From NCBI RefSeq assembly GCF_003385955.1, contig NZ_QRDW01000003.1, positions 124,001 to 188,000 on the forward strand: DNA of 64,000 bases, read 5' to 3'. Positions within the stretch are counted from its first letter, which is position 1; the number at the start of each line of letters is the position of its first letter. The position numbers and the translations under genes are program-made. The notes beneath the pieces are model-generated. The model was not told the origin of the DNA and searched no databases. It worked only from the letters and a program-made list of their open reading frames with translations. The stretch is from Aestuariispira insulae (GTDB taxonomy: Bacteria > Pseudomonadota > Alphaproteobacteria > UBA8366 > Aestuariispiraceae). This document shows positions 1 through 64,000 of this stretch, one piece after another.

Positions 1-1
1 A

Positions 2-259
2 AAACTGAATAACGCGCAACAGGCATTCGGTTGGGTAGATGCCATGCGACACTTTGTTCCGGATGAGGAACGTTTATATAGCTGGTGGAGCTATCGGGCC
101 CGCGATTGGCGTAAGGCGAATAAGGGACGCCGGCTTGATCATATCTGGGTCACCCCGCCGTTAAAGGAAAAACTGGTTTCCATGGACGTGGTCAAAGACG
201 CCAGAGGCTGGGAAAAGCCTTCCGACCATGCACCTGCAATGATCGAAATAAAAGACTAA
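2..259 (+). CDS. xthA: Exodeoxyribonuclease III, C-terminal part
   Basis: The frame is already open at the window edge and ends at TAA 257-259, leaving the last 85 residues of an AP endonuclease/3'-5' exonuclease of base-excision repair. The visible part carries RRLDHIWVT and the terminal SDHAP motif, whose histidine is the catalytic base in the exonuclease-endonuclease-phosphatase fold. The aromatic stretch YSWWSYRARDWRKANKGRR is typical of XthA and separates it from other members of the fold. The N-terminal two thirds lie outside the window. It converges with the methyltransferase gene 23 bp away; no clear terminator is visible in the gap. Confidence 0.88.
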   Translation, partial: KLNNAQQAFGWVDAMRHFVPDEERLYSWWSYRARDWRKANKGRRLDHIWVTPPLKEKLVSMDVVKDARGWEKPSDHAPAMIEIKD

Positions 260-282
260 GCTTTCCAGTACTATAATATAAG

Positions 283-771
283 TTATTTAATGTTATACAT
301 GAAATATCTGCCGGGTGAGATTCCGTCCGGCAGATCCATTTGGAACGCCTGGTAGCAACGCATTTCCTGGTCACAGACAATCACGGCATCCGGTGCCAGA
401 AACGGCCGCAGCGCTGGTCCCAGCCAATCCGCGAAGGCCCGGTTGCGCTCTTCATCCCCGGTCCCGATATCCGCATGGATCAAAACGGCGCTGCCTTTCA
501 AGCGATCCTCCGCCTGCAGCAGGGTTTCACGCATATCCCCCAGAAACAGATGATCCTGGTCGGGCACACAGTCCGGATGAGCGCGCACCTCACGTTCAAA
601 AACATGAATTTCATGATCCGGCAACCGGTCGCGCAGATGATCAAAGGTGCGCCCGTTGCCAAGCCCCATTTCCAGTATCACGCCCTGTTTGCCTGCCACA
701 TTCTCTGCCGCGCAATCCAAACAGGCGCGCTGCGCTTGTAATCGACGGATGACACTGTCCAGTCTGGACAT
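283..771 (-). CDS. Class I SAM-dependent methyltransferase (Methyltransf_17-like)
   Basis: A 162-residue protein resembling the small alphaproteobacterial methyltransferase family PF12692. The SAM-binding loop is visible as LEMGLGNGRT at about residues 33-42, followed by an acidic residue at the end of strand 2 (VFERE). The substrate is unknown. The ATG at 771 is preferred because GGGGGAAG lies just upstream. A longer frame starts at 810, where TAATG overlaps the stop of the upstream cyclic-nucleotide-binding gene, so translational coupling from 810 (175 residues) is possible. The two genes probably form an operon. The fold is clear; the biological role is not. Confidence 0.72.
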   Translation of the reverse strand: MSRLDSVIRRLQAQRACLDCAAENVAGKQGVILEMGLGNGRTFDHLRDRLPDHEIHVFEREVRAHPDCVPDQDHLFLGDMRETLLQAEDRLKGSAVLIHADIGTGDEERNRAFADWLGPALRPFLAPDAVIVCDQEMRCYQAFQMDLPDGISPGRYFMYNIK

Positions 772-809
772 GATACTTCCCCCTTTTGCCCGAATGGGAT
801 CCGGCGCCA

Positions 810-1271
810 TTACAGCTCTGCGGTTGTTTCACCCATGCAATCCCGCAGCCGCGCGGTTGTATTTTCCAATTTATGAGCCAACTCTCGCAATAGCTCCAGC
901 CCGATCGCCGGAAACTCTTCAATCAAACGGTAGAACAGATCCTTCGAAATGATCAATGCAGACAATTCTTCGCGGGCGGTAACCGTCGCCGTTCTTGGAA
1001 TATCGCACAACAGGGCAATTTCCCCGACGATTTCATTGGCTCCCAGCAAGTTGACTTCCTGCGGTCCATCCGGGCTTTCCACCGAAACACAGGCGGACCC
1101 CTTGATGATGATATAGGCCGCATCCCCCGGATCCCCTTCCCGGAAGAGCACCTGGCCGGGCTCGTAGGTCATGCGTTCGCTGGTGAATGCGATCAGCTTG
1201 AGTTTTGAGGGCTCCACTTTGGAGAAAAGTGGAATATTCCTCAACAAATCCACTTCTTTTTGAAGGGTCAT
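810..1271 (-). CDS. Cyclic nucleotide-binding domain protein
   Basis: A 153-residue protein made almost entirely of one CRP/cNMP-binding beta-barrel domain (about residues 12-130). The phosphate-binding cassette reads GEIALL at 83-88 followed by an RTAT core at 93-96, the arginine being the usual cyclic-phosphate contact. There is no helix-turn-helix after the C-helix, so unlike CRP/FNR it is not a DNA-binding regulator by itself. It more likely acts as a stand-alone sensor or binding partner. The stop overlaps the longer start of the downstream methyltransferase gene. Ligand (cAMP, cGMP or none) cannot be told from sequence. Confidence 0.78.
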   Translation of the reverse strand: MTLQKEVDLLRNIPLFSKVEPSKLKLIAFTSERMTYEPGQVLFREGDPGDAAYIIIKGSACVSVESPDGPQEVNLLGANEIVGEIALLCDIPRTATVTAREELSALIISKDLFYRLIEEFPAIGLELLRELAHKLENTTARLRDCMGETTAEL

Positions 1272-1563
1272 GTATCTGGGACTACCTTATACCGTCATGT
1301 TCGCGCATTAGCCTGCCAACAGCGCAGGTTCCCTGCAATATGACAGTTTCAGGTAAAGACGCAAGCCACTGTCCATTCTCTCCCGATATATCGGTGGAAG
1401 ACTGATCAACAGTAATTGATCCGGAAATTTTTTAGTTTCTCCAACAGCCAAAAAGACTTAAAATGCCGCTGCTGTTTTGGATTGGCTGCTTCTTGAAGAG
1501 TGATCGCGTTTTCCTGCGATCTGCAATCCCAGCATTGAAGGCAAAGAAATAAGGAAATTCACG
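1272..1563. other. Divergent intergenic region
   Basis: This 292-bp gap lies between the cNMP-binding gene on the minus strand and the glycan locus on the plus strand, so it should hold both promoters. I see no convincing -35/-10 pair, operator or RNA gene. The only clear signal is AAGGA about eight bases before the GTG start at 1564. Confidence 0.4.
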
Positions 1564-2787
1564 GTGGTCACACAGAGAAGGCATATCCGTGTCTTGATGT
1601 ATAGTCATGACACGTTCGGCCTGGGCCATCTGCGCCGAACCCGTGCCATTGCCCATTCCCTGGTTGAGCAGAATGAGGATCTGTCCGTGCTGATCCTCAC
1701 CGGTTCACCGATCATCGGCAGTTTTGATTTCCGGTCCCGGGTAGATTTTGTCCGCATTCCCGGCGTGATTAAGCTGAAAGACGGCAATTACACCACGTTG
1801 AAATTGAAAATGGCGATCGAGGATACGCTCGCCATGCGGGCCTCCATCATCAAACATACGGCAGAAGCGTTCAATCCGGACCTGTTCATTGTCGATAAAG
1901 AACCGCTGGGCTTGCGCGGCGAAGTGCATGACACCCTAATTTCCCTGAAGGAGCGGGGAACACCGCTGGTCCTGGGCCTGCGTGATGTGATGGATGATCC
2001 AGACCTTCTGGAACCGGAATGGAAGCGCAAGAATGTCAATCCGGCCCTGCGGGATCTTTATGACCAGATCTGGGTCTATGGTTTGCCCCAGATCTGCGAC
2101 CCGCTGGAAGGGGTGACCATCTCGGATTCCGCCCGCCGAAAAATGGTCTATACCGGTTATTTGAAGCGACAGCTGCCCGCTACGGCCGATCTTGAATATC
2201 AGCCCGGTAAAATCACCCCGCCCTATATCCTGGTGACGCCGGGCGGCGGCGGGGACGGCGACGCCATGGTAGATTGGGTACTGCGCGCCTATGAACATGA
2301 CCCCAACCTGCCGCATCCGGCGCTGGTGGTATTCGGTCCCTTCATGAAATCCGACCGGCAATCGGAATTCATGACCCGTGTGGATCGCCTGTCCAATGTG
2401 GAGGCCATCACCTTTGATGCCCGGATGGAAAGCCTGATGGAACCCGCAGTCGCCGTGGTCGCCATGGGCGGGTACAACACGTTTTGTGAGATCCTGTCTT
2501 TTGACAAGCGGGCGCTGATCATTCCGCGCACCCGACCGCGCATGGAACAATTTATCCGTGCCAGCCGGGCCCAGGATCTGGGGCTTGTCACAATGCTGGA
2601 AGACCGGTCCGACCGCGATCCGATCATGATGGCCACCGCCTTACGCCAGCTTCCGCAACAACAGCGGCCTTCCGAAGTGGTGGTGCCCGGGCTGATGGAT
2701 GGTCTCTCCAATGTCAACCGCCTGGCGGAGAACCTGGCGTCCGCCTCCTGCCGTTATCCGCAACGCCTCACCAGTACCGCCGACTGA
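1564..2787 (+). CDS. MurG-like (COG4671-type) glycosyltransferase
   Basis: A 407-residue GT-B glycosyltransferase of the poorly characterised COG4671 type. The N-terminal Rossmann half opens with HDTFGLGHLRR (15-25), the glycine/histidine loop seen in MurG and UDP-GlcNAc epimerase-like enzymes. The C-terminal half has a glycine-rich GGGGDGD loop (227-233) and the donor-site segment MGGYNTFCE (301-309), followed by IPR. No signal peptide or membrane segment is seen, so it probably acts on the cytoplasmic face of the inner membrane. The start is GTG with AAGGA eight bases upstream. It is the first gene of a coupled locus containing a distant paralogue at 5799-6953. Donor and acceptor sugars are unknown. 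Confidence 0.8.
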   Translation: MVTQRRHIRVLMYSHDTFGLGHLRRTRAIAHSLVEQNEDLSVLILTGSPIIGSFDFRSRVDFVRIPGVIKLKDGNYTTLKLKMAIEDTLAMRASIIKHTAEAFNPDLFIVDKEPLGLRGEVHDTLISLKERGTPLVLGLRDVMDDPDLLEPEWKRKNVNPALRDLYDQIWVYGLPQICDPLEGVTISDSARRKMVYTGYLKRQLPATADLEYQPGKITPPYILVTPGGGGDGDAMVDWVLRAYEHDPNLPHPALVVFGPFMKSDRQSEFMTRVDRLSNVEAITFDARMESLMEPAVAVVAMGGYNTFCEILSFDKRALIIPRTRPRMEQFIRASRAQDLGLVTMLEDRSDRDPIMMATALRQLPQQQRPSEVVVPGLMDGLSNVNRLAENLASASCRYPQRLTSTAD

Positions 2788-2822
2788 TATCACCCCAAAC
2801 GCAATCCAGGGTTTAAACCTGC

Positions 2823-4103
2823 ATGTCTGTTGCATTCGTTCTCAAAGGCTATCCCCGCCTGTCCGAAACATTTATCGCCCAGGAAATCCTTGGCCTGGAA
2901 AAACGGGGGCTGGATATCCGGATCATTTCCCTGCGCCACCCGACCGACAAGGCGGCGCATACAATCGTTTCCGAGATCCAGGCTCCAGTCAGTTACCTGC
3001 CGGAATATCTCCATAACGAGCCGGCCAGGGTGTTGAAAAGCCTGGTAAAAGCAAAAAAACTCAGCGGTTTTTCAAATGCTTGGCACGCTTTTCAACGGGA
3101 TTTCGCCCGCGACCGGACCCGCAACCGCATCCGCCGGTTCGGCCAGGCCTGCGTGTTGGCGGCGGAATTGCCCGATGATGTGACCCGCCTGCATTTCCAT
3201 TTCCTACACACACCGGCATCGGTGACGCGCTATGCCGCGATCATGCGCGGCCTTCCCTGGTCCGGATCGGCCCATGCCAAGGATATCTGGACCAGCCCTG
3301 ATTGGGACTTGCGCGAGAAACTCGCGGAAATGGACTGGCTGGCTACCTGCACCGCCTATGGCGCGGAACATTTGCGCGCCCTTAGCAATGATCCGAAAAA
3401 GGTGGATCTAACCTATCACGGCCTTGATTTCAGCCGTTTTTCGGACGTGAAGAAGAGTTATTCGAAAGCCGATGGCAGTGATCCGAACCATCCCGTCCTG
3501 CTGCTGTCGGTGGGTCGTGCAGTTGCCAAGAAAGGCTATGATGATCTGCTCGAAGCACTGGCCCTTATCCCAACCGGCCTTTATTGGAGATTTATTCATA
3601 TCGGTGGCGGAACATTATCCGGAACACTGAAGGAAAAAGCCCGGAAATTGGGAATCGCCAGCAAAATTGAATGGCGCGGCGCCCAGCCGCAGGATGTGGT
3701 TCTGGAAAGCCTGCGCGATACCGACCTTTTCGTATTGGCGAGCAAAATTTCCGAAGATGGTGACCGGGACGGCCTGCCGAATGTCTTGATGGAAGCACAA
3801 AGCCAGGGCCTGCCCGTTCTTTCCACTGCGGTTTCCGCCATTCCCGAACTGATCCTGCCCGAGGAAACCGGCATCTTGGTCCCGCCCGCTGACAGCGCCA
3901 AGCTGAGTGAGCAGCTGGAGCGGTTGATCCGGGACCCAAAATTGCGCAAAACTCTGGGTAAGAATGGGAAAACCCGCGTACGATCGGAATTTGACGCCCA
4001 TCACTGCCTGGGGGATCTGGTCCGCCGGTTCGGACTTTCCGACCATCAGGATCAAGGAGCTAATACCGATGCGGATGGCGATACGGGAAACAATGCCGCA
4101 TGA
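2823..4103 (+). CDS. Glycosyltransferase family 4 (WcaL/AmsK-like)
   Basis: A 426-residue retaining GT-B glycosyltransferase. It starts VLKGYPRLSETFIAQEI, the opening typical of WcaL/AmsK-type exopolysaccharide transferases. HFHFLHTPAS (124-133) lies in the acceptor half. The GT4 acidic pair is D316-x7-E324 in DGLPNVLMEA, followed by GLPVLST and the AIPELI nucleotide-sugar segment. Residues 405 onward form a polar, probably disordered tail rich in Asp, Asn and Gly. The gene begins 35 bp after the preceding one with a poor ribosome-binding site. Its stop overlaps the next start (ATGA), so it is translated with the following glycosyltransferase. Sugar specificity is not predictable. Confidence 0.85.
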   Translation: MSVAFVLKGYPRLSETFIAQEILGLEKRGLDIRIISLRHPTDKAAHTIVSEIQAPVSYLPEYLHNEPARVLKSLVKAKKLSGFSNAWHAFQRDFARDRTRNRIRRFGQACVLAAELPDDVTRLHFHFLHTPASVTRYAAIMRGLPWSGSAHAKDIWTSPDWDLREKLAEMDWLATCTAYGAEHLRALSNDPKKVDLTYHGLDFSRFSDVKKSYSKADGSDPNHPVLLLSVGRAVAKKGYDDLLEALALIPTGLYWRFIHIGGGTLSGTLKEKARKLGIASKIEWRGAQPQDVVLESLRDTDLFVLASKISEDGDRDGLPNVLMEAQSQGLPVLSTAVSAIPELILPEETGILVPPADSAKLSEQLERLIRDPKLRKTLGKNGKTRVRSEFDAHHCLGDLVRRFGLSDHQDQGANTDADGDTGNNAA

Positions 4104-5206
4104 AAATTGCTTTCTATGCGCCGCTGAAAGCCCCGGACCACCCGGTTCCCAGTGGGGACAGACGGATGGCCCGCTTGCTGATGGCCGCATTGGAGAAAGC
4201 CGGGTTCGACGTAGAGCTTGTCTGCCGCTTTCGCAGCTTTGATGGCAAGGGCGACGGCGCGAACCAGGAAAAACTGCGCCGGGAGGCTGAAACCGAGGCC
4301 GATTGGCTTTGTGACCATGTGGAAGCCGATCTCTGGTTTACCTATCATCTTTATCATAAGGCACCGGACTGGATCGGGCCGGCGGTCTCAAGCAAGCTGG
4401 GGATCCCCTATTGGCTGGCCGAAGCCAGTTTTGCCCCCAAACAGCTGAATGGCCCCTGGCATCAGGGGCATCAAGCGGTTGAGGAAGCCATCCGCCAAGC
4501 AGACGGGATCTTAGAGCTGAACCCGACGGATCATGGCGGCATCGCGCCATTGCTGAAACCAGAGGCCAAATGCCTATCCGTTAAACCCTTCCTGGATGCA
4601 GCACCCTATCTTGCAGCCGCGGCGAACCGGACGAATACCCGGGAACAACTCGCCCGCCGCTTAGGTCTGGACAGCGGCAGGGTTTGGATCGCCACCACCG
4701 CCATGATGCGGCCAGGTGATAAATTGCAATCCTATCAGTTGCTTGCAAATTCACTTTCGGCGATAGGCCACCATGATTGGCAATTACTGGTCATCGGCGA
4801 CGGCCCGGCCCGGGGAGAGGTTGAAAAAGCATTCACCGAAACCGGACGCGTTGCTTTTCTGGGCCTCTGTGAAGAAGGGGAACTGCCGGAAATCCTGTCG
4901 GCCTGTGATTTATTCGCCTGGCCGGGCATCAAGGAGGCTTTTGGCCTGGCCATGCTGGAAGCGCAGGCGAGCGGCCTGCCGGTGATCAGCGCCAACCGGC
5001 CCGGCATTGCTAATATGATCCTTCAGGGCAAAACCGGGCTGTTGAGCACAGAGGGGGATATAGATGGGTTTTCCACTTCCTTGGCGTGCTTGCTGTCCGA
5101 CCCGGACCGGCGCCGGGAAATGGCGCAAAACGCCGTGAAAAACATCAAAAAAAGCCATGATATCCAGATTGTGGCAGCGCTGCTGAAGCAGGAGCTGAGC
5201 CGATGA
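4100..5206 (+). CDS. Glycosyltransferase family 4
   Basis: A 368-residue GT-B glycosyltransferase, sequence-distinct from the preceding GT4. The N-terminal domain carries PVPSGDRRMARLL (15-27), a Gly-containing loop often found after strand 1. The catalytic acidic pair is E279-x7-E287 in EAFGLAMLEAQASGLPV, and VIGDGPARGE (231-240) is the usual strand before the donor site. No membrane segment is seen. It starts inside the preceding gene's stop (ATGA overlap) and ends in the same way with the phosphatase gene. The three-gene coupling suggests fixed stoichiometry in one pathway. Acceptor and donor are unknown. Confidence 0.85.
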   Translation: MKIAFYAPLKAPDHPVPSGDRRMARLLMAALEKAGFDVELVCRFRSFDGKGDGANQEKLRREAETEADWLCDHVEADLWFTYHLYHKAPDWIGPAVSSKLGIPYWLAEASFAPKQLNGPWHQGHQAVEEAIRQADGILELNPTDHGGIAPLLKPEAKCLSVKPFLDAAPYLAAAANRTNTREQLARRLGLDSGRVWIATTAMMRPGDKLQSYQLLANSLSAIGHHDWQLLVIGDGPARGEVEKAFTETGRVAFLGLCEEGELPEILSACDLFAWPGIKEAFGLAMLEAQASGLPVISANRPGIANMILQGKTGLLSTEGDIDGFSTSLACLLSDPDRRREMAQNAVKNIKKSHDIQIVAALLKQELSR

Positions 5207-5802
5207 TCCAATTGCTGGCCATCCGTCACGCCCCCACGGCCTGGAATGCCGAAAAACGCCTGCAGGGCCATACCGATATCCCAATCACGGCCGAGGCCCG
5301 CGACTGGGTGAGCCGATGGCAGCTGCCTCGGGATTTTGATGGTTTTGACTGGATCTCCAGCCCGCTTAACCGGTGCCGAGTCACGGCGGAAACCCTGCGT
5401 GGCATGCCTGTTGCAGCCGAACAACGCCTGATCGAGATGAGTTTCGGTGAATGGGAAGGCCAAATTCTACCGGATTTGCGGGCAAATCTTGGATCCGAAA
5501 TGCAAGAGAATGAGGATCGTGGTCTCGATTTCCTGCCTCCCAATGGGGAAAGCCCACGCATGGTACAGACCCGCATTGCCCCTTTGCTGATGGAACTGGC
5601 CGCCCGCGGTCAACATACCGTCGCCGTTACCCATTTCGGTGTCATCCGGGCGCTAATGGCGCGGGCATATGATTGGCCGATGCTGGGAAAACCGCCGGTC
5701 AAACTGCGCCAGGGCTGTGCCCATCTCTTTGAACTGGATGAAACCGGTCATCCGTCCGCTGTAGCCATGAACATCCCGCTGACGGAAGAGGAAGCACCAT
5801 GA
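5203..5802 (+). CDS. Histidine phosphatase family protein
   Basis: A 199-residue member of the phosphoglycerate-mutase-like/CobC-type histidine phosphatase superfamily. The phosphorylated histidine lies in AIRHAPTAWN (R8, H9), where Pro-Thr replaces the commoner Gly-Glu-Thr. The other pocket residues appear as R57 in SPLNRCR, E78 in EMSFGEWEG and H144 in VTHFGV. All core residues are present, so it should be active. Wedged between glycosyltransferases with ATGA overlaps on both sides, it probably dephosphorylates a sugar-phosphate or lipid-linked intermediate. That role is inferred from context. Other members act on nucleotides such as alpha-ribazole phosphate, and no cobalamin genes lie nearby. 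Confidence 0.82.
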   Translation: MIQLLAIRHAPTAWNAEKRLQGHTDIPITAEARDWVSRWQLPRDFDGFDWISSPLNRCRVTAETLRGMPVAAEQRLIEMSFGEWEGQILPDLRANLGSEMQENEDRGLDFLPPNGESPRMVQTRIAPLLMELAARGQHTVAVTHFGVIRALMARAYDWPMLGKPPVKLRQGCAHLFELDETGHPSAVAMNIPLTEEEAP

Positions 5803-6953
5803 CCAGGCCGTACCGGCTTTTTTTCCATGTCCAGCATCTTCTGGGCATAGGGCATCAGATGCGGGCGGCCGCCATCGCACGGGCTTGTGCGGCGGCAGGG
5901 ATCGAGGTTCATTATGCCACCGGTGGTTTTGAAGACAGGGACTGGGATCTGGGTAGTGCCGAGGTGCATCAATTGCCACCGGTCCGCGTCCGAAACCGGG
6001 ATTTTTCCCAGTTGGAAGACGATACCGGCCAATTGGTTGATGACCAATGGTGGGACCGGCGCGGAGCCTTCACCCTGGATCTTTTCAAACGGCTGAAACC
6101 AGATTTTCTGCTGCTGGAGGGGTATCCTTTTGCCCGGCGCAAATTTGGCCGCGAGCTTCTGCCAGTCATGGCGCTGGCCCGCTCAGTGGGCATTCCAGTG
6201 GCCAGTTCGATCCGGGATATCCTGGTGCCACCGTCCAAGGATCAAAAACGCCTAAAAGCCTTGGAAATCGCCGATTCCATGCTGGATCTGATGCTGGTTC
6301 ACGGAGATCCGGCCTTCACCCCCCTGGAGGCCAGCCTGCCCGGTGTGGAGGCACTATCCCAAAAAATCCGCTATACCGGTTATGTGGATGGCGGGGACGG
6401 ATCCGTTCAGGCTTCCGACCATCGGCAGGGAATTGTGGTTTCCGTCGGCGGCGGGGCCGTTGGGGAGCATTTACTGCGCCAAACCGTTCAGGCCGCTCGG
6501 CAGATCAACGATCCGGATCTTCACTGGCGTTTCCTGGCCGGGCCAAACCTACCCCTTGCCGTCCAGCAGGCTTTGCAGGAAGAAATCTCTGGATTGAATG
6601 CCACACTCGAACCGGCCAGGCCTGATTTCCGCGCCCTGCTGGCCAAAGCCCGTTTGTCCATCAGCCAGGCCGGTTATAATACGGTGATGGATATCCTGGC
6701 GGCCGGATGCCCGGCACTCCTGGTGCCCTTCAGCACAGATGGAGAAAGCGAGCAGCCGATGCGCGCAAATCTGTTGGCCAAAAGCGGATATGCCCGGGTC
6801 GTTGATGAAGAGACGGCCGATACCGGACAAATGACCAGCACCATCAAAGCCATGTTGGCATCACGAGAAAAAACCCCACCCCCCCCGTTTTCACTGGATG
6901 GCGCCGAAAAAACAGCCGATATCCTGCTGGCAGTAATGAGAAGGAAGGGTTGA
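5799..6953 (+). CDS. MurG-like (COG4671-type) glycosyltransferase, second copy
   Basis: A 384-residue GT-B enzyme distantly related to the protein of 1564-2787. It opens with HLLGIGHQMRA (13-23), has SVGGGAVGE (215-223) at the start of the C-terminal domain and QAGYNTVMDILAAG (290-303) as the donor-binding segment. The acidic DDQWWDRRG segment near residue 81 has no clear equivalent in the first copy. The start overlaps the phosphatase stop (ATGA) and the stop abuts the deacetylase start (TGAATG). A run of eight C residues at 6879-6886 encodes a Pro4 stretch near the C-terminus. The specific sugar transferred is unknown. Confidence 0.78.
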   Translation: MTRPYRLFFHVQHLLGIGHQMRAAAIARACAAAGIEVHYATGGFEDRDWDLGSAEVHQLPPVRVRNRDFSQLEDDTGQLVDDQWWDRRGAFTLDLFKRLKPDFLLLEGYPFARRKFGRELLPVMALARSVGIPVASSIRDILVPPSKDQKRLKALEIADSMLDLMLVHGDPAFTPLEASLPGVEALSQKIRYTGYVDGGDGSVQASDHRQGIVVSVGGGAVGEHLLRQTVQAARQINDPDLHWRFLAGPNLPLAVQQALQEEISGLNATLEPARPDFRALLAKARLSISQAGYNTVMDILAAGCPALLVPFSTDGESEQPMRANLLAKSGYARVVDEETADTGQMTSTIKAMLASREKTPPPPFSLDGAEKTADILLAVMRRKG

Positions 6954-7721
6954 ATGTCGATCTGGGATGAATTGGGCCAGGAATTGGATCTCTGGCAGGA
7001 TATCGGGCTGGTGGCGGAATTCTGGTGGCGCGATGACGACGCGATTGCAGCAACCGATGCCCTGGAACAGCTTCTGGCAAGCGCCGGTGAAACACCGATC
7101 AATATCGCGGTGATCCCGAAATTCGCCGAAAGCGGCCTGTCACAGCGGCTACAAAAAGAAAAAAATGTTACGATATCGCAACATGGATGGCAGCATGTTA
7201 ATCATGCCCCCAAAGGTCACAAAAAGGCGGAGTTTAAGGAAGGTCGGCATAAAACCTTGCAATCAAAGGATATTATCCAGGGGCACCAACGGTTGACCCA
7301 ACTGTTTGATCAGCAATTCCTGCCGGTATTTGTCCCGCCATGGAACCGAATAGATGCCAGTGGTGCCGAAGCTCTGGCAGAAGCAGGGATCAAACTGCTC
7401 TCGACCTTCAATGCCCGCAGCGGCCGGGAGCCCGATATCGCGCGCTTGAACACCCATATGGATATTATCGATTGGCGCGGCAGCCGCGGCTTTGCCGGCG
7501 ATGATTTCGTTCTTGCCCAGGCATTGACCCATCTCAAAGACCGGCGCTTGCAAAACCGGATAGACCCGGCAGAGCCGACCGGCCTCTTGAGCCATCACTT
7601 AGTCCATGATCCGGGATGCTGGTATTTTTTAAATAAATTCAATAATTTCATACGAAAACATCCGGCCGCCTGCTGGATTGGCGCTGATACAGAATTGAAC
7701 CGCCGGGAGCAGACTTCGTGA
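6954..7721 (+). CDS. Polysaccharide deacetylase family protein (NodB-like)
   Basis: A 255-residue protein with the NodB-homology metal site: the Asp pair in WWRDDDA (D27-D28), a HGWQHVNH motif with metal-ligand histidines near 77, 81 and 84, and FVPPWNR (126-132), the usual strand bearing the catalytic-pocket arginine. It should remove an N- or O-acyl group from a sugar. No signal peptide is visible, so unlike secreted chitin or PNAG deacetylases it would act in the cytoplasm, perhaps on a lipid-linked or nucleotide-linked precursor. It is directly adjacent to the glycosyltransferase stop and overlaps the next start by GTGA. Substrate is unknown. Confidence 0.8.
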   Translation: MSIWDELGQELDLWQDIGLVAEFWWRDDDAIAATDALEQLLASAGETPINIAVIPKFAESGLSQRLQKEKNVTISQHGWQHVNHAPKGHKKAEFKEGRHKTLQSKDIIQGHQRLTQLFDQQFLPVFVPPWNRIDASGAEALAEAGIKLLSTFNARSGREPDIARLNTHMDIIDWRGSRGFAGDDFVLAQALTHLKDRRLQNRIDPAEPTGLLSHHLVHDPGCWYFLNKFNNFIRKHPAACWIGADTELNRREQTS

Positions 7722-8203
7722 CCGAAAACCTGCATTATTCAAAAAAATCGATCCAATTGGATTTCCTGCGTGCCGGTGCCGGTTTGGCCTGTACTTTGCT
7801 GCCGCTGGCTCTGGTTGGCCCGCTGGTTTGGGTCGGCTGGATCTGTGCCGCGCTGGCATTTATCTTCGCACTATACGGCGTCAGAACCTATTATCGCGCC
7901 CGCACCGTTGCCCGTCTGGAACAGGACGGCCTTTATTGGCGCGATTGGCGCGAAAAACAGATCCTCTGGGAAAAGCTGAATAAGCTGAAACTGCGCTATT
8001 ATTCAACCCAAAGAAATCGTGAGAATGGCTGGTTTCAGTTGCAATTGGAAACAGATAGCGAAAGAATTAAACTCGATACAAATCTGGAAGAGTTCGACCG
8101 GATTCTGGCGACAGCCTTTCGCGCTGCTCAGGGTCACAAACTTTCACTGGATACAGCGACACGGGAAAACCTGATCGCCCTGAACCTGATGGAGCGGGCG
8201 TGA
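7718..8203 (+). CDS. Small membrane protein with PH-like C-terminal domain
   Basis: A 161-residue protein with two hydrophobic helices back to back (about 17-37 and 38-57), then a soluble domain. The soluble part (about 66-140) runs ARLEQDGLYWRDWREKQILW and KLRYYSTQRNREN, a beta-strand pattern like bacterial PH domains that follow paired membrane helices. The start is GTG inside the deacetylase stop (GTGA). It is the last gene of the coupled glycan locus, followed by 85 bp before the ABC transporter. A scaffold or membrane anchor for the soluble glycosyltransferases is plausible but unproven. I do not recognise a named family with certainty. Confidence 0.6.
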   Translation: MTENLHYSKKSIQLDFLRAGAGLACTLLPLALVGPLVWVGWICAALAFIFALYGVRTYYRARTVARLEQDGLYWRDWREKQILWEKLNKLKLRYYSTQRNRENGWFQLQLETDSERIKLDTNLEEFDRILATAFRAAQGHKLSLDTATRENLIALNLMERA

Positions 8204-8288
8204 CGGTTCGGGAATAGACCGAAAATGGTTCGATCCGGCAGCCGCAGGGGATAATTCGGCACCGGATCCAAGGGAAACGGGGAACGTT

Positions 8289-10235
8289 ATGATGGATGCC
8301 GACCGGGAAAAGAACCGGGTGGGGGAAAACCGTGCCGATGCGCCGGATCTTTTATCGATCCGCGATTTACGCATCAGTTTCCATTTGCCCGAAGGTACCA
8401 TCCAGGCGGTCAAAGGTATCAATTTCCGTATCCCGCCCGGCAAGACCGTCGCCTTGGTCGGGGAATCCGGCTCCGGTAAATCCGTTGTCAGCCAGGCCAT
8501 CATGGGCATTCTGCCAAAAACCGCAAAGATCGACGGCGGGAAAATAGATTTTTGTGATGAAGCCGCTCTGGCCGCCGGCGCACCAGTGGATATCGCCAAA
8601 CTGAACCGCAACAGCGCGAATATGCGGAAAATCCGCGGCGGCCGCATCTCCATCATCTTTCAGGAACCCATGACGTCGCTCTCCCCGCTTCACACAGTGG
8701 GGGACCAGATCATTGAAGCGCTGGAGCTGCACCGGTCGGAACGGGGCAAGGCGTCCGAAAAACTGGCCCAGGACATGCTGGCCATGGTTGGTTTTCCTGA
8801 TCCGGAACGGGCCTTGAAGACCTATCCGTTTGAATTGTCCGGCGGTCTGCGCCAACGCGCTATGATCGCCATGGCCCTGGTGTGCCGTCCGGCCCTCTTG
8901 ATCGCCGATGAACCGACCACCGCGCTGGATGTAACCATCCAGGCCCAGATCCTGAAACTGATCCGGGATCTTCAGGAAGAATTGGGCATGGCGGTTTTGA
9001 TCATCACCCATGATTTGGGCGTTGTCGCCAATGTGGCTGACGAAATTGTCGTGATGTATCACGGTGAAATTATGGAAGCAGGCACAAAAGAAGATATCTT
9101 CAACAACCCCCAGCATCCTTATCTGAAAGCGCTTTTGAAGGCCGTGCCGCGCTTTGACATGGAACCGGGCGAGCGCCTGGTACCGATCCGGGAGATCAAA
9201 TCCAAGACCGGCCATTTGTTGAAGATGCGGGACGCCGTGCCGATCGTCAGCGATTATGATGCGCCAATCCTGAAGGTTGAGGGCCTCACCAAGACCTATA
9301 CCATCAAGAAAGGCGGTTTCTTAGGCGCGAAGAAACGCAACCAGGTCCGGGCAGTCGATCATGTGAGTTTTGAGATCCCGCGTGGCAAATGCCTGGGCCT
9401 GGTCGGGGAAAGCGGCTGCGGCAAAACCACCCTGTCCAAGATCCTGATGCGCGCGCTCAGCCCGGATGAAGGCACCGTCACCTTTCATGATGGCGGCGTG
9501 GATCTGGATGTTCTCTCCCTCAGCAGGGATGCGTTGATTCCGTTCCGGCGCAAAATGCAATTCATTTTTCAAGACCCGTTTTCATCCCTCAACCCGCGCA
9601 TGACGGTGTTTGACATCATCACCGAACCCCTGGTGATCCACAAAGTCGGTGATCGGACGGAACAGCGGGAGATGGCTGCGGAACTCATGGAACTGGTCGG
9701 GTTGGATGTGCGCCATCTCAACCGTTATCCACACAGTTTCTCCGGCGGCCAGCGCCAGCGGATCGGCATTGCCCGTGCGCTCGCGCTGAAACCGGAATTG
9801 CTGATCTGTGACGAACCGGTCTCCGCGCTGGATGTTTCAATCCAAGCGCAAATCCTGAACCTACTCAAGGATTTGCAGGCCAAGCTGGGCCTTTCCTATC
9901 TGTTCATCAGCCATAATCTGGCCGTGGTGGATTATATCGCCGATGATATCGCGGTCATGTGCCGCGGTCGGTTGGTGGAGCATGCGCCGCGTGAACTGCT
10001 GTTCCGCAACCCCATGCACCCCTATACCAAGGGGTTGCTGGCAGCGGTGCCGGAACCCAGTCTGGACAAGCCCCTCGATTTTGCCCATCTCATGAATGAA
10101 AAAGCATCGATTCCGGACCAATGGCCAGCCCCTTTCACGGATCTGGGTGATGGACAAAACCGAATGGTGGATATGGGCAACGGCCATTTCGTCCGTGTAC
10201 AGCCCGAGGCAGCCAGTGGAGCATTGGTGGCATGA
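8289..10235 (+). CDS. Dual ATPase of a peptide-type ABC importer (YejF-like)
   Basis: A 648-residue fusion of two OppD/OppF-type nucleotide-binding domains. NBD1 has Walker A GESGSGKS (58-65), signature LSGGLRQR (183-190) and Walker B LLIADEPT (203-210). NBD2 has GESGCGKT (373-380), FSGGQRQR (484-491) and LLICDEP (503-509). Each domain ends with the HPYx[12 protein letters not shown] helix typical of oligopeptide importers. It is longer than classical YejF (about 530 residues) because of extra sequence between and after the domains. GGGGAA precedes the ATG. It is the first of four overlapping genes encoding a complete importer. The transported compound is unknown; peptides are likeliest. Confidence 0.88.
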
Positions 10236-12169
10236 ATCAGGCAATCACCCCACTCCGGACCGCCATGGCCATCGTGGCTTTTGCCACTATTGTCATCCTG
10301 ACAGTATCTCAATCCCCGGCCCAGAATTTTGTCAGCCCGCCCTTCCTCAGCGACCGGGAGGCTGACGGCCAACTGCCGTCAGTGGAAAACCGGCTGCCGG
10401 AAAATCCGATGGTTCTGAATGTCAGGGCAATGGGTCTGATCCCCGGCCGACATGGCGGCACCTTGCGCATGGCCATGCAAAAAAGCAAAGACACCCGGCA
10501 AATGGTTGTCTACGGCTATGCCCGCTTGGTGAAATATGACCGCCATTTCAATATTATTCCGGATATTCTTGAATCCGTAGATGAAGAAAATGGCCGAATA
10601 TTCACCCTGCATCTGCGCAAAGGCCATAAATGGTCCGATGGCCATCCTTTCACCGCTGAGGATTTTCGCTACTGGTGGGACGATATCGCCAATAACAAAG
10701 AACTCTATCCGGCCGGACCGCCAGCCCGGCTGAAAATCAGTGGCAAATTCCCCAAAGTCGAAATCCTGGATGATCATACCGTCCGCTATAGCTGGCCAAG
10801 CGCCAATCCGACCTTCCTGCCGTCCCTGGCCCAGGCCAGCCCGCTTTATATCTATGCGCCCGCCCATTATCTGCGGCAGTTTCACGCGAACCATACCGAT
10901 GAAACCGTGCTGAATGCCCTTGTGAAAGAGGACGGCTCAAAGAGTTGGGCCTCACTTCATAACAAAGTTTCCAAAAGTTACAAAAACAGCAATCCGGATC
11001 TGCCAAGCCTACAGCCCTGGGTGTTGGCCGGCGATTCCGACGGCCAGCGGTTTGAGTTTCTACGCAATGCCTATTTCCACCGCATTGACGAAAACCGGCG
11101 TCAATTGCCCTATATTGATCGCTGGATCTTCTCCATGACCGAGAAGAAACTGATCCCGCTGAAGGCCGCCACAGGCGAGATTGATCTTCAGAGCCGGAAC
11201 CTGAAATTCGAGGACATTTCGCTTCTGAAACAAAATGAAGATCAATATGGTTTCTCCACAAGGCTGTGGCGCACGGGAAAGGGCGCACATATGGCGCTGT
11301 TTCCCAATCTCAACCATGCCGATGAAAACTGGCGCAAGATCTTACGCGATGTCCGGTTCCGCCGCGCACTCAGCCTGGCGATCAACCGCTATGAGATCAA
11401 CCGGGTGATCTATTTCGGTCTGGCCGTTGAAGGCCAGAACACATTGCTGCCGGCCAGTCCGCTCTACAAACCCGAATATCGCAAACGCTGGACCCATTTC
11501 GACCTGAAACAGGCCAATGAGTTGCTGGATGAGATGGGTTTGCGTGAACGCGACGGTCGCGGCGTGCGTCTGATGCCCAATGGCGAGCCTCTTGAGATCA
11601 TTGTGGAAACAGCCGATGCCGGCACCGAACAGCCCGATGTCCTGCAATTGATCGCCGACAGCTGGCTAGATGCCGGCATCAAACTGCATATCAAACCGAC
11701 TTCCCATGATGTGCTGATCCCAAGGATTTATTCAGGCCAGACGCTCATGACCATCTCGTCGGGCTGGGAAAATGGGTTGGCGACCGCCGATATGGCACCC
11801 CGGGACCTGGCACCGGTCACCCAGGATCACTATCAGTGGCCCAAATGGGGCCAATATATTGAAACCGGCGGAAAATCCGGTCAGGAGGTTGACCTGCCCG
11901 CCGGTGAGGAACTGCTCCGGCTTTATCGCCGATGGTTCCAGGCGGACCAGCGCGCCGAACGGGTCGCCATCTGGGAGCGGATGCTGGATATCCAAACCGA
12001 TAATGTCTTTACCATCGGCATTGTTGCCGGAATCCTGCAGCCCGTGGTGGTCCGGGACGGTTTAATCAATGTACCCGAGGAAGGCATGTGGAATTGGGAT
12101 CCGGGCGCGCATTTCGGGGTCTATGACACCGATCTTTTCTGGTTTGAAAATGGGGCAGATCGCAGCTGA
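10232..12169 (+). CDS. Extracellular solute-binding protein, family 5 (peptide/YejA-like)
   Basis: A 645-residue periplasmic binding protein with an N-terminal hydrophobic signal (about 10-28, probable cleavage after PAQ near residue 31). The mature start contains GRHGGTLRMAM followed by MVVYGYARLVKYD, the usual opening of the family 5 peptide/nickel-binding fold. KWSDGHPFTAEDF (about 130-142) and RFRRALSLAINRYEINR (about 374-390) are classical conserved blocks. It should bind the substrate and deliver it to the two permeases downstream. It starts inside the ATPase stop (ATGA) and its stop overlaps the first permease start (TGATG). At 645 residues it is longer than DppA-like proteins and closer to YejA. 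Confidence 0.86.
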   Translation: MNQAITPLRTAMAIVAFATIVILTVSQSPAQNFVSPPFLSDREADGQLPSVENRLPENPMVLNVRAMGLIPGRHGGTLRMAMQKSKDTRQMVVYGYARLVKYDRHFNIIPDILESVDEENGRIFTLHLRKGHKWSDGHPFTAEDFRYWWDDIANNKELYPAGPPARLKISGKFPKVEILDDHTVRYSWPSANPTFLPSLAQASPLYIYAPAHYLRQFHANHTDETVLNALVKEDGSKSWASLHNKVSKSYKNSNPDLPSLQPWVLAGDSDGQRFEFLRNAYFHRIDENRRQLPYIDRWIFSMTEKKLIPLKAATGEIDLQSRNLKFEDISLLKQNEDQYGFSTRLWRTGKGAHMALFPNLNHADENWRKILRDVRFRRALSLAINRYEINRVIYFGLAVEGQNTLLPASPLYKPEYRKRWTHFDLKQANELLDEMGLRERDGRGVRLMPNGEPLEIIVETADAGTEQPDVLQLIADSWLDAGIKLHIKPTSHDVLIPRIYSGQTLMTISSGWENGLATADMAPRDLAPVTQDHYQWPKWGQYIETGGKSGQEVDLPAGEELLRLYRRWFQADQRAERVAIWERMLDIQTDNVFTIGIVAGILQPVVVRDGLINVPEEGMWNWDPGAHFGVYDTDLFWFENGADRS

Positions 12170-13203
12170 TGTTTGGTTATATTGTCCACCGCCTGTTCGT
12201 GATGATCCCGACCCTGCTCGTGATCAGCGCCCTGGTTTTCATCATCATCCAGTTGCCGCCGGGTGATTATCTGACCACCATGATCAATGAATTACGCGCT
12301 CAGGGCGAAGCAGGACAGGATAAAATAGCCTTTCTGCGCAAAGAATACGGCCTGGACCAGCCCATGGTGGTGCAATATCTGACCTGGGTCGGGTTATGGC
12401 CGACAGAAGTGAATGGTGAATATGTCTTCAACGGCATGCTGCAAGGTTATTTCGGTTACAGTTTTGCCGAAGATAAACCAGTCGCAGACGTCATTGGTGA
12501 ACGGATGTTCCTGACCTTCGTGTTGAACTTCTTTACCATCCTGTTCATTTACATTGTCGCCTTTCCGATCGGCGTCTATTCCGCCGTCCGGCAATATTCA
12601 GTCGGGGATTACGGCCTGACCTTTATCGGTTATCTGGGCCTGGCAACCCCCAACTTCCTGTTGGCGCTGATCCTGCTTTATGTGGCAAAATCGCAGTTTG
12701 GTGTGGATGTGGGTGGATTGATGGATGAAGAATATATCGGTCAGCCCTGGTCCATTGGCAAAGCGGTTTCGGTGCTCGAACATCTGATCGTGCCCGTGAT
12801 TGTGATCGGAACATCCGGCACGGCCGCCATGATCCGACGGTTGCGGGCCAATCTGCTCGATGAATTGCACAAGCAATATGTCATCACTGCCAAAGCCAAG
12901 GGCCTGCCGCCGGGCAAGGCGCTCCGGAAATACCCTTTGCGCATGTCGCTCAACCCCTTCATTGCCGATATCGGCAACCTGATCCCCGATGTGGTTTCCG
13001 GCTCGGCCATTGTCTCAGTCGTGCTGGGTCTGCCGACCACCGGCCCGATGCTGCTGAATTCATTGATTAACCAGGATATCTACCTGGCCGGCAGCTTCCT
13101 TATGTTCGTCGCCTTCCTAACTGTGGTCGGGATGCTGGTTTCCGATCTGGCGCTGGCTTTGCTGGATCCCAGGATCCGGCTGGGAGCGGAGGCGTCGAAA
13201 TGA
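12169..13203 (+). CDS. ABC importer permease 1 (YejB/DppB-like)
   Basis: A 344-residue inner-membrane permease. It begins MFGYIVHRLFVMIPTLLVIS, the first helix conserved in DppB/OppB proteins, and has about six membrane segments. The cytoplasmic coupling (EAA) loop is around residues 228-250, where LLDELHKQYVITAKAKGLPP contacts the ATPase. The region between the first two helices is longer than in OppB, as is usual in YejB. It pairs with the permease of 13200-14366 and overlaps it by four bases (ATGA). Function as a channel half is secure; substrate is not. Confidence 0.87.
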   Translation: MFGYIVHRLFVMIPTLLVISALVFIIIQLPPGDYLTTMINELRAQGEAGQDKIAFLRKEYGLDQPMVVQYLTWVGLWPTEVNGEYVFNGMLQGYFGYSFAEDKPVADVIGERMFLTFVLNFFTILFIYIVAFPIGVYSAVRQYSVGDYGLTFIGYLGLATPNFLLALILLYVAKSQFGVDVGGLMDEEYIGQPWSIGKAVSVLEHLIVPVIVIGTSGTAAMIRRLRANLLDELHKQYVITAKAKGLPPGKALRKYPLRMSLNPFIADIGNLIPDVVSGSAIVSVVLGLPTTGPMLLNSLINQDIYLAGSFLMFVAFLTVVGMLVSDLALALLDPRIRLGAEASK

Positions 13204-14366
13204 GCAAGCTGGACCATTACGTCAATAAGGCCCCGTTTGATCCCCATCGCGCAGTTGTGCTGACGCCGGAGCAGGAACGCTATTACATGGCGTCGCAATG
13301 GCGGCTGATGTGGTGGAAGCTGAAGCGCCATCGGCTCGGCCTGGCCAGCGGCATCATCCTGGTCCTGGTTTATTTTTCGCTGCTGATCTCGGAATTTCTC
13401 AACCCCTATAACCCGTCCCACCGCCATACGGACTATCTCTATATGCCGCCGCAAAGCGTGCATCTGTTCCATGAGGGCGAGTTTATCGGCCCCTTTGTCT
13501 ATGGCATCACGGTGGATCGCGACCTGACCCGTATGCAATGGGTCTATGGCGAAGATAAAACCGATATCCAGCCGATCCGCTTTTTCTGTTCAGCCGGTGA
13601 CTATGCCGGGGCGGAGTATGAATTCTGGGGGCTGATCCCGGGCGACACCCATCTTTTCTGCCCGGCCGAGGGCGGCCAACTGTTCCTGGCCGGAACCGAC
13701 CGATTGGGCCGGGATATGCTGTCCCGCATGGGTTATGGCGGGCGTATTTCGCTGACTGTGGGCCTGGTCGGTGTGATCATCTCCTTCGCGCTCGGCATAT
13801 TCTTTGGCGGGATCGCCGGATATTATGGTGGGTTTGTCGATGGTTTCATCCAGCGCATGATCGAGATTATCCGCTCCTTCCCGCATCTGCCCTTGTGGAT
13901 GGCCCTGTCCGCCGCTTTGCCGGTGACCTGGAGCCCGATCTGGGTATTTTTCGGCCTAACCGTGATCCTGGGCATGCTGGACTGGCCGGGACTGGCCCGG
14001 GCGGTCCGCTCGAAACTGCTGAGCCTGCGGGAAGAGGATTTTGCCGTTGCCGCCGAATTGATGGGGGCCAGGCCCAAACGCATCATCATGCGCCATCTGA
14101 TGCCAAGCTTCATGAGCCATCTGATCGCCTCGGCCAGCCTGTCGGTTCCGGCCATGATCCTGGGCGAAACCGCGCTCAGCTTCCTAGGTCTTGGCCTGCG
14201 TCCGCCCGTGGTCAGCTGGGGGGTGATGATGAATGAGGCGCAGAATATCAATGTGGTGGATCTGTATCCCTGGCTGATCCTACCCATGTTCTCGGTGATC
14301 CTGGTGGTGCTGGCCTTCAATTTCCTCGGCGATGGTCTCCGGGATGCGGCGGATCCTTACAAATAG
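13200..14366 (+). CDS. ABC importer permease 2 with large periplasmic insert (YejE/DppC-like)
   Basis: A 388-residue permease of the DppC type. After a cytoplasmic N-terminus and the first helix (about 46-65), roughly 100 residues form a polar, probably periplasmic segment containing MPPQSVHLFHEGEFIGPFVYG. The conserved LFLAGTDRLGRDMLSRMGYGG motif and the remaining helices follow. The coupling loop is LREEDFAVAAELMGARPKR, followed by MGVM-like and GDGLRDAADP terminal motifs seen in this family. The insert probably docks the binding protein. This is the last gene of the importer; 39 bp separate it from the convergent MFS gene, with no clear terminator hairpin. Confidence 0.87.
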   Translation: MSKLDHYVNKAPFDPHRAVVLTPEQERYYMASQWRLMWWKLKRHRLGLASGIILVLVYFSLLISEFLNPYNPSHRHTDYLYMPPQSVHLFHEGEFIGPFVYGITVDRDLTRMQWVYGEDKTDIQPIRFFCSAGDYAGAEYEFWGLIPGDTHLFCPAEGGQLFLAGTDRLGRDMLSRMGYGGRISLTVGLVGVIISFALGIFFGGIAGYYGGFVDGFIQRMIEIIRSFPHLPLWMALSAALPVTWSPIWVFFGLTVILGMLDWPGLARAVRSKLLSLREEDFAVAAELMGARPKRIIMRHLMPSFMSHLIASASLSVPAMILGETALSFLGLGLRPPVVSWGVMMNEAQNINVVDLYPWLILPMFSVILVVLAFNFLGDGLRDAADPYK

Positions 14367-14405
14367 ATTGGCCGCCGCATCCTGAAATTTAGCCCTGAAC
14401 ATTCC

Positions 14406-15647
14406 TTAATGTGCAGGATCAACGACCTGCGACCGCTTGATATCGAAAGGCATGAAGCAGGCAACACAGGATATCACCAGCAAACCCACCAACAACCACA
14501 GCCCCATCACCGGGCTGGCCTGGCCGACCAGCAGGGTGACCGCGCCGATCATCAGGGCTTTGACCAACTGCATCAAGGCAGGCAGCGCGGTCGACACACG
14601 GCCCAGATAGCGCGGTTCGATATGGTTCATCATCCAACTGTTGCGGCTGATCCGGATGATGCTGTTGGCCGTGCCCAGGAAAATAGCCATCCAGACCAAG
14701 GTTACCTCGCCTGGCCAGATCGCTTGCAGGATCATCACCGTGGTGAAAAGAACCATACAGCTATTGATCATCAGTCTATTGGTATAGCGGCGCGCCAGGA
14801 ATGGGACCAGCAGGCCCGCCATAACCGCACCGCCGCCAAACATCATCTCATAAAGCGCCAGTTCCTGGACGCTGGCCTGCACCACCCGCACCAGCAGAAC
14901 GGGCAGGAGGAAATTATTGGTCTGGACACAAAGATAGGGCATGAAGCTGCCGCACAAGAATAGGAACCGGCCTGGATGATGGATCAAATGGCGCAGACCG
15001 CCAAAAAACCCTTCCCAATAGCCATCAACCGAGGGTTCCGCCACATGGTTCGCGTTTTCCCCCATGTTCTTTCTCTTCAACAGGCCAACCAAAACGGTTG
15101 ACCCGGCAAACAATGCCATATTGACCAGGATGATCTCGGCAAGGCTCCATCGGTCCAGCATCAAGGCCGCAACACCGCCGGTGATCACCGCCGCCAGTTG
15201 GCCCTCGATTTCGATCACCGAATTCAGCGCCTGATAGCTTTTTGGGTCATAGTTTTCCTGGATAAAGGCGGTCCTGGCCCCCTGGTTCAGCATTAAAAAC
15301 AAGCTAGAGAGCATGAAATAAGCCGATAAAAGCCAGCTGATCGCATTGTCCCCGGCGGGTGCCAGCAACAGCATCGCCGCCAGGATAAGCAGCATCACCA
15401 GCCGGAAGGCAACCAGAACCCGTTTCCGGTCATAGCGATCGATGAAAACCCCCAGGAAAGGGCCGGTCAGGAAAATCAGGAAGTAAGCAAGAAAGGCGAT
15501 AAAACCAAAGCGGGCCTCGCCACCAGGCTGGTTGATCAGAAGCCAGGGAATGGCAATCAGCGCGATCCCATAGCCCATGGAGGTCAGAAGATTGGCCCCG
15601 ACCAGCAGATATACATTTCGATCACGGAACAAACTAGATTGGAACAT
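14406..15647 (-). CDS. MFS transporter
   Basis: A 413-residue major facilitator protein with about twelve hydrophobic helices. It begins SLFRDRNVYLLVGANLLTSM and contains GPFLGVFIDRYDRKRVL, the loop 2-3 signature of drug/siderophore-type exporters (MFS_3-like). Efflux of a small molecule or toxic compound is the family expectation. It is transcribed away from a LysR-type regulator at 15765-16691, a common arrangement in which the LysR protein controls the transporter. No periplasmic adaptor or outer-membrane partner lies nearby. Substrate is not predictable. Confidence 0.82.
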   Translation of the reverse strand: MFQSSLFRDRNVYLLVGANLLTSMGYGIALIAIPWLLINQPGGEARFGFIAFLAYFLIFLTGPFLGVFIDRYDRKRVLVAFRLVMLLILAAMLLLAPAGDNAISWLLSAYFMLSSLFLMLNQGARTAFIQENYDPKSYQALNSVIEIEGQLAAVITGGVAALMLDRWSLAEIILVNMALFAGSTVLVGLLKRKNMGENANHVAEPSVDGYWEGFFGGLRHLIHHPGRFLFLCGSFMPYLCVQTNNFLLPVLLVRVVQASVQELALYEMMFGGGAVMAGLLVPFLARRYTNRLMINSCMVLFTTVMILQAIWPGEVTLVWMAIFLGTANSIIRISRNSWMMNHIEPRYLGRVSTALPALMQLVKALMIGAVTLLVGQASPVMGLWLLVGLLVISCVACFMPFDIKRSQVVDPAH

Positions 15648-15764
15648 GAGCCATACTCCGCGGCAGAGGTTCTTAAAAGAGTTCCGAAACAGCTATTCCT
15701 TTTCTCCATGATGCATAATATGTATAAATCCGGAACTTATTTTTCTTTTTCGGAAATAATCATC

Positions 15765-16691
15765 ATGCGCCGCAGTTTTGACCGGCACCATCTCATGACC
15801 GTGTTCCAGTCCGTTGCCCGGCAGGGCAGTTTCAGCCGGGCAGCCAGGCATCTGGGATTACCTGTATCCTCGGTCAGCAAGTCGGTAACCAGCCTGGAAG
15901 ACAGCCTTGGGATCAAACTGATCTATCGCACCACCCGCCATCTCAGCCTGACCGACGAAGGCCAACGGTATCTTGGCAAGGTCGATCAGATCCTGAACCT
16001 GATCGACGATGCGGATGATGAAGTGAGAGGATCCCAGGGACAGCCTGCCGGACGCCTTCGGATTGTGGCCCCCACCATCTGGGGCCAGTTCCGCCTGGCT
16101 CCGGCCTTGAGCCGTTTCATGATGCTCTATCCGGATATCAAGCCGGAATTATGGCTGGAGGACCGCACCCTTGATCTGGCGGAAGAGGGGATTGATGTGG
16201 CCTTCCGGCCAAAGCTTACACCCGCTGACCAGGATCATTTCTGCCGGCCCTTGCCGCCCTCCCGGCAAAGGCTGGTGGCATCACCCGGCTATATCGCGGG
16301 AAACCCGATGCCGCTCGCCACACCGGAAGACCTGCTGCACCATCGGACCCTGAGCTACCAGGGCCATGACCGGGTCGCCCCCTGGCAGTTTTGGGATGAC
16401 GAAGGTAACAGCCATTCCATCAAAACCGACCCGGTTTTAGGGTCCAACAATTATGGCGTGGTTCTGCAGGCGGCCCTGGACGGGGTCGGCATCGCCAGGC
16501 TTTACGATTATATCACGGAAAAAGCCCTCGACAGGGGAGAGCTGATCCCTTTGCTCACCAAATATCAGCAACCGGAAAGGGATCGATATCTGGTCTACCA
16601 GCAACGCCGTGTCGGCTCTGCCAAGCTGGCGGCTTTCCTGGATTTTATTGAAACCGAATTGGGGACAAAAACCGCTTACGGCGCGGGTTAG
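15765..16691 (+). CDS. LysR family transcriptional regulator
   Basis: A 308-residue LysR-type regulator. The N-terminal winged helix-turn-helix (about 7-65) reads MTVFQSVARQGSFSRAARHL then SSVSKSVTSLEDSLG. The effector domain starts near residue 95 with GRLRIVAPTIWGQFRLAP. The start at 15765 is preferred over the longer frame from 15639 because the HTH should begin within ten residues of the N-terminus and a GGAA motif lies about nine bases upstream. The longer frame would overlap the divergent MFS gene. It probably controls that MFS exporter; no strong T-N11-A dyad was found in the 117-bp gap. Its stop overlaps the convergent methyltransferase stop. Confidence 0.86.
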   Translation: MRRSFDRHHLMTVFQSVARQGSFSRAARHLGLPVSSVSKSVTSLEDSLGIKLIYRTTRHLSLTDEGQRYLGKVDQILNLIDDADDEVRGSQGQPAGRLRIVAPTIWGQFRLAPALSRFMMLYPDIKPELWLEDRTLDLAEEGIDVAFRPKLTPADQDHFCRPLPPSRQRLVASPGYIAGNPMPLATPEDLLHHRTLSYQGHDRVAPWQFWDDEGNSHSIKTDPVLGSNNYGVVLQAALDGVGIARLYDYITEKALDRGELIPLLTKYQQPERDRYLVYQQRRVGSAKLAAFLDFIETELGTKTAYGAG

Positions 16692-17542
16692 CGCCGTTTG
16701 CGCAACCAGATGCTGGTTTCATAGGCGCTATCCGGCTTATGCAGGGAAGAGGCCACCGATTGCCCCACCGCATCCTTCATCCGGCTGGCAACATAGTGCG
16801 AAGACCATTCAAGATCATATCCACCCCCGGTGATCATCGGCACAACGCCCTGTTGTTCGTTGTAATTCCGCCAGTCCCAAAGAACCGGATAATCATCCGG
16901 CAGGGTGATATCATGGATATGCACCAGCACCCCGTCCGGCAGTGACGGCATCACATGATTGAACAACAGATCCACATCCGTACCCGGCATCAGGATATGG
17001 CTTGAATCAATGAATAAGACATCCCCGGCTCCCAGCTGGTCGAAAATCGACAAATCAACCTGCTGCACCGGTTTGTTGATGATCGCAACCCCCGGCAGCG
17101 CCCGGATATCGGCACGCGGCGCCGGATCAATCGCCGTGATTTCGGTCGCCAGCCCTTCATCCGCCAGCGCCCGGGCCATGAAGCGGGTCGAATGGCCGGA
17201 TCCCACTTCAATGATGCGGCCGGGTTTAAAACGCCGGACAAGCGCATATGCCATGGCCCCATCCAGCCTTGGAAACCAATCCTGTTCAAATCTTGGGGCC
17301 GGCGGTTTGGTACCATGAAACCCATTCAGGTCGTCGGCATATTCCGAAAGGGCATCGAGATGTCCCTGAAACCGGTCTTCCGCCGCCCGACAGATCTCGG
17401 CCACGCTCCGGTAAACCGGCCTATGACCGGCCTGCAGATCGCTGGCCGCATAGCGATAAGGAATGAAATAGCCCTGTTTCGACCACCCCAGAACGGTTTT
17501 GAGGCCGAGTTTCATCCGGCGCCATTTCTTGGAAAAAGACAT
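16688..17542 (-). CDS. Class I SAM-dependent methyltransferase (Methyltransf_24-like)
   Basis: A 284-residue protein with a Rossmann SAM-binding domain in its middle: RIIEVGSGHSTRFMARAL is motif I and EITAIDPAP the acidic strand 2 end. DVLFIDSSHILMPGTDVD follows, with the DSSH motif typical of this group. The family includes small-molecule and glycan O-methyltransferases; the acceptor here is unknown. The basic N-terminus (KKWRRMKLGLK) might bind membrane. Its stop codon overlaps the LysR stop on the opposite strand, so transcripts converge. It lies 43 bp after the MBL-fold gene and may share its operon. Confidence 0.75.
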   Translation of the reverse strand: MSFSKKWRRMKLGLKTVLGWSKQGYFIPYRYAASDLQAGHRPVYRSVAEICRAAEDRFQGHLDALSEYADDLNGFHGTKPPAPRFEQDWFPRLDGAMAYALVRRFKPGRIIEVGSGHSTRFMARALADEGLATEITAIDPAPRADIRALPGVAIINKPVQQVDLSIFDQLGAGDVLFIDSSHILMPGTDVDLLFNHVMPSLPDGVLVHIHDITLPDDYPVLWDWRNYNEQQGVVPMITGGGYDLEWSSHYVASRMKDAVGQSVASSLHKPDSAYETSIWLRKRR

Positions 17543-17585
17543 AGAATTTTACCTTCGGGAGCAAACGGGGCTGATAAGACGCCTG

Positions 17586-18431
17586 TTACAATGTGAGGGT
17601 TTCCCCCTCTTTGGCAACAATCGTACCGGGGCGGACTTTTTCAACTTCCGCAGCGATGCCATCCATGAAAACATCGTTATGGGAGGGATCATGGTGGAAT
17701 ACAACCAAACGGCCTACATTAGCCGCATCTGCCAGCCGGACGCCTTCCGACCATGTGGAATGGCCAAAGCCGACAAACCGGTCAAATTCCTCATCTGTAT
17801 ATGTTGAATCATAAATTATCAGATCGGCATCCTGAACCAGATCCAGGATATTCTGATCGGGTCGGCCTGGCACATGTTCGGTATCGGTGATGTAGCAGAC
17901 ACTTTTCCCTGCAAAATCAACACGATATCCGGTTGCCCCATTGGGGTGATTAAGCGGTGCTGTCCGAATTTTGATGCCATCACCCACATCTGGCGGGCTC
18001 TGGGGCTCGAAATCATGAAAGGCCACATCCGCCTGGAAAATCTCCGGCGGGATCGGAAATAGCGGCGGTGCCATCATATCGGACAGGGTTTGTTTCAACG
18101 TCCTGTTCGGCAGAAGATGCCCCGCCCATAGCCGCACCTGGTTCCCTGGAATATGAAGCGGCGCAAAAAACGGGATACCGACAATATGATCGAGATGGGT
18201 ATGGGTCAGCAAAAGATCCACCGGCAATTCGGATGGCACCGGCTCGGTCATGATTTTGCGCCCCAGGTTGGGCAACCCCGTGCCACCGTCAAAGATCAGG
18301 CGCTTGTTTCCGCACATCACTTCCAGGCAGGAGGTGTTGCCGCCATAGCGGATCGTATCTGGCCCGGGACAGGCGATTGAGCCCCGGGTTCCCCAAAAGG
18401 TAACGGACAGATTGTTATTTACCTCAGCCAC
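17586..18431 (-). CDS. MBL-fold metal-dependent hydrolase (COG1235/PhnP-like)
   Basis: A 281-residue metallo-beta-lactamase-fold protein. The metal site is HTHLDH (about 77-82), with DTEHVP, DSTYTDEEF and FHHDPSHND supplying later ligands. The N-terminal FWGTRGSIACPGPDTIRYGG block is characteristic of a bacterial subgroup related to PhnP and RNase Z. A phosphodiesterase activity is likely but the substrate is unknown. The start is GTG with GGGAGG eight to nine bases upstream. It lies 42 bp after the response-regulator gene on the same strand, so the two probably form an operon. Confidence 0.8.
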   Translation of the reverse strand: MAEVNNNLSVTFWGTRGSIACPGPDTIRYGGNTSCLEVMCGNKRLIFDGGTGLPNLGRKIMTEPVPSELPVDLLLTHTHLDHIVGIPFFAPLHIPGNQVRLWAGHLLPNRTLKQTLSDMMAPPLFPIPPEIFQADVAFHDFEPQSPPDVGDGIKIRTAPLNHPNGATGYRVDFAGKSVCYITDTEHVPGRPDQNILDLVQDADLIIYDSTYTDEEFDRFVGFGHSTWSEGVRLADAANVGRLVVFHHDPSHNDVFMDGIAAEVEKVRPGTIVAKEGETLTL

Positions 18432-18473
18432 TACAGGCCGCCTCCCGATTGCTTACTGCCCCAGAACCATGGT

Positions 18474-19160
18474 TTACGGCACCAATTTGTAGCCACCTGG
18501 CTCTGTCACCAGGATCTGGGCATTGCCTGGATCCCGCTCGATCTTCTGACGCAACCGGTAAACATGGGTTTCAAGGGTATGGGTCGTCACACCGGCGTTA
18601 TAACCCCAGACTTCTCCCAGTAGGGTATCGCGGGCGATAACTTTTTCCCCGGCGCGGTAAAGATATTTCAAAATGGCGGTTTCTTTCTCCGTCAGCCGGA
18701 CCTTTTGATTGTTATCCTCATCCATCAGGATTTTCTGGGACGGTTGGAAAGAATAGGGGCCGATGGCAAAAACCGCGTCTTCACTTTGCTCATGGGTGCG
18801 CAATTGCGCCCGAAGCCTGGCCAGCAGAACATTCAGACGGAACGGTTTGGCCACATAATCATTGGCCCCGGAATCCAGGCCCAGGATCTGATCGGAATCG
18901 GAATCATGGGCGGTCAGCATGACGATCGGGCATTTCACATCATTACGCCGCATCAGGCGGCAGGCCTCACGCCCATCCATATCAGGCAGTTCAACGTCGA
19001 GCAGCACCGCATCGAAATGTTCCGACTTGGCCTTTTCAATACCGTCCTTGGCATTGGCGCATTCCGTTGTCAGGAATTCTTCATGCAGTTGGAGCTGTTC
19101 TGCGAGCGACTGGCGCAACGCGTCATCATCATCAACCAGCAGGATTTTTTTTCCGGTCAT
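18474..19160 (-). CDS. OmpR/PhoB-family response regulator
   Basis: A 228-residue two-domain regulator. The receiver domain has the acidic pocket LLVDDDD (7-13), phospho-acceptor D55 in LLDVELPDMDG, the switch threonine in VMLTAHD and the lysine in DYVAKPF. The C-terminal winged helix (about 130-226) contains LTEKETAILKYL and THTLETHVYRLRQKIE, the DNA-recognition helix. No histidine kinase gene is adjacent, so it is an orphan in this window. It is cotranscribed with the MBL-fold hydrolase downstream. Likely kinase partners include distant sensors; the hybrid kinase at 55514 already carries its own receiver. Confidence 0.88.
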   Translation of the reverse strand: MTGKKILLVDDDDALRQSLAEQLQLHEEFLTTECANAKDGIEKAKSEHFDAVLLDVELPDMDGREACRLMRRNDVKCPIVMLTAHDSDSDQILGLDSGANDYVAKPFRLNVLLARLRAQLRTHEQSEDAVFAIGPYSFQPSQKILMDEDNNQKVRLTEKETAILKYLYRAGEKVIARDTLLGEVWGYNAGVTTHTLETHVYRLRQKIERDPGNAQILVTEPGGYKLVP

Positions 19161-19396
19161 TCATCCACCCGTAGAAGCCTGATTTTCCCGGCGGCAGCTT
19201 TTGACCTGCAACCGCACGGCAATATCTCTCATATTTCATTGGACGCTACTTTACCATGGCAATTGGCCATGGCGAGAGTAAAACGTGGAATCAACCGCTT
19301 ATCAAGGGTTTGCCCTATATCGTGACGATACAGGGTGAGCAATCATCCCCGCTTGGCACCGGCTTTGCATCTTCTTTCCGCGAGGAGATTGAGACA

Positions 19397-20533
19397 ATGC
19401 TGAACAGCCCGTCAAGCTATGACCGGATTGCTGCGCCGTGGTCGCTGATGACACCGGAACCGCCGCGCCTTTCCCCACCAAATGCTCAAGCCGTTGAAAA
19501 AAGCGGGACACAATCCAATACCAAGGGTCCTACGCCGGTAGACGGGAAGGATATGTTTGGTGAGGATGGCCTGTCCTTTTCCGATTTCTTGGACGTGATC
19601 AACCCGCTGCAGCATATTCCGTTGGTATCCTCGCTCTACCGGGCCGTCACCGGCGATGAAATTTCACCGGGGGCCCGGATGGCCGGGGGCACCCTCTATG
19701 GCGGCCCCATCGGTCTGGCAGGGGCGGTTGTGGTCAATGCCATGGAAGAACATTCCGGATCCAGCGTTGAAGAACGGATGCTGGCATTGTTTGATTCAAA
19801 TGACAAAAAAGACACAGCGGCCAAACAGATAGCGGAAACGGAAACCGCTACCGAAACGGCTGTTTCCCAGCCGACAGTTACAACAAGCGGCAACGAATCC
19901 GCCATTGTTGATCTCGATCCTGAGATGGCGGCCAGATTGAATGCATTCATCACCGCCAGCGGCGGCAACCGGACCGCCCGGGCTCCGAGCCAGGCAGCGG
20001 CGGGCCAGCCAGCAACGGGAATTGCGCCCGGTTCCGTTGATTTCAGCCATCTGGTCCCCAAGCCTGTGCCAATAACCGGCAATCCCGAACCCGCGCCCGC
20101 CAATCCTATGAATATGGCGGCCAATTCTGCCGCACCGGCAACCGGGGAAACGATTGCGTCTCCCTCCGCCAACCCGATCCCGGCTTTGTCATCCCGGTCC
20201 AGATTATCGCCGGATATCGCACAGCAACTGGCCCGTGTGGTCCATCGACGCCGGGCCCTGGGACAGGAACAACTGCACAGCCAAAATCCACCACCTGGCA
20301 TTGGCACTTCCACCGAAAATCCGGGATCTTCCGCAGCCACCAAGCCTGAGCGATCGGCCCCTAACGCTCCGCAGACTGCTGCTTCCACACAGCAGGCGCC
20401 TATTAAAAAACCGGAGCGGACGAAGAATGATCAGGTTCCATCCTACATGCCGGACCCGGTTCCCCTGCAAAATGTTCCGGAAGCCATGAAAGCGGCATTG
20501 GAAAAATATCAGGCCATGCTTTCCAAGCCCTGA
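19397..20533 (+). CDS. Hypothetical protein with conserved N-terminal block and Pro/Ala-rich tail
   Basis: A 378-residue protein without a recognised domain name. Residues about 58-121 form an ordered, conserved-looking block, FSDFLDVINPLQHIPLVSS followed by TGDEISPGARMAGG and a Gly/Ala-rich hydrophobic stretch. The rest, about 130-350, is rich in Ala, Pro, Thr, Asn and Gln and is probably disordered. The tail ends in a short helix-like segment PEAMKAALEKYQAML. The start at 19397 is chosen because GAGGAG lies nine bases upstream; a longer frame begins at 19256. No signal peptide is seen. It lies alone between the divergent response regulator and the L,D-transpeptidase. Confidence 0.6.
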   Translation: MLNSPSSYDRIAAPWSLMTPEPPRLSPPNAQAVEKSGTQSNTKGPTPVDGKDMFGEDGLSFSDFLDVINPLQHIPLVSSLYRAVTGDEISPGARMAGGTLYGGPIGLAGAVVVNAMEEHSGSSVEERMLALFDSNDKKDTAAKQIAETETATETAVSQPTVTTSGNESAIVDLDPEMAARLNAFITASGGNRTARAPSQAAAGQPATGIAPGSVDFSHLVPKPVPITGNPEPAPANPMNMAANSAAPATGETIASPSANPIPALSSRSRLSPDIAQQLARVVHRRRALGQEQLHSQNPPPGIGTSTENPGSSAATKPERSAPNAPQTAASTQQAPIKKPERTKNDQVPSYMPDPVPLQNVPEAMKAALEKYQAMLSKP

Positions 20534-20603
20534 TGGATCAGCAAGATTAGACTGACGCGGCAAATAATGTCTCTTGAAGTAGGCCTAGAGTCAGGAAACC
20601 CCT

Positions 20604-21113
20604 ATGGATTACCAATCACTTATATATGTTGATGGCAACGGATTGACCATGCCGGACGGCCATTTGGTCAAATGCGCGTTGGGGCGCGGCGGGATCGGTC
20701 CGAAATCCGGGGAAGGGGACGGCATAACACCCGTTGGTACATGGCCCATGCGCCGTTTCCATTACCGGGCGGATCGGATCCAAAAACCGATAACCGGCCT
20801 GGAAGGGCGGGCCATCGCCCCCGATGACGGCTGGTGCGATGCATCCGACCATCCGGATTATAACCGCCTGGTGAAGCTGCCCTTTCCGCACAGCCATGAA
20901 AAAATGTGGCGCGAGGATCGGCTCTACGATCTTGTCATTGAACTGGGTTATAACGATGATCCGGTTATACCGGCAGGTGGCAGCGCGATTTTTATGCATG
21001 TCGCCAGGCCAGATTTCAGCCCGACCGAAGGCTGTGTCGCCTTGCCGATCGAAGATCTAAACAAACTCATCGGCCATTGCGGACCCGGCACGCAGTTGGT
21101 CATCCGTTGTTAA
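20604..21113 (+). CDS. L,D-transpeptidase family protein (YkuD-type)
   Basis: A 169-residue YkuD-fold protein. The catalytic segment reads FMHVARPDFSPTEGCVAL (about 130-147): the histidine is followed 13 residues later by the nucleophilic cysteine. The usual Ser/Thr-His-Gly-Cys is replaced by Thr-Glu-Gly-Cys, a variant known in COG3786 proteins. The N-terminal KCALGRGGIGPKSGEGDGITPVG segment is also typical of that group. It should catalyse 3-3 cross-linking or a related transacylation in peptidoglycan. No signal peptide is visible, which is odd for a periplasmic enzyme. It converges with yggS. Confidence 0.82.
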   Translation: MDYQSLIYVDGNGLTMPDGHLVKCALGRGGIGPKSGEGDGITPVGTWPMRRFHYRADRIQKPITGLEGRAIAPDDGWCDASDHPDYNRLVKLPFPHSHEKMWREDRLYDLVIELGYNDDPVIPAGGSAIFMHVARPDFSPTEGCVALPIEDLNKLIGHCGPGTQLVIRC

Positions 21114-21134
21114 TCCGCCAGGCCGCTTCCCACT

Positions 21135-21812
21135 TCAGGTGGAATAGTCCCGGGCACCGAAGATAGCAGACCCCACCCGGACATGGGTGGCACCAAATTG
21201 CACGGCAACATCAAAGTCACCGCTCATGCCCATGGATAGCTGAGTAAGGCCGTTGCGCCGGGCGATCTTGCGCAGCAACGCAAAATGCAGGGACGGTTCC
21301 TCATCCACCGGCGGAATGCACATCAAACCGGTGACGGGCAAGTTCAACTCATCCCGGCAATAGGCGATAAACTCATCCGCTTCCTTCGGGAGGACGCCCG
21401 CCTTCTGATCCTCCTCACCGGTATTGATCTGGATAAAACAGGTCGGACGCTTTGCCTGTTTTTCCATTTCCGAAGCCAACGCACGGGCCAGTTTCGGGCG
21501 ATCGACTGTTTCGATCACATCAAAAAGCTCAACCGCCTGCCGGACCTTGTTACTTTGCAGCGGGCCAATGAGATGCAGCTCGATCCCATCAAATGCCGCG
21601 CGCAATCCCGGCCATTTGGATTGGGCTTCCTGCACCCGGTTCTCCCCAAAGACCCGATGGCCTGCGGCCAGGGTCGGATGAATGGCATCCGCGTCAAAGG
21701 TCTTGCTAACCGCCACGAGCGTGACCTCTGCTGTTTCTCGATCAACCGAAGCCGCTGCGGCATTGATTGCCGCCACAACCTCATTCAATTGTTCAACCGC
21801 ATATTCGGCCAT
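21135..21812 (-). CDS. YggS/PROSC-family PLP homeostasis protein
   Basis: A 225-residue single-domain PLP-binding TIM-barrel protein. The Schiff-base lysine is in LVAVSKTF (about 33-40); FGENRVQEAQSKW and HLIGPLQSNKV follow, then MGMSGDFDVAVQFGATHVRVGSAIFG at the C-terminus, which binds the PLP phosphate. It has no known catalytic activity and buffers free PLP in the cytoplasm. ATG 21812 is preferred; the frame opens one codon earlier with GTG, and GAGG lies a few bases upstream. In many bacteria yggS precedes proC or division genes, but here it is monocistronic. Confidence 0.92.
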   Translation of the reverse strand: MAEYAVEQLNEVVAAINAAAASVDRETAEVTLVAVSKTFDADAIHPTLAAGHRVFGENRVQEAQSKWPGLRAAFDGIELHLIGPLQSNKVRQAVELFDVIETVDRPKLARALASEMEKQAKRPTCFIQINTGEEDQKAGVLPKEADEFIAYCRDELNLPVTGLMCIPPVDEEPSLHFALLRKIARRNGLTQLSMGMSGDFDVAVQFGATHVRVGSAIFGARDYST

Positions 21813-22212
21813 CACACCCTCACCTGATAAATACTAATATATGATGCGTCGGATTGTTGGATCTCGATCACAGGGCAAAAACCGGCATAAGGGCCCTTCC
21901 CCCCCCCTGGAGAACCTTTCCAGATTGTTTCAATCTAACAAATGCCTTTCCAGGATCAAGCGAAAGCACAATCTGGTCCGGGCCAATCAAAATGCCCGCA
22001 AATTCTTCTGGTTTTGCCCCGAATACACTTTGTTGCAATTTTGCCACAGGTGATTTCAAAAGCTCTCAAACCCCCATCAACGCCGTTGCAGTGGGAAAGC
22101 AGTCCCGGTAATTAAGATGGCGGAAGCAGGTTATGCGATGTGGTTATCGCTTGCTGTGCTTCGAATGAACAAGGTCTTAATTGTCGTAGACCACACGTTT
22201 TGGAGATAAATA
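21813..22212. promoter_or_regulatory. Intergenic region upstream of the porin
   Basis: A 400-bp non-coding stretch between the divergent yggS and porin genes; the short open frames inside it look like chance. It includes AT-rich sequence next to yggS (21829-21843), a run of nine C residues at 21899-21907, and the porin leader. TTTTGGAGATAAATA directly before the porin ATG gives a strong ribosome-binding site (GGAG). A strong porin promoter is expected here, but no consensus -35/-10 pair could be assigned with confidence. Confidence 0.45.
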
Positions 22213-23304
22213 ATGCGCAAAACTCTTCTGGCGACCTCTGCCCTGATCGCAGCTGGCGTACTGAGCGGCCAGGCAATGGCTGAAGTTAAACTGACCATCA
22301 GCGGCGGTGCTAAATACGAAATCGATTTCGTTTCCGACGACGCTGGTTCCGGCGGCACCGAAGTTGACGATCAGAGCGTTAAAGAAGGTCGTTCTTCCAC
22401 TCAGATCTTCTTCACCGCTGAAAACACCGCCGACAACGGCCTGACCTACGGTTACAAATTGGACCTGCGTCCGAACTCCACCGCAGACTCCTCCGCTCCG
22501 AACACCGATGAGTCCTACATGTACTTCTCCGGTAACTGGGGTACCTTCCACATCGGTCAGGACGACAACGTCATTGACAACCAGGTTGTAACCGGTGCTG
22601 ACGTACTGGCTGGCGCTGCTGGTTTCGACGGTTCCATCGGTACCCGCGGTTCCCACATCGGTACCGCTAAAGTAGCTCCGGACCTCGCCACCTCTGAAGG
22701 CGACGATTCCAAAGTTGCTTACTACTCCCCGAAATTCTCCGGTTTCCAGGTTGCTGTTTCTTACGCTCCTGAAGTTGGCGGCGCATCCACCCGCGACAAC
22801 ATTGTTGCTTCCGCCATCAACTACTCCGGCGAATTCGGTGACGTAAACGTTTCCGGTGGTGTTGGTTACCTCTTCGGTGATCACGACGCTGACCAGCAGG
22901 ACTACGAAGGTCTGCAGGCTGGTTTGAATGTTGGCTTCGGCGCATTCTCCTTCGGCGCTGGTTACACCACTGACTTCGACTCCGTTGTTTCCAACGCTAG
23001 CACCCTGACCCCGATCGCTTCCACTTCTACCGCTTCCGGCGCAGAAACCTGGGACTTCGGTGTTGCTTACAACTACGGCGCTGGTAAAGTTTCCCTCGGT
23101 TACCTGTACTCTGAAGCTGACGACGGCGCTAACGGCACCGACAACGCTCAGGTATTCGTAGTCGGCGCTGACTACAACGTTGCTGAAGGTCTGGTTGCTT
23201 ACGGTGAATTCCAGTACAGCGAATCCGAAGACGACTCTGCAGCTGCTAACGCTGACGAATACGAAGCTTCCGCTTTCGTAATCGGTACCAAACTGAGCTT
23301 CTAA
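22213..23304 (+). CDS. Gram-negative porin (general diffusion type)
   Basis: A 363-residue outer-membrane beta-barrel. The signal peptide MRKTLLATSALIAAGVLSGQAMA is cleaved before EVKLTISGGA. Alternating hydrophobic/polar strands run throughout, with acidic loops rich in Asp and Gly, and the last residue is Phe (TKLSF), the BAM recognition signal. The sequence resembles the Rhodospirillales porin_4-like group. Codon use is sharply different from neighbours: GGT, GCT, TCC, GAC, AAC, GTT and CTG dominate and rare codons are absent. This indicates very high expression. GGAG lies just upstream of the ATG, and a strong hairpin terminator follows. It forms passive channels for small hydrophilic solutes. 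Confidence 0.88.
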   Translation: MRKTLLATSALIAAGVLSGQAMAEVKLTISGGAKYEIDFVSDDAGSGGTEVDDQSVKEGRSSTQIFFTAENTADNGLTYGYKLDLRPNSTADSSAPNTDESYMYFSGNWGTFHIGQDDNVIDNQVVTGADVLAGAAGFDGSIGTRGSHIGTAKVAPDLATSEGDDSKVAYYSPKFSGFQVAVSYAPEVGGASTRDNIVASAINYSGEFGDVNVSGGVGYLFGDHDADQQDYEGLQAGLNVGFGAFSFGAGYTTDFDSVVSNASTLTPIASTSTASGAETWDFGVAYNYGAGKVSLGYLYSEADDGANGTDNAQVFVVGADYNVAEGLVAYGEFQYSESEDDSAAANADEYEASAFVIGTKLSF

Positions 23305-23335
23305 TTTTTAGAAACTTAGTCTGAGTTTTAAGGGC

Positions 23336-23374
23336 CGGGGGCATCAACAAGAGTTGATGCCCCCGATCCTTTTT
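23336..23374 (+). terminator. Rho-independent terminator of the porin gene
   Basis: A perfect 13-bp stem (23336-23348 with 23353-23365), GC-rich at its base, around an AAGA tetraloop, followed by ATCC and five T residues. It lies 31 bp after the porin stop and isolates it from the DUF3576 gene. Confidence 0.88.
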
Positions 23375-23424
23375 GGCTACTATACGGCCCGAACTGTCTT
23401 ATCCCTTTAACGGTGCCCAATCTT

Positions 23425-23946
23425 ATGCCGATTTTCCGCATTCTATTTTTGACTTTCATTACTCTTTTTATGGCTTCCTGCACTTATGAAGGTGTCGAAC
23501 CGGTCAGGGACAAAAATGAAAAAAGAGCCGACCAATCCGGCAAGCTCTTTGGCGAAGGCCTATCCTCAACCAATCTGCTGAGCAACGATAGTGACAGCGC
23601 CAACGGCGGCGGTGTTTCGGTCAACAGTTTCCTGTGGCGTGCATCGCTCGATACACTTTCATTTGTGCCGCTTTCCCAGGTCGATCCCTTTGGTGGCGTG
23701 ATCATTACCGATTGGTACAGCCCGCCGGAAACACCGAATGAGCGCTTCAAACTGAATGTCTATATCCTGACTCGCCAATTGCGCTCAGATGGCATCCGCG
23801 TTTCGGTCTTCAAACAACAACAGGTTGCTGTCGGCGTTTGGCGAAATATCACGGTGAATGAAAAAACCGCGGCACAGTTGGAAAACTCGATCCTGACCCG
23901 CGCCCGTCAAATGCGGATCAGCTTTGACCAAGGCCAGGTTGAATAA
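23425..23946 (+). CDS. DUF3576 lipoprotein
   Basis: A 173-residue lipoprotein of the alphaproteobacterial DUF3576 family. The N-terminal hydrophobic segment ends in the lipobox FMASC (cysteine about residue 18), with a Thr next, favouring outer-membrane sorting. The conserved body contains NSFLWRASLDTLSFVPLSQVDPFGGVIITDWY and ERFKLNVYILTRQLRSDGIRV. Homologues commonly sit just upstream of leuS, as here, suggesting a role in envelope assembly linked to the adjacent lptE region, but no activity is known. ATG 23425 is chosen over a GTG at 23413 because it gives a normal-length signal; neither has a strong ribosome-binding site. Confidence 0.8.
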   Translation: MPIFRILFLTFITLFMASCTYEGVEPVRDKNEKRADQSGKLFGEGLSSTNLLSNDSDSANGGGVSVNSFLWRASLDTLSFVPLSQVDPFGGVIITDWYSPPETPNERFKLNVYILTRQLRSDGIRVSVFKQQQVAVGVWRNITVNEKTAAQLENSILTRARQMRISFDQGQVE

Positions 23947-23973
23947 CGGCCGGGACTGTCGAAACGACGGTCC

Positions 23974-24002
23974 GGATCGGCACAAGACCGGTCCATTTTT
24001 TT
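23974..24002 (+). terminator. Probable terminator after the DUF3576 gene
   Basis: A 7-bp stem containing one G-T pair (23974-23980 with 23988-23994) around a seven-base loop, then A and seven T residues (23996-24002). A second hairpin sits just upstream (23954-23973). It would separate the lipoprotein gene from leuS. Confidence 0.6.
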
Positions 24003-24072
24003 GTATTTTCAGGCTGTGGGCCTAGATTGAACGGCCCGCGGCTTCTTTTGTTGAGCAGGATTAAGCGCGATC

Positions 24073-26631
24073 ATGGTTCAGTATAACTTCTCCGATGTCG
24101 AAGCCCGCTGGCAGGAAACCTGGCAGGACCAGAAGGCATTTGAAGTCAAAACCGACAAAACGAAACCGAAATACTATGTTCTGGAGATGTTTCCCTATCC
24201 CTCCGGTCGGATCCATATGGGGCATGTTCGCAACTATACTCTCGGTGACGTGGTTGCCCGCTATAAACGCGCACGGGGCTTTAACGTGCTCCATCCGATG
24301 GGTTGGGATGCTTTTGGCCTTCCGGCGGAAAATGCCGCGATCGAAAATAATGTTCCACCAGCGAAATGGACGCGGGAAAACATCGCTTCCATGCGCGCGC
24401 AGCTCTCCAAACTGGGATTGAGCCTGGACTGGTCGCGGGAAATCGCAACCTGTGAACCTGACTATTACCGTCATGAACAAAAGATGTTCCTGGATTTCCT
24501 GGAAGCGGGCCTGGCCTACCGCAAGGAAAGCCTGGTCAACTGGGATCCAGTGGAAAACACTGTGCTGGCAAACGAGCAGGTGATTGACGGCAAGGGCTGG
24601 CGCTCCGGCGAGCCGGTGGAAAAACGCCGCCTGTCCCAGTGGTTCTTGAAGATCACCGAATATGCCGATGAATTGCTGGCCGGTATCGAGACCCTGGAAC
24701 GTTGGCCGGACAAAGTCCGGACCATGCAGCGCAACTGGATCAACCGGTCAGAAGGGGCCAGGGTCTTTTTCGAACTCAAAGGCCGCGAAGACCGACTGGA
24801 AGTTTTCACGACACGCCCGGATACGCTTTATGGCGCATCCTTCTGTGCCGTTTCCGCCAATCATCCTCTGGCGGAGGAATTATCCAAGGATAATCCGGCG
24901 TTACAGGCCTTTATCGCCGAATGCAATCGCCTTGGCACAAGCGAGGAAGCGATTGAAAAAGCAGAGAAATTGGGTTTTGACACGGGTCTGAAGGTTAAAC
25001 ATCCCTTCGATCCCGCATGGGAACTGCCCGTCTATGTCGCCAATTTCGTTTTGATGGAATATGGCACAGGCGCGATCTTTGCCTGCCCCGCCCATGATCA
25101 GCGCGATCTGGATTTCGCCCGCAAATACAACCTGCCGGTAACCCCGGTTGTCTGCCCGAAAGGTGAGGAATCGATTGAAATCGGGTCCGAGGCCTTTGTC
25201 GGCGAGGGAACCATCATCAATTCCGACTTCCTCAATGGCCTTGGTGTCGATGATGCCAAAACCGCGGCTATTGCAAAATTGCAGGAGCAGGGCGACGGTG
25301 AAGGCACGATCACCTACCGTCTGCGCGACTGGGGTGTTTCCCGCCAGCGCTATTGGGGCTGCCCGATCCCGATCATCCGTTGCGGCACCTGCGGCGATGT
25401 GCCTGTGCCGGCCAAGGATCTGCCTGTGCAATTGCCTGAAGATGTCAATTTTGACAAGCCGGGCAACCCGCTGGACCACCATCCGACCTGGAAACATGTC
25501 GATTGCCCGAAATGCGGCAAAGCGGCCGAACGTGAAACCGACACTTTCGATACCTTTTTTGAAAGCTCCTGGTATTTCGCCCGGTTCTGCGATGCCGGAA
25601 ATGAAGAAATCGCCTTTAACAAGGAAGATGTCGATTATTGGCTCCCGGTCGATCAATATGTCGGCGGCATTGAACATGCGGTCCTGCATTTGCTCTATTC
25701 CCGCTTTTTCACCCGGGCCTTGCAAAAATGCGGATATCTGAGCTGTGATGAGCCGTTTGACGGCCTGTTCACCCAGGGCATGGTCTGTCATGAGACCTAT
25801 AAGGATACCCAGGGTAAATGGTTGTTCCCCAACCAGGTCCAGAAAATCGGTAAGGACGCCGTGAAGATCGGCAGCGACGAGCCGGTAAAGGTCGGTCAAT
25901 CGATCAAAATGTCCAAATCCAAGAAAAATGTGGTCGATCCGGAAGATATCGTCGCCACCTACGGTGCCGATACCGCCCGCTTCTTCATGCTGTCCGACAG
26001 CCCGCCGGACCGTGATCTGGAATGGACTGAATCCGGTGTGGAAGGGGCCTGGCGCTTCATAAATCGCCTCTGGCGCATGGTAACGGCATCCGATGGCACC
26101 GTGGCTACCAAAGGGGCCGAACAGCCCTCCAGCCTCTCTCCAGAGGCAGATGCCATTTTGCGTGCAACCCACAAAACCATCGACGGCATTTCCGGGGATC
26201 TGGAAAAATTCCATTTCAACCGTGCCGTGGCCCGGATCCGGGAATTCACCAACCAGGTTGGCGAGTTGAAGGGCATGGGCGAAGACTGCGCCTGGGTCCG
26301 CCGGTTTGCCTTTGAGACCCTGACCCAGTTGATTGCCCCCATGATGCCCCATTTGGCGGAGGAACTCTGGCTTGAACTGGGGTATGACGGCGGACTGTCC
26401 AGCCAGCCCTGGCCACAAGCGGATTCATCCCTGATTGTCGATGAATTGGTAACCTTGGGCGTGCAGGTAAACGGAAAGATGCGGGCAAAAATTGAAATGC
26501 CGATGGATTCCGATGAAGCAGATGTCCGTGAAACAGCCCTGTCCCAGGAAAATGTTCAGCGCGCCCTTGATGGCAAGGAACCGCGCAAGGTAATCGTCGT
26601 CCCCAATAGGATCGTCAATGTTGTGGCATAA
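24073..26631 (+). CDS. leuS: Leucyl-tRNA synthetase
   Basis: An 852-residue class I aminoacyl-tRNA synthetase that charges tRNA-Leu. The HIGH-type motif is HMGH in [13 protein letters not shown] (about 46-58) and the KMSKS motif is KMSKSKKN (about 615-622). Between them lies the CP1 editing domain with [12 protein letters not shown], and a zinc-binding-like Cys cluster (CGTCGD, CPKCGK). The C-terminal domain ends RIVNVVA. Length matches bacterial LeuRS. AGGA lies upstream of the ATG. The last 14 bases overlap lptE, giving the conserved alphaproteobacterial leuS-lptE-holA operon. Confidence 0.97.
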
Positions 26632-27130
26632 ACTGAAAACGGGCTTATTTGCCCTTATTCTAGTCTCCTTGGCTGGTTGCGGCTTCAAACCGCTCTATGG
26701 CAATGGTGGCGGGAACGATACCGACTCCCGCCTTTTGCTCCAACAGGTGCAGATTGAATTGATCGCCGATAAGGAAGGCCAGATTCTCCACAATCATCTG
26801 CTTGATCGGTTCAATCCGCGAGGACGGCCGCAGAAACCGAATTATTTTCTATCGTCTGAGCTGACCATCTCGACCGCAAGCCTCGGTGTGACAAGGGACG
26901 ATAATACGACCCGGCAGAAACTGACCGTAACCTCCAGGTTTTCCTTAAGGAATAAACAAGGCGAGAGCATCGAGTTTTCTGTGAGCCGCGTGAGCGGGTA
27001 TAGCGAAACCCAGTCGGAATATGCCACCTTGGTTGCAAAGGAAGATGCCGTCCACCGCTCGTTGAGGGAAATTGCCAAAGATGCAAGGGCCCGCGTTGCG
27101 GCATTCCTAAAATCCGGGGAATTGGGATAA
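26618..27130 (+). CDS. lptE: LPS-assembly lipoprotein LptE
   Basis: A 170-residue outer-membrane lipoprotein that plugs the LptD barrel during lipopolysaccharide insertion. The signal segment ends in the lipobox LAGC, directly followed by GFKPLYG, the hallmark start of mature LptE. The remaining residues have the alternating strand pattern and the [15 protein letters not shown] helix region conserved in alphaproteobacterial homologues. It starts 14 bases inside leuS, implying translational coupling, and holA follows after 4 bp. Sequence conservation of LptE is low, so the call rests on the lipobox, GFKPLYG and context. Confidence 0.9.
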
Positions 27131-27134
27131 GATT

Positions 27135-28169
27135 GTGAAAATCCCAGCCGGCAAAGCAGACCATTTTGTTAAGAACCTGGATCCCGCCATTCGCGCTGTC
27201 CTGATCTATGGGCCGGATGGCGGCTTGGTGCGAGAGCGGGCCGAATTTGCCGCGAAATCAGTTGTGCCTGACCTTACCGATCCGTTCCTGGTTGCTGACT
27301 TGACCACAGAAACCCTCAAATCCGATCCCGGTCGTATTCTGGATGAGGCGGCAACAATCGCGCTAACCGGCGGCCGCCGCGTGGTCCGGGTGCGTGATGC
27401 CGACGACGGGGCCTCTGCGGCCATCACCGCTTTTCTCGATGATCCAGTCGGTGATGCCCTGGTCGTGGTTAGCGCCGGCGATCTTGCCGCAAAATCAAAA
27501 CTGCGCAAGGCGTTTGAAGGGTCGAAATCCGCCGGTGCCGCCATTCCCTGCTACAGCGACGACGGCCAATCCCTGGACGCCCTGATTCGAACCACCATGC
27601 GCAAAGCCCAGATCCGGATTTCTGAAGATGCGCTGGGGTATCTTTCGGCCCATCTGGGCGCCGACCGGGCGCTGAGCCGCGGAGAGTTGGAAAAACTGGT
27701 GCTCTATGCTGGCGAGGGGGGCGAACTTGCCATCGATGACATTATCGAAGCGACCGGTGATAGTTCGGTCTATGGCATTGATACCGTGATTTACGCCGCT
27801 GCCGATGGTGACGCCAGGACGGTGGATGCCACCCTGGCAAAGATGTGGGCGGACGGCACCAATGCGGTCGCTCTGCTGCGCTCCATGTCCAACCATATCC
27901 TGCGCCTGCAACAGGTGATTGCCGAGCGGGACGGAGGCAAACCCGTAGACGCTGCCATGAAATCCCTACGGCCGCCGATTTTCTGGAAGATGGAACGCCG
28001 GTTCAAGGCCCAGTTGGGCTTATGGGATAAAAAACTCTCCGCCACGGCACTCGATCTGCTGCTCAAGGCAGAGGCCGACTGCAAAAAAACCGGTATGCCT
28101 GATCAGATTATCTGCGGTAGGGCCCTGCAACAAACCGCCGCCATCGCAAGGAAGCGACAGCGGCGTTAA
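27135..28169 (+). CDS. holA: DNA polymerase III subunit delta
   Basis: A 344-residue clamp-loader subunit that opens the beta sliding clamp. The N-terminal AAA+-like region contains VLIYGPDGGLVRERAEF (a degenerate P-loop) and RVVRVRDADDG. The middle has RALSRGELEKLVLYAG and GDSSVYGIDTVIYAAADGD, as expected for the lid domain. The C-terminus forms the collar helices (LLKAEADCKKTGMPDQIICGRAL). The start is GTG four bases after lptE. It converges with parB, with a hairpin between them. Order leuS-lptE-holA is shared with many alphaproteobacteria. Confidence 0.93.
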   Translation: MKIPAGKADHFVKNLDPAIRAVLIYGPDGGLVRERAEFAAKSVVPDLTDPFLVADLTTETLKSDPGRILDEAATIALTGGRRVVRVRDADDGASAAITAFLDDPVGDALVVVSAGDLAAKSKLRKAFEGSKSAGAAIPCYSDDGQSLDALIRTTMRKAQIRISEDALGYLSAHLGADRALSRGELEKLVLYAGEGGELAIDDIIEATGDSSVYGIDTVIYAAADGDARTVDATLAKMWADGTNAVALLRSMSNHILRLQQVIAERDGGKPVDAAMKSLRPPIFWKMERRFKAQLGLWDKKLSATALDLLLKAEADCKKTGMPDQIICGRALQQTAAIARKRQRR

Positions 28170-28229
28170 GTTATTGTCGTTTTGGATTTATGCGTCTTGA
28201 TTATCCAGCCACCCTGGCAAGGGACTGGA

Positions 28230-28268
28230 GCTACCGAAACCAGACACATATTGTTCCGGTAGCGTTTT
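28230..28268 (+). terminator. Possible terminator between holA and parB
   Basis: A seven-bp inverted repeat (28230-28236 with 28257-28263) around a 20-base loop, followed by G and four T residues on the plus strand. The loop is long, so this is a weak terminator for holA. Confidence 0.4.
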
Positions 28269-28273
28269 ATTAA

Positions 28274-29209
28274 TTACATTTCAACAACTTCACTATCAGA
28301 TTCAGCCGCCGCCGCGGCACGCATGCCACTCAGCCGCTCAATCACCTCATCCAGCTGGTCCAATGAGCTATATTCGATGGTCAATTTTCCTTTGGAGCCT
28401 TTATCCTCAATATGAACCTTCATACCGAGATTTTCGGCCAGGGAATGTTCCAGCGCTTCCACATTGGGATCCCGATCCACGGCTTTGCGGATCTTTTTCA
28501 GCGCCTTTTCCGGTCGGCCCTGCTTGGCCAGCTTCTCGGTTTGGCGGACATTCAGGCCCTTTTTAATCACCTCATGGGCCAGATCCTCGGCATTGGAGAT
28601 CCCAATCAGCGCCCGACCATGCCCGGCGGTGAGCAAACCATCGTCAATCATGCTTTTGATCTCGTCCGGCAATTGCAGCAGACGCATCGTATTGGCTATA
28701 TGAGAGCGACTTTTGCCCAAGACCTTCGCGAGAGCATCTTGGGTATGCTGAAATTCATCGATAAGTCTTTGATAACCTTCAGCTTCTTCCAGTGGTGTAA
28801 GATCCTCCCGATGAATGTTTTCGATCAATGCCAGTTCAAGAGTATCAGAATCCGACAGATCCTTGATCAGAACAGGCACTTCATGAAGCTGAGCCCGCTG
28901 GGCCGCGCGCCAGCGCCGTTCACCGGCAACAATCTCATAGGCATTGGTCTGGGTCGGATGACGGCGCACAAGGATCGGCTGGAGAATGCCCTTTTCCTTC
29001 ACCGAATTAACCAGGCCTTCAATCGCGGAATCGTCAAACCGCTTACGCGGTTGATCCGGATTGGCTTTCAGGAATTCGACAGGAACCATTTTGGACAGCC
29101 GGAGCGCTTCTTCCCCGACATCGCTGTCAGCCGGCAGATCATCGCCCAGAAGGGCGGAAAGCCCCCGTCCCAGACCATGACGCCGTTTTGTTTCTTCAGC
29201 AGCCATCAT
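28274..29209 (-). CDS. parB: Chromosome-partitioning protein ParB
   Basis: A 311-residue ParB CTPase/DNA-binding protein that loads at parS and spreads to build the partition complex. The start carries KRRHGLGRGLSALLGD, the ParA-stimulating arginine region. The CTP-binding N-domain has PDQPRKRF, ILVRR and GERRWRAAQ (the conserved box 2), then LIENIHREDLTPLEEA (box 1). A helix-turn-helix, QDALAKVLGKSRSHIANTMRLL, binds parS. The C-terminus is the dimerisation domain. ATG 29209 overlaps the parA stop (ATGA) and has AGGAGG eight bases upstream; a longer frame from 29278 lies inside parA. Three parS sites lie within 3.5 kb. Confidence 0.95.
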   Translation of the reverse strand: MMAAEETKRRHGLGRGLSALLGDDLPADSDVGEEALRLSKMVPVEFLKANPDQPRKRFDDSAIEGLVNSVKEKGILQPILVRRHPTQTNAYEIVAGERRWRAAQRAQLHEVPVLIKDLSDSDTLELALIENIHREDLTPLEEAEGYQRLIDEFQHTQDALAKVLGKSRSHIANTMRLLQLPDEIKSMIDDGLLTAGHGRALIGISNAEDLAHEVIKKGLNVRQTEKLAKQGRPEKALKKIRKAVDRDPNVEALEHSLAENLGMKVHIEDKGSKGKLTIEYSSLDQLDEVIERLSGMRAAAAAESDSEVVEM

Positions 29210-30030
29210 GCGGACAACCTCCTCTCGCGTTTCAATATTTCGCTGGCAAGGTGGATATAGGCGCGCGAACCGCGGCAATTCACATCATAAAGCAAGACCG
29301 GCTTGCCATGACTGGGTGCCTCGGATACCCGGACATTGCGCGGGATCACGGTTTCATAAACCTTGTCACCGAAATATTCGCGCACATCAGATGCCACCAT
29401 ATCGCTCAGGTTATTGCGCTTGTCATACATGGTCAGCACCACACCCTGGATATCCAGCTTGGGATTGAACGCGCGCTTGACCCGCTCAATGGTACGGATC
29501 AGGTGGCTCAAGCCCTCCAGGGCATAAAATTCGCATTGCAGCGGCACCAGTACGGCATCGCAGGCGCAAAGCGCATTCAAGGTCAACAGCCCCAGGGCAG
29601 GGGGGCAATCGATCAGAATAAAATCAAACTCTTTCTCAACGCTTTTTAGGGAATCCTTCAGGCGGTATTCGCGCCGATCATAGTCGATCAATTCGATTTC
29701 CGCGCCGGACAGATCCATATCGCTGGGGATGAGGGACAGATTGGGTACATTGGTTTTTACCACGCCATCAATCGCCTGGGTGCGACCGACGATCATGTCA
29801 TAGGATGTCACCGTCCGATCAGGAGACGGAATCCCCAGGCCGGTGCTGGCGTTACCCTGTGCGTCAATATCAACAATCAGTACACGCTTGTCACATGCGG
29901 CCATGGCGGTCGCCAGATTCACCGCCGTCGTCGTTTTGCCGACGCCGCCTTTCTGGTTGGCAATGGCGAGAATACGCGCCTTGCCATCCTTATTCGGCTT
30001 GGTGATCTGTTCCGGTAATTTCGCGAACAT
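29206..30030 (-). CDS. parA: Chromosome-partitioning ATPase ParA
   Basis: A 274-residue Walker-type ATPase (MinD/ParA) that moves the ParB-parS complex over the nucleoid. The deviant Walker A motif is QKGGVGKTTTAVNLATA (about 26-42), with the signature lysine at its start. VDIDAQGNASTGLGI and IDCPPALGLLTLNAL give the A' and Walker B motifs. GVVLTMYDKRNNLS follows. Its first 41 bases overlap the end of rsmG. It is coupled to parB through an ATGA overlap. With parB and parS it forms a complete origin-segregation system. Confidence 0.96.
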   Translation of the reverse strand: MFAKLPEQITKPNKDGKARILAIANQKGGVGKTTTAVNLATAMAACDKRVLIVDIDAQGNASTGLGIPSPDRTVTSYDMIVGRTQAIDGVVKTNVPNLSLIPSDMDLSGAEIELIDYDRREYRLKDSLKSVEKEFDFILIDCPPALGLLTLNALCACDAVLVPLQCEFYALEGLSHLIRTIERVKRAFNPKLDIQGVVLTMYDKRNNLSDMVASDVREYFGDKVYETVIPRNVRVSEAPSHGKPVLLYDVNCRGSRAYIHLASEILKRERRLSA

Positions 30031-30637
30031 CTGAAAACCCCTTTATGAAGAGTATCGAGCCTTCCGAATCGGTTCGGCTGGGAATTCGATATTCTTTTAT
30101 ATGCCATATATAATTTGCTTCCGTCAATTCCTCTTTAATTCGCTTTCCTTTGAGAAAAATACACGGAGCTTGTGGTTTTATCAGGGGTTTGGCGTAAGTC
30201 AGTAAGTCCTTGATAGAAGCCAATGCTCGCGCGGTGCAAACGTCAGCTTCCAGGTTTTTAACAGTTTCGATGCGTTTATTGTGGATGGTCACGGGGGTGT
30301 CAGTGGCCCGGGCCACCTCCCTCAGAAAAGCGCATTTTCGACCATCTGATTCGATCAGGTGCACATCCGGCACGCCCAGGATAGCCAAAACCAGACCGGG
30401 AAATCCGGCACCGCTGCCAATATCAACCAACCGTTCGACAGTATCGGGGATATGTTCAAAGACCTGGGCAGAATCCAACATATGGCGTTCCCAAAGATCG
30501 GGTATGGTCTTCGGCCCGACCAAATTGATCTTCTTCTGCCATTTTTCCAACAATGCCGCGTAGGTTTTCAGTTTCTCCAGTGTTTCACATGAAACATCGG
30601 TGAGTGCCTGGAACGCATCCGCGGTCATAGTGGTCAT
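29990..30637 (-). CDS. rsmG: 16S rRNA m7G527 methyltransferase
   Basis: A 215-residue RsmG (GidB) methyltransferase, which modifies G527 in the 530 loop of 16S rRNA. The SAM motif is [17 protein letters not shown] (about 70-86), followed by [17 protein letters not shown] and [24 protein letters not shown] near the N-terminus is typical. The start overlaps the mnmG stop (ATGA). Its 3' end overlaps parA by 41 bases, an unusually long overlap. A near-perfect parS sequence lies inside its 5' coding region at 30581-30596. The mnmE-mnmG-rsmG-parA-parB order is a widely conserved origin-region cluster. Confidence 0.95.
30581..30596. other. parS centromere site, one mismatch
   Basis: The sequence TGTTTCACATGAAACA matches the 16-bp parS consensus TGTTTCACGTGAAACA at 15 of 16 positions, with A for G at position 9. 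It lies inside rsmG, encoding part of VSCETLE, and is 0.5 kb from parA. Both ParB half-sites are intact apart from the central base. Confidence 0.8.
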
Positions 30638-32502
30638 GCAGCTTCGGCCTTTTGTTTTTTCACATAGCGGAGGAGGGCGACCAATGCCGCCGGGGTGACA
30701 CCGGGAATACGCGATGCCGCCCCCAAGGTGGCCGGCCGGGTATCACCCAGTTTTTGTTGCATCTCATTCGACAGCGCGCCGACCTGGGAATAATCCAAAT
30801 CATGGGGCAGCGCGAGATTTTCATCCTTTTTAAAGGCCCGGATATCCGCTTCCTGCCGCTCGATATAGCTGGCATAGCGTCCGTCAATCTCAAGCTGTTC
30901 GGCAATATCAAACCGCATGCCCGCCAGTTCCGGAAAGACCGATGACAGTTTTTCCACAGTCATCTCCGGCAAGGCCAGCAGATCATGCGCCGATCGGACA
31001 ACCCCATCTTTATTGATGGTCAAACCGCGTTTTTCCAATTCATTGGGACTGGCCTTCAAAGACCTAGCGAGGGAACGCGCTTCATTCAGAGCTAGTTCCT
31101 TGCTTGCCCAAAATGTTTGACGCTCCCGACCGATACAGCCAATTTCCAGGCCAAGCGGGGTCAGGCGCTGGTCCGCATTATCCGCACGCAGGCGCAACCG
31201 ATATTCAGCCCGGCTGGTGAACATCCGATAGGGTTCATTGGTCCCGCGCGTGATCAGATCATCAATCAACACACCAATATAAGCATCCGAGCGAGAGAGA
31301 ATGAAGGCCTCACGACCATCGGCGCTGAGCGCAGCATTGAGCCCCGCCATTAATCCTTGCGCAGCCGCCTCTTCATATCCGGTAGTGCCATTAATCTGTC
31401 CCGCCAGATAGAGGCCCTTTAACTTATGAGTCTCCAAGGTCTGGCTCAATTCACGCGGATCCACATAATCATATTCAATGGCATAGCCCGGCTGCAGCAT
31501 CACCACATTTTCCAAACCCGGGATCGTGCGCAGGAAATCCAGTTGCACCTCTGCCGGCAGGGAGGTGGAAATACCATTGGGATAGACGGTATGATCGTCG
31601 AGCCCCTCGGGCTCCAGGAAAATCTGGTGCCGCTCTTTATCGGCAAATCGTACAATCTTATCTTCGATTGATGGGCAATAGCGAGGACCGGTCCCTTCAA
31701 TCTGGCCGGAATACATCGCCGACTTATCCAGATTATCCCGGATCACCGCATGGCTTTTGGCATTGGTAAAGGTTATATGGCAATCGATCTGTGGTGTCGT
31801 GATGCGATCCGTCAGATCCGAAAACGGCCTGGGATCCCGATCACCCGGCTGAGCGTCCAGGATGGAATAGTCAATGAACCGCCCATCCAGCCGAGCAGGG
31901 GTGCCAGTCTTCAACCGACCCAGATTAAACTGATATTTTTCCAATGTAGCCGACAAGCCCATGCAGGGTGCATCGCCAACCCGGCCAGCCGGGATTTTTT
32001 CCATCCCCATATGGATCAGCCCGCGCAGGAATGTACCCGTAGTCAGCACAACGGTCGGCGCGAGAAAAGCCACACCATCAGCGGACAGCACCCCTTGGAT
32101 CCGATCATCACTTTCATCGATGATAAAATCCTCTACCGCAGCTTCCCGGATTTCAAGATTTTCGGTCCCAGCCAATTCATCCTGCATCGCCTGCAGATAG
32201 AGCTTGCGGTCCGCCTGGGCACGCGGCCCCTGAACCGCCGGCCCTTTGGACCGGTTCAGCATGCGGAACTGAATCCCACCCTTGTCGATACACCGGCCCA
32301 TAATGCCATCCAGGGCATCAATCTCCCGAACCAGATGGCCTTTGCCCAAACCGCCAATAGCCGGGTTGCAGGACATGGCGCCGATTGTGTCCGAACGATG
32401 AGTCAGCAATAGGGTGGACGCCCCCATCCGCGCAGCCGCCGCGGCTGCTTCGCACCCGGCATGACCGCCGCCTACAACAATCACATCCCATTTATTTTGC
32501 AT
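30634..32502 (-). CDS. mnmG: tRNA uridine-5-carboxymethylaminomethyl modification enzyme MnmG
   Basis: A 622-residue FAD protein that with MnmE adds the cmnm5 group to the wobble uridine of several tRNAs. The FAD-binding loop is [14 protein letters not shown] near the N-terminus, then [21 protein letters not shown] and [14 protein letters not shown]. The second GidA signature [20 protein letters not shown] is at about residue 370. [12 protein letters not shown]-like [17 protein letters not shown] lies further on. ATG 32502 is preferred; the frame opens seven codons earlier with GTG. Its stop overlaps the rsmG start. The mnmE partner is upstream, separated by 198 bp that hold two parS sites and a DnaA box. 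Confidence 0.96.
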
Positions 32503-32559
32503 TTGGAATCGGTTCCGTCGCACATGTTCCTTGACCGGGGAACATACCGAAAAGTGTGG

Positions 32560-32568
32560 TTATCCACA
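32560..32568 (+). other. Consensus DnaA box between mnmG and mnmE
   Basis: TTATCCACA is an exact match to the DnaA box. It lies within TGTGGTTATCCACA, so the ends form an inverted repeat. It sits 40 bp from a perfect parS site in the mnmG-mnmE gap. No second consensus box accompanies it, so it is more likely a DnaA-binding regulatory or titration site than a full origin. Confidence 0.55.
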
Positions 32569-32607
32569 AGCCGCTTTGGCGACGGACTCCAATAATTTTA
32601 CACTTGA

Positions 32608-32623
32608 TGTTTCACGTGAAACA
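32608..32623. other. parS centromere site, perfect
   Basis: TGTTTCACGTGAAACA is an exact 16-bp palindromic match to the bacterial parS consensus. It lies in the mnmG-mnmE intergenic region, about 2.6 kb upstream of parA, and is the expected ParB-loading site. Confidence 0.93.
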
Positions 32624-32668
32624 TCGGTGCTTGGAAACTCAGACGAACCGGAAACAACCCACACACGA

Positions 32669-32684
32669 TGTTTCACGTGAAACA
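32669..32684. other. parS centromere site, perfect, second copy
   Basis: A second exact TGTTTCACGTGAAACA, 61 bp from the first (start to start) and ending 16 bp before the mnmE stop codon. Paired sites at this spacing suggest joint ParB loading. Confidence 0.93.
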
Positions 32685-32700
32685 CTGGAATTTCACACTA

Positions 32701-34032
32701 TCATTTGCCGATACAGAAATCGCGGAAAATGACATCTAAAAGTTCTTCAACACCCACCCGCCCGGTGATACGGCCGACCGCGCGAAGTGCCATTCTGAGA
32801 TCCTCCGCCGCCAAGGACACCTCCGGCGCCGTAAGTGCTCGTGCCAGATTCTCACGAGCCTCCACCAGGGCTGATCGATGTCGCTCCCGCGTGATGACAG
32901 GCGCTTCGGTCAAGCCAAAACGACTTTCCACCAAACTACCAATGTTAGCCAGCATTTCGGAAACGCCGGAACCATCCTTCACAGATATTTTGACGTTGTT
33001 TTTGGGTGCCAACGGGCCAGAGATGCCATCTGTACGGTCTGTTTTATTGAATACAACTAGATCTGCTACTTCCATATAACGCGCAATATCACCGCGTTCA
33101 GCATTTGTCGGGTCTGACAGATCAACCACCAAAACACAGATATCCGATCTCTCAGCGGCCTCAACAGCCCGGCGCACACCTTCCTTCTCAATCACATCGT
33201 CGGTATCGCGCAATCCGGCGGTATCGGAAACCACCACTGGAAAACCGCCCAGGTCCAGATGCACTTCCAATACATCCCGGGTGGTGCCGGCAATGTCGGA
33301 AACGATCGCCGCTTCTCGCTGAGCCAATAAATTCAGCAGACTGCTTTTGCCGGCATTCGGCGGACCGATCAGCGCGATATGAACACCATCGCGAAGACGC
33401 TCTCCACGCCGGTTATCATTCAGATGATTGTCGATAAGCGCGATTAGTTCGCTGATTTGTGGCTTGGTTTCTTGTCCGATATCATCGGGCAAATCCTCGT
33501 CCGCAAAATCAATTTCCGCCTCATAATAGGCAAGAATCCTAGTAATACGCTCGGCCCATTGATGATAAAGGTCACCCAACTCTCCTTTGACCTGACGCAG
33601 CGCCTGTTGGCGTTGGGCCTCCGTCTCCGCGTCGATGAGATCGATCACCCCCTCAGCCTCGGTCAGATCCATCTTGCCATTACCAAAAGCGCGTTTGGTA
33701 AATTCTCCGGGTTCCGCCATCCGCAGGCCTGGCTGCCGGTCCAGAACCTGAAACAGTCGCTGTTGAATGGCCCTTCCACCATGAATATGGATCTCAGCCA
33801 CATCCTCACCGGTATAACTGGCCGGTGCACAGAACCGCAGCACCAAACCGTCATCAATCAATTCATCATTGTCAGGATCGCGCAGCCAGGCCCGGACCGC
33901 TTTTCGGGGTGAGGGGAGTGTACCCCCCAGCAGCGCGTTCAAAACCATGTCGGTATCCGGCCCGGAAATCCGGATCACCGCCACACCAGCCCGGCCCTTG
34001 CCGCTGGCCAATGCGTAAATTGTCTGCGCCAT
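32701..34032 (-). CDS. mnmE: tRNA modification GTPase MnmE
   Basis: A 443-residue GTPase partner of MnmG. The N-terminal formyl-THF-binding domain starts TIYALASGKGRAGVAVIRIS and includes EDVAEIHIHGG and FTKRAFGNGKMDLTEAEG. The G domain, inserted in a helical domain, has G1 GPPNAGKSSLLN, G3 DTAGLRDTDD and G4 FNKTD. The chain ends FCIGK, with the invariant cysteine. ATG 34032 gives MAQTIYAL; a GTG three codons earlier (34041) is an alternative. Two parS sites lie immediately downstream of its stop. Length agrees with the family (about 440-455). Confidence 0.95.
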   Translation of the reverse strand: MAQTIYALASGKGRAGVAVIRISGPDTDMVLNALLGGTLPSPRKAVRAWLRDPDNDELIDDGLVLRFCAPASYTGEDVAEIHIHGGRAIQQRLFQVLDRQPGLRMAEPGEFTKRAFGNGKMDLTEAEGVIDLIDAETEAQRQQALRQVKGELGDLYHQWAERITRILAYYEAEIDFADEDLPDDIGQETKPQISELIALIDNHLNDNRRGERLRDGVHIALIGPPNAGKSSLLNLLAQREAAIVSDIAGTTRDVLEVHLDLGGFPVVVSDTAGLRDTDDVIEKEGVRRAVEAAERSDICVLVVDLSDPTNAERGDIARYMEVADLVVFNKTDRTDGISGPLAPKNNVKISVKDGSGVSEMLANIGSLVESRFGLTEAPVITRERHRSALVEARENLARALTAPEVSLAAEDLRMALRAVGRITGRVGVEELLDVIFRDFCIGK

Positions 34033-34132
34033 CTTCGTCACTCACATTTTTTCAACAGGAAACCGCCTGAACCATCTAGGCGCTGTATATAGTCTGGAAC
34101 CGGCAGGACACAAGCCAGACTCGGCTGAAGAA

Positions 34133-34405
34133 TTAACCCTTCTTGCCACTCTCGTCCTTCGGGTATCCGCCCATCTGGCTCCAGAAGGATTGCATCATCT
34201 TGCCCATTCCTTCCATCGCGGTACCTTCAAACCCGGGCGCCATCCACTGTTTTATCAGTTTTTCCGCATCCATCCCCCCCATGGCTTCCATCATGCGCCG
34301 TTCCATTTCAGCCATCATCTTGTCCTGCAGGGGAGCCACATCCGGCAATCCCAGAAATCGTCGGGCTTCTTCCGGCGTGCAATCCACATCAATGGTCAGT
34401 TTCAT
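34133..34405 (-). CDS. DUF6489 family protein
   Basis: A 90-residue protein of the alphaproteobacterial DUF6489 family. It begins MKLTIDVDCTPEEARRFLGL, then PDVAPLQDKMMAEMERRMM and ends with a Gly/Met-rich QWMAPG and FWSQMGGYPK region. The start at 34405 has AAAGGAG six bases upstream; the longer frame to 34456 is not supported. Residues 20-50 are probably helical. The function is unknown. Its position next to mnmE is shared by some relatives, but no shared pathway is obvious. Confidence 0.78.
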   Translation of the reverse strand: MKLTIDVDCTPEEARRFLGLPDVAPLQDKMMAEMERRMMEAMGGMDAEKLIKQWMAPGFEGTAMEGMGKMMQSFWSQMGGYPKDESGKKG

Positions 34406-34586
34406 CGGGCGCTCCTTTGGAGGTGAAAAGATCGGGATCCGGCCTCGCCCGATCATACATGCAAAGATATAATTTCCCAGCGGCGCTGTAACGCCTTTGT
34501 AAAGCTTAAGCCATCTTCTATAACTATGCCATAAGGCGCTTCAAAACGGCCCTGCCGAACCACATTAATGAACAGGAATGCGCATA

Positions 34587-36605
34587 ATGGCCAATCCGCT
34601 GTCTCAGGAAACCAGCCCCTATCTTCTACAGCATCAGGATAACCCGGTTCACTGGTATCCCTGGGGGGAAAAAGCACTCGACCTGGCCCGATCGGAAAAT
34701 AAGCCTATTCTCCTTTCTGTCGGGTATGCCGCCTGTCATTGGTGCCATGTCATGGCCCATGAAAGCTTTGAAAACCAAGCTATCGCTGATCTGATGAACC
34801 GCCATTTCATCAATATCAAAGTAGATCGGGAAGAACGACCGGATATTGATAGCATTTATCAATCCGCGCTTGCCATGATGGGGGAGCAGGGAGGATGGCC
34901 CCTCACGATGTTTCTAACACCCGATGGCGAACCTTTCTGGGGTGGCACTTATTTTCCGCCGGAACAGCGCTGGGGCCGTCCCGGTTTTCCCGATATTCTT
35001 ACCGCCATTTCCCAGACTTACCAGCTGGAACCGGACAAAATTACTGCCAATGTTTCCTCTTTACGGGGCGGCCTGGAGAGACTATCCACGCCCCGGAACG
35101 GCGATATGCCGGGACGGCTGGAGAGGGACCAGATCGCCTACAGCATCCTGCCGCATTTTGATGCTCACCACGGCGGTTTTGGCAGCGCGCCAAAATTCCC
35201 GCAAGCCAGCCTGCTGCGCCAGCTGTGGTATGCCGGCAAACGCACCGGGGATAAAAAGTTATCCGCGCCGGTATTGCAGGCTTTGGAAGCCATGTGTCAC
35301 GGCGGGATATATGACCATCTGGCCGGGGGATTTGCCCGCTATACCGTGGATGAGGCATGGCTGATCCCACATTTCGAAAAGATGCTCTATGACAATGCCC
35401 AACTGATTGAATTGCTGACATTGGCATGGCAGGAAACAAAGCAACCGCTTTTTGCCAGCCGAATTGAAGAGACCATTGCCTTTCTCCTGCGTGATATGCT
35501 GGAAGAGACAGGCGGATTTGCCAGCAGTTTTGATGCCGATAGCGAAGGGGAAGAGGGCCTCTTTTATGTCTGGGAAGAAGTAGAAATAGATGGGATCCTG
35601 GGCAAGGATGCGCCAGCCTTCAAAAAACTCTACAACGTGACCGCTGCCGGGAATTTCGAAGGGCGGAATATCCTCAATCGCCTGTCTAGCGAGAGCCGGC
35701 CCTACAGTCCGGATCAGGAAAAGCACATGGCTCCGCTGCGGGCAAAACTCTTGGCCGTTCGGGAAAAGAGGGTCTGGCCCGGCAAGGATGACAAGGTCCT
35801 GGTCGATTGGAATGGCATGACTATCAAGGCACTGGCATTTGCCGGTCGGGTTTTTGATCAACCATCATGGATCAATGCGGCGGATCATGCCTTCCAGTTC
35901 ATCCTCAATCATATGATGGAAGGAAAACGCCTGTTGCATAGCTGGCGCGATAACCGCGCCCAACATACCGCGATCCTGGATGACTATGCCCATATGATGC
36001 AGGCTGCCATCGCCCTTTACCAGGCCACGGGAAAAACCACCTATCTGGATCACGTGGAAAACTGGTTCGAAATCATCGAAACCCATTATCATGATCCCAA
36101 TGGAGCCTATTTCCTGACCGCAGATGATGTGACCAATCTCATCTGCCGGACGAAAACAGCTATGGACCAGGCCGTCCCCTCCGGCAACGGCATTTTGGTG
36201 GAAGCCTTAACCGCATTCTATTGCCTGACCGGAAAAACTCTTTACCGGGAACGCGCTGAAGAGATCATAACGACCTTCTCCGGCGAGTTGAATCAGCGCG
36301 GTTTCAGCTTCTCCAACCTGCTCACCGGAGCTGAGTTTCTCGAGAACCCGATCCAAATGGTACTGGCGGGTGATCCGACGGATCCGACGGCAAAATCCTT
36401 TATTTCTGCTATTTCTTCGGCTTCCCTACCGCTGAACATTCTTGATTTCACCGGCCCCGATCGGCAACTGCCCGACAGCCATCCGGCCCATGGCAAAGCC
36501 ATGATCGATGGCAAGGCAACCCTTTATCTGTGTCAGGGACCGGTTTGCTCCGCACCGATCACCAAGATCAATGACCTTGAAAAGGCTCTGTCAGCCCTCA
36601 AGTAG
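34587..36605 (+). CDS. Thioredoxin-domain protein of the YyaL/SPATA20 family
   Basis: A 672-residue two-domain protein. Residues about 1-165 are a DUF255 thioredoxin-like domain with the CxxC-like motif CHWCHVM in [17 protein letters not shown], and [25 protein letters not shown]. The remainder is an (alpha/alpha)6-barrel-like domain related to glycan epimerases, with [16 protein letters not shown] and [11 protein letters not shown]. The catalytic function of this widespread family is not established. ATG 34587 is preferred, with AGGA nine bases upstream; another ATG lies three codons before. It is followed after 34 bp by the quinone reductase gene. Confidence 0.88.
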
Positions 36606-36639
36606 AGTGAAACAACTTTTTCAGGGAACAAATATACAG

Positions 36640-37611
36640 ATGACAAAAGCTTATCGACTACACCGGACCGGCGGCCCCGAAGTCCTCTCCTTTGACGAGG
36701 TGGAAGTGGGCGCGCCCGGACCCGGTGAGGTCCGCCTGAAACAAACCGCCGTTGGCCTGAACTATATCGACGTCTATCACCGGACCGGCTTATATCCCCT
36801 GGAACTGCCAAGTGGGATCGGTCTGGAAGCCGCTGGTGTGGTGGAAGCCGTCGGGGAAGGGGTCACGGGCTTTACCCCCGGTGACCGTGTTGCTTATGCC
36901 GGTCCGCCGATCGGTGCCTATGCCGAAGCCCGTCTGATCCCGGCGAAAGCCATCGTCAAGCTGCCGGACAGCATTGATGATATCCAGGCTGCCGGCATGA
37001 TGCTGCAGGGCATGACCGTGGAATATCTGATCCACCGCACCTATCCGGTAAAGGCCGGGGATACAGTTCTCTTCCACGCAGCCGCCGGAGGGGTTGGTCT
37101 CATCGCCTGCCAATGGCTGAAACAGCTGGGTGCAACAGTGATCGGCACCGCCGGTTCGGAAGAAAAAGCCGCCTTGGCAAAAGCCCATGGCGCGGATCAT
37201 GTTATCCTCTACAAGCAGGAGGATATTGCAAAGCGCGTGCGCGAGATCACCGACGGTGCCGGCGTCCCGGTTGTTTATGATTCCGTTGGCAAGGATACTT
37301 TTGAAGCGTCCCTGGACAGCCTGTCTGTGCGCGGCATGATGGTATCCTTCGGTAATGCCTCCGGGCCGGTGCCCCCGTTTGATCCGGGCATCCTCTCCGC
37401 CAAGGGGTCGCTCTATTTCACCAGACCATCCCTGATGGCTTACATTGCCAAACATGATGAAATGCTGACGGCGGCGGACCGCCTGTTCACAGCTGTTGAT
37501 AAAGGTCTTTCCATCAATGTGAACCAGACCTATCCGCTGAGCGAGGCGGCGGAGGCCCATCGGGCCCTGGAGGCGCGTGAAACCACCGGATCGACTGTTT
37601 TCACCGTCTAA
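36640..37611 (+). CDS. NADPH:quinone reductase (zinc-independent alcohol dehydrogenase family)
   Basis: A 323-residue medium-chain dehydrogenase/reductase of the QOR type. The catalytic domain contains NYIDVYHRTGLYP and GIGLEAAGVVEAVGEGV. The nucleotide-binding loop is HAAAGGVGLIACQWLKQLGA (about 150-169), AAGGVG being the NADPH-binding motif. The usual zinc ligands of alcohol dehydrogenases are missing, as in QOR. The start at 36640 is chosen because a complete MDR N-terminus, MTKAYRLHRTGGPEVL, begins there; the longer frame runs back inside the preceding gene. It reduces quinones or similar enones. A strong terminator follows. Confidence 0.9.
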   Translation: MTKAYRLHRTGGPEVLSFDEVEVGAPGPGEVRLKQTAVGLNYIDVYHRTGLYPLELPSGIGLEAAGVVEAVGEGVTGFTPGDRVAYAGPPIGAYAEARLIPAKAIVKLPDSIDDIQAAGMMLQGMTVEYLIHRTYPVKAGDTVLFHAAAGGVGLIACQWLKQLGATVIGTAGSEEKAALAKAHGADHVILYKQEDIAKRVREITDGAGVPVVYDSVGKDTFEASLDSLSVRGMMVSFGNASGPVPPFDPGILSAKGSLYFTRPSLMAYIAKHDEMLTAADRLFTAVDKGLSINVNQTYPLSEAAEAHRALEARETTGSTVFTV

Positions 37612-37620
37612 GATGACCAA

Positions 37621-37657
37621 GAGTGCCGCTGGGTTATGCACCAGCGGCACTCTTTTT
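37621..37657 (+). terminator. Rho-independent terminator of the quinone reductase gene
   Basis: A perfect 12-bp stem (37621-37632 with 37641-37652), GC-rich, with an eight-base loop and a run of five T residues. It lies 10 bp after the stop codon. Confidence 0.92.
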
Positions 37658-37805
37658 CTCTCCCCATAATAGGCCCAACAATTGCAAACAGATTTCCACG
37701 TCCTGATCCGGCATCCGGTCTCTGACGTAAAAACGGTGAATTCCATTCCACGCGATTAAATCCTGAGGTAGGATCAGGTGAACCGGTCAGGGAGGGTCAC
37801 GCCAA

Positions 37806-38612
37806 ATGAATGTCCCGTCCAGAATCCATCACCATCTTCGGAACGGCCTTTTTTGTGCTGTCGCCCTGCTTGGTACTGCCCTGCCTCATGCTGCATCCGG
37901 TCAGAAATTATCGCTAGAATATGAGATTTATTTCGGCGGGATGCATTTTGTCTCTTCCTCCGTGCTGCTGGAAAGAGGGACCGAGGATTACCTCATCAAA
38001 GCAACGGGCCAATCCCGGGGTATGTTTGATCTCTTCATCGGCTGGGAAGGCTCCGCCGTCAGCGCGGGGAGGATAACCAATCAGGGGCTGATTCCGGACT
38101 ATCACCAGAATGAAGGGCAGTGGAAAGGACGGAAACGGGAAATCCGACTGGACTATGACCCTGAAAACGGACCTTTGGTTACCAAACTTCTTGAAACCGA
38201 ACAGGACGATGCCCCGGAAGTGACAGAGGTGGACCCGGACGCGGTAAAGGATACCTACGACCCCATCAGCACCATCCTGGACCTGGCGCTGAAACTGCAA
38301 GGAAACGGTTGCGCTGCTGAACGCGAGATCTATGACGGTCGGCGTCATTACCGTATCCATATGAGCGATGCTGGTACAACCGTGATCAAGCCTTCTGACT
38401 AAAGCAGCTATTCAGGGCCTGCGAAAAAATGCGCACTGGAAGTCGAACGGCTCGGCGGTTTTATCAAAAACCCGTCACGGATGGGCCAGAACCCGCGCAA
38501 TCGCATGATTTTCATCGCCAAACCGGAAAAGGCGCCGCTACCGCTACCGGTGAGAGTAGAAGTACAGACCGATTACGGATGGCTTATGATCCATCTTACG
38601 TCGATAAAATAA
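37806..38612 (+). pseudogene. DUF3108 exported protein interrupted by an in-frame stop
   Basis: The frame starts at ATG 37806 (GGGAGGG nine bases upstream) with an N-terminal signal segment (about 12-32), then LSLEYEIYFGGMHFVSSSV, the start of the DUF3108 domain. TAA at 38400-38402 ends it after 198 residues. Reading on in the same frame gives SSYSGPAKKCALEVERLGGF and a further 49 residues ending WLMIHLTSIK, stop at 38610-38612. That continuation is what the family normally has at its C-terminus, including the Tyr-Ser-Gly-Pro-Ala motif. So the intact gene would encode 268 residues. A tyrosine codon changed to TAA is the simplest explanation. It could also be a sequencing error. No frameshift is involved. 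Confidence 0.78.
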
Positions 38613-38749
38613 GTCCTCAATTGAACACAAAACTTCATTTGCAGCCGGTATAAGTAGTTTTCATTCCTTCAACGAGACGATAATAGTTCTTAAGTCAGAA
38701 CACTTCCTTCCCCAACGCTGTTATTTCAATCCAATCAAAGTTGCTCATC

Positions 38750-39532
38750 ATGAAGAAAATCTACGCCCTTATGGCCACATTGATGGTATCGGGCCTGACA
38801 GCCTGCCAAACGCCCAGCGGCAAAGCTGACCAAACGGAATTTTCCTATCCCGGCGAAATCTCTCCTTTAAGTCAGCTCATCAGAATAGAATTCAAAGAAA
38901 TTCCGGAGAGTGACCTCAGCATTCGATCCAGATTCATTGCAAAGACAGGCAGTTCCCAGCTCTCGGACGAAGAACGCTACTATCATGCGAAGGTTAGCAG
39001 TGAGCAGGAAGATGGAAATGTCCGGATCGAAACCAAAATTTCTTCAGGAAGTTTCAATGGCAAACCATTTTCCTATGATCTGAACATCAATGAATTGGTG
39101 TCATCCAATGGTGAAGTGATGAAAGTAAACTATTCCGGTGCAGATGCAGAAACGGACCAGGTGGACAACACCCGTCGACTGGTTTTGTTTCAGCCACGCC
39201 GGGATCAATCCAACCCGGAAACCCCAGCGGACCTCTATCCTTTTCCCGTCAGCGGTTTTTCCCCTACCTTTCATAAGCAAGTTAGCAGGACACTCATTGG
39301 GAAAGAGCTTACGGGCATGCTCTCGCTTGCTGGAGAAGTCCTGTTTGACGGACGGAAAGCTCTATTGTTCAAGATATCTGGCAATTCAGACAGCCATTCA
39401 ATCCAAGGGTACCAGATCCTCGATATGGAAAACGGCCATATCCTTAAATCAAGAGAATATCTCCGCTATAAAGGCGGAATCCTGAATGTTGATGTCACCT
39501 CAACAGAGGAATTTACCCTGACAATCAAATAA
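38750..39532 (+). CDS. Lipoprotein of unknown function
   Basis: A 260-residue protein with a lipoprotein signal: basic start MKKIYALMATLMVSGLTAC, cysteine about residue 19, followed by Gln, which favours outer-membrane sorting. The mature part is predicted to be mostly beta strand, with Ser and Asn-rich loops and no recognised motif. Base composition is visibly more AT-rich than in flanking genes. ATG 38750 is preferred to 38741 because it places the lysines next to the start. It follows the broken DUF3108 gene and ends at a bidirectional terminator shared with rho. I do not recognise the family. Confidence 0.65.
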   Translation: MKKIYALMATLMVSGLTACQTPSGKADQTEFSYPGEISPLSQLIRIEFKEIPESDLSIRSRFIAKTGSSQLSDEERYYHAKVSSEQEDGNVRIETKISSGSFNGKPFSYDLNINELVSSNGEVMKVNYSGADAETDQVDNTRRLVLFQPRRDQSNPETPADLYPFPVSGFSPTFHKQVSRTLIGKELTGMLSLAGEVLFDGRKALLFKISGNSDSHSIQGYQILDMENGHILKSREYLRYKGGILNVDVTSTEEFTLTIK

Positions 39533-39550
39533 TAATCTTTTAATTCACCA

Positions 39551-39599
39551 AAAAAGAAACCGCCCGGAAAGAGTAACTATTCCGGGCGGTCTTTTTTTT
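39551..39599. terminator. Bidirectional terminator between the lipoprotein gene and rho
   Basis: An 11-bp perfect stem (39559-39569 with 39580-39590) around a ten-base loop. It is flanked by an A-rich tract on the left and CTTTTTTTT on the right, so it can end both the plus-strand lipoprotein transcript and the minus-strand rho transcript. Confidence 0.9.
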
Positions 39600-39613
39600 A
39601 GAAGACTGATTTC

Positions 39614-40879
39614 CTACTGATTCATGGAATCGAAGAAATCGTCGTTATTTTTGGTATCCTTGATCTTGCCAAGCAGGAATTCCATCGCGTCGGTGACCCC
39701 CATCGGCATAAGAATACGGCGCAGCACCCACATCTTGGAGAGCGTGCCCTTATCCACCAGCAATTCTTCCTTACGGGTTCCGGACTTGGTGATATCGATC
39801 GCCGGGAAGGTCCGTTTGTCGGACAGTTTGCGGTCCAGGATCACCTCAGAGTTACCGGTACCTTTGAATTCCTCGAAGATCACCTCATCCATGCGGCTGC
39901 CGGTATCCACCAGCGCGGTCGAAATGATGGTCAGGGATCCGCCTTCTTCAATGTTTCGGGCCGCACCAAAGAAACGTTTCGGGCGCTGCAGGGCATTTGC
40001 ATCCACACCACCGGTCAGAACCTTACCCGAAGAGGGCACAACCGTGTTGTAGGCACGTGCCAGGCGGGTGATGGAATCCAACAGGATCACAACATCGCGT
40101 TTATGCTCAACCAGGCGCTTGGCCTTTTCGATGATCATTTCCGCAACCTGGACATGGCGCTGGGCGGGTTCGTCAAAGGTGGAGGAGACCACTTCGCCAC
40201 GCACGGAGCGCTGCATGTCGGTCACTTCCTCGGGCCGTTCATCGATCAACAGAACGATCAGATAAACTTCCGGGTTATTCTTGGAAATTGCGTGCGCGAC
40301 ATTCTGCATCAGCATCGTTTTACCGGTGCGCGGCGGTGCCACGATCAGGGCGCGCTGGCCCTTGCCGATCGGCGCGATCAGATCGATCACGCGGGTCGAC
40401 AGGTCTTTGTTTTTCTTGTCATCATCGCCTTCGATTTCCATACCCAGCTTTTCATCAGGATAAAGCGGCGTCAGGTTGTCGAAATTGATCCGGTGGCGAA
40501 CTTTCTCCGGCTCATCAAAATTGACCGTGTTCACTTTCAGCAGGGCGAAATAGCGCTCGCCGTCTTTTGGGGCGCGGATCTGGCCTTCGACCGTATCGCC
40601 GGTGCGCAAACCGAAACGCCGGATCTGGCTCGGGCTGATATAGATATCGTCAGGGCCTGCCAGGTAGTTGGATTCCGGAGAGCGGAGGAAGCCGAAGCCG
40701 TCCTGCAACACTTCCAAAACCCCTTCACCAAAAATGGCAACGTCGTTTTCCGCCAGTCTTTTCAGACAGGCAAACATCAGTTCCTGTTTGCGAAGGGTGC
40801 TGGCATTTTCGACTTCCAGCTCTTCAGCAAAAGCGAGCATTTCGGCCGGGTGTTTGGACTTGAGTTCGTTCAGATGCAT
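39614..40879 (-). CDS. rho: Transcription termination factor Rho
   Basis: A 421-residue hexameric RNA helicase. The N-terminal domain begins [20 protein letters not shown], then the cold-shock-like RNA-binding fold with [20 protein letters not shown]. The ATPase core has Walker [13 protein letters not shown] (about 177-188), the Q-loop region and Walker [17 protein letters not shown], with [21 protein letters not shown] and the R-loop. The length equals that of typical Rho. A 267-bp AT-rich leader separates it from hemJ (40880-41146); no autoregulatory element could be identified there. Confidence 0.97.
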
Positions 40880-41146
40880 GGGAATATCGTCAGATTGCTT
40901 CAGAAATGGAGCGTGGGATCCTGGGAGAGGGAACTTAAGAAAGTTTTTTATCTTTACGCAGGATCTGTGCCGGGCTGGGCACGAAATTGAGGATGGTCTG
41001 CCGCGTCACACGGCACAATCATCCAATACAGGAGCCTTTTACAGCTGTCAAAGGGGTTAATTTGCTTCGCCGGATCACTGTTGCCTCCCTGCAACAAAAA
41101 ACGGCCCTGAAACCTGTCTACAAATCAACCTTAACAGGCCAAAGGT

Positions 41147-41569
41147 TTAGAAGGGTTTAACGATCACCATGAAAATGATGATGAAGAGCAAAAAAGTCGG
41201 CACTTCATTGGCGATGCGGAAAAATTTCTCCGATTTCGCATTCTCGTCATTCTCAAAAGCCTTGCGCCACCGGGCGCAGGCCATATGAAAACCGGTCATA
41301 CAGACAACGGCAGTCAGTTTCACATGGGCCCAGCCATCCACAATCCAATTGCCATCAATCAGCAGAAACAGCCCAAAGGCCCAGGTCGCCATCATAGCCG
41401 GGTTCATAATCGCCCGCAGCAGCCGCCGTTCCATCACCTTGAAGGTTTCCGATTTGTCGGATCCCTTTTCAGCGCTCACGTGATAAATGAACAACCGCGG
41501 CAGATAAAACAGACCCGCCATCCAGGCAATTACAGAAATCACATGAAGTGCCTTGATGATGTCATACAT
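41147..41569 (-). CDS. hemJ: Protoporphyrinogen oxidase HemJ
   Basis: A 140-residue integral membrane protein with four hydrophobic helices. The first contains ALHVISVIAWMAGLFYLPRL with the conserved histidine, then FIYHVSAEKG, and a later helix has AHVKLTAVVCMTGFHMACAR, supplying further conserved His and Lys residues. HemJ converts protoporphyrinogen IX to protoporphyrin IX in most alphaproteobacteria lacking HemG/HemY. The frame opens two codons earlier with TTG, so ATG 41569 is used. It is followed by hemH 26 bp away (reading leftward the order is hemE, hemH, hemJ, rho). Confidence 0.94.
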   Translation of the reverse strand: MYDIIKALHVISVIAWMAGLFYLPRLFIYHVSAEKGSDKSETFKVMERRLLRAIMNPAMMATWAFGLFLLIDGNWIVDGWAHVKLTAVVCMTGFHMACARWRKAFENDENAKSEKFFRIANEVPTFLLFIIIFMVIVKPF

Positions 41570-41595
41570 GAACAATGATCCCGAAGATTTTGTTT

Positions 41596-42672
41596 TTATG
41601 AATTTCTAATACAGCCAGACCATTGATTGCCACAGCAATATCCGCCCTTTTGACAATCCACACGGCCGTTTTCCCAATTTGATGCATCGAGGGCCAACCC
41701 GGCCAACCCGCCTATGAAGTCGTCATGATTATCAACCGTGCCGACCCTGAGATAGGTGCCAACCCCGTTTTCCCGGGCCAACTCGGCATATTCGATATCC
41801 AATTCCACCAATGTCTCGGAATGTTCGGAAACAAAGGCAATTGGGACGACCACCAGGCCAACATCATCCTGACCGGCCCGGGCGATCTCATCTTCCGTGC
41901 TGGGACCGATCCATTCCAGCGGGCCGACCCGGCTCTGATAACAAACCTGGTAATCCAGCTCTTTTGGTCCAATAGCCTTCTCGGCCATATAATTGACCAC
42001 TGAGGCCACTGTGGTTTCCACCTGCTCCTGGTAGGGGTCTCCCTTCTCAATCACCTTCTTGGGCAAACCATGGGCAGAAAACAGGATCCTGAGATTGTTT
42101 GATTGTCCCGGCTCCAACTCGGCCAGTTTTTTGTGAATTTTATCCGCAACCGCTGCCACGAAACCCGGTTCCTTCGGATAACAACAGGTCAGACGGGTTG
42201 GTGCTTTCAATCCAGCCTTGTGCGCCGCGCGCATCCAGTCCTGATAGGAAGAGCCGGTGGTGGTGGTGGAAAATTGCGGATAAAGCGGCAGCAAAATCAC
42301 CTCATCCGCCCCCCAGTCGCGTACTTTCGCAGCTGTTTCATCCGACATGGGGTGCCAATAGCGCATGGTGATAAAACAGCGGACTTCCCCCAACGGCTGG
42401 TCAGTCATCCCGTTTATCTGGGCTTCCAGAGCCCTGGCCTGGGCCTGGGTATTTTCCAGTATCGGTGATTTATTGCCAATCTCGGCATAAATCTCCTGCG
42501 CGGTTTTCTCCCGCCGGCTGGAAATCAGCTTGGCGAGGAACCAACGCATCGGCTGGGGTACGGAAATAATCGCAGGATCATGGAACAGATTGAAAAGAAA
42601 CGGTTTTACCGCTTCCAATCGATCCGGCCCGCCCAGATTGAAAAGCACAATAGCGGTTTTCCTGCTGGTCAT
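41596..42672 (-). CDS. hemH: Ferrochelatase
   Basis: A 358-residue ferrochelatase inserting Fe2+ into protoporphyrin IX, the last step of protohaem synthesis. It begins KTAIVLFNLGGPD, then CFITMRYWHPMSDETAAK, and the active-site block LFSAHGLPKKVIEKGDPYQEQV (about 203-224) with its histidine. Further on VVVPIAFVSEHSETLVELDIEY contains the invariant histidine-glutamate region. The C-terminus has four cysteines (CQKGGYCCGNQWSGC), resembling the Fe-S cluster binding tail of some ferrochelatases. It lies between hemE and hemJ in one haem operon. Confidence 0.95.
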   Translation of the reverse strand: MTSRKTAIVLFNLGGPDRLEAVKPFLFNLFHDPAIISVPQPMRWFLAKLISSRREKTAQEIYAEIGNKSPILENTQAQARALEAQINGMTDQPLGEVRCFITMRYWHPMSDETAAKVRDWGADEVILLPLYPQFSTTTTGSSYQDWMRAAHKAGLKAPTRLTCCYPKEPGFVAAVADKIHKKLAELEPGQSNNLRILFSAHGLPKKVIEKGDPYQEQVETTVASVVNYMAEKAIGPKELDYQVCYQSRVGPLEWIGPSTEDEIARAGQDDVGLVVVPIAFVSEHSETLVELDIEYAELARENGVGTYLRVGTVDNHDDFIGGLAGLALDASNWENGRVDCQKGGYCCGNQWSGCIRNS

Positions 42673-42698
42673 TTCCGTTTGATTCCCCTGAATTTAAC

Positions 42699-43736
42699 TT
42701 AAACCCGGCCGCGGACGAGATTCATCAACCGCTCCACGTGGGATACCGGTGTTTCCTTGATGATCCCGTGGCCCAGATTGAAGATGAATGGCCCATCTTG
42801 CAGATTTTCCAGGATACGGCCAACCGATTGATCCAGCATATCGCCACCGGCAAGCAGCACCTGCGGATCCAGGTTGCCCTGGACCGGCAATTTCTTCTGA
42901 AGGGTCTCAGCCGCCCATTTTGTCGGCACAGTGGTATCCAGACCGACTGCGGTCACCCCGGTTGCTTCCACATAGGCCGGGTAATTGATACCGGCTCCCC
43001 TTGGAAAGCCAATGAACGGTATGTCCGGATGACGCTGTTTGAAACGGTCCACAATTCGTTTGGTTGGCTCAATAACCCAGCGTGCAAACGCATCTTCCGG
43101 CAAAACACCTGCCCAACTGTCAAACAATTGAACCGCTTCCACACCCTGATCGACCTGGGCACATAAATAATCGGCTGTTGCGTCTGCCACCAGATTGATC
43201 AGATCCTGAAAACTGTTGGGGTTTTGAAAGGCCCAGGCCTTGGTATTGGCAAAATCCTTACTGCTGCCGCCTTCGATCATGTAGGTGGCAACCGTCCAGG
43301 GCGCACCTGCAAAACCAATGAGCGCCGTTTGGTCCGGCAAGCGCTGTTTCATTAGGGTTATGGCCTCATAAACCGGTTCCAGCCGTTGATGGATCCAATC
43401 AGCGGAAAGCTTGGAAAGATCACTGCCATTGCGAATAGGCGCCAGTTTGGGCCCTTCACCCTCAACAAAAGTTACTTCCTGTCCAAGCGCATCGGGCAAT
43501 ACCAGAATGTCTGAAAACATGATTGCAGCATCAAAACCAAAGCGCCGGATTGGCTGCAATGTCACTTCGCAAGCCAACTCAGGGGTATAGCAAAGTTCAA
43601 GAAAACCGCTGACATTTTTGCGGACTTCCCGATATTCCTCGAGATATCGACCGGCTTGGCGCATGAGCCAAATGGGTGGCCGCGCCTGTGTTTCACCATG
43701 AAGGGCTGCCAGAAAAGGTTTCACTGTCTTTGTCAC
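42699..43736 (-). CDS. hemE: Uroporphyrinogen decarboxylase
   Basis: A 345-residue TIM-barrel enzyme converting uroporphyrinogen III to coproporphyrinogen III. The first signature PPIWLMRQAGRYLEEYRE (about 19-36) is intact, followed by MFSDILVLPDALG and GFAGAPWTVATYMIEGGSSK, the second signature. The C-terminus has NLGHGIIKETPVSHVERL. GTG 43736 is chosen because it gives MTKTVKPFLAAL and has GGGGAT upstream; a longer frame opens with TTG at 43775. It is the left-hand gene facing the proposed oriC, as in Caulobacter and Rickettsia. Confidence 0.95.
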   Translation of the reverse strand: MTKTVKPFLAALHGETQARPPIWLMRQAGRYLEEYREVRKNVSGFLELCYTPELACEVTLQPIRRFGFDAAIMFSDILVLPDALGQEVTFVEGEGPKLAPIRNGSDLSKLSADWIHQRLEPVYEAITLMKQRLPDQTALIGFAGAPWTVATYMIEGGSSKDFANTKAWAFQNPNSFQDLINLVADATADYLCAQVDQGVEAVQLFDSWAGVLPEDAFARWVIEPTKRIVDRFKQRHPDIPFIGFPRGAGINYPAYVEATGVTAVGLDTTVPTKWAAETLQKKLPVQGNLDPQVLLAGGDMLDQSVGRILENLQDGPFIFNLGHGIIKETPVSHVERLMNLVRGRV

Positions 43737-44242
43737 GTTGGATCCCCGGGGAAAAATACTTTGAATTTTGATCAAGGACTCAGGCCCTCGAAGTTACCCA
43801 TCCCTATCATTTATATAATTTATTAAAAAGATTTGTTGTTGTTTATGTCGCAGGGGGTAGTGGGGATTAAATTTTGTCCACGATTCCATCCCAAGGAATA
43901 GAATTGGCAAATCAGCACTGTGGAAATTTCGCATATGACTCTTCTTAAGATATTATGAAACAACACAAAATAAGAGTGTTGATAATCTGTATAACGGATC
44001 TCTTTTTCAGGCTTATACGCGTGATGATTCCATCTGGATGACAGTTATTCATAGGCGTAAAAAGACACCTGAAATAAGTTGAATAAGGTGCGCATGTTTG
44101 CTCTATGAAGTTATGCAGATTCTTTTCCCCAGGTGATTCACAGGGTTGCCCTGTTAGTTATCCAACTGGGGCGGAAAAAGCGTCTCCGGGGGAAGATAAC
44201 AGCGGAATCCTTGGCATTCCCAGGAACAGGCGAGGTCAGATA
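43737..44242. other. Proposed chromosomal replication origin (oriC)
   Basis: A 506-bp gene-free stretch between hemE and ppsR, the origin position known in Caulobacter and Rickettsia. An AT-rich segment at 43806-43845 could be the unwinding element. Degenerate DnaA boxes (one or two mismatches to TTATCCACA) lie at 43874-43882, 43977-43985 (minus), 44045-44053, 44078-44086 (minus), 44111-44119, 44134-44142 and 44158-44166. Seven GANTC sites (43777, 43882, 43937, 44026, 44118, 44135, 44205) are clustered, about four times chance. GANTC is the CcrM methylation target. Genes on both sides point away. No exact DnaA box or CtrA-type TTAA-N7-TTAA motif was found. Confidence 0.72.
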
Positions 44243-45082
44243 TTGACAAAATTCCATGTCCATCTTGTATCGGATTCAACCGGTGAAACCGTCCATGGTA
44301 TTGCCCGAGCCTGTATCTCCCAGTTCGAAGGGGTCGAGGCGGAAGAACATCAATGGCCGCTCATGCGGACTGTCGCGCAGCTTGAAAAAGTGATTGACCA
44401 GATCAAGGAAAAACCGGGCGTTGTTATGTATACCCTGGTCAATGACGAGATGCGCCAAACCCTGCATGCCGCCTGCCGCCGTTATCGCATTCCCTGCATT
44501 TCGATCCTGGATCCGGTGATCAATTTCCTGATCAATTACCTAGGGGTGAAAAGCAAAGGTGAGCCTGGCCGCCAGCATAGCCTGGATGCGGAGTATTTCT
44601 CCAGGATCGATGCCATGCATTTTGCCCTCGCCCATGATGATGGCCAGGGGCTTTGGAATTTGAATGCCGCCGATGTGATTTTGGTGGGGGTTTCACGGAC
44701 CTCAAAAACACCGACCTGTGTCTATTTGGCCAACCGCGGGATCAAGGCCGGCAATGTGCCTTTTGTGCCTGGATTGGTTCCGGAAGAGCTGAAAGCCCTG
44801 GATAACCGGGTGAATGGTCCTCTGGTTGTCGGTCTGACCAAGGAACCAGGCAGCTTGGTGCAATTGCGCCGCAGCCGTTTACGAATGATTTCAGATGATG
44901 AGGAAACGGATTATGTCGACCTGGATGAGGTCAAAAAGGAAGTGATTGCCTGCCGCCGGCTTTGCACCGACAAAGGTTGGCCGGTTCTCGATGTAACCCG
45001 GCGATCCATTGAGGAAACCGCCGCGGCCGTTGTGCGCCTGCGGGAATTGCGTGATGCCAAGAGAAGGGAAACGAAACAATGA
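44243..45082 (+). CDS. ppsR: Pyruvate, water dikinase regulatory protein (DUF299 kinase/pyrophosphorylase)
   Basis: A 279-residue bifunctional serine/threonine kinase and phosphotransferase regulating PEP synthase or pyruvate phosphate dikinase. It begins FHVHLVSDSTGETVHGIARA, and the P-loop-like ILVGVSRTSKTPTCVYLANRG (about 152-172) is the DUF299 signature. TTG at 44243 is proposed as start: GAGG lies seven bases upstream and it matches the family N-terminus. A longer ATG frame from 44105 would extend 46 unrelated residues into the oriC gap. This is the classical RP001-type gene next to hemE. It overlaps maf by ATGA. Confidence 0.9.
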   Translation: MTKFHVHLVSDSTGETVHGIARACISQFEGVEAEEHQWPLMRTVAQLEKVIDQIKEKPGVVMYTLVNDEMRQTLHAACRRYRIPCISILDPVINFLINYLGVKSKGEPGRQHSLDAEYFSRIDAMHFALAHDDGQGLWNLNAADVILVGVSRTSKTPTCVYLANRGIKAGNVPFVPGLVPEELKALDNRVNGPLVVGLTKEPGSLVQLRRSRLRMISDDEETDYVDLDEVKKEVIACRRLCTDKGWPVLDVTRRSIEETAAAVVRLRELRDAKRRETKQ

Positions 45083-45675
45083 CCCAGCTGGTGCTGGCTT
45101 CCGCCAGTAAAACCCGGGCGAAACTGTTGGAGGATGCAGGGGTTTCGGTCTTTTGTGATCCGGCCAATCTGGATGAAGATGGTGTCAAGGAAAGCCTGAA
45201 AGCAGAAGGTGCGACCGCAGTCCAGGTGGCGGAGACGCTCGCCGAATTAAAGGCCCGCGCGGTTTCGCGCCGCCATCCGGGGGCTTTTGTAATCGGGGGC
45301 GACCAGACTTTGGATTGCAACGGTATCTGGTTTGATAAGCCTGTGGATATGGACCAGGCGCGTGGCCATATGATGGCTCTGCGCGGCAAGACCCATCGGC
45401 TGAATGCCGCGGTTTGCGTCATGCGCGATGATGAGGTTCTCTGGCATCTGAATGACCCGGTGGAAATGGTGATGCGTCCGTTCTCTGATGATTTCCTGGA
45501 TTGGTATATTGGGGAGTGCGGCACAGAAATCTGTGATTCCGTTGGCGGATATCGTCTGGAAGGCCTTGGCGCACAACTGTTTTCCGCGGTGCGCGGTGAC
45601 TATTTCACGGTGCTGGGCCTGCCTTTGCTGCCACTGCTAGACTTCCTCCGGGCTAACGGAGCTCTGAAAGCATGA
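45079..45675 (+). CDS. maf: Maf family nucleotide pyrophosphatase
   Basis: A 198-residue Maf/Ham1-related nucleoside triphosphate pyrophosphatase that hydrolyses non-canonical nucleotides. It begins LVLASASKTRAKLLEDAGV, with KTR in place of the commoner PRR. FVIGGDQTLDCNG contains the catalytic aspartate. The C-terminus GGYRLEGLGAQLFSAVRGDY is the conserved product-site block. It overlaps ppsR and aroE by four bases each (ATGA), forming the ppsR-maf-aroE operon conserved next to alphaproteobacterial origins. Confidence 0.93.
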   Translation: MTQLVLASASKTRAKLLEDAGVSVFCDPANLDEDGVKESLKAEGATAVQVAETLAELKARAVSRRHPGAFVIGGDQTLDCNGIWFDKPVDMDQARGHMMALRGKTHRLNAAVCVMRDDEVLWHLNDPVEMVMRPFSDDFLDWYIGECGTEICDSVGGYRLEGLGAQLFSAVRGDYFTVLGLPLLPLLDFLRANGALKA

Positions 45676-46520
45676 GCCAGGATATCTTGAAAGCCGGGGT
45701 GATCGGCTGGCCGATTTCACATTCCCTCTCACCCAGACTGCATGGTTTCTGGCTTGATCAACTTTCGATCCATGGTCGTTACGATGCCGTACCGGTTGTG
45801 CCGGAAGACCTGGCGAGTTTTGTCCGGTCCCTACCGGAAAACGGTTTCCAAGGCGTGAATGTCACGGTCCCGCATAAAGAGGCGGTCATGGATCATTGTG
45901 ACAAGATTGACGATCTGGCGCTGCGCATCGGGGCGGTAAATACCTTGATTGTCGATGATCAGGGTCTAATCCTGGGATCCAACACCGACCACTATGGTTT
46001 TAAGCAAAATCTGTTGGCGAGCGGTGAAATTGCGGCGGGGCCAAAAGAACGGGCCGCTGTGGTCATCGGTGCTGGCGGCGCATCCCGCGCAATTTGCACC
46101 GCCTTGGAAGAGTTGGGTTTTCCGAAAATCCACTTGCTGAACAGAACAGTGTCACGGGCGCAATCCGTGGCCAGGGATCTGGGGGGGCCGATCTTGCCCG
46201 GGCCTTTGTCCGATCTGCCGGCTTTACTGCCCGATATAGGATTATTGGTCAATACCAGCTCCCTTGGCATGAAAGGTCAGGATCCACTGCATGTGGACCT
46301 GTCGGACTTGCCCATGGAATGTCTGGTCACGGATATCGTTTATAATCCGTTGATGACTGATTTGCTCCGGCAGGCGCGGGAGAGGGGCAATAAGGTGGTT
46401 GATGGACTGGGCATGCTTTTATATCAGGCGGTGCCTGGCTTCGAGGCCTGGTTCCGGCCAATGGAAAAACCAATGGTGACGGATGCGCTGAGGAAATACG
46501 TGCTGGCAGGAATTGCGTAA
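45672..46520 (+). CDS. aroE: Shikimate dehydrogenase
   Basis: A 282-residue NADP-dependent enzyme reducing 3-dehydroshikimate in aromatic amino acid synthesis. The shikimate site is GWPISHSLSPRLH (about 12-24), NVTVPHKEAV with catalytic lysine, and NTDHYGF with catalytic aspartate. The NADP-binding loop is VVIGAGGASRAICTALEELG (about 128-147), followed by LLNRTVSRA. DGLGMLLYQAV is the C-terminal block. It starts within maf's stop codon. A 115-bp gap with a small hairpin precedes coaE. Confidence 0.95.
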   Translation: MSQDILKAGVIGWPISHSLSPRLHGFWLDQLSIHGRYDAVPVVPEDLASFVRSLPENGFQGVNVTVPHKEAVMDHCDKIDDLALRIGAVNTLIVDDQGLILGSNTDHYGFKQNLLASGEIAAGPKERAAVVIGAGGASRAICTALEELGFPKIHLLNRTVSRAQSVARDLGGPILPGPLSDLPALLPDIGLLVNTSSLGMKGQDPLHVDLSDLPMECLVTDIVYNPLMTDLLRQARERGNKVVDGLGMLLYQAVPGFEAWFRPMEKPMVTDALRKYVLAGIA

Positions 46521-46635
46521 CATGCCTAATAAATGAGTCCCCGTAAGGACTAATAAGGCCATCCTGCAGTGTTTTCAGTTCATCCATCACTTTTAAAGTA
46601 AAACATTAACTGTAAATTTTAAACCTGGATAAAAC

Positions 46636-47265
46636 ATGTTCATCATCGGGCTGACAGGATCGATCGGAATGGGGAAAAGCACGGCCTCTTCCATGTTCCG
46701 GCGCTTGGGGGTGGCCGTGCAGGATTCCGATGCGGCAGTGCATAAGCTGATGGCGCATGGTGGCCGTGCTGTTTCCCTTGTGGAAAGGGCGTTTCCAGGC
46801 GTCGCCCGTGACGGGCAGATAGACCGCGCGCTTTTGGGCAGTCGCGTTTTTGGGGATCCCGCAGCGTTAAAATGCTTGGAAGGTATTCTGCATCCGCTTG
46901 TAGCGCAGGAGAGGGAGCATTTCCTGCGTCAGCAGGCGTTGCAGGGCCGCCCGTTGGTGGTGCTGGATGTGCCATTGCTGTTTGAAACGGGGGGGGATCG
47001 CGATTGTGATTTGACTGTGCTTGTCACGGCTCCGCCGTTCGTGCAGGAAAGCCGGGTCCTGCGCCGGCCTGGCATGAGCCTTGAAAAACTGAACCGGATC
47101 CGCACCCAGCAGATGCCGGATCGGGAAAAAAGACAACGCGCGGACATTGTGTTGGAAACGGGTCTTGGAAAACGGCCGGTCTGGCTGGCTATTCAGGCGA
47201 TTGTCAGGCAGTCTGTCCACCGAAAAGGCGCTCATTGGCCCCGCCGGGCCAAGGTGCCTGGTTGA
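46636..47265 (+). CDS. coaE: Dephospho-CoA kinase
   Basis: A 209-residue P-loop kinase for the last step of CoA synthesis. The Walker A loop is GLTGSIGMGKSTASSMF (about 5-21), followed by DSDAAVHKLM, the lid region and LLFETGGDRDCDLTVLVTAP. QMPDREKRQRADIVLETG is the C-terminal CoaE motif. A run of eight G at 46989-46996 encodes the Gly-Gly of ETGGD and may be prone to slippage. The gene precedes dnaQ by 43 bp, as in many alphaproteobacteria. Confidence 0.93.
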   Translation: MFIIGLTGSIGMGKSTASSMFRRLGVAVQDSDAAVHKLMAHGGRAVSLVERAFPGVARDGQIDRALLGSRVFGDPAALKCLEGILHPLVAQEREHFLRQQALQGRPLVVLDVPLLFETGGDRDCDLTVLVTAPPFVQESRVLRRPGMSLEKLNRIRTQQMPDREKRQRADIVLETGLGKRPVWLAIQAIVRQSVHRKGAHWPRRAKVPG

Positions 47266-47308
47266 TTGAAGAGACCAAGAGTCTGCAAAAGGGAAAGATT
47301 TGAGGCAG

Positions 47309-47998
47309 ATGCGCGAGATTGTGCTGGATACGGAAACAACGGGCTTTGATCCCAAATCCGGTGACCGGATTGTGGAGATTGGGTGTGTCGAACTGATCAA
47401 CCGCATGGCCACGGGCAAGACCTATCACCAGTATATCAACCCGGAACGCGATATGCCGGAAGAGGCGTTCAAGGTGCATGGCCTGGGCATCGACTATTTG
47501 GAAAAGCTGCCAGTCATTAATGATATCATGGGGGATTTTCTGGATTTCATCGGGGATGCGGACCTGGTGATCCACAACGCGGCCTTCGACATGAAATTCC
47601 TCAATGCCGAACTTGGCTGGCTGGGATATGAGCAGTTGCCCATGAGCAGGGCAGTCGACACCCTGGCCATTGCGCGGGCCAAATTTCCCGGAGCTCAGGT
47701 TAGCCTGGATGCGCTTTGTCGTCGCTATGAGATTGATAACTCATCCCGTTCTTTCCATGGCGCGTTGCTGGATTCCGAGCTTCTGGCGGAAGTCTATCTG
47801 GAACTGACCGGAGGTCGTCAGCCAGGCCTTGAGTTGAGCGCGGAAGAGGCAGAGGCATCGAGCGGTGCTGTCAAGGAAGAGGTGACCATTAGCCGTCCGG
47901 TCAGGGAAGCCCGGCCTCATGCGCCGTTGGATGCGGAACTTGCCGCCCATGCCGCCTTCCTTGAAAGCATCACCGAACCGATCTGGAACCGGGAGTGA
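47309..47998 (+). CDS. dnaQ: DNA polymerase III epsilon subunit (3'-5' proofreading)
   Basis: A 229-residue DEDDh exonuclease. Exo I is IVLDTETTGFDP near the N-terminus (D and E metal ligands). Exo II is HNAAFDMKFLNAELG, and Exo III is FHGALLDSELLAEVY with the catalytic His-x4-Asp. The C-terminal tail, about residues 170-229, is Glu/Ala-rich and probably contacts the alpha subunit. ATG 47309 gives MREIVLDTETTG, the usual start in relatives; the frame opens three codons earlier with TTG. A hairpin lies directly after the stop. Confidence 0.94.
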   Translation: MREIVLDTETTGFDPKSGDRIVEIGCVELINRMATGKTYHQYINPERDMPEEAFKVHGLGIDYLEKLPVINDIMGDFLDFIGDADLVIHNAAFDMKFLNAELGWLGYEQLPMSRAVDTLAIARAKFPGAQVSLDALCRRYEIDNSSRSFHGALLDSELLAEVYLELTGGRQPGLELSAEEAEASSGAVKEEVTISRPVREARPHAPLDAELAAHAAFLESITEPIWNRE

Positions 47999-48000
47999 AC

Positions 48001-48036
48001 AAAAATAATCCCCGGGAAATCGGACCCGGGGATTAT
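48001..48036 (-). terminator. Rho-independent terminator, minus strand (secB)
   Basis: A perfect 12-bp stem (48005-48016 with 48025-48036) around an eight-base loop. Five A residues at 48001-48005 read as T on the minus strand, so it terminates secB. It may also slow transcripts from dnaQ. Confidence 0.85.
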
Positions 48037-48092
48037 GAATGATCGCTGAATGCCGTTTGGCCGGATCGATAAGGATCCAGCCAAAACTGGTA

Positions 48093-48608
48093 TTACGCGG
48101 TTGCTTCTTCTTCTTCGCTATTTTCACCGGCTTCGGCCTGTGCGGCAGCCACACGGCGGCGGAACAGATCCAGGAAATCAACCGGGGCCAGCATGACTGA
48201 CGGAAAACCGCCGTTGGAAACGGATTCAGCAAAGATATTCCGGGCAAACGGGAACAGGAAGCGCGGGATCTCGACAAACAGGACCGGCTGCAAAACTTCC
48301 TGGGGAACATCATTGATCCGAACCACGCCACCATAGACCATTTCCACCAGATAAATGGCGTCATCGTCTTCCTTGGCTTCACCATTCAGGTGCAGATTAA
48401 CCTCAAAATCCGTGTCGGACAGCTGCTGAACGGTCACATCAACCTTGACGTCCAGCTGCGGTGTCTTGCGTTCGCGGGTGAAAACGATCGGTGCCTGCGG
48501 GTTTTCGAAGGACAGATCTTTCAAATATTGCAGCAGGATGTTGAACGGTACCTTCTGCTCGCCTGCTTCCCCGCCAGCTTCGACATTGGTGTTTTCGCTT
48601 TCAGCCAT
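48093..48608 (-). CDS. secB: Protein-export chaperone SecB
   Basis: A 171-residue cytosolic tetrameric chaperone that holds preproteins unfolded and delivers them to SecA. The start carries acidic EAGGEAGEQ, then KVPFNILLQYLKDLSFENPQ, the substrate groove, and QLDVKVDVTVQQL. ARNIFAESVSNGGFPSVMLAPVDF is the conserved C-terminal block. The last residues are an acidic tail without a zinc-binding cluster. It converges with dnaQ, and fxsA lies upstream on the same strand, 152 bp away. Confidence 0.95.
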   Translation of the reverse strand: MAESENTNVEAGGEAGEQKVPFNILLQYLKDLSFENPQAPIVFTRERKTPQLDVKVDVTVQQLSDTDFEVNLHLNGEAKEDDDAIYLVEMVYGGVVRINDVPQEVLQPVLFVEIPRFLFPFARNIFAESVSNGGFPSVMLAPVDFLDLFRRRVAAAQAEAGENSEEEEATA

Positions 48609-48760
48609 AAGCTAATACTTCCCTCAATTCATCATGGTTTCTTCGATAGAGCTGTCATGTGGCTAGCATGTGACGATCAATGGCACAACCGTTTGTGTGG
48701 CTGTTTGCGGGACACCGGTAAACAGCCACCATAAAGGATCATGCGGGCCTAACTGCCTAC

Positions 48761-49300
48761 TTAGCTGCGTGGCGGCAGGCGGTCATTTTCGTCGTGGGCG
48801 GGCCGGTCGCTATTGTGGGCATCATTCTTGACCTCGAACTCGCCTTCAATGATATCGCCGGAGCCGCCGGGCCCGCGGTGATATTGTTGGCCCTGGGCGC
48901 CTGAAAAATCAAATCCGCCCCGAGGACCGGTCTGGAAATGGACGTTGCCCCGAGCCTTCAGGTAATCCATCACTTTCCTACCGGCGACTTTCCGGAAAGG
49001 CGGGGCCAGCAGGGTGAAACCGATGGCGTCGGTCAGGAAACCAGGTGTCAGCAACAGGGCGCCGGCAACCAGCAGGCAAAGCCCGGTGAAGATTTCCTCC
49101 AGCGGCAGTTTTTGCTGGTCGAGCGATGATTGTGCGCTGGCAAGGGCGCGCAATCCCTGGCTTCTGACCAGATGGGTCCCAATAAATGCGGTGATGATCA
49201 CGGTGGCGATGGTCCAGCCAAGGCCGATCTGTTCCCCTATCTGAATAAACAGGGTAATCTCAATAATCGGGACTAAAATAAACAGAATTAGCAGCGGCAT
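48761..49300 (-). CDS. fxsA: FxsA family membrane protein
   Basis: A 179-residue inner-membrane protein of the FxsA family (named for suppression of F-plasmid exclusion of phage T7). Two hydrophobic segments at the N-terminus read LLILFILVPIIEITLFIQIG then IATVIITAFIGTHLV; a third hydrophobic block LCLLVAGALLLTPGFLTDAIGF is the family signature. The C-terminal third is hydrophilic, Gly/Asp-rich and probably disordered. The frame opens five codons earlier with TTG; ATG 49300 is preferred. It faces the divergent timA gene across about 190 bp. The cellular role in alphaproteobacteria is unclear. Confidence 0.85.
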   Translation of the reverse strand: MPLLILFILVPIIEITLFIQIGEQIGLGWTIATVIITAFIGTHLVRSQGLRALASAQSSLDQQKLPLEEIFTGLCLLVAGALLLTPGFLTDAIGFTLLAPPFRKVAGRKVMDYLKARGNVHFQTGPRGGFDFSGAQGQQYHRGPGGSGDIIEGEFEVKNDAHNSDRPAHDENDRLPPRS

Positions 49301-49490
49301 CTTGCTCTTTTTCAATGGAAAGCCTATCTAAACCCTACAGGAAACGGTTCCGGCCGGAGACAGGCTTAAAGTCTTGGACACAGCTACTAAGCTAGGCGTC
49401 CAAGGGGCCTGTTACAAGCGGTAGGGGTCCCGATTTCGTGGTGCGGACGTAAAAAACACCCGTTAATCATACAGGACCAGGTTCTTATTT

Positions 49491-50171
49491 ATGAGCGGTA
49501 CTATTCTCGAACTCGTCTTTCTCGCAGCAGTTGCTGTTTTTCTGATCTTCCGGCTGGGAAGTGTTCTTGGCAAACGGACGGGCCATGAACGGCGGCCATC
49601 CGATTTTGGCCCGGCTGATAGCAATGAGCGTTACCAGCAGGATGAGGATAACATCGTTAATCTGCCTTCCTTGGAAGAGCGGCAGATGGATGAAAAGAAC
49701 GAAGCTCTGCTGCAGGGCCCGTTGGGCGAGGAATTCAAGACCCTGATCGAGGCGGACCCCTCTTTCCGGCCGGTGCAGTTCCTGGACGGTGCGGCGGGTG
49801 CCTTTGAAATGATTCTCCAGGCCTATGTGGAAGGGGACCAGAAAACCCTGAAACAGCTTTTGTCCGCGGATGTCTTTGAGAATTTCGCCAAGGCGATCCG
49901 GGATCGTGAAGCGGCCGGGCAGCGGATCGAAGACACCTTGGTCGGCATCGACAATATAGAGTTCCTGGAGGCGCGCCTGGAAGGCCGCACCGCATTGGTG
50001 ACCATTAAGATTATCTCCAAACAGGTCAATGTGCTGTTCAATCCGGACGGCAGTGTCGCCGATGGCGATGACCATAAGGTGATCACCGTGACCGATATCT
50101 GGACCTTCTCCCGCGATACCCGTTCGAAAGATCCGAACTGGGTGCTTGTGGCAACCCGCAGCCCGAACTGA
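49491..50171 (+). CDS. timA: Tim44-domain protein (TimA-like)
   Basis: A 226-residue membrane-anchored Tim44-like protein, related to the mitochondrial import motor subunit. One N-terminal helix (ILELVFLAAVAVFLIFRLGS) is followed by a charged linker, KRTGHERRPSD. The Tim44 domain runs from about residue 75 to the end, with FLDGAAGAFEMILQAYVEGD and the ITVTDIWTFSRDTRSKDPNWVLVATR block. The bacterial role is probably in envelope protein handling. It lies 12 bp upstream of mltA, an order conserved in alphaproteobacteria. Confidence 0.86.
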   Translation: MSGTILELVFLAAVAVFLIFRLGSVLGKRTGHERRPSDFGPADSNERYQQDEDNIVNLPSLEERQMDEKNEALLQGPLGEEFKTLIEADPSFRPVQFLDGAAGAFEMILQAYVEGDQKTLKQLLSADVFENFAKAIRDREAAGQRIEDTLVGIDNIEFLEARLEGRTALVTIKIISKQVNVLFNPDGSVADGDDHKVITVTDIWTFSRDTRSKDPNWVLVATRSPN

Positions 50172-50183
50172 AGCTAATAATCC

Positions 50184-51407
50184 ATGTTTAAGAAACGGTT
50201 TAATGGCCTGATCCTGTTGACCTTTGTTGCAGGATTGGCCGCCTGCGAACAGATGCCTGGCAAGCAGCCGGCACCTAAAGAGGGAAAAACCGTTTCCGAA
50301 GGTTTGGTGCTGGCCGCGGTCGGTTTTGATGATCTCGCCGATTGGTCGGTTGATCATCAGAAAGAGGCCTGGCCCGCCCTGCAGCGCAGCTGCGACAAAT
50401 TTCTATCGTTTCCGCCGGATCGGAAAATCGGCAGTCCTGCCATCAACATGACTGCCGGGGACTGGCATGAGGCTTGCGGTGAGATTTCCGCGGCCGATGG
50501 TCTGCCCGATGATGCGGTGCGGACCCTGTTGGAAGAGCATTTTGATATATATGCAGCATCTTCCGCGTCAGGCGAAGACGAAGGCCTGTTTACCGGCTAT
50601 TTCGAAGCGGAATTGAAGGGGGCAAAGCAGGCGTCCGATGCCTATCCCTATCCGCTATATGCCCGTCCGGATGATCTGGTTTCCGTCGATTTTGGCAAGT
50701 TTTCCAAAGATCTGAAGGGGCGCCAGGCCATCGGTCAGGTCTATGAAGGCCGGGTGCGCCCCTATCCGAAACGCGGTGATATTGAAAAAGGCCTGCTTTC
50801 CGGCAAGGGCCTGGAAATAGCCTGGGCGAAGGATGCGGTGGATCTTTTCCTGCTGCAGGTTCAGGGATCTGGACGTCTGATTATGGAAGATGGCTCGGTC
50901 ATGCGGGTCGGTTTTGCCGCCCATAACGGTCATGGCTACAAGTCGATCGGCCGCCATCTGATCGATCAGGGGGAGCTGCAACCCCATGAGGCTTCCTGGG
51001 ACGGGATCCGCAGATGGCTGGATGCCCATCCGGACAAGCATCATGAGCTTTTTGCCGTAAACCCGCGCTTTATCTTTTTCCGCGAATTGAAGGGCGATGG
51101 CCCGATCGGTTCTCAGGGCGTTGCCTTGACGCCGGGTCGCAGCCTGGCAGTGGACAAGCGTTTTATTCCCATGGGCGTTCCGGTCTGGCTGGATACGGTC
51201 TGGCCATCAGAACATGATAAGCCTCTGCGCCGTCTGATGGTGGCCCAGGATACTGGCGGCGCCATCAAAGGGGTTGTGCGCGGTGATTTCTTCTGGGGCT
51301 ATGGTGCGGATGCGTTGAAATATGCCGGCAAAATGAAAAGCCCCGGGCGCTATTATCTGCTGCTGCCCAAGAGCCTTGCCGGCAAGTTGGAAACGGTTGG
51401 TTCCTGA
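50184..51407 (+). CDS. mltA: Membrane-bound lytic murein transglycosylase A
   Basis: A 407-residue lipoprotein that cleaves peptidoglycan with formation of 1,6-anhydro-MurNAc. The signal LLTFVAGLAAC is the lipobox. The MltA domain includes LFTGYFEAELKG and LLQVQGSGRL. The catalytic 3D segment is VAQDTGGAIKGVVRGDFFWG (about 352-371), with the essential aspartate. It follows timA by 12 bp; smr, its usual downstream neighbour in related genomes, is displaced by lutABC. Length is normal for the family. Confidence 0.93.
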   Translation: MFKKRFNGLILLTFVAGLAACEQMPGKQPAPKEGKTVSEGLVLAAVGFDDLADWSVDHQKEAWPALQRSCDKFLSFPPDRKIGSPAINMTAGDWHEACGEISAADGLPDDAVRTLLEEHFDIYAASSASGEDEGLFTGYFEAELKGAKQASDAYPYPLYARPDDLVSVDFGKFSKDLKGRQAIGQVYEGRVRPYPKRGDIEKGLLSGKGLEIAWAKDAVDLFLLQVQGSGRLIMEDGSVMRVGFAAHNGHGYKSIGRHLIDQGELQPHEASWDGIRRWLDAHPDKHHELFAVNPRFIFFRELKGDGPIGSQGVALTPGRSLAVDKRFIPMGVPVWLDTVWPSEHDKPLRRLMVAQDTGGAIKGVVRGDFFWGYGADALKYAGKMKSPGRYYLLLPKSLAGKLETVGS

Positions 51408-51537
51408 TCGTCTTCAAAAGACTGATTTAAAGTGAATACCCAGTTCTACGCTTTTGCCAATTTATGCCAATCGCGCTACTACTCTTTGATCCACAAGATA
51501 ACAGGATGGGCAAACCGTCCGGATCGGGAGAGAGAGC

Positions 51538-52317
51538 ATGACCATAGACCAGGGTGGTGTGCCAAGCGTTGGCCTGTTTGTAACCTGTCTGGCGGATCTG
51601 TTCCGACCGCAGGTGGCCTTTGCCGCTGTGCGCCTGCTGGAACAGGCGGGGTGCGAGGTAAGCGTACCGGAAGCCCAAACCTGCTGCGGACAGCCCGCCT
51701 TTAATTCCGGCGACAATGCCGACAGTCGGGCCATTGCCCGCCAGACCATTGAGGCTTTTGAGGCTTTTGATTATGTGGTCGCGCCCAGTGGATCATGTGC
51801 CGCGATGATCAAACAGCATTATCCGGAGCTTTTTGAAACGGATCCGGAATGGTTTCAGCGGGCGCAGGACCTGTCCCGACGGACATTCGAACTGGTTTCC
51901 TTCCTGATTGATATCCTGAAATATGAAAATATATCAGCGAGATATGATGGAAAGATAACCTATCATGACAGCTGTTCCGGCCTGCGGGAATTATCCGTCA
52001 AGCAACAGCCGCGCGCGCTTCTGTCCAAAGTGGAGGGGCTTGAGCTAAAGGAATTGCCGGGGTCGGAAACCTGTTGCGGTTTTGGTGGCACCTTCTGTGT
52101 CAAATATCCCGAGATATCCAACAAGATGGTGGAGGAGAAAACCGCCGATATCGTGGCAACCGGCGCGGATACTCTTGTGGCGGGTGATCTTGGCTGCCTG
52201 ATGAATATGGCGGGCAAGCTTAAACGCCAGGGGCATGATATCAAGGCTCGCCATGTGGCGGAGATCCTGGCCGGCATGGGTGAACAGCCCGCGATTGGCG
52301 AGCCGGAGGGCCGTTAA
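51538..52317 (+). CDS. lutA: (Fe-S)-binding lactate utilisation protein LutA
   Basis: A 259-residue CCG-domain protein, one subunit of the LutABC L-lactate oxidising complex. Both Cys-rich repeats are intact: TCCGQPAFNSG in the N-half and TCCGFGGTFCVKYPE in the C-half, each a CX(n)CCGX(n)C iron-sulphur or haem-disulphide site. A ribosome-binding site GGGAGAGAG lies upstream of the ATG. It precedes lutB by 3 bp. It comes 130 bp after mltA. A tandem GAGGCTTTT repeat near 51750 encodes FEAFEAF. Alternatives in the CCG family include glycolate oxidase GlcF and heterodisulphide reductase, but the lutB and lutC neighbours decide. Confidence 0.9.
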   Translation: MTIDQGGVPSVGLFVTCLADLFRPQVAFAAVRLLEQAGCEVSVPEAQTCCGQPAFNSGDNADSRAIARQTIEAFEAFDYVVAPSGSCAAMIKQHYPELFETDPEWFQRAQDLSRRTFELVSFLIDILKYENISARYDGKITYHDSCSGLRELSVKQQPRALLSKVEGLELKELPGSETCCGFGGTFCVKYPEISNKMVEEKTADIVATGADTLVAGDLGCLMNMAGKLKRQGHDIKARHVAEILAGMGEQPAIGEPEGR

Positions 52318-52320
52318 CCC

Positions 52321-53790
52321 ATGGAACCAAAATCCCGAAATTTCGAAGAAAACGCCCACCAGGCGATGAAAAACCCACAGCTTCAGACGGCCCTGGCCAA
52401 GATGAAGGTGGGGTTTGTCGAGCGGCGCGCGGCTGCCGCCGATCGGCTGCCGGAATTTGATGCTCTGCGGGACCAGGCGCGCGATATCAAGAACCATGTG
52501 CTGGACAATATCGATTTCTATCTGGAACGGTTTGAAGAGAAGGTCACAGAGCAGGGCGGGCAGGTACATTGGGCGAGGAATGCGACGGAAGCCTGTGATA
52601 TCATTGGCGATATCTGCAAATCGGTGAATGCCAAGATGGTCACCAAAGGCAAAAGCATGGTGGCAGAAGAAATCGCCCTCAATGCAGCACTGGAAAAACA
52701 GGGCCTGGAGGTGGTGGAAACCGATCTGGGCGAATATATTATCCAGCTTCGCAAAGAAGCCCCCAGCCATATTATCGCGCCGGCCATTCATGTGCTCAAA
52801 GAGCAGGTGGCGGAAAATTTCCGTGACAAGCATGAAGGGCTGGATCCGGACCGGGTCCTGGACGAGCCGACCCAGCTGATCCATGAGGCCAGGGAGGTTT
52901 TGCGTCAAAAATATATCGACAGCGATGTGGGTATTACGGGCGCCAATTTCCTGATAGCCGAAACCGGAACTAGTGTCATTGTCACCAATGAGGGCAATGG
53001 TGATCTGACCCAGACCCTGCCAAAGGTGCATGTGGTGATTGCCAGCCTGGAAAAGGTTGTGCCGACCCTGGAGGATGCCAGTGCCATCCTGCGTGTCCTG
53101 GCACGATCGGCCACGGGCCAGGAATTTTCCGCCTATACCACTTTTTCCAGCGGACCTAAACGGGCGGAAGACCCTGACGGGCCGGAGGAATATCATGTGG
53201 TGCTGCTGGATAATGGGCGCTCTTCCATGTTGGGCACCGAATTCCAGGAGATGCTGCGCTGTATCCGCTGCGGGGCCTGTATGAATCATTGCCCGGTTTA
53301 TGGTGCGGTGGGCGGCCATGCCTATGGCTGGGTCTATCCGGGCCCCATGGGATCGGTGCTCACCCCTAGCTTCATTGGGGTGGAGGAAGGCGGCAAGCTG
53401 CCGAATGCCTCCACCTTCTGCGGACGATGTGAACAGGTCTGCCCCATGCGGATTCCCCTGCCGAAAATGATGCGTCATTACCGGGCGCAGGAATTTGAAA
53501 AAGGGTATGCCAGCAGGACCTCCCGCTGGGCGCTAAAAGCCTGGGCCTTCCTGGCACGGCGGCCGGGCCTCTATCAGGCCCTAACCGGGATCGGTATCAG
53601 GATTTTGGGCGATATCGGCCGTCGCCGCGGGACATTTTCCAAATTGCCGCTGGCCTCGGGCTGGACCGATCATCGTGACATGCCGGTACCGCGGGGCCGC
53701 ACCTTCCAACAGCTATGGGCGGAAAAAAACGGTCGGCGCAGCCCCGGCAAGCGGCTGGAAAACTCTGAGAAAGAAGGAAGTGGGCAATGA
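52321..53790 (+). CDS. lutB: Lactate utilisation iron-sulphur protein LutB
   Basis: A 489-residue Fe-S electron-transfer subunit with an N-terminal LUD (DUF162) domain, seen as VTKGKSMVAEEIALN and GANFLIAETGTSVIVTNEGN. Two 4Fe-4S binding motifs follow: CIRCGACMNHCPVYG (about 316-330) and CGRCEQVCPMRIPLP (about 368-382). The C-terminal tail is Arg-rich. LutB links lactate oxidation to the quinone pool. It overlaps lutC by ATGA. A 477-residue frame on the opposite strand is a shadow of its GC-rich codons. Confidence 0.92.
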   Translation: MEPKSRNFEENAHQAMKNPQLQTALAKMKVGFVERRAAAADRLPEFDALRDQARDIKNHVLDNIDFYLERFEEKVTEQGGQVHWARNATEACDIIGDICKSVNAKMVTKGKSMVAEEIALNAALEKQGLEVVETDLGEYIIQLRKEAPSHIIAPAIHVLKEQVAENFRDKHEGLDPDRVLDEPTQLIHEAREVLRQKYIDSDVGITGANFLIAETGTSVIVTNEGNGDLTQTLPKVHVVIASLEKVVPTLEDASAILRVLARSATGQEFSAYTTFSSGPKRAEDPDGPEEYHVVLLDNGRSSMLGTEFQEMLRCIRCGACMNHCPVYGAVGGHAYGWVYPGPMGSVLTPSFIGVEEGGKLPNASTFCGRCEQVCPMRIPLPKMMRHYRAQEFEKGYASRTSRWALKAWAFLARRPGLYQALTGIGIRILGDIGRRRGTFSKLPLASGWTDHRDMPVPRGRTFQQLWAEKNGRRSPGKRLENSEKEGSGQ

Positions 53791-54491
53791 GTGGCGCGCG
53801 TGGACAGATTTTGGGCTCCATCCGCCGCTCCCTTGGGCGCGGCGAGGTGCAGGGCGAGGTGCGCTCGGCATTGGAAGAACGGCTGACTAAGCCAAAGGCC
53901 GGTCTTATTCCCAAACGCAGCCAATTGAACGGGAAAGGCCTTGTCGATCTTTTCTGTGCCATGGCCGAAGGGGTCCAGGCGTCCATTGACCGGGTTGCGG
54001 ATATGGAAGCCGTGCCGGAAGCAATTAACCGTTATTTGGCAGGTCAGAACCTGCCCGCCCGGATCAAGATGGCTGATCATGATCTTCTGAATGCACTGCC
54101 CTGGGACAAGGTGCCGTCGCTGACCCGGCTGACCGGTGCGACAGCGGGGGATGATCAGGTTTCTTTGTCCGCGGCCTTTGCGGGTATTGCGGAAACCGGC
54201 ACCGCCATGCTTTTATCCGGCCCGGATGGGCCGACCACACTTAATTTCCTCCCCGAAACGCATATGGTAGTCTTGCCGGAAGAGGCGATCGTCGGGGCCT
54301 ATGAGGAAGCCTGGGAGCGGCTGAGACAGCACCAGAAGGATAAGGGGCTGGATCATCTGCCGCGGACGGTCAATCTGATCACCGGTCCTTCCCGGACCGG
54401 TGATATTGAACAGACCATTTTACTGGGCGCGCATGGGCCGCACCGGTTGCATATTATTCTGGTAGGGGATGGCAAAGAAAAACAAGGATAG
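53787..54491 (+). CDS. lutC: Lactate utilisation protein LutC (LUD domain)
   Basis: A 234-residue LUD-domain protein completing the LutABC complex. The recognisable blocks are AAFAGIAETGTAMLLSG, LNFLPETHMVVLPEEAIVG and NLITGPSRTGDIEQTILLGAHGP, the last being the family C-terminal signature. There is no Fe-S motif, as expected for LutC. It overlaps lutB at its start (ATGA) and the Smr gene at its end by 23 bases. No lactate permease or LutR-type regulator is visible. Confidence 0.9.
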   Translation: MSGARGQILGSIRRSLGRGEVQGEVRSALEERLTKPKAGLIPKRSQLNGKGLVDLFCAMAEGVQASIDRVADMEAVPEAINRYLAGQNLPARIKMADHDLLNALPWDKVPSLTRLTGATAGDDQVSLSAAFAGIAETGTAMLLSGPDGPTTLNFLPETHMVVLPEEAIVGAYEEAWERLRQHQKDKGLDHLPRTVNLITGPSRTGDIEQTILLGAHGPHRLHIILVGDGKEKQG

Positions 54492-55044
54492 CGAAGACGG
54501 CCATCGTTTATGGAAAACGGTCAGCGATAGCGTGAGTCCGCTGGCCGACCGTGAGCGGGAATATTCCCCATTCCTGGAAGAATTTGGCCAGCCTGAGCCG
54601 GTTCCGGCGTCTAAACCGGCCACCAAGTCCAAACGGAAACCCCAAAAAACGATTGCGCAGGGGGCCGGCGCCAAACCGCTGCCGGTGCAACCATCTTTGC
54701 GTGAACTGTCCCACGGCGAGTCCGATGGGCTGGATAAGCGCACGGCGGATCGATTGCGCAAGGGGAAGCTATCCATTGATGCCAAAATTGATCTGCATGG
54801 CATGAGCCAGGAACAGGCCCACCGGGCATTAAATGCCTTTATCGAAGCCGCCTATATCAATCAGAAACGCATGGTCCAGGTGGTGACAGGCAAGGGCAAG
54901 GGAATCTTGCAAAACGCTGTGCCGCAATGGTTAAACCAGATGCCGAACCGAACCCGGATCATCTCTTTCACCCACGCGCCGCGCCATCAGGGTGGCAGCG
55001 GGGCCCTGCATGTGCTGATTAAGCGCCAGCGGGGGTTGAGATGA
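54469..55044 (+). CDS. Smr domain protein
   Basis: A 191-residue protein with a C-terminal Smr (small MutS-related) nuclease-like domain. The first 90 residues are basic and probably disordered. IDLHGMSQEQAHRALNAFI (about 106-124) carries the LDLHG-type motif, VTGKGKG is the second motif, and HQGGSGALHVLIKR is the terminal one. Smr domains nick DNA or RNA; the role of free Smr proteins is unclear, with ribosome-collision rescue suggested for others. It starts 23 bases inside lutC and overlaps the XRE gene (ATGA). In relatives it usually follows mltA directly. Confidence 0.88.
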   Translation: MAKKNKDSEDGHRLWKTVSDSVSPLADREREYSPFLEEFGQPEPVPASKPATKSKRKPQKTIAQGAGAKPLPVQPSLRELSHGESDGLDKRTADRLRKGKLSIDAKIDLHGMSQEQAHRALNAFIEAAYINQKRMVQVVTGKGKGILQNAVPQWLNQMPNRTRIISFTHAPRHQGGSGALHVLIKRQRGLR

Positions 55045-55403
55045 CCCCCTTTGGCAGGAAAGTGCGGGAATTGCGCCGCGAGAAAGGCGTGACTCTTAAG
55101 GATATGGCCGCGGCGCTTCATGTCTCTTCTGCCTATCTCTCGGCCCTGGAACATGGCAAACGGGGCCGCCCCACACCGATGCTGATTCATCAGATCTGCG
55201 GCTATTTCAACATTATCTGGGATGATGCCGAGGAATTGAGCAAGCTCGCGGATCTGTCCCATCCCAAGGTCACGATTGATACTTCCGGTTTACAGCCGGC
55301 GGCCACCGAATTGGCAAATCTGCTATCCAGGAAGATCGCGCAGTTGAAAGAAGAAGAACTGGTTTCCTTATTGTCGCAGATCCGCGATGCTGAGCCTGAA
55401 TAG
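55041..55403 (+). CDS. XRE family transcriptional regulator
   Basis: A 120-residue DNA-binding protein with a single helix-turn-helix near the N-terminus: VRELRREKGVTLKDMAAALH then SSAYLSALEHGKRGRP (about 7-47). The remainder is helical and may dimerise. It starts inside the Smr gene stop (ATGA), a pair conserved across alphaproteobacteria. Target promoters are unknown; control of its own operon is a reasonable guess. It has no toxin partner, so an antitoxin role is unlikely. Confidence 0.85.
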   Translation: MTPFGRKVRELRREKGVTLKDMAAALHVSSAYLSALEHGKRGRPTPMLIHQICGYFNIIWDDAEELSKLADLSHPKVTIDTSGLQPAATELANLLSRKIAQLKEEELVSLLSQIRDAEPE

Positions 55404-55513
55404 AGTGTGGCGCGTTCCCGTTTAAATGATTAATAACTTAACCTTTTCTATAAGATTTGCTGTCACTCTGTCAGGACCATTGGGAGATTTCTAGCCGGGT
55501 TTAGTGCGTCAAT

Positions 55514-58500
55514 ATGGGAAAAACACTTCCCTCATTTTCGATATCGGGCACCGTGGAGCGCATGTTGGCGCTGGCACTAGCCTATTTTGCCGCCGGTTAT
55601 TTCGGTCTCCAATTCCCCTATTTCGGCAGTACGGTTACTCTGATCTGGCCACCCAGCGGTATTGCGCTGGCCGCACTTTACTGCTGGGGCATTCGGGCCT
55701 GGCCGGGTGTGGCGCTGGGGGCCTTTGCCGTCAATATGACCACCGGAGTGCCGCTGGAGACGGTGATCCTGATCACCATCGGCAACAGCCTTGCCGCGAT
55801 CATCGGTGCATGGGTCCTGAGACGTCTGATTGACGAAAACCCGTTGGAAAAGCTGCGCAGCCTGATGATCTTCCTGTCGCTTGGAGTGGTGGCAAGTCCG
55901 CTGATCAGCTCATTGAACGGAGCTGCGGTTGTATCCGCCACATTGATCGGCAATTGGGATGGGTATTTCTCTATCTGGTGGGGATGGTGGGTCGGTGATC
56001 TGATTGGGGTTTTGTTATTTGCCCCGCTTCTAATCCTGCTGTCTGAGGGCAAAGGATGGAACCGGTCGATTGTCTGGTATGCCGAGCTGTTTTTTATGAT
56101 TGCCGGTGCAGTTGCGATTTCGGTGATCGTGCATCTTTCCGATATTCTCGCCCGGCAGGAGTTTCTCTTCATATTCGTCAGCCTTCCTTTTGCACTTTGG
56201 GGGGCGCTGCGCTTTGGCATGTTGGGCGTTGCCCTGGCTAATATTGCCGTTTCCATTTCTGCGATCCTGTTTCTGGCCAACGGCCTCAGCTTTTTCATCC
56301 AAGGTGATCAACAGGGCAGCCTGATCCGGTTTTACGGCTATTTCAGCTTAATGGGGGTTGCCGGTCTTTTCCTTGCGACCCTGACGGAAAAAATTCTCGA
56401 CCGGGATTCCGATGAGAATGAAGGGGTCAGCAAGCGGGTACGCCAGGTCAGGGTCATGCTGGCCCTGGGGGCGGGTGCCCTGGGCCTGTCATTGTCCATT
56501 GCCGCGGCCACGATATCCCATGACCAGATCACGAAGACCGATAAACTTGAATTGCACCAATATCAATTGATCGTGGAAAACAGCCTGCGCCTGCATATGG
56601 ACCAGTCCCTGGTCCCGGTCTATGCGGTCAAAACCCTGTTTGAGGCTCAACCCGATGTGCCGCGGGAAATGTTCAGGGAAATGACCAGCCCCTGGATCGA
56701 TAGAAGCCCCGCCATACAGGCCCTGGAATGGGTGCCGGTGGTCAGCGCTGATCAGCGCGCCTTTTATGAGGCATTGGCGCGTGAGTCCGGATTTCCGGAT
56801 TTTCAGTTCAAGGAATGGCGGGACGGTGACCTGGTGGTTGCAGCGGAAAGGAAAGAATATCGGCCGGTCTATTTCGTTGTGCCGGAAAAGGGCAACGAAG
56901 AAGTTGTCGGTTTTGATTTGAATTCCCATCCGGCGCGGCGCGTTGCCATGGAAAATGCCTTGGCCCGCCGCGGCCTATCCATGACCGAGCCGATTGAGTT
57001 GATTCAGGATACGGAAGGCATTGATGGGATACTGATTTATCTGCCGGTCTGGGCAGAGGAACAGCAGACTCTGTTGGGCTATGCGTTGGGCGTTTACCGT
57101 TTAAGCACCCTGTTGGAAACGGTGTTTCATGCGGCGAACCTGCCGTCGGGTATCGGTTTTCATCTTGTGGATTATAATGCACCGGTGGAAAAACGGTTAT
57201 TGTTCAGCACTGATCCCTTTGATTTTCTTTCCAACCATAAACCGGGCATGGCGGACAGCCAAAATCAAGTGCATCACCAGTTTTATCTGGGTGGGCGCAA
57301 TTGGACGATCATCCTGGAAAGCCGGGGCCCTGCCCATGGTCTGAGCTGGGATTGGCAACCCTATGCGATCCTGGTTATCGGGACCATCCTCAGCGGATCG
57401 CTCTCCTTCTACCTGCTTTCCCTCACGCGTACTGAAGATCGTATTGCGGGTCTGGTCAAGGAACGGACCAAGATGCTGCGGGCAGCACAGCTCGACGCGG
57501 AAACAGCCTTGGAGCAGGCACAGCAGGCAAGCCAGGCAAAGTCGGAATTCCTGGCCCATATGAGTCACGAACTTCGATCACCGCTAAACTCCATCCTCGG
57601 TTATGCGGAGCTGGCGCTGAAGGATAAGGAAACACCGCTAAAAGGGCAGGTGAATAACTACCTCCAAACCATTGTTTCTTCGGGAAAACATCTGGCAGCC
57701 CTGATTGGTGACATTCTGGATCTGTCTAAGGTGGAAGCGGGCCAGCTCAGTCTGGAATCCGTAGCTTTTGATATGCGTGCTCTGTTGGCGGAATTGAATA
57801 GTATCGTTTCACTGCAGGCCCGGGAGCGGGGAAACCGCCTTGAGGTGAAGATTGATCCCAGACTTGCGCAATGGACCGAAGGTGATCCGGTGCGGATCCG
57901 TCAGATCCTGATGAATCTCCTGACCAATGCTACGAAATTCACGCAAAAAGGTACCATTCTTCTGGAAGTGATTGTTTTGGAAGACGAAGATTCTGTCCAG
58001 AAATTGCGGTTCTGCGTCGTAGACAGCGGGATCGGGATTTCCAGGGACAAGCAAGAGAGTATCTTTGGTGCCTTTACACAGGCGGATATGTCGACCACAC
58101 GCCAATATGGCGGCACCGGTCTGGGATTGGCCATCAACAAATTCCTGGTGGAGGCGATGGATGGCCGTATCGGTGTGGAAAGCGAACTGGGTGTGGGCAG
58201 CAGTTTCTGGTTCGAAATTCAGTTGCCAAAAGCAGAGGCTCTGCAGCCTAACCAAAATAATTCCATCGAAATAAAGCCAATGGATGCCCCTATCCTGGTG
58301 GTAGAGGATATCGAGATCAACCGGGTGATGACGGCCAAGAGGCTTGAGGCGGCCGGCTATAGCATTGAAGAGGCCTGCGATGGCAAGCAAGCCGTCGAGA
58401 TGGCGTCGATCAAGCGCTATGGGGCGATCCTGATGGACATCCATATGCCGGTGATGGACGGGATAGAGGCGACCCGACAGATCCGGGCCTTCCAGGATCC

Positions 58501-59071
58501 GGACCTGCAATCCGTTCCGATCGTTGCGCTGACGGCCGATGCAGCCAGTTCGAATGTACGGCAATATCTGGCTGTGGGTATGAATGATTTTTGTGCCAAG
58601 CCATTGAATATGGACCATCTTTTACAGGTTCTGGGCCAGCTTGGAACACCGGCAGAATTATCGGCCGAACCGAACCGTCATTTGGTTTCCGCAACATTGA
58701 ATGATGGTTTGCCGGAAGGTGGGGAGAAGGCGCTGGACCGTGTTGTGGATGAAACCAGGTATTTTTCGGTCAAAGAAGCACTGCCGGATTGCGAGGATTT
58801 GTTTATCCAGCAAACAGATGGAATCATTGATACTTTTAAAGATCTGGCCGACCGGGAAGAACGTGAAGCGTTACGGAAGGAAGCCCATGCGCTCAAAGGG
58901 GTGGCTATGAATCTTGGTTTTGATCAATTGCGTAAGATCTGTGCGGAGTTGGAAAGCCATATGAAAGGGGATGTGGACCAGCATGTCCTGAGTGATCAGA
59001 TTAGCGAATTATCTGCAAAGTTGGATGGCACCCTGCAGGCAATCGATGAAATCAGAAACCGGGAGACATAG
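55514..59071 (+). CDS. Hybrid sensor histidine kinase (MASE1-CHASE-HisKA-HATPase-REC-HPt)
   Basis: An 1185-residue membrane sensor. Residues about 12-300 form a MASE1 domain with eight or so helices (TLIWPPSGIALAALYCWGIR is its hallmark). A CHASE-type periplasmic domain, about 345-560, has QALEWVPVV and VGFDLNSHPARRVAM. A further helix lies near 617-640. The HisKA phospho-acceptor is H685 in SHELRSPLNS; the ATPase has NLLTNATKF and GGTGLGLAI. A receiver (from about 920) has D975 in LMDIHMPVMDG, and the C-terminal HPt has H1125 in AHALKG. It is a full phosphorelay lacking only an output regulator. Ligand is unknown. Confidence 0.9.
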   Translation: MGKTLPSFSISGTVERMLALALAYFAAGYFGLQFPYFGSTVTLIWPPSGIALAALYCWGIRAWPGVALGAFAVNMTTGVPLETVILITIGNSLAAIIGAWVLRRLIDENPLEKLRSLMIFLSLGVVASPLISSLNGAAVVSATLIGNWDGYFSIWWGWWVGDLIGVLLFAPLLILLSEGKGWNRSIVWYAELFFMIAGAVAISVIVHLSDILARQEFLFIFVSLPFALWGALRFGMLGVALANIAVSISAILFLANGLSFFIQGDQQGSLIRFYGYFSLMGVAGLFLATLTEKILDRDSDENEGVSKRVRQVRVMLALGAGALGLSLSIAAATISHDQITKTDKLELHQYQLIVENSLRLHMDQSLVPVYAVKTLFEAQPDVPREMFREMTSPWIDRSPAIQALEWVPVVSADQRAFYEALARESGFPDFQFKEWRDGDLVVAAERKEYRPVYFVVPEKGNEEVVGFDLNSHPARRVAMENALARRGLSMTEPIELIQDTEGIDGILIYLPVWAEEQQTLLGYALGVYRLSTLLETVFHAANLPSGIGFHLVDYNAPVEKRLLFSTDPFDFLSNHKPGMADSQNQVHHQFYLGGRNWTIILESRGPAHGLSWDWQPYAILVIGTILSGSLSFYLLSLTRTEDRIAGLVKERTKMLRAAQLDAETALEQAQQASQAKSEFLAHMSHELRSPLNSILGYAELALKDKETPLKGQVNNYLQTIVSSGKHLAALIGDILDLSKVEAGQLSLESVAFDMRALLAELNSIVSLQARERGNRLEVKIDPRLAQWTEGDPVRIRQILMNLLTNATKFTQKGTILLEVIVLEDEDSVQKLRFCVVDSGIGISRDKQESIFGAFTQADMSTTRQYGGTGLGLAINKFLVEAMDGRIGVESELGVGSSFWFEIQLPKAEALQPNQNNSIEIKPMDAPILVVEDIEINRVMTAKRLEAAGYSIEEACDGKQAVEMASIKRYGAILMDIHMPVMDGIEATRQIRAFQDPDLQSVPIVALTADAASSNVRQYLAVGMNDFCAKPLNMDHLLQVLGQLGTPAELSAEPNRHLVSATLNDGLPEGGEKALDRVVDETRYFSVKEALPDCEDLFIQQTDGIIDTFKDLADREEREALRKEAHALKGVAMNLGFDQLRKICAELESHMKGDVDQHVLSDQISELSAKLDGTLQAIDEIRNRET

Positions 59072-59169
59072 AGGTTTCTCTTCGAGAGGCCTTGAAACCT
59101 GCCTCTTTATGATTCCTTAACCGGACCTTTCTTATCCTGTCCCCCCGTCAACCGGCCAGGGAAATTGTT

Positions 59170-59643
59170 ATGACACCGAAACAAATCGACCTTGTCCAGA
59201 CAACTTTCAAGGATGTTGCCGCAATCAAGGAACAGGCTGCGGCATTATTCTATGATCGCTTGTTTGAAATTGATCCGGGCACCAGAGCGCTGTTCAAAGG
59301 GGATATGAAGGAACAGGGGCGTAAGCTGATGGCGACCATCGGTGTGGCTGTGGCAAGCTTGCGGAACCTGGAAGCGGTTCTGCCTACGGTCCGGAAACTG
59401 GCGGAAAAGCATGTGGATTATGGGGTGCAGGAATCCCATTATCAGACTGTGGGGGCGGCTCTGCTCTGGACCCTTGAAAAGGGGCTGGGCTCCAAATTCA
59501 CGCCAGAAGTGAAGGAAGCCTGGACGGCAGTTTACGGAGCTCTGGCCGGGGTTATGATCGATGCAGCCCGGGAAAAGCCGATGAAGGATGAATTACTGCT
59601 GCTTTTTGCCAGGGCATTTGCCCAGCGCAATGACTTTGCCTGA
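59170..59643 (+). CDS. Single-domain globin
   Basis: A 157-residue haemoglobin-like protein with the classical 3-over-3 fold. The proximal haem ligand is H81 in LAEKHVDYGVQESHY, the F helix of Vitreoscilla-type globins. F42 corresponds to the CD1 phenylalanine. There is no C-terminal reductase domain, so it is not a flavohaemoglobin. Single-domain globins bind oxygen and detoxify nitric oxide with help from a separate reductase. It lies 98 bp after the sensor kinase and 102 bp before the MerR regulator. Globin-coupled sensors are excluded by length. Confidence 0.9.
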   Translation: MTPKQIDLVQTTFKDVAAIKEQAAALFYDRLFEIDPGTRALFKGDMKEQGRKLMATIGVAVASLRNLEAVLPTVRKLAEKHVDYGVQESHYQTVGAALLWTLEKGLGSKFTPEVKEAWTAVYGALAGVMIDAAREKPMKDELLLLFARAFAQRNDFA

Positions 59644-59745
59644 GCCTTTCAGATTTACCTGATCCCGATTAAACTGAAATTCCCTCTTGATCCTCACGTT
59701 ACGTCAGGTGGCACGGTGTGCTTATCGGAGAAAGGGAATGGACCG

Positions 59746-60516
59746 ATGCAGCATGATTATTGGATCACGATTGGTGAATTTGCCAAAGAAGCGGGCGTAT
59801 CCGTCAGAACCCTGCATTTTTATGAAGAGCAGGGCCTGATCGAGCCCAACCGAGATCCGGCCAACGGGCGAAGGCGCTTTAACCGGTCGGATCTGGTGCG
59901 GGTACAAAATATCACGCTTCTAAAGAAAATCGGCCTCAGCCTGAGGCAGATCCATGTGTTGTCGTCTCAAGCCTCTCCGGAAATCGCGGATGTGCTTTCG
60001 CTTCAGCTGGATCTTCTGCTGCGCCAGAAGGATGAACTGGAAGAGGCCATCCGGTCCGTGCAATGGGCGCAAACCAGGGTGGGGCACGGACAAGTGCTCA
60101 CCATGGAGGAATTGTGCCATCTGATAAGGATGACCGAGATGAATGTAAGGACGAGAGAGGATCTCTATCGCAACTATCTGACCGATGCCCAGTTCGAGGT
60201 GATCGCCAAGGGGGTCGGGGATCATGGCTTTGGCTGGGAAAATGACGCGGCCTGGGGGCCGCTGGTCCTGGAAGGCGAGCGGCTGTTAGGGCTGGAAACC
60301 GATGATCCGGCGGTCCAGGATCTGGCGAAGCGCTGGTGGGGGCTATTATGGGACCAGACAGGCGGGGATATGGATCTCCTGAAAAATCTTAAGACCATGT
60401 ATGACCAGATGGAAATGTGGCCGGAAGAAATTGAACGGCCTTTCAATCCGGAATTGCGTGATTTCATCAATGATGCGGTCGGGGTCTATATGCTGTCGCT
60501 TAAAGACTGCGCCTAA
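59746..60516 (+). CDS. MerR family regulator with TipAS-like effector domain
   Basis: A 256-residue regulator. The MerR helix-turn-helix and wing are ITIGEFAKEAGVSVRTLHFYEEQGLI and GRRRFNRSDLVRVQNITLLKKIG (about 7-60). A linking helix follows (about 80-112). The C-terminal half (about 130-250) resembles the TipAS antibiotic-binding fold, with EGERLLGLETDDPAVQDLAKRWW. ATG 59746 is used because the frame upstream (59716) lacks a start signal and AGGG lies nine bases upstream. MerR proteins of this type sense drugs or other ligands; the neighbouring globin is a possible target. A bidirectional terminator follows. Confidence 0.85.
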   Translation: MQHDYWITIGEFAKEAGVSVRTLHFYEEQGLIEPNRDPANGRRRFNRSDLVRVQNITLLKKIGLSLRQIHVLSSQASPEIADVLSLQLDLLLRQKDELEEAIRSVQWAQTRVGHGQVLTMEELCHLIRMTEMNVRTREDLYRNYLTDAQFEVIAKGVGDHGFGWENDAAWGPLVLEGERLLGLETDDPAVQDLAKRWWGLLWDQTGGDMDLLKNLKTMYDQMEMWPEEIERPFNPELRDFINDAVGVYMLSLKDCA

Positions 60517-60544
60517 TTTAATTCGGGAATGCCGCCCGGAAATA

Positions 60545-60572
60545 GAAAAGGCCGGAGAAATCCGGCCTTTTC
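60545..60572. terminator. Bidirectional terminator between the MerR gene and hslU
   Basis: A perfect 12-bp stem (60545-60556 with 60561-60572) around a GAAA tetraloop. A/T tracts inside both stem ends (AAAA left, TTTT right) serve either strand. Confidence 0.85.
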
Positions 60573-60597
60573 ACTTTTCTGTTTCCAAATTTCTTCC

Positions 60598-61908
60598 CTA
60601 CAGGATGAATTTGGAAAGATCCGTGTCTTTTGCAAGATCGGCCACCTGCTCGGTGACATAATCGGCGGTGATGGTGACCGTTTCGCCACCCCGGTCGGAG
60701 GCGGTGAAGCTGATTTCCTCCAGCAGGCGCTCCAGCACGGTATGCAGGCGGCGTGCGCCGATATTCTCCACCGTCTGGTTGATCTGGGCCGCCAGTTCGG
60801 CGATCCGGTCGATGGCGGTCTCCTGGATATCCAGGGTGACATCTTCGGTGCCCATCAAAGCGACATATTGTTTGACCAGACTGTTTTCCGGCTCGCGCAG
60901 GATGCGGCCGAAATCAGCCTCGGTGAGCGGGTTCAAGCTCACCCGGATCGGCAGGCGGCCCTGCAGCTCGGCCAGCAGGTCGCTGGGCTTTGCCTGATGG
61001 AAGGCACCGGATGTGATGAACAGGATATGATCGGTTTTCACCGTGCCATGTTTGGTGGCAACCGAGGTTCCCTCCAATAGCGGCAACAGGTCGCGCTGAA
61101 CGCCTTCACGGGACACATCGCCACCCTGGCGTTCGGACCGGATGGTGATCTTGTCGATCTCATCAATGAAGACGATGCCGTTCTGCTCAACATTCTCAAC
61201 CGCCTGGGCGACGATGCCATCATGATCCACCAGCTTGTCGGCTTCTTCGGTGATCAGGATTTCATAAGAGTCCCGCACCGTCATGCGTTTCGGCTTGGTC
61301 TGGCCGCCCATGGCCTTGCCGAAAATGTCATTCAGGTTGATCATGCCCATGGAAGCGCCCGGCATGCCGGGGATATCCAGGGTCGGCATGTTCATGGAGC
61401 TGGTTTCCTGGACCTGGATCTCGATTTCCTTGTCATCCAGCTCGCCCTCGCGCAGTTTCTTTCGGAAGCTCTGGCGGGTGCTTTCTGACGCGGTTTCCCC
61501 GACCAGCGCGTCCAACACGCGTTCCTCCGCATGCATTTCGGCTTTTGCCTTCACTTCCTTGCGCTGCTGTTCGGTGCCCATGGTGATGGCGATCTCGACC
61601 AGGTCACGGATGATCTGTTCTACATCGCGGCCGACATAGCCCACTTCAGTGAATTTGGTGGCTTCCACCTTCACAAAGGGGGCATTGGCCAATTTGGCGA
61701 GACGCCTTGCAATCTCGGTCTTGCCGCAGCCGGTCGGGCCGGCCATCAGGATATTTTTCGGCAAAACCTCTTCACGCATTTCGCCGGTCAGCTGCTGCCG
61801 GCGCCAGCGGTTGCGCAATGCGATGGCAACGGCGCGCTTGGCCTCATCCTGGCCGACAATGAACCGGTCCAGTTCGGAAACGATTTCACGGGGGGTAAAG
61901 GATGTCAT
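60598..61908 (-). CDS. hslU: ATP-dependent protease ATPase subunit HslU
   Basis: A 436-residue AAA+ unfoldase that feeds substrates to HslV. Walker A is [17 protein letters not shown] (about 57-73). The pore loop is [18 protein letters not shown], and Walker B is [11 protein letters not shown]. The intermediate domain lies between about 110 and 240. [17 protein letters not shown] is the sensor 2 region, and the chain ends DLSKFIL, inserting into HslV. It follows hslV by 3 bp on the same strand. Confidence 0.97.
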
Positions 61909-61911
61909 GGT

Positions 61912-62466
61912 TTAAAGGCTTTCCAGCGTGATGTTTTCGTTGGTGTAAACGCAGATATCGGCGGCGACCTTCATGGATTTGCGGACGATCTCTTCCGCCT
62001 CCATGCCCTCGACATCGATCAGTGCGCGCGCGGCGGATAACGCAAAAGCCCCGCCGGACCCGATGCCGATAATGCCGTCCTGGGGCTCGATCACGTCGCC
62101 GGTGCCGGACAGGATCAGGGAGATATCCTTGTCCACAACCGCCATCATGGCTTCCAATTTGCGCAAATACCGGTCGGTGCGCCAATCCTTGGCCAGCTCG
62201 ACACAGGCACGCTGCAACTGACGTGGATATTGTTCCAGTTTGGCTTCCAGGCGTTCAAACAGGGTGAAGGCATCAGCCGTCGCCCCTGCAAATCCGACCA
62301 AAACACTGCCATCGGCCAATGGGCGCACTTTGCGGGCATTGGCCTTGAATACCGTGTTTCCCAGGCTGACCTGGCCATCGCCAGCCACGACAACCTTGCC
62401 GTTCTTGCGGACCGACAGGATGGTGGTGCCGTGGAAAACCGGTGCATTTGAATTATGTTCGCTCAT
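61912..62466 (-). CDS. hslV: ATP-dependent protease peptidase subunit HslV
   Basis: A 184-residue proteasome-like peptidase. The N-terminal segment ends [13 protein letters not shown]; the catalytic threonine is the second Thr of the TT pair after processing. [20 protein letters not shown] and [16 protein letters not shown] (with the GXXGXX sodium-binding-type loop) are intact, and [13 protein letters not shown] is the second signature. The extra N-terminal residues before HGTT are removed on maturation. ATG 62466 is used; the frame opens seven codons earlier with GTG. It forms a double hexamer with HslU. Confidence 0.95.
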
Positions 62467-62580
62467 GTCCCGGATATGAGGGATCACCCCCGAAACGTCA
62501 ATGGGGGAGGGGAAATGAGGCCGTAAAAATCACAGTTCCGTCATTTCCCCCAGATGATCGGAAACCCGATAAAGCCGCTC

Positions 62581-63327
62581 TTAGATGAGGAAGGGCTGAT
62601 AGTAGGGGTTAACCGGTTTTGAGGCAGCCTTTGATGATGAAGGTATTTCTTCCCGGACGGGATGATTGTCCGGCATGTTTCCTTTTTGCTTCAAACCTCC
62701 CGCCAGGCTTTTGTCGCGGCCCGTTAGGCGATCCAAAGCAAGCAGGCGCTTGTCTTCAACCTTCTCCAGTTTTTTCCAGAGGGCATCAGACATGTCTTCT
62801 TCCTGCACCTGGCATTCCGGCACATCATCTCCCCAGTTCAGGCAGGTGCGCTTCAATTTGCCCTCTTTGATCATCTCGCGCCGGATAACAAGCTCAGAAA
62901 GCTCGTTGAAATAATCATGAGCGTCTTGTGCGGAACTGAACTCGCCGGGTACCAGGACAAAAAATTGTTCATCGGGATATTCGCGCATAGATCCGGTCGC
63001 GGCATCAACAGAAAAACCGATAATGCCGCCGATGAGGATATTGCCAAATGTTACCGGTTCCAATTCGGACGGCACCATAACTGTTTCCGGAAGATGGCCC
63101 TTCTTTTCACAGGTGATGTATAAATCGGACCAGGAGCGATCAACGCTGACGGTTCTGGGCGTGCTTGGAATGGTGCTGACCCGCTCATTGCCCTGGGAAA
63201 GCTGACAGGTCGCGCCCGCAGGCTGTGTGGTGACTTCGATTTCTTGATCTGTACCCGTGACGATGGCGGCGCAGTTGGTCAACGCACCCAGCATCGTCAG
63301 CAGGAACAGCCTGCTGACCCATTTCAT
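62581..63327 (-). CDS. Lipoprotein with PEGA-like N-terminal domain
   Basis: A 248-residue exported lipoprotein. The signal peptide ends in the lipobox LTNC (cysteine at residue 19). The mature N-terminus has a PEGA-like segment, EIEVTTQPAGATCQLSQG, found in envelope surface-associated lipoproteins. The middle is IGGIIGFSVDAATGSMREYP, with a predicted membrane-proximal or hydrophobic strand. The C-terminal third is charged and lacks recognised motifs. No partner gene is evident; it lies 93 bp upstream of hslV on the same strand, and could be cotranscribed. Function unknown. Confidence 0.7.
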   Translation of the reverse strand: MKWVSRLFLLTMLGALTNCAAIVTGTDQEIEVTTQPAGATCQLSQGNERVSTIPSTPRTVSVDRSWSDLYITCEKKGHLPETVMVPSELEPVTFGNILIGGIIGFSVDAATGSMREYPDEQFFVLVPGEFSSAQDAHDYFNELSELVIRREMIKEGKLKRTCLNWGDDVPECQVQEEDMSDALWKKLEKVEDKRLLALDRLTGRDKSLAGGLKQKGNMPDNHPVREEIPSSSKAASKPVNPYYQPFLI

Positions 63328-63625
63328 GGTATTCCCCCAATATTAAATATTCGTTTTCTAACGAAAGAATATTTCTTTAAGCCAGTTTGCGCTGTCTGGC
63401 AATCCCGGCACGGTTTTGGGCAATGATTGGCTGCGGAATAGGGGCTTAATGCTCACATTATTCCGATCATGCGTGCGCTTGAGGCCGGTTATTTCACATT
63501 TTTAACCGCATGGTGGCTGGAAACTCCTGGGCAGGACTGCTAAAAAACCGCGTCCTGCCGGGTTCGGCGTCTTGTGAGATGACGCACTCAGATTCAGGAA
63601 GGCAATAAAGTGAAGGATCAGGCCC
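63328..63625. other. Divergent intergenic region
   Basis: A 298-bp gap between the PEGA-like lipoprotein gene and hisB, AT-rich at 63340-63375 (a likely promoter zone for the lipoprotein gene). No RNA gene, histidine-leader peptide or hairpin attenuator was recognised. Confidence 0.4.
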
Positions 63626-64000
63626 ATGCGCCAGGCGACAGTAGAACGCAATACCAATGAAACCCGCATTTCCGCCAGCGTCGATCTGGACGGTTCGGGG
63701 AAATATGACGTTTCCACCGGGATCGGGTTTCTGGATCATATGTTGGAACAGCTGTCGCGCCATAGCCTGATGGATTTGAACCTGCGGGCCCAGGGTGATC
63801 TGCATATCGATTTCCACCACACCACCGAAGACAGCGGCTATGTGGTTGGTGAGGCGGTGGCCAAGGCCCTTGGCGACCGCAAAGGTATTACCCGCTATGG
63901 TCATGCTTATATCCCGATGGATGAGACGCTCACCCGAGTGGCGATCGATCTTTCCAACCGGCCTTATCTGGTCTGGAAGGTGAAGTTCAGCCAACCGAAG
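63626..64000 (+). CDS. hisB: Imidazoleglycerol-phosphate dehydratase, N-terminal part
   Basis: The first 125 residues of HisB, which dehydrates imidazoleglycerol phosphate in histidine synthesis; the reading frame runs off the window edge. [20 protein letters not shown] opens the protein. [16 protein letters not shown] contains the first metal-binding His, and [20 protein letters not shown] carries the HHTTED metal motif, followed by [21 protein letters not shown] lies eight bases before the ATG. The remaining 70 or so residues are outside the window. hisB next to hslUV is usual in alphaproteobacteria. Confidence 0.95.

Follow-up and report, generated by a model that had tools for sequence, protein, structure and literature searches.

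A candidate chromosome replication origin between hemE and ppsR in Aestuariispira insulae, with an adjoining DnaA-trio-like array that appears to depart from the middle-A rule

Background

According to the passages of the cited papers that deal with origins, the replication origins of Caulobacter crescentus (Cori) and Rickettsia prowazekii lie between hemE and a gene of COG1806 (PMC1914354). The Caulobacter origin combines moderate G-boxes with very weak W-boxes that depend on cooperation (PMC4468827), and CtrA sites are said to be absent from some origins of the class (PMC1914354, PMC4468827). The order of parts in the basal unwinding system (BUS) of Bacillus subtilis is box, GC-rich spacer, trios and AT-rich stretch (PMC8287927); the criteria described for a BUS are a trio middle base of A (3'-NAN-5'), a DnaA box no more than 16 bp from the trios, and duplex opening by DnaA that depends on both box and trios being intact (PMC8287927, PMC10721633). 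Within the B. subtilis pocket, Arg202 and Glu228 of DnaA hold the trio G and Asn187 holds the middle A; changing the trio A to T or G hurt origin function more than changing it to C, and none of the pocket residues is reported to be universally conserved (PMC10721633). DnaA of Escherichia coli binds single-stranded 5'-TTGT-3' and 5'-TTATT-3' in the DUE (PMC10797057, PMC6727663).

The stretch of DNA analysed here (the window, 64,000 nucleotides, G000:C3:124001-188000) lies on a 443-kb contig of the 4.82-Mb draft genome of Aestuariispira insulae. The gap between its hemE and ppsR genes shares boundary genes, an AT-rich part and DnaA boxes with the origins described for Cori and R. prowazekii, and its boxes are weak, as those of Cori are. 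Unlike Cori, the gap has no exact TTAA-N7-TTAA CtrA site (the best, at 43945, has one mismatch and is not convincing), and it carries a trinucleotide array, of which the passages on Cori in PMC1914354 and PMC4468827 make no mention. The window resembles the B. subtilis BUS, as described in those passages, in the order of its parts, in its trinucleotide period, in keeping the G and in a DnaA with a basic residue 202 and Glu228. It differs in that its array-proximal box is degenerate, and the Alphaproteobacteria differ in that the middle base is T, A or G and that most have Tyr or Phe for Asn187. As in the E. coli oriC, an AT-rich element stands beside a box, and TTGTTGTTG in the window resembles the TTGT/TTATT motifs; the E. 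coli oriC, unlike the window, has other flanking genes and only three trios reported (PMC10797057, PMC6727663).

Results and discussion

The locus

The initial annotation had proposed an oriC in the gap, and the coordinates that it gave are exact: the complement of the hemE GTG ends at 43736 and ppsR opens with TTG at 44243, with 506 bp between them. To the left hemH and rho stand beside hemE, and to the right maf, aroE, coaE and a dnaQ-like exonuclease gene stand beside ppsR (Pfam). Divergence of the haem genes and of ppsR-maf-aroE from the gap, likewise claimed, is borne out by the open reading frames and Pfam, and a divergent hemE adjoins ppsR in 114 of 131 loci of the class. The gap is 58.9% AT as against 45.3% for the window, and the AT-rich element that had been noted in it is located by the richest 40-mer, which starts at 43805 with 87.5% AT. 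There is no Rfam match to a known RNA element at 40000-48000 and no tRNA in the 64-kb window. Features are collected in Table 1.

Table 1. Features of the hemE-ppsR region and of the parABS region, in window positions
Feature	Position	Strand	Basis or remark
parB and parA	28274..30030	-	Pfam
parS, one mismatch	30581..30596	.	motif search, G000:C3:154581
two exact parS sites between mnmG and mnmE	32608..32684	.	G000:C3:156608 and 156669
hemE (uroporphyrinogen decarboxylase), left boundary gene	42699..43736	-	Pfam URO-D E 6e-124; GTG start at 43736
candidate oriC region, intergenic gap, 506 bp	43737..44242	.	skew minimum, DnaA-box cluster, divergent hemE-ppsR
AT-rich element, probable DNA unwinding element	43805..43832	.	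AT-richest 40-mer, 43805-43844, runs into the array
trinucleotide array TTG TTG TTG TTT ATG TCG, DnaA-trio-like	43833..43850	+	read 3'-GTT-5'; middle T, not A
G-rich spacer CAGGGGGTAG	43851..43860	.	by eye, L004 and L008 against L023: place of the Terasakiella box TGTGGATAA, here degenerate
box TAATCCCCA (contains TCCCCA), first half of element GGGGATTAAATTT	43861..43869	-	two mismatches; 9/9 identical with G001
element GGGGATTAAATTT	43862-43874		exact in 7/13 own-family gaps
box-like TTGTCCACG, faces the box at 43861	43874..43882	+	two mismatches to TTATNCACA
weak DnaA box ATTTCCACA	43919..43927	-	motif scan
weak DnaA box TTATCAACA	43977..43985	-	motif scan; one mismatch to TTATCCACA
weak DnaA box TTATACAGA	43986..43994	-	motif scan; 8/9 identical with G001
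weak DnaA box TTATTCATA	44045..44053	+	motif scan; 8/9 identical with G001
weak DnaA box TTATGCAGA	44111..44119	+	motif scan
weak box TTTTCCCCA (contains TCCCCA)	44123..44131	+	motif scan; 8/9 identical with G001
weak DnaA box TGATTCACA	44134..44142	+	motif scan; one mismatch to the G-box TGATCCACA
weak box TTATCCAAC	44158..44166	+	motif scan
ppsR / COG1806, right boundary gene	44243..45082	+	Pfam Kinase-PPPase E 1e-88; TTG start at 44243

Evidence for an origin in the gap

Along the contig, GC skew is negative in 12/12 ten-kb bins of C3:1-120000, negative in the five 8-kb bins of the window before contig position 164000 and positive in the three after it, and positive in 10/12 bins of 188001-308000. 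The cumulative minimum of the window falls at 43640, 97 bp from the gap. A closed relative (G001, 4,361,962 bp) has a ppsR 79% identical to that of the window, and 20 sampled 20-kb stretches of its chromosome, 10 negative and 10 positive, form two blocks with two switches, the negative one running from 2.86 Mb through 0 to 0.62 Mb and the positive one from 0.62 to 2.66 Mb. The skew minimum of this relative, sought within 600-640 kb, is 627,537, at the beginning of ppsR, whose match runs from 627,503. The GC-skew check attached to the original proposal therefore comes out in its favour on the window's own contig and in the closed relative.

The parABS genes and sites lie 11-15 kb from the gap, the parS sites 11-13 kb to its left. 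These sites (window 30581, 32608 and 32669) sit in a block of genes that we take, from their open reading frames, to be gidB, mnmG and mnmE. In 5/7 genomes of the family searched, two parS sites stand close together and a third is about 2 kb away; the exceptions are G006, with three close sites, and G005, with a wider spacing.

The presence of parS and parAB at or near mnmG-mnmE, together with the bluntness of skew minima as a tool, gives some ground for placing the origin at mnmG-mnmE or at dnaA, with the gap merely nearby. This is extremely improbable, since the skew minimum falls within about 100 bp of the gap in two genomes. The mnmG-mnmE region carries parS sites but has no skew minimum, which is at the gap, and is rejected as the origin. 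The dnaA gene is on a different contig from the window in its own genome and, in the closed relative, lies at 335.9 kb, 0.29 Mb from the gap and on the negative skew arm; it is rejected likewise. Both were alternatives that the initial annotation had named against itself.

The hemE-ppsR gap is the best candidate for oriC by its skew minimum, the flip of skew in the closed relative, its proximity to parABS and its cluster of box-like sites, the densest in about 320 kb, and judged from these sequence features it is very probably the site at which chromosome replication starts. The claim that its position matches known alphaproteobacterial origins agrees with the hemE-COG1806 placement given in the passages of PMC1914354; the position is ordinary for the class, already textbook and not new.

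DnaA boxes in the gap

The 506-bp gap holds no exact TTATNCACA. Sites with at most one mismatch to it number 5 (0.58 expected), sites with at most two number 15 (6.1 expected), and TTWTNCACA with at most one mismatch occurs 7 times (1.36 expected); 0/400 dinucleotide shuffles reach 5, 15 or 7, respectively. On all three counts the gap comes top of 6,380 overlapping 500-bp segments covering about 320 kb. Other motifs are weaker: one site with one mismatch to TTATCCACA (63/400 shuffles reach one), two TCCCCA (34/400 reach two, not significant) and five TGATCCACA with at most two mismatches (17/400 reach five). TCCCCA and TGATCCACA are here taken to be the W-box and the G-box. Two sites in the gap have one mismatch to the IHF consensus, a raw count that is not convincing.

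Seven degenerate boxes had been claimed originally; the count of seven is recovered under TTWTNCACA, but the boxes behind it had been left unlisted. The lack of an exact box, described then as unusual, is instead common: 60/114 gaps of the class and 11/13 of the own family are without an exact TTATNCACA. The weak-affinity, cooperative binding of DnaA suggested on that occasion is plausible. Identity to the closed relative is 73% at box positions outside the core, 66% in the core (43800-43882) and 34% in the remainder of the gap, the last figure including unaligned stretches. Within 43862-43882, GGGGATTAAATTT and the facing GTCCAC make an inverted pair of box-like halves around AAATTT.

The trinucleotide array in the window

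Beside the AT-rich stretch lie a trinucleotide array and the GGGGATTAAATTT element, both overlooked in the earlier reading. The order on the top strand is AT-rich, array, CAGGGGGTAG, GGGGATTAAATTT and facing TTGTCCACG, and at least three trinucleotide repeats adjoin the AT-rich element on the strand expected for a BUS. Three units, TTG TTG TTG, are clear, and none of them has A in the middle. In Terasakiella (L004, L008), five ATG/TTG units are followed by GGCC or GTCC, the perfect box TGTGGATAA and then CGGGGATCAAATTT; this perfect box at the equivalent place fixes the orientation of the array. Between the array and the two-mismatch box at 43861 there are 10 bp when TTT ATG TCG are counted as trios and 19 bp when only the TTG units are, and because the array-proximal box of the window is degenerate the usual strong anchor is missing. 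The array scores 12.2 under the model described below, above the shuffle 99% level of 11.4, and relatives have it at the same place and on the same strand.

The array across the class

The 131 ppsR loci comprise 7 named records, 14 from the own family, 30 from the class and 80 fetched by place. The class search for ppsR gave 137 genomes, of which 3 overlapped the family set, 30 and 80 were used and 24 were left out, some as same-genus repeats or weak or split matches, the others standing last in the list. The model of the array has a T-rich first position, G at the third, a free middle base and a mild AT preference on the left. Over the 114 gaps with a divergent hemE, the hemE-to-ppsR strand has a median score of 11.4 under this model, compared with 4.3 for the opposite strand and 4.9 for shuffles. 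The shuffle 95% level is exceeded by 86/114 gaps on the hemE-to-ppsR strand versus 6/114 on the other, and the 99% level by 57/114 versus 1/114. When three trios served for selection, the next two held out had G at 0.60 and 0.61 (surrounding positions 0.13-0.44; 0.23 and 0.25 at the same two trios on the other strand), a signal that the G-rich sequence after the array inflates somewhat.

The middle bases of the 86 arrays (401 trios) are T161 A130 G106 C4. C thus occupies 4/401 middle positions versus 18% in shuffled arrays scoring at least 8.5. Arrays mixing A with other bases number 72/86 and those without A 14/86; none of the 86 is all A, and to judge from these arrays many relatives also break the middle-A rule. 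Middle G rises with the GC content of the gap (Spearman 0.52), as expected of a middle base free to drift.

An array might be only the G/T-biased edge of the AT-rich element, with no role of its own in an ordinary weak-box hemE-COG1806 oriC. The identity of the oriC requires no trios, C is scarce on the array strand at both the first and the middle position, a pattern that could come from strand bias, and an array above threshold is absent from 28/114 gaps. The three-base period in the hold-out and the near absence of the array from the other strand speak against such an edge, which is accordingly rated unlikely, as does the sister class treated below.

The 17 loci of the 131 without a divergent hemE beside ppsR, two of them with fewer than 400 bases upstream, were scored apart. 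The array is kept upstream of ppsR in 6/17, with GGGGAT just after it in 5/6; these six represent about three lineages (L003/L005, L105/L115, L131/L137). A further locus, L156, passes the score but at 0.7 kb from ppsR and without the element, and the other ten fail. In L003 and L005 no hemE is found in the 10.8 kb around ppsR, and the array and a GGGGATT element are retained upstream. Because hemE-less loci retain it, the array appears to travel with the origin, not with hemE.

These loci bear on the idea that the array belongs to the hemE leader, as an unstructured CAA-type repeat on the hemE strand that aids translation. In the window it is indeed on the transcribed side of hemE, 97-114 nt upstream. 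However, six loci keep it with no hemE beside ppsR, relatives read CTA, CCA or CAA on the hemE strand, and a like array occurs in the dnaA-dnaN gap of the sister class. The leader element is rejected on the evidence of the hemE-less loci and, as a reading, is given very little credence.

Residue 187 of DnaA in the Alphaproteobacteria

Residues were numbered by counting along the printed alignment to B. subtilis DnaA 8btg. Tyr202 of the window's own DnaA aligns with B. subtilis Asn187, and at B. subtilis positions 187, 190, 193, 202 and 228 it has Y, I, L, K and E. The BUS pocket (Asn187, Ile190, Ile193, Arg202, Glu228) is therefore not fully matched, and only the change at 187 is non-conservative. 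In 63 Alphaproteobacteria position 202 is Lys and position 228 Glu throughout. Residue 187, read in 93 Alphaproteobacteria (18 of the 86 array-bearing genomes being without a reading), is Y76 F7 N4 H3 V2 S1; the counts for 27 other Pseudomonadota are T8 N8 A7 Q4. E. coli DnaA has Gln at this position. Genomes with Tyr187 still use A in the middle of 90/265 trios, so the code is better described as relaxed than as switched.

The four Asn187 Alphaproteobacteria come from two families (f92 and f49), and a search of the family of G104 for more gave the same two genomes only. By eye, beside box-like sequence, they read AAG TAG TAG (G104, G180), CAG AAG GAG (G150) and GAG TCG TTG (G061). Of the four, just the f49 pair exceeds the threshold; its ten scored trios have middle bases A4 C2 G2 T2, with A or C in 6/10. 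The f92 pair falls short of the threshold and was read by eye. Middle C occurs in 2/10 Asn187 trios versus 2/391 others (p 0.003, in a test chosen after seeing the data).

An Asn187 genome outside these two families and the sister class, L224, showed no clear array near dnaA. When the dnaA flanks of this genome and of 19 genomes with Thr, Ala or Gln187 were scanned and the top score over as many as four stretches and strands was taken for each, 4/20 reached 10: two with Ala (L198, L204) and two with Gln (L200, L203), their middle bases being mixed. These genomes may have their origins elsewhere than in the dnaA flanks.

Among six Alphaproteobacteria with a strongly diverged DnaA (G022, G064, G122, G148, G153, G192), five fall below the array threshold and G122 is just above it. 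This pattern is no test, because some genomes with an ordinary DnaA (G050, G053, G103, G110, G146, G184) score low too. For L250-L254 (G064, G022, G122, G192, G153) the DnaA match has E of about 2e-49 to 8e-56 and 4/5 gaps are below threshold. A very diverged DnaA (PF00308 E 4e-32, Ser187) and a gap without a trio array are seen in L255 (G148, family f111) and L158, whose origin has possibly been rewired or moved.

Contrast with an Asn187 sister class

A class of the same phylum represented by G229, possibly the Zetaproteobacteria, has Asn187 in 30/30 loci. Its array lies in the dnaA-dnaN gap, on the minus strand and opposite dnaA, in most of the 30 loci (L256-L278), an example being TAG TCA TCA TCA TAG GGGC TGTGGATAG, with a TGTGGATAR-like box. 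No module was seen upstream of dnaA, and the plus strand of the dnaA-dnaN gap reaches a score of about 10 in 4/30. When a single model with a free middle position is applied to both groups, it gives C60 A53 T6 G3 at that position in the sister class (27/30 loci at a score of at least 10, the three below it being left out of the base counts) and T118 A109 G71 C1 in the Alphaproteobacteria (76/114 at least 10; other strand 9/114). The contrast of A/C versus T/G between the two gives a Fisher p of 2e-28, relatedness being ignored, and some of the sister-class T and G are register slips (L220, L259, L263).

Alignment on the box only, with no selection for the array, was possible for 46/114 Alphaproteobacteria and 27/30 sister-class loci that passed the box filter, several of the sister-class picks being plainly the wrong box. 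In the 27 loci T stands at 0.52-0.78 at -19, -16, -13, -10 and -7, with mainly A or C one base after each T, least clearly at -12 and -9. This periodicity is a further point against the array as a mere edge of the AT-rich element. In the 46 Alphaproteobacteria the spacing varies and the period smears; C is at most 7% from -24 to -11.

Proposed mechanism

The favoured reading, held with fair confidence, is that the gap is the oriC, that its weak boxes load DnaA and that the adjoining array is a variant of the DnaA-trio, 5'-TNG-3', in which N can be almost any base but C. The repeats beside the AT-rich element probably help to pull the strands apart. Loading of DnaA would begin at the weak boxes clustered on the right-hand side of the AT-rich stretch, where the boxes are seen and the binding is presumed. 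From the conserved box at 43861 a filament would extend leftward, cross the G-rich spacer and continue on the array's top strand; by stretching the array it would open the AT-rich element for the loading of the helicase. This opening by a filament is proposed because the order of the parts matches that of the B. subtilis BUS.

Lys202 and Glu228 would capture the G of every trio, and the amine on the next base would no longer be needed with Tyr187 in place of Asn187. Because residues 202 and 228 are kept in kind and Asn187 has become Tyr, the filament probably still captures G and no longer demands A. We propose that the relaxed, not-C trio code is tied to the loss of Asn187; the correlation between trios and residue 187 in these sequences is strong but rests on few lineages. 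That there is a lineage-specific code set by residue 187, with Asn reading the amine-bearing A or C and an aromatic residue reading or tolerating T, A or G and rejecting C, is a tentative suggestion, put at a little under an even chance. The estimate is lowered by the scored Asn187 Alphaproteobacteria, in which no more than 6/10 trios have A or C, and by L224.

Implications

Among the titles listed by a literature search that covered chiefly openly available papers, none concerned alphaproteobacterial trios or residue 187 as their determinant. From the sequences compared here, a trio element at odds with the published middle-A rule appears to be in use throughout the class, and the one DnaA residue credited with enforcing that rule is altered as well. 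If residue 187 does set such a code, the rule that the middle base must be A would hold for one type of DnaA pocket only, and searches for a BUS that require 3'-NAN-5' would mis-call alphaproteobacterial origins. The reading of single-stranded DNA by DnaA would become directly testable with the swap of one residue and one base, and in origins lacking a strong DnaA box the array would serve as a sequence signature by which to place the unwinding site.
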